Made by a program: the position numbers and the translations under genes. A stretch of DNA of 11,020 nt from an uncultured Clostridia bacterium (GTDB lineage: Bacteria > Bacillota > Clostridia > Oscillospirales > Ruminococcaceae): positions 1-11,020 of the forward strand of contig CAMDZU010000024.1 in NCBI GenBank assembly GCA_945910715.1, read 5' to 3'. The first letter of the stretch is position 1. Each line of letters opens with the position of its first letter. The notes beneath the pieces were generated by a model that worked only from the letters and a program-made list of their open reading frames with translations, had not been told where the DNA came from and ran no database searches. This document shows positions 1 through 11,020 of this stretch, piece by piece.

Positions 1-447
1 AGCAGCCGTATTTTTACAGAACTGTTTTATGGACACGCTATATTAAGACCGTGCTGTTATGAATGTCCTTATAAATCGACTATGCACCCCGGCGATATTA
101 CAATAGCCGATTACTGGGGAATTGAAAAAACGGCTCCCGAGCTTGACGACAACAAGGGTACGTCCCTTGTGCTGATAAATAACGAAAAAGGCGAGAAAGT
201 TTTTGACGCTGTTAAAAGCAGCGTCAAGCGGAAACAAACCGAGCTTGAAGACTGTATTCAGCCCACAATGAAAGCGCCTTTCCCAAAGCCCGAAGGCCGT
301 GATGAATTCTGGGCGGATTTTTGCCGCAGCGGTTTTGACTTTATCGCAAGAAAATACTGCGGTTACGGAATTATGATCAAAATAAAGAAAAAATTATGGG
401 GAATCAAGAAAAGTCTAAAAGAAATAATCAGAAAGACGGTAAAATAA
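1..447 (+). CDS. Coenzyme F420 hydrogenase/dehydrogenase beta-subunit family protein, C-terminal part (5' end outside window)
   Basis: The frame is open from base 1 and 148 residues are visible before TAA at 445-447. The segment RPCCYECPYKS followed by HPGDITIADYWGIEK is the hallmark of the C-terminal domain of this family (Cys-rich loop, then GDIT-x-x-D-x-W-G). The family binds flavin and Fe-S clusters and moves electrons. In Clostridia that do not make F420, many members sit in cell-surface polysaccharide clusters beside pyruvyl- and glycosyltransferases, where their substrate is unsettled. The last 40 residues are basic (IKIKKKLWGIKKSLKE), a common tail in these surface-polysaccharide versions. 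The stop codon overlaps the start of the next gene by one base (TAATG), so the two are likely translationally coupled. The family call is firm; the exact reaction cannot be told from this part, because the N-terminal ferredoxin and FAD regions are outside the window. Confidence 0.85.
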   Translation, partial: SSRIFTELFYGHAILRPCCYECPYKSTMHPGDITIADYWGIEKTAPELDDNKGTSLVLINNEKGEKVFDAVKSSVKRKQTELEDCIQPTMKAPFPKPEGRDEFWADFCRSGFDFIARKYCGYGIMIKIKKKLWGIKKSLKEIIRKTVK

Positions 448-653
448 TGTCCAAAGAAAAAACTCCTGTTTTATACAGCAGAAAAGAAGAATGCTGCGGC
501 TGCACAGCCTGTTATGCTGTCTGCCCCCAATCCGCCATATCAATGAAAGAAGACGAAGAGGGCTTTGAATATCCGCAGATTGACGAAAACAAATGCGTTG
601 GGTGTTGTATATGTTTAAAGGTCTGCCCTTTAAAAGCGGAAAATACCCGATAA
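447..653 (+). pseudogene. Short 2x[4Fe-4S] ferredoxin-like protein; probable truncated N-terminus of a second F420-hydrogenase beta-like protein
   Basis: This 68-residue frame contains two CxxCxxCxxxCP motifs: CCGCTACYAVCP near residues 14-25 and CVGCCICLKVCP near residues 49-60. Between them lies SAISMKEDEEGFEYPQIDE, a spacer typical of the N-terminal ferredoxin domain of the same family as the upstream gene. The start at 447 is preferred because it overlaps the upstream TAA by one base. An in-frame ATG at 396 would extend into the upstream gene and has no ribosome site. Family members continue for about 300 more residues; here the frame stops at TAA (651-653), just after the second cluster, and no homologous sequence resumes. 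It could be a working small ferredoxin, but position and sequence favour the leftover of a truncated paralogue. The next bases are the structured region at 679-858, so the break may mark an insertion or deletion. Confidence 0.6.
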
Positions 654-678
654 AAAGCGTTGCCTTAAGCCGTTTGGA

Positions 679-860
679 GGTACCTGTCAGACTGCCCTGC
701 GTGTAGCAGTGCGGTACTCTCTGATGTATTGCAGAGCAGAGGGGTAAATTGTGAATGTGCCGCAACAAAGCCTTTCCAATCTGCACCCAATCGGTGAAGT
801 AACCGATACAGATGGGAAAGTCCGTCAAATGGCTTGAGAACGCCATTTGACGGACTTTTG
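679..860 (+). ncRNA. Candidate structured RNA: run of hairpins ending in a terminator
   Basis: Consecutive stems can be drawn on the plus strand. The outer stem GGTACC (679-684) with GGTACT (713-718) encloses ACTGC (691-695) with GCAGT (706-710). Next come CTCTG (719-723) with CAGAG (732-736), then ATCGGT (790-795) with ACCGAT (802-807). A perfect 17-bp terminator stem at 817-858 ends the series. No coding frame on either strand looks protein-like. It could be a small RNA, a 3' regulatory structure of the upstream operon, or the remnant of a mobile intron or repeat. I do not recognise it as a known RNA family, and no convincing promoter was found just upstream. Confidence 0.35.
817..860 (+). 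terminator. Strong rho-independent terminator
   Basis: Bases 817-833 pair perfectly with 842-858 (17 bp, including GTCCGTCAAATGGC) around the 8-base loop TTGAGAAC. The stem ends in TTTT and GCTTTG follows. The stem is unusually long and perfect. The T-run lies on the plus-strand side, so it serves the 447-653 gene or the structured RNA before it. Confidence 0.8.
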
Positions 861-1041
861 CTTTGGGATGGATGTTACCGGGATAGCCGGTTGCGATACA
901 TTATGTCTGCATCAATATTCAGCAAAAATGTATTTTTTATCGGCTCTTCCTGACAATACACATTAAAGGATATATAATGTATTCGTATCAGATACAAATA
1001 CAAAGGTTTTTCAAAATGGTGAACATATCGGAAAGGGCTTA
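861..1041. other. Intergenic stretch with a 25-bp imperfect palindrome
   Basis: No gene is supported here. The one structured element is TGTATTCGTATC (978-989) and GATACAAATACA (991-1002), which match as an inverted repeat at 11 of 12 positions around a single A. It lies about 40 bases past the stop codon of the minus-strand gene at 1042-1575. It has no adjacent T-run to suggest a terminator, so an operator-like protein site or a decayed repeat is possible. Confidence 0.4.
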
Positions 1042-1575
1042 TTATTCTAAATGGGAACGCGGCTGTACCTTTACCGCCTGCTGTATGGTGTAAGCGATAA
1101 TGCCCATATCGGAAATAATCGTCTTGTAGGAGCTGTATTTTTTAGGCGAGAAAATACCAACGCCAAAAGACATTCTCCACCATAGAGTGAACTTATCTCC
1201 CTGTATATGTACGTCGTACATATACTTGTCGTGAGTTACAGTCAGTCCGCCGTCTTCCGCTCTGCTGACAATCATACCGTACTTTGAAACAAGAACAGGC
1301 TGTATCAGCTCAAACAGCTCGTCATAGGAAACATCTTCTGAGTATTTAAAGGCTTTAAGGCGCAGCTGATCTCTTTTTAATCTTGTTCTGAAGTCGTCAA
1401 TAGTATAAACAATTATCAGGGCCAGAATTGCTCCGGCCCATATAGAACTGTTCTGTATAAATAAGCCTATCAAAAAAATAATAAGCACTATAATGTATGC
1501 CTTTTTGAATTTGTGAAGCTCATCGGGCAGCGGTGCAGATGAATTTAAAATAAAAGGCGATGCTTGTTCGTTCAT
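1042..1575 (-). CDS. Membrane protein of unknown function, 177 aa
   Basis: I do not recognise this family. The start is well supported: GGAGG lies at 1585-1589 (minus strand), nine bases before ATG at 1575. Residues 1-24 are polar. Two hydrophobic helices follow, about 26-41 (AYIIVLIIFLIGLFI) and 45-59 (WAGAILALIIVYTI), forming a hairpin. After it comes a basic stretch (RTRLKRDQLRLK), which by the positive-inside rule should face the cytoplasm, and then a soluble domain of about 95 residues rich in beta-forming segments. There is no signal peptide or known catalytic motif. It lies 32 bp downstream of the 65-aa membrane protein on the same strand, so the two are probably cotranscribed and may be partners. 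This layout resembles YcxB-type conserved membrane proteins, but that is only an architectural resemblance. Confidence 0.7.
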   Translation of the reverse strand: MNEQASPFILNSSAPLPDELHKFKKAYIIVLIIFLIGLFIQNSSIWAGAILALIIVYTIDDFRTRLKRDQLRLKAFKYSEDVSYDELFELIQPVLVSKYGMIVSRAEDGGLTVTHDKYMYDVHIQGDKFTLWWRMSFGVGIFSPKKYSSYKTIISDMGIIAYTIQQAVKVQPRSHLE

Positions 1576-1607
1576 AGATTATTACCTCCGTTTATTTATT
1601 CCGTCTT

Positions 1608-1805
1608 TTATCTGCCAAGAAGAGTTTTGATTATGGCTATGGGGATTAAGACAACGCCGAACATTGTTCCAAGAAAAAATCGCTGCAGAGCGAATGTAAA
1701 TCCGTCCGAAAAAACGATTTTGTTGGCATAAATTGTTTTGCCTGTGGACCAGTAGCCCAAAACCAGATATACTATTCCGAGAATTGCTGTAAGTGTTTCT
1801 CCCAT
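1608..1805 (-). CDS. Small two-helix membrane protein, 65 aa
   Basis: Unrecognised. AAAGGAGA (minus strand, 1811-1818) stands about six bases before ATG at 1805, a strong start. Helix one is about residues 5-20 (LTAILGIVYLVLGYW) and helix two about 43-62 (FLGTMFGVVLIPIAIIKTLL), joined by a short polar linker (STGKTIYANKIVFSDG). Both ends are short, so this is almost all membrane hairpin. It is the first gene of a two-gene minus-strand unit with the 177-aa membrane protein. The kinase terminator (1893-1931) lies upstream, so transcription should start between 1806 and 1892. There a CATAAT -10-like hexamer can be seen (1840-1845, complement) but no good -35. Candidate roles include subunit or stabiliser of its neighbour; the sequence does not decide. 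Confidence 0.65.
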   Translation of the reverse strand: MGETLTAILGIVYLVLGYWSTGKTIYANKIVFSDGFTFALQRFFLGTMFGVVLIPIAIIKTLLGR

Positions 1806-1857
1806 TTTCTTCTCCTTTCCGCAGTGCGGTTTTTTCTGAATTATGCCGTTGGATTAA

Positions 1858-1877
1858 GGCGGCAGACGTCTGCTGCC
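1858..1877. repeat. GC-rich 20-bp palindrome, possible operator
   Basis: GGCGGCAGACGTCTGCTGCC is self-complementary except for one G/T position (1861 and 1874). It lies upstream of the small membrane protein gene, near where a -35 region would fall, and downstream of the kinase terminator. Neither strand has a T-run after it, so it does not look like a second terminator. A dimeric repressor site is one reading. Confidence 0.35.
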
Positions 1878-1892
1878 GGGGGAAGAAGTCAT

Positions 1893-1931
1893 TGGTAATA
1901 AAAAAGAACCCGTGAACATCTTCACGGGTTC
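1893..1931 (-). terminator. Rho-independent terminator of the kinase gene
   Basis: GAACCCGTGAA (1906-1916) and TTCACGGGTTC (1921-1931) form an 11-bp perfect stem with a 4-base loop. On the minus strand it is followed by TTTTTTATTACC. It lies about 57 bases past the kinase stop codon. Confidence 0.85.
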
Positions 1932-1987
1932 ATTATAATGTTTTTTTCTGTCGGATTGGTACTCTGTCAGCGTACTTTCTGCATTTT

Positions 1988-3040
1988 TTAATAGAAAAAC
2001 AGAAAGCCTTCCCCCATCAGCAGGCAGAAAAAGACGAATAATACAAGAATAACCGTCCTTGCATATCTGCCTAAAAGGGAGAGTATGGGGTTTGTATCGC
2101 GGATTTTTTTCCAATTCACAATTGTCAGGAAGGGCACTATAAACATAGAAATCACTCCTGCGATTTTCCGCATAAGCTCCTTGCCGTCCTGAATGTTGTC
2201 AAAGAAAAGAAAGAAAATCAGCAGGTAAAAGGCAATGTATCCTGCCGCCGCAATGCCGTTCTTGACGCTGTTTTCCGACCGCATAAGGGGAAAGGCGCTC
2301 ATTATCCGCTTAAGGGTTATGGTGCCGTCAAGCGCTCCTCTTTTCGTTGCGTACAAAAGCTCCTCAGCATTCCCGAATCTGTTTTTCGGGTCAAGCTCCA
2401 TACATCTGCTTATGTATTTTTCAAAATAGCTTCCGCCCTCGTAATCGTCTGAACAGTGCCGCAGCATTTCCTTCCACACAGCCCCTATTGAATAAACGTC
2501 GGCGGTGGGCTTTGTCTGCTCAAAGCCGTATTGCTCGGGAGCGGTATAGCCCTCTGTTCCCATGACGGTAGTGTCCTTTGAAGCGGAGGGCTTGACCTCT
2601 CTTGCAATGCCGAAGTCAATCAGCTTTACATAGCCGTCCGTTGAAATAAGAATGTTGGAGGGGTTAATGTCACGGTGAACAATTCCCGCCTTGTGTATGG
2701 GAATGAGAATCTCACATATTGAATAAATTATTTCCTTTATTCTTTTTTCGGAAAGGTCGGTGCTGTCAAGAACCTTTTCCAGCGTTTCGCCGCTTATATA
2801 TTCCTCCGCAATATAGCATACTCCGCCGCCCATTTCCATTATATCGTACACCCTGGGAACGCCTTTGGGGGATTTTTCCTTAAGAAAGCGGTAAACAGAA
2901 ACCTGCTCAGGCATTATCTGCTTAAGGACAAGAATAACGCCGCTGTCCTTTTTTCTTGCAAGAAAGGTGGTTTTTCCGCTGTTAATGGGAGCAAGCCTTT
3001 CAAATTCCGCAAGCCTGCAGCTGTTAAACAATTCCGACAT
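1988..3040 (-). CDS. Membrane-anchored bacterial Ser/Thr protein kinase (Hanks-type), 350 aa
   Basis: A Hanks-type kinase fold is clear. There is an ATP-binding lysine in VLVLK (K40), the catalytic loop HRDINPSN (D124, N129), DFG (D142-G144) and TAPEQ in the activation/P+1 segment (166-170). The glycine-rich loop is degenerate (INSGKTTFLA), so nucleotide binding may be atypical, but the catalytic residues are present. The C-terminal 90 residues hold three hydrophobic segments (about 266-281, 293-309, 328-345). No PASTA or other extracellular sensor domain follows, so the kinase domain is cytoplasmic and tethered. I place the start at 3040, not at the in-frame ATG at 3052: GAGGT (3046-3050) is a ribosome site for 3040, whereas the promoter predicts a transcript start close to 3055, leaving no room for one before 3052. 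A divergent HTH gene shares the promoter region and is a candidate substrate. Confidence 0.9.
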   Translation of the reverse strand: MSELFNSCRLAEFERLAPINSGKTTFLARKKDSGVILVLKQIMPEQVSVYRFLKEKSPKGVPRVYDIMEMGGGVCYIAEEYISGETLEKVLDSTDLSEKRIKEIIYSICEILIPIHKAGIVHRDINPSNILISTDGYVKLIDFGIAREVKPSASKDTTVMGTEGYTAPEQYGFEQTKPTADVYSIGAVWKEMLRHCSDDYEGGSYFEKYISRCMELDPKNRFGNAEELLYATKRGALDGTITLKRIMSAFPLMRSENSVKNGIAAAGYIAFYLLIFFLFFDNIQDGKELMRKIAGVISMFIVPFLTIVNWKKIRDTNPILSLLGRYARTVILVLFVFFCLLMGEGFLFFY

Positions 3041-3061
3041 ATCATACCTCATTTCCCATAA

Positions 3062-3089
3062 ATTATAACATTTTTATGGAATTTGTCAA
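3062..3089 (-). promoter_or_regulatory. Sigma-A promoter of the kinase gene
   Basis: On the minus strand, consensus TTGACA (complement of 3084-3089) and TATAAT (complement of 3062-3067) are separated by 16 bp. Transcription should begin near 3054-3056, giving a leader of about 15 bases before ATG 3040. The -35 box directly abuts that of the opposite promoter. Confidence 0.8.
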
Positions 3090-3118
3090 TTGAATTTTAC
3101 CGAAAACTGTAATATTAT
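3090..3118 (+). promoter_or_regulatory. Sigma-A promoter of the HTH regulator gene
   Basis: TTGAAT (3090-3095) and TATTAT (3113-3118) are separated by 17 bp. The -35 box starts at the base after the divergent kinase -35 box ends, and the junction contains the palindrome TCAATTGA (3086-3093). One bound protein could block both promoters. Confidence 0.7.
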
Positions 3119-3138
3119 AAGTAAAACGGAGGTAGGCT

Positions 3139-3570
3139 ATGGAAAAGAAAAAAACCAACGAGCTTCTTGAAAGCATTAAAACAAAGAGAGAAATTTTAGA
3201 CTATATAAATCAGAATAAGGACGAGCTGATTGCGGAAAGCCTTAGTGAATATCTTAACAGACTTCTTGCGGAATCGGGAAAAAGGCGCTCGGAAATAGTT
3301 GAGGCAGGGGACTTGCCAAAAGGCTATACTTACGAGCTTTTCAGCGGAGAAAAAACCAATCCCTCAAGAGATATGCTTATAAAATTGTGCTTTGGCTTCG
3401 GTTTCGATCTTGAACAGACCCAGACCTTTCTTAAACGGACGGGAGCGGGGGTGCTTTATCCTCGCAGCAAGCGGGACAGCGTGATTATTTTCGCAATTGA
3501 AAACAAGGTTGGAGTGGTGCGCTGCAATCTGCTGCTGGAGGAATGCGGAGAAAACCTGCTGAAAAGCTAA
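3139..3570 (+). CDS. XRE-like helix-turn-helix DNA-binding protein, 143 aa
   Basis: GGAGG (3128-3132) lies six bases before the ATG. Residues 1-30 are highly charged and probably helical. Residues 33-100 resemble the five-helix Cro/XRE fold: SLSEYLNRLLAESGKRRSEIVEAGDL, a recognition-type segment around YTYELFSGEKTNPSRD, then a hydrophobic helix MLIKLCFGFGFDLEQTQTFLKR. This is the pattern in which the residues after FSGEK close the recognition helix and the next helix packs the core. Residues 101-143 form a C-terminal extension (GVLYPRSKRDSVIIFAIENK) whose role I cannot name. Genes of this type are often found beside Ser/Thr kinases in Clostridia, which fits the divergent kinase here. It may repress both promoters in the shared 98-bp gap, and its Ser/Thr residues could be kinase targets. 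The fold is likely; target and phosphorylation are inference. Confidence 0.75.
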   Translation: MEKKKTNELLESIKTKREILDYINQNKDELIAESLSEYLNRLLAESGKRRSEIVEAGDLPKGYTYELFSGEKTNPSRDMLIKLCFGFGFDLEQTQTFLKRTGAGVLYPRSKRDSVIIFAIENKVGVVRCNLLLEECGENLLKS

Positions 3571-3659
3571 GAGGGAATTTTGGCAGGAAATGTTAAAGAC
3601 GGGGGACTTGCCGCTGTTTTTTCTAAGGCCATCTTAAAGGCGATTTACAATCAAATAAG

Positions 3660-3712
3660 CCCCGTGCGGCGGAAATGCTTTTGCGGCAATTCCTCTGTTT
3701 CGGGGATTTTTT
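3660..3712 (+). terminator. Probable terminator of the HTH gene
   Basis: CCCCG (3660-3664) pairs with CGGGG (3701-3705), and GGAA/TTCC pair inside. ATTTTTTG follows on the plus strand. The stem is interrupted and the loop large, so it is weaker than the others. It sits about 90 bases after the HTH stop; 3571-3659 holds no gene. Confidence 0.55.
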
Positions 3713-3804
3713 GTTTATAAAACCTGAACGGAGCTTTAAGCGGCCGTAAATTGTGCGGTGCTGCCTTAATATTACAGCGCCTGAACGTTAATCCTTGCGG
3801 GCAA

Positions 3805-3833
3805 TTGATTTTTATGTCGGATTATGGTAGAAT
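3805..3833 (+). promoter_or_regulatory. Promoter of the clpS-clpA-aat operon
   Basis: TTGATT (3805-3810) and TAGAAT (3828-3833) are 17 bp apart, with TG one base upstream of the -10 (extended -10, 3825-3826). The expected start near 3840 leaves a short leader of about 20 bases to the clpS ATG. No CtsR-like or HrcA-like operator is evident around it. Confidence 0.7.
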
Positions 3834-3858
3834 GGGAAAAAGAACAGGAGATGAAGCT

Positions 3859-4158
3859 ATGGCAACGAAAAATGCGGCAAAAGAGCGTTCCGAAAGCAGG
3901 ACTAAGGAGCCGAAGCATTACAATGTGATTATGCTTAACGATGATTTTACCACAATGGATTTCGTGGTTGAAATTCTTACGGATATTTTTCATAAGGACA
4001 GCGTGACCGCACAGGCGATTATGATGAGCGTTCATAAAAACGGTCGGGCTGTGGTGGGCATATACCCATACGATATTGCGGTAACAAAGGTGGGAGCCGC
4101 TCTTTCCCGTGCAAAATCGGAAGGCTTTCCTTTCAGAATGACGGTAGAGGAGGCGTAA
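3859..4158 (+). CDS. clpS: ATP-dependent Clp protease adaptor ClpS (N-recognin)
   Basis: This 99-residue protein has a flexible charged N-terminus (1-19) and the ClpS core from about residue 20. ClpS binds N-terminal Leu, Phe, Tyr or Trp of substrates and hands them to ClpA. Specificity residues are visible: the NDD motif (N27-D29), the gate methionine M33 in TTMDFV, and H59 in SVHKNG, matching N34/D35, M40 and H66 of the E. coli protein. The start at 3859 is chosen because AGGAG (3846-3850) is eight bases upstream and because the protein then has normal ClpS length. The same frame is open back to 3751, but that would add residues not seen in ClpS and begins upstream of the promoter. It is the first gene of an operon with clpA (gap 2 bp) and aat. 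A second adaptor class cannot be excluded, but the motifs are textbook. Confidence 0.95.
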   Translation: MATKNAAKERSESRTKEPKHYNVIMLNDDFTTMDFVVEILTDIFHKDSVTAQAIMMSVHKNGRAVVGIYPYDIAVTKVGAALSRAKSEGFPFRMTVEEA

Positions 4159-4160
4159 AA

Positions 4161-6395
4161 ATGGATTTTTCGGAGCAAGCGTTCAATGTGATAAATTCAG
4201 CCGTTCAATACGCAAAGGATAATAAATTCGAATATGTCACCCCTGAAATTCTTCTGCTGATGATGCTTGGGGACGAAACCTTTTCCCGAGCCTTTGAGGA
4301 ATGTGGCGGCAATATTTCCGTGCTTGCGGACAATCTGACGGTTTATATAAACGAATACGTTGAAAAAATGGACAGCGTTGAGCCGCAATTTTCCGCAGGA
4401 GTAAGAGATGTGCTGAACAATGCGGCGCAAAGCGCATATAACAGCAGCAGTAAAGAAGTCTGCATAAGGCATTTTGTTCACGCATTATGGAAGCTTGAAA
4501 ACAGCTATGCGGTTTATTTTATGGAAAAGCAGGGCGTAACCGAGGCGGACGTGCTTCGGGAAATCGCTTATACGGAGGACGAGGATTCATTTCCCGATAA
4601 TTGCGAAGAAAGCCTTTCGGAGAACAAGGAAGAACAGACAAAGGGCGCAGAAATGTACGCACCCTGTCTTAACGATACGCTGAATGACGTAAATCCCCTT
4701 ATAGGACGTGAAGCGGAGCTTGACAGGACAATACAGATTCTTTGCAGGAGAGATAAGAACAATCCTCTCCACATAGGGGAGCCGGGCGTAGGAAAAACAG
4801 CCATAACCTATGGATTGGTGCAGCTTATCAGGGATAACAAGGTTCCCGAGCCTCTTAAGGGAGCAAGGGTTTTCGCTCTTGATTTAGGGGGAATGCTGGC
4901 AGGAACCCAGTACAGAGGCGATTTTGAAAAGCGCTTCAAAAAGGTGCTTGCTGAAATCGGCAAAGAGGAAAAGCCCGTTATTTATATAGATGAAATACAT
5001 AATCTTGCAGGAGCGGGCGCAGTGGGAGAGGGCTCTCTTGACGCCTCGAATATGCTTAAGCCTTACCTTTCCGACGGGCATATACGCTTTATCGGAGCAA
5101 CCACCTTTGAGGAATACAAAAAGTATTTTGAGAAGAACAAAAGCCTTGTGAGAAGATTTCAGAACGTAGAAATAAAAGAGCCGGGCGAAGCCGAAGCTGT
5201 AAAAATACTGGAGGGTCTTAAAGCAAGGTATGAAAAATTTCACGGCGTAAAGTACTCAAAGGGCGTTATGGAGTATGCGGTGCAGATGAGCGCAAAGTAT
5301 ATAAACGAGCGCTTTCTCCCCGATAAAGCCATTGACCTTATAGACGAGGCGGGAGCTTACAGAAAGCTGCACCCAACCGATAAAAAGACTCAGACGGTGG
5401 ATAAATCGGTAATAAATACGGTGCTGACAACTATATGCCGAGTGCCTGCGGAATCGGTAAAAACCGAGGACGCGTCCGGACTTGCAAGCCTTGAAAAAAG
5501 GCTGAAAAGCAGGATTTTCGGTCAGGACGAGGCTGTAAGCAATGTTGTAAACGCAGTTAAATTTTCAAAGGCAGGTCTGCTTGAGGACAACAAGCCCCTT
5601 GCAAGTCTGCTGTTTGTAGGCCCCACAGGCGTGGGCAAAACCGAAATTGCAAAAAGTCTTGCAGAGGAGCTTGGAATAAAGCTTGTGAGATTTGATATGA
5701 GCGAATACGGCGAAAAGCACGCCGTTGCAAAGCTTATAGGCTCTCCCGCAGGCTATGTCGGCTATGAGGACGGAGGACTGCTGACAGAGAGCATAAGGAA
5801 AAACCCCTCCGCCGTATTGCTCCTTGACGAAATTGAAAAAGCCCACCCCGATATTTACAATATTCTGCTTCAGGTTATGGATTATGCGACCCTTACGGAC
5901 AATCAGGGCAGAAAAGCGGATTTCAGAAATGTTATCCTTATTATGACCTCCAACGCAGGGGCAAGCTTTCTCGGAAAAAGCAGCATAGGCTTCCGCAATA
6001 TAAACCGTGACGAAAGCGTGGTTATGGAGGCGGTTAAAAAGACATTTCAGCCCGAATTCCGCAACAGGCTGAACAAAATTGTTGTATTCAACAGCATGAG
6101 CGACTCTATGGCTGACTGCATTATAGAAAGAAAGCTTGGGGAGCTGTCCTCGCAGCTGCTTGCACGGAAAATCGAGTTTTCAGCCCACATCTCCGCAAAG
6201 GCGCTTATAAAGGAAAAAGGAATAAGCCGTGAATTCGGCGCAAGAGAGCTTGACCGTGTAATCCGAAACGAAATAAAGCCGCTGTTTGTGGATGAAATTC
6301 TTTTCGGCAGTCTGAAGCAGGGTGGCAGGCTTATTATTTCGGGCGAGGACGGAAGGTTCAGGGTCAGCGCAGAAAAGAACAGAGGAGAAAAGTAA
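4161..6395 (+). CDS. clpA: ATP-dependent Clp protease ATP-binding subunit ClpA
   Basis: This 744-residue double AAA+ unfoldase is close to the 758 residues of E. coli ClpA. It has the Clp N-domain (about 1-145, the ClpS docking part), an acidic linker (about 137-165), AAA1 with Walker A GEPGVGKT (206-213), Walker B VIYIDEIH (273-280) and an RR pair at 331-332. AAA2 has Walker A GPTGVGKT (487-494), Walker B LLLDEIEK (553-560) and sensor-2 GARELDR (693-699). No ClpB/ClpC middle coiled coil lies between or within the domains, which makes it ClpA rather than the ClpC usual in Firmicutes. The ClpP-docking loop reads IGF (609-611), so it should partner with a ClpP encoded elsewhere. GAGGAGG (4147-4153), inside the end of clpS, serves as ribosome site. 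The clpS stop is 2 bp before and aat starts 2 bp after, so all three are one transcript. Confidence 0.96.
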   Translation: MDFSEQAFNVINSAVQYAKDNKFEYVTPEILLLMMLGDETFSRAFEECGGNISVLADNLTVYINEYVEKMDSVEPQFSAGVRDVLNNAAQSAYNSSSKEVCIRHFVHALWKLENSYAVYFMEKQGVTEADVLREIAYTEDEDSFPDNCEESLSENKEEQTKGAEMYAPCLNDTLNDVNPLIGREAELDRTIQILCRRDKNNPLHIGEPGVGKTAITYGLVQLIRDNKVPEPLKGARVFALDLGGMLAGTQYRGDFEKRFKKVLAEIGKEEKPVIYIDEIHNLAGAGAVGEGSLDASNMLKPYLSDGHIRFIGATTFEEYKKYFEKNKSLVRRFQNVEIKEPGEAEAVKILEGLKARYEKFHGVKYSKGVMEYAVQMSAKYINERFLPDKAIDLIDEAGAYRKLHPTDKKTQTVDKSVINTVLTTICRVPAESVKTEDASGLASLEKRLKSRIFGQDEAVSNVVNAVKFSKAGLLEDNKPLASLLFVGPTGVGKTEIAKSLAEELGIKLVRFDMSEYGEKHAVAKLIGSPAGYVGYEDGGLLTESIRKNPSAVLLLDEIEKAHPDIYNILLQVMDYATLTDNQGRKADFRNVILIMTSNAGASFLGKSSIGFRNINRDESVVMEAVKKTFQPEFRNRLNKIVVFNSMSDSMADCIIERKLGELSSQLLARKIEFSAHISAKALIKEKGISREFGARELDRVIRNEIKPLFVDEILFGSLKQGGRLIISGEDGRFRVSAEKNRGEK

Positions 6396-6397
6396 CA

Positions 6398-7045
6398 ATG
6401 CCTGTTTTTGCACTGGACGAAAATGAAATTTATTTCCCCGACCCAACTCTCGCAGAGGAGGACGGACTTCTTGCGGTAGGGGGAGATTTGTCGGTGGAAA
6501 GGCTTGTCCTTGCCTACTGCAACGGGATTTTCCCCTGGTATAACGAGGGCGACCCTATAATGTGGTGGTGTCCAAGGGAAAGATTTATCATAAGACCCTC
6601 TCATATTCATATTTCCCATTCCATGGAGAAGTTTTTCAGAAAGCATAAGGCGGAAATACGTCTTAACAGGGATTTTGCGGACACAATGCACAGATGCAGA
6701 GCCAAAAGGGAAAAAGACGGAACGTGGATAACCGACCAAATGGAAAAGGCATATTTTGCCCTGCACCAAAATCATTTTGCCGTAAGCGTTGAAGCCTTCA
6801 TTGACGGAAAGCTTGGAGGCGGACTGTACGGAGTTTGTATCGGAAAATGCTTTTTCGGAGAGAGTATGTTTTCGGATATGGAAAACGGCTCAAAGGCGGC
6901 GCTTATCCTTTTTGCGAAGCTGCTTGAAGAAAAGGGCTTTCTGATGATTGACTGTCAGTTTCACACCGACCACCTTGAAAGCATGGGCGGCGAAACAATA
7001 AGCTGGGAGGAATACAGAAAGCTGCTTGATAAGGGGTGCAAATAA
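6398..7045 (+). CDS. aat: Leucyl/phenylalanyl-tRNA--protein transferase
   Basis: Aat takes Leu or Phe from its tRNA and attaches it to proteins that begin with Lys or Arg, creating an N-degron for ClpS. The 215 residues contain the family signatures in order: FPDPTLAEEDGLLAVGGDLS (13-32), GIFPWYNEGDPIMWWCPRER (43-62), the TWITDQM block, GGLYGVCIGKCFFGESMFS (141-159) and MIDCQ (183-187). E155 and Q187 match the catalytically important E156 and Q188 of the E. coli enzyme. The protein is about 20 residues shorter than the E. coli one (234) because its C-terminus stops soon after the last conserved block. GAGGAG (6382-6387) lies about ten bases before the ATG, and the clpA stop is 2 bp upstream. 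The enzyme is best known from Proteobacteria and is uncommon in Firmicutes, so its place in this operon deserves attention. Confidence 0.95.
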   Translation: MPVFALDENEIYFPDPTLAEEDGLLAVGGDLSVERLVLAYCNGIFPWYNEGDPIMWWCPRERFIIRPSHIHISHSMEKFFRKHKAEIRLNRDFADTMHRCRAKREKDGTWITDQMEKAYFALHQNHFAVSVEAFIDGKLGGGLYGVCIGKCFFGESMFSDMENGSKAALILFAKLLEEKGFLMIDCQFHTDHLESMGGETISWEEYRKLLDKGCK

Positions 7046-7165
7046 TTTTGTGCCGGAGGGCATATTTTTTGCCTTCAGAATTACACCCCGCTGTTTTCCC
7101 TCCGTTTCACTTATATACTATTATATTGGTAAGGATATACCGCCCGATTTAAACGGAACATAAGC

Positions 7166-7200
7166 AAACCGCCTGAACGCACTGTTCAAGCGGTTTTGTC
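7166..7200 (+). terminator. Terminator of the clpS-clpA-aat operon
   Basis: AAACCGC and TGAAC (7166-7178) pair with GTTCA and GCGGTTT (7184-7196), giving 12 bp with one C/A mismatch and a 5-base loop. TTTTGTCTTAACTT runs from the stem. It lies about 120 bases after the aat stop. Confidence 0.75.
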
Positions 7201-7230
7201 TTAACTTACAAAAAAGTAATCAGCGTAGGA

Positions 7231-7267
7231 AAGGCATAAAAATAAAGCCTGACCAAAATCGGGCTTT
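7231..7267 (-). terminator. Terminator of the GH32 gene
   Basis: Bases 7244-7252 and 7259-7267 form a nine-pair stem (one T/G), reading AAAGCCCGA and TCAGGCTTT on the minus strand, then ATTTTTATG. It lies about 120 bases past the GH32 stop, facing the plus-strand terminator. Confidence 0.7.
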
Positions 7268-7389
7268 CTGCGAGCCGAGGCACTCGGCTGTAAGCGTCGA
7301 ACAAAATAGATTTTTCTAACCCCTTAATTATTTCAGCGACCAACCAAAATCGTTATGATATATCTTCAATTATACCATAACCCTCACCA

Positions 7390-8682
7390 TCAAGTATCTT
7401 CTTCCTCCGTATCGTCCATAACATACAGCTCGGCATTTCCTATAACCTTGCCTGAAAGGTCGTAAACTGCATTTGTGATGACATACTCGCCGCCGTTTAC
7501 GAAAACCTCAATCATATTTCCGTCAACATAAGCTTCAATTTCCGCACCGCCGTTCAGCACGGGAGTTTCAGATATATTCAGCAGTTCCTTGTGATTTCTG
7601 ATAACGGCGGTTCTGTCGGCAATTATTCTGCCGTTTTCTTTTCGGATAATATAGCCGCCTATGTCCAGCTGTTCGCCCTCGGAAAGACTTGCCTTTACCA
7701 TATAAATTCCGCTTGGCGAGGTCGTCCTTCGGGTGAATTTCGCCTGTATATCGGGGTGAGGACGGAAGAAGATGTGACCGTCCTTTACCTCGCAGACACG
7801 GGGAATACTGAACATTCCGATCGTGTTGTTATCCATAGGCTCGGGCATTCGCAGCCACGCCACAACTATCCGCCTGCCGTCCTTGTCGGTGGTGCTTTGT
7901 GGCGCATATAAATCCAGCCCGTAATCAAGGAACTGAAACTCGCTGCCGATTTTCATAGAGCAGCTCTGCTCATCAAAATCAACCAGCGTGCAGACCGCCT
8001 GATTTCCGTCTTTTGTTCCCATAGGCGAAAAAATCAGCACATCAGAGCCGTCAACACGAAAATAATCGGGGCATTCCCACATCCAGCCGTAGCCCTCGGC
8101 AGTGGCATAATTCACATAGTCCCAATGAACAAGGTCGGCGCTTTTGTAAAACAGCAAGCGTCCCTGTTTCTCAACTGTGCTGCCCAAAACCAAGTAGTAA
8201 TTTCCGTCGCTTCCGCGCCAAACCTTCGGGTCACGGGTGTGATTTTTGTCGCCGATTTTTGTATCGGTAATCGGTGGAATAACCGTGGTTTTTCCCTCAA
8301 AATTATCGAAGCTGTAACCGTCCTCGGAGGAGATGTGAAGCTGCGCTGCGGTGAATTTGTCATTAAGACAGCAGTTGGTGTTTTCAGGGTCGGGAACGTC
8401 GTATCTTACACCGGTATAAAGCAGGTGCATATTTCCGTCCTTTTCGACAGCGCTGCCCGAAAAGCAGCCGTCCATATCATCTGTTTTGGTAGGGAACAGC
8501 GCTATGTCAAGATGCTTCCAGTTCATAAGGTCGCTGCTGACAGCGTGACCCCAGTGCATTCTGCCCCATCTCGGAGCATAGGGGAAATGCTGATAAAAAA
8601 GGTGGTATTCGCCGTTGTAGTAAATAAAGCCGTTGGGGTCGTTTATCCAGCCCCTTGGTGATTTTAAGTGTATCTCTTTCAT
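7390..8682 (-). CDS. Intracellular GH32 beta-fructofuranosidase / sucrose-6-phosphate hydrolase-type enzyme, 430 aa
   Basis: The enzyme cleaves terminal fructose from sucrose, sucrose phosphate or short fructans. GH32 landmarks are intact: WINDPNG (nucleophile D15), the FSGS block (74-77), RDPK (transition-state stabiliser D151) and ECPDYF (acid/base E203). A beta-sandwich C-terminal domain follows (about 320-430) containing IEVFVNGGEYVIT. There is no signal peptide, so it acts in the cytoplasm. The start at 8682 is set by GAGGAGG (8691-8697) eight bases upstream and by the protein beginning MKEIHLKSPRGWINDPNG, as usual. The same frame is open upstream to 8757, but that part overlaps an ABC-transporter remnant in another frame. 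The former neighbours (substrate-binding protein and ATPase pieces) suggest uptake of unphosphorylated sugar by an ABC importer, so sucrose or short fructans is a better guess than sucrose-6-phosphate. With those genes broken and a terminator-like hairpin upstream, its present promoter is unclear. Confidence 0.93.
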   Translation of the reverse strand: MKEIHLKSPRGWINDPNGFIYYNGEYHLFYQHFPYAPRWGRMHWGHAVSSDLMNWKHLDIALFPTKTDDMDGCFSGSAVEKDGNMHLLYTGVRYDVPDPENTNCCLNDKFTAAQLHISSEDGYSFDNFEGKTTVIPPITDTKIGDKNHTRDPKVWRGSDGNYYLVLGSTVEKQGRLLFYKSADLVHWDYVNYATAEGYGWMWECPDYFRVDGSDVLIFSPMGTKDGNQAVCTLVDFDEQSCSMKIGSEFQFLDYGLDLYAPQSTTDKDGRRIVVAWLRMPEPMDNNTIGMFSIPRVCEVKDGHIFFRPHPDIQAKFTRRTTSPSGIYMVKASLSEGEQLDIGGYIIRKENGRIIADRTAVIRNHKELLNISETPVLNGGAEIEAYVDGNMIEVFVNGGEYVITNAVYDLSGKVIGNAELYVMDDTEEEDT

Positions 8683-8695
8683 TCTGTTCTCCTCC

Positions 8696-8760
8696 TCAGA
8701 AAAGACATTCTTCAGTTTTCTTGTCAAAGAAATGCAGCTTTGATGGCATAAATACAAACT
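8696..8760 (-). pseudogene. 3' remnant of a sugar ABC transporter ATPase (UgpC/MsmK/MsmX type)
   Basis: On the minus strand, immediately before the GH32 ribosome site, a short frame reads EFVFMPSKLHFFDKKTEECL, then F and TGA (8696-8698). The pattern hydrophobic-x-x-x-K-hydrophobic-H-hydrophobic-FDKxTE is the characteristic last beta strand and tail of the carbohydrate-importer ATPases of this family. The ATPase body (Walker A, LSGGQ, Walker B; more than 340 residues) is absent. The frame does not match the substrate-binding remnant, which stops at TAG (8761-8763). The two are joined with no spacer, as expected for a deletion that removed the permeases and most of the ATPase. The assignment rests on about 21 residues. 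Confidence 0.6.
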
Positions 8761-9200
8761 CTATTTGTCGTTAATCGTTCCCTGTTCGATTATGGAGTCG
8801 AGGTAGATTCCCTTTTCCTCCTCGGTAAGCTCCGCAAGGGGCTGTATAATGCCGTTTGCCGCATACGCCGCAACGTCAGGACCGTCCACCGTAAGAACAT
8901 GGGGAAGATTTCCCGACAGTACCGAAGCATTAACCTTGTCGGAATATCCGCCGCCGCTGTCGTTTCGGGGGATAAACTCCACATCGGCAAAATACTTGCC
9001 GTTGTAATGCTCGTTGAAGCTGCTGACCGATTTGAGATAAGCCTGACCCTCGGGAGTTTCCTCGATAATATGTACCCACAGGCTGATGTATTGTTCTCCC
9101 TCGTCATAGCCCTCTATATCACCGTGCTGACTGTTCGGCTGCACCCGGACAGCATTGTTATACAGACTGCCGCTCCGGGGCAGCGCTGAAAAGCCTGATA
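8761..9200 (-). pseudogene. Broken sugar ABC transporter substrate-binding lipoprotein
   Basis: Residues encoded at 8761-9138 read like the N-terminal lobe of a family 1 sugar-binding protein: EGEQYISLWVHIIEETPEGQ, then FNEHYNGKYFADVEFIPRND, then LSGNLPHVLTVDGPDVAAYA and a stop at GTINDK. Full proteins are about 400-550 residues and continue after this point; here TAG (8761-8763) ends it. Upstream, AAVCITMLSGCS (lipobox, cysteine codon 9141-9143) is the end of a lipoprotein signal peptide but lies in a different frame from the mature part, so one base has been gained or two lost near 9138-9141. Before AAVCITM, no Met-Lys signal start is found within the open stretch. A GTG at 9144 keeps the mature frame open but has no ribosome site. 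The gene is thus damaged at the 5' end, in frame and at the 3' end, and cannot make a working transporter component. Confidence 0.75.
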
Positions 9201-9248
9201 GCGTAAAACGACCAAAGAAATACTTCTCCGGTCGTTTGTTGTATCAGG
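9194..9248 (-). terminator. Two-tier hairpin, probable terminator of the copper operon
   Basis: Outer arms CCTGATA (9194-9200) and TATCAGG (9242-9248) enclose AAACGACC (9206-9213) and GGTCGTTT (9230-9237), with AGAA/TTCT inside. On the minus strand the inner stem ends in CGTTTTACGC, a short T-run, about 55 bases beyond the copA stop. The outer stem is not needed for termination and is unusual. Confidence 0.55.
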
Positions 9249-9291
9249 TCAACAGCTTATTTTGCGAAAGACTCTACGGCTGTAAAGCCAA

Positions 9292-9507
9292 TCAATGAAT
9301 GTCGGTCACTTGATAGCCCTGTTCTTCAACCGCCTGCTTCAGAACATCATCGGAAATCTCTTTTTCCAGTGTTACAACCGCGGTTCCGGTCGTGTGGCTT
9401 ACTTCTGCGGATTTTACGCCTTCAAGGGCTTCAAGAGCCTTCTTTGTGTGCATTTCACAATGCTCACACATCATACCTTCAATTTTCATAGTCTTAGTTA
9501 ATGTCAT
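9292..9507 (-). CDS. Putative free CopZ-like copper chaperone from an internal start within copA
   Basis: Inside copA, AAAAGGAGA (minus strand, 9516-9524) stands nine bases before an in-frame ATG at 9507. Translation from there gives a 71-residue protein that is exactly one HMA domain: [17 protein letters not shown], a helix ([18 protein letters not shown]), [15 protein letters not shown] and [16 protein letters not shown]. This is the size and fold of CopZ, which delivers Cu(I) to CopA. The ribosome site encodes EKEKK in the pump, so it is hidden in the linker. Whether a separate protein is made is not proven; the alternative is that the site is a relic of two formerly separate genes now fused. 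In E. coli a CopZ-like product is made from copA by ribosomal frameshifting, so a second product from copA has precedent by another mechanism. Confidence 0.45.
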
Positions 9508-11020
9508 AGTCTTTTTCTCCTTTTCGGTTTTGGTTTTATTACTTATTTTACGATCCCCTTTGGAATCGTGAAGCCTGAAGAAATTTAAGCGCAGCGAATT
9601 TGTAACTACGCAAAAGCTGGACAAACTCATTGCAGCCGCAGCAAACATAGGATTAAGCTGCCAGCCAAGTATGCTTATAAAAACGCCTGCTGCAAGAGGA
9701 ATACCGATAATGTTGTAGATAAACGCCCAGAACAGATTTTCGTGAATGTTCCGAAGCGCTGCACGGCTAAGTCGGATTGCCGCAGGAACATCGGATAAGC
9801 AGCTTTTCATCAGTACCACGTCTGCTGCGTCAATTGCAACATCAGCGCCTGCACCGATAGCAATTCCTATATCGGCGCTTGTCAGCGCAGGAGCGTCGTT
9901 TACGCCGTCCCCGACCATAATAACCTTACCTTGCTGCTGCATTTTGCGGATTACGCTTTCCTTGCCGTCGGGAAGTACGCCTGCAATTACCTCGTCAACT
10001 CCTGCCTTAGCGCCTATTGCCTTTGCTGTCCGCTCATTATCGCCTGTCAGCATAACAACCTGTATGCCCATATTCCGCATTTCCCTGATTGCCGCCGGGC
10101 TGTCCTCCTTTATAACGTCGGCAACAGCGATAATACCGTAAAGCTCGCCTCCGCAGCTAAAAAACAGCGGAGTTTTACCCTCTTTTGCAAGCTGCTCCGA
10201 CCTTTCCTTTATCTCCTTCGGCACAGCTGTCTGTTCGCTTATAAACTTATAGCTGCCGCCGTAAAGGGAAGCGCCTTTTACGGCTGCAGTAAGGCCGCTG
10301 CCGGGTAAAGCCTTGAAATTCTCGGCTTCGACTGCTGTAAGACCCTGCTGCTCCGCTTCCCGGTTGATTGCCCGTGCAAGAGGGTGCTCGCTTTTCTTCT
10401 CCAGCGCATAAGCAATCGACAAAAGCTCTGTTTCGCTTCTTGCGCCTACGGGAATAATATCCGTAACCTTCGGCTCTCCTTTAGTTATCGTTCCGGTCTT
10501 ATCAAGAGCCACAATCTGTGCTTTTCTCGTTTCCTCAAGGGATACCGCAGTTTTAAAGAGGATTCCGTTTCTTGCGCCAATTCCGCTGCCAACCATAATA
10601 GCTACGGGAGTTGCAAGACCCAGCGCACAGGGACAGCTTATTACAAGAACGGATATGCCCCGTGCCAAAGCGAAGCCCACCGTCTGACCCACGAGAAGCC
10701 ATACGATTACGGTTAACACCGCAATTATTATAACAGCAGGCACAAATACCCCAGATACCTTATCTGCAATTTTCGCAATGGGCGCTTTTGTTGCTGCTGC
10801 GTCGCTTACCATCTGAATAATCTGCGAAAGCGTGGTGTCCTCGCCAACCCTTGTGGCCTCACAGCGGATAAAGCCCGATTGATTCAGCGTTCCTGCGGAA
10901 ACTGTGCTTCCAACCGATTTGTCAACAGGAATGCTCTCCCCCGTAAGAGTAGATTCATCTACCGCACTGCTTCCCTCTAAAACGGCTCCGTCCACAGGTA
11001 TATTTTCTCCCGGACGAACC
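9292..11020 (-). CDS. copA: Copper-exporting P1B-type ATPase with C-terminal CopZ-like HMA domain (5' part outside window)
   Basis: The frame runs off the right edge; 575 residues are visible. CopA pumps Cu(I) out of the cytoplasm. Visible in order: the actuator end with TGES; two membrane segments, the second carrying the Cu(I)-binding [22 protein letters not shown] (phosphorylated Asp); EKKSEHPLA (HP motif of the nucleotide domain); [20 protein letters not shown]; and the last two helices with [10 protein letters not shown] and AMSLSS, both typical of the Cu(I) class. After [10 protein letters not shown] a Lys-rich linker (about 25 residues) leads to a heavy-metal-associated domain, [20 protein letters not shown], with metal ligands CEHC. 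HMA domains are usually N-terminal in CopA; a C-terminal one in the same frame is a fusion of copA with copZ. A strong internal ribosome site at 9516-9524 sits in the linker (see separate entry). Any N-terminal HMA domain and TM1-4 lie outside the window. Confidence 0.93.

Follow-up and report, generated by a model that had tools for sequence, protein, structure and literature searches.

The DNA analyzed here, referred to as the window, is a stretch of 11,020 nucleotides that forms the entire 11 kb contig C24 of a MAG (G000), which is 68% complete and consists of 323 contigs. Three open reading frames, clpS, clpA, and aat, lie on the plus strand of the window in the same direction, with 2 bases between neighbors. 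The clpS frame starts with an ATG at position 3859, ends with a stop at 4158 (3859–4158), and encodes an N-degron adaptor of 99 aa. The clpA frame (4161–6395) encodes a two-ring AAA+ unfoldase of 744 aa, and aat (6398–7045) encodes a leucyl/phenylalanyl-tRNA–protein transferase of 215 aa. These coordinates bear out the three-gene operon with 2-bp gaps that was claimed in a preliminary description of the locus.

A likely sigma-A-type promoter with an extended -10 element (TTGATT, 17 nt, TGG-TAGAAT) was located 5' of clpS at positions 3805–3833 of the plus strand. The site alone is at chance level, as 15 promoter-quality matches were observed in the window and 15.3 were expected from shuffled sequences. 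It was given more weight because its hexamers, spacer length, and TGn motif are conserved in two loci, L002 and L004, of the survey reported below. The DNA similarity of L002 and L004 to the window starts at the promoter (positions 3803 and 3800, respectively) and breaks off close to the 3' end of aat (7016 and 7014); in this DNA comparison, their flanks outside the operon had no match at that place. When the printed upstream stretches of the other 44 linked loci were inspected by eye, most contained no alignable copy of the promoter, indicating that it is conserved among the nearest relatives only. The single extended -10 promoter that had been proposed is thus supported, as one likely promoter, through its conservation in L002 and L004. 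By analogy with the known E. coli pathway, the three genes are likely co-transcribed from this site. A possible terminator, comprising a hairpin followed by a run of T, is located 3' of aat at positions 7049–7064 of the plus strand, and was identified from a consensus match only.

Identity and conserved residues of the three proteins

In the Pfam profile search, the product of clpS matched PF02617 with 107.6 bits, above the cut-off of 23. All ten of its solved relatives were ClpS adaptors, including two entries named yljA. None of the nine narrow NCBIfam ClpS models listed for this protein was passed, and the best equivalog model gave 96.4 against a cut-off of 112. We retained the name ClpS on account of the PF02617 match, the pocket motif, and the location of the gene 5' of clpA. 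The product of clpA scored 657.6 bits with a solved ClpA, which we take to be that of E. coli, compared with 519.6 bits or less for solved ClpC chains, and was closer to ClpA than to ClpC or ClpB. Its best NCBIfam model was TIGR02639, with a score of 981.3, approximately 1% short of the cut-off of 993.15; every other model scored far lower. On the basis of these ClpA and ClpC scores and the best model, a ClpC identity for the protein encoded at 4161–6395 was rejected. Aat matched the Pfam family Leu_Phe_trans (PF03588) with 227.4 bits (cut-off, 22.7) and passed the equivalog cut-off of TIGR00667 (174.1 against 143.55 bits), and all three of its solved relatives were leucyl/phenylalanyl transferases (E = 1.2e-52). 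A 93% identical copy of Aat was present in a record named Ruminiclostridium sp., so that aat is no oddity of a single assembly.

The residues of the three proteins were compared in an alignment of 49 rows, consisting of the window, 46 loci in which the genes are linked, and two genomes from the family of the source, G303 and G491, in which they are unlinked. Residues N27, D28, D29, M33, and H59 of ClpS were invariant in 49 of 49 rows, as were both Walker A lysines and both Walker B Asp-Glu pairs of ClpA, and E155, D185, and Q187 of Aat. ClpA also contains an IGF loop, and Gly610-Phe611 of this presumed ClpP loop was invariant throughout the alignment. Following work on the E. coli proteins, we take the NDD motif, the Met gate, and the His of ClpS to be the N-degron pocket, the IGF/IGL motif of ClpA to be the ClpP loop, and the Glu, Asp, and Gln of Aat to be catalytic. 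The assertion that the key residues are intact in all three proteins is therefore borne out by their invariance.

Recurrence of the clpA-aat linkage in Clostridia

An alignment of Aat against one genome per species gave at least 578 relatives, and the best 80 loci (L002–L081), with Aat identities of 64–81%, were analyzed. The record titles of 78 of these 80 indicated Clostridia-type organisms, and the remaining two (L050 and L074) were titled just uncultured bacterium. In 51 of the best 80 loci, aat was located immediately 3' of clpA on the same strand, with a median gap of approximately 9 bases (range −23 to 134; these alignment-based values are approximate). Besides other Clostridia, examples with aat directly after clpA, as in the window, include Butyrivibrio and Ruminococcus flavefaciens FD-1. 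All three genes occurred together, with clpA immediately 5' of aat, in 46 of the 80; in the other five of the 51, clpS was not seen and clpA starts at the contig end. As these loci were selected as the 80 best among at least 578, the count of 51 describes close relatives only and not independent lineages. Except for a Cu-ATPase and a weak kinase match, the flanks of the window had no counterpart in these 80 loci.

The remaining 29 loci had no clpA directly 5' of aat. Two of them (L055 and L058) carry clpS and clpA on the 3' side of aat. The other 27 had no ClpA in the locus; eight of these have less than 7 kb upstream, and in L014, also one of the 27, ClpS was found on the opposite strand. A partner gene common to the unlinked aat copies was also sought, and the largest cluster found exclusively in unlinked loci comprised five loci. 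In G381, a genome of the same family as the source, clpS-clpA is followed by another ORF, and aat was not found. The occurrence of clpS-clpA without aat in G381, together with the 29 loci lacking a clpA directly 5' of aat, shows that the linkage is not required.

These 29 loci would also be in keeping with genes that had come together by chance or were decaying relics. We consider this explanation hardly credible, as 51 of the 80 loci have clpA and aat side by side with a median gap of about 9 bases, the frames are open, and the motifs are invariant; chance linkage was rejected on the basis of this recurrence. With its canonical parts, the operon has a layout that recurs in Clostridia and is not unique, and the novelty first attributed to the linkage did not survive the survey of clostridial aat neighborhoods. 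The linkage is common in the best loci. As for an earlier description in Clostridia, none of the clpS-clpA-aat operon was found among the listed open-licence literature matches (titles and starts of abstracts), which is a weak negative.

Distribution, contig placement, and origin of the operon

In an even draw of genomes from the phylum, a single genome of 398 had Aat above the cut-off and two of 398 had ClpS above it, with the source genome counted in each case; a second Aat match was under the cut-off. These counts agree with the claim that Aat is absent from most Firmicutes. In a draw from the order, Aat was found in 1 of 197 genomes, namely the source genome, and in draws from the family, Aat was found in 4 of 396 genomes and ClpS in 8 of 396, which were taken as the same 396 genomes because the totals agree. 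The family draws listed seven genomes of the source genus, and all seven lacked both Aat and ClpS. Rarity in the draws against at least 578 Aat relatives fits a concentration in some lineages. The record titles of these relatives included Butyrivibrio, Ruminococcus, Lachnospiraceae, and Oscillospiraceae, with many rumen or gut sources. The patchy presence is the outcome of gain or repeated loss. The best named relatives of the trigger factor encoded on another contig of the same assembly were mostly Ruminiclostridium, Ruminococcaceae/Oscillospiraceae, and Eubacterium, supporting a Firmicute host as originally suggested.

The seven same-genus genomes without Aat and ClpS are what would be seen if the contig had been misbinned, that is, if a real operon from another species of Clostridia had been assigned to a MAG whose own species lacks it. 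It is in keeping with misbinning that the window is a whole contig of a MAG with the completeness and fragmentation given above, that G067, the sole same-genus genome besides the source in a whole-window search, gave partial matches only (66–72%), and that the tetranucleotide fit of C24 was the third lowest among 27 contigs of G000. However, the GC content of C24 was 0.458, compared with a mean of 0.463 (sd 0.017) for G000. The tetranucleotide correlation of C24 averaged 0.798 with 26 of the 322 other G000 contigs and was 0.740 or less with single stretches of 20 other genomes. Both GC and tetranucleotide values of C24 lie within range, and such composition evidence is partly circular because binners use composition. 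A 29-base hairpin downstream of aat was present on both C24 and C4 of G000, whereas none of 20 relatives had it at up to 3 mismatches. A 47-base stretch recurred on C254 of G000 at 91%, and 7 of 30 relatives gave only weak matches to the region (E, 0.001 to 0.1). Three exact 22-mers of the window are also present in the same-genus genome G159, compared with eleven shared by C4, which limits the binning evidence. Composition and shared repeats back correct binning without proving it, so that the placement of the contig is likely but not certain, and misbinning appears unlikely.

The preliminary description had called for trees of the three proteins as a check of whether they moved together. Among the 47 linked rows, including the window, the protein distances were correlated between ClpA and Aat (r = 0.69), ClpS and ClpA (0.79), and ClpS and Aat (0.62), and none of 5000 permutations gave values as high as these (0.62–0.79). 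Shared species history may be the sole cause of this correlation. In G303 and G491, aat is located on a different contig from clpS-clpA; ClpA was nearest to L047/L023, whereas Aat was nearest to L017/L011. On joint movement, the linked loci show correlated distances, but aat and clpSA differ in their nearest kin in these two genomes. Together with G381, the two genomes indicate that the pathway is patchy and that aat is separable from clpSA.

The operon might be a horizontally exchanged cassette that was recently gained by the source lineage. The differing nearest kin in G303 and G491 and the patchy counts in the family draw (4 of 396 for Aat and 8 of 396 for ClpS) point in this direction. In addition, a single clade was rejected for the ClpA copies of the family (6 rows against 48; AU 4.9e-60) and for its Aat copies (4 rows against 38 of 78 others, the test having taken 42 of the 82 Aat rows; AU 0.00019), which suggested transfer between families. 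This suggestion was weakened by a broader test, in which keeping 15 Oscillospiraceae-type ClpA rows separate from 18 Lachnospiraceae rows cost no likelihood (AU 0.562; both sets were picked after the trees were seen, and the family is known for a minority of the 15 rows). The narrower clade tests may be unfair, since most other rows have no family assignment. A plasmid or phage vehicle was unsupported: 38 plasmid records and 6 phage records all showed less than 60% identity and contained no close copy, and 14 pattern matches in viral contigs included no relatives. No empty site was seen in the whole-window DNA search, in which G067 was the one same-genus genome besides the source. Repeated loss accounts for the patchiness as well. 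We therefore regard recent gain of an exchanged cassette as a tentative reading, to which we give less than an even chance. Somewhat more doubtful is the idea of an N-degron cassette that is self-contained, carries its promoter along, and comes and goes as one block in gut and rumen Clostridia, aat being the swappable part. In that case, a few lineages would obtain a second, adaptor-driven route of protein destruction beside ClpC.

ClpP, ClpC, and the proposed N-degron pathway

A ClpP is encoded on contig C152 of the source assembly (280 bits) and is adjoined by ORFs read as tig and clpX. The same assembly encodes a separate ClpC-like protein with Clp_N and a UVR motif on contig C191, so that ClpA would add to ClpC.

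The N-degron pathway of E. coli (ClpS, ClpAP, and Aat) comprises the same three families and key residues as the window. The position of clpS directly 5' of clpA is also common to both. In E. coli MG1655, clpS-clpA is on the plus strand and aat is on the minus strand, approximately 1.2 kb from clpA beyond serW and infA, whereas in the window aat occupies the third position of the operon. This layout shows that the E. coli genes were rightly described as nearby but separate.

Taken together with ClpP, the operon very probably constitutes a complete, working bacterial (Leu/Phe) N-degron branch of ClpS/ClpAP/Aat, alongside the ClpC-like protein; its activity and substrates are modeled here on the known E. 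coli pathway. The promoter 5' of clpS would transcribe clpS, clpA, and aat. Aat would take Leu or Phe from charged tRNA and attach it to proteins whose N-terminal residue is a secondary destabilizing one, for example Lys or Arg. ClpS would then bind the resulting N-terminal Leu or Phe, as well as natural Phe, Leu, Trp, and Tyr ends, and pass the bound protein to ClpA, which would unfold it into ClpP, the gene for which is located on another contig. Acting beside the ClpC-like unfoldase, the N-degron module is probably an accessory set that a minority of Clostridia, including many from gut or rumen, have retained. Most sampled Firmicutes lack Aat and ClpS. This rare but recurrent operon offers a simple system that unites a tagging enzyme, an adaptor, and an unfoldase. 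A comparison of close relatives with and without the operon could reveal the purpose of the pathway in gut- and rumen-derived Clostridia.

S. mutans and B. subtilis are reported to have no obvious ClpS (PMC5742171). Another study describes a jumbo phage with both ClpA and ClpS, the gene numbers of which are far apart (PMC6102473). Clostridium thermocellum, another member of Clostridia, is described as encoding ClpA, ClpS, and also ClpC in its genome, in passages on these proteins that make no mention of Aat or gene linkage (PMC12203970). A second, weaker ClpP-family match (78 bits) was present on contig C66 of the source assembly.

Possible deletion or join downstream of the operon

The GH32 hydrolase gene (7393-8757, minus strand) is immediately preceded by an ORF of 127 residues (8764-9144, minus strand) that resembles the start of a solute-binding protein, with a sub-threshold match to PF01547 (21.9 bits, below the cut-off of 26). 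In another genome, G201, the counterparts of these two stretches lie approximately 3.7 kb apart, which suggests that the window carries a deletion or an assembly join at this site. The heavy-metal (copper-type) P-type ATPase (9295-11019, minus strand) carries an HMA domain C-terminally, an arrangement resembling a CopA-CopZ fusion.

Kinase gene upstream of the operon

The gene at 1991-3052 on the minus strand encodes a Ser/Thr protein kinase whose C-terminal part is hydrophobic. Upstream of it lies a perfect TTGACA-16-TATAAT match (3089-3062), with just 9 bases between the end of the match and the first ATG of the kinase.

clpS and clpA in other genomes

At locus L145 of G381, clpS-clpA was followed by an ORF that appeared nitroreductase-like by eye, in the place of aat; this genome and G528, in which clpS, clpA and aat are linked, have a common genus code. 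More divergent ClpS proteins (56-58 bits) were found on contigs C19 of G324 and C89 of G397, two genomes of the window genome's family that share one genus code. Both fell outside the set of family genomes with Aat, as judged from the Aat and ClpS draws of the family. The ClpS of G324 has a divergent ClpA-like neighbour (50% identity, in a search that covered G324 but not G397).

Repeats within the assembly

The intergenic hairpin at 7166-7197 has a second copy on contig C4 of the same genome, and none of 20 relatives searched carried a copy. A further repeat, at 7244-7290, has another copy on contig C254 of this genome.
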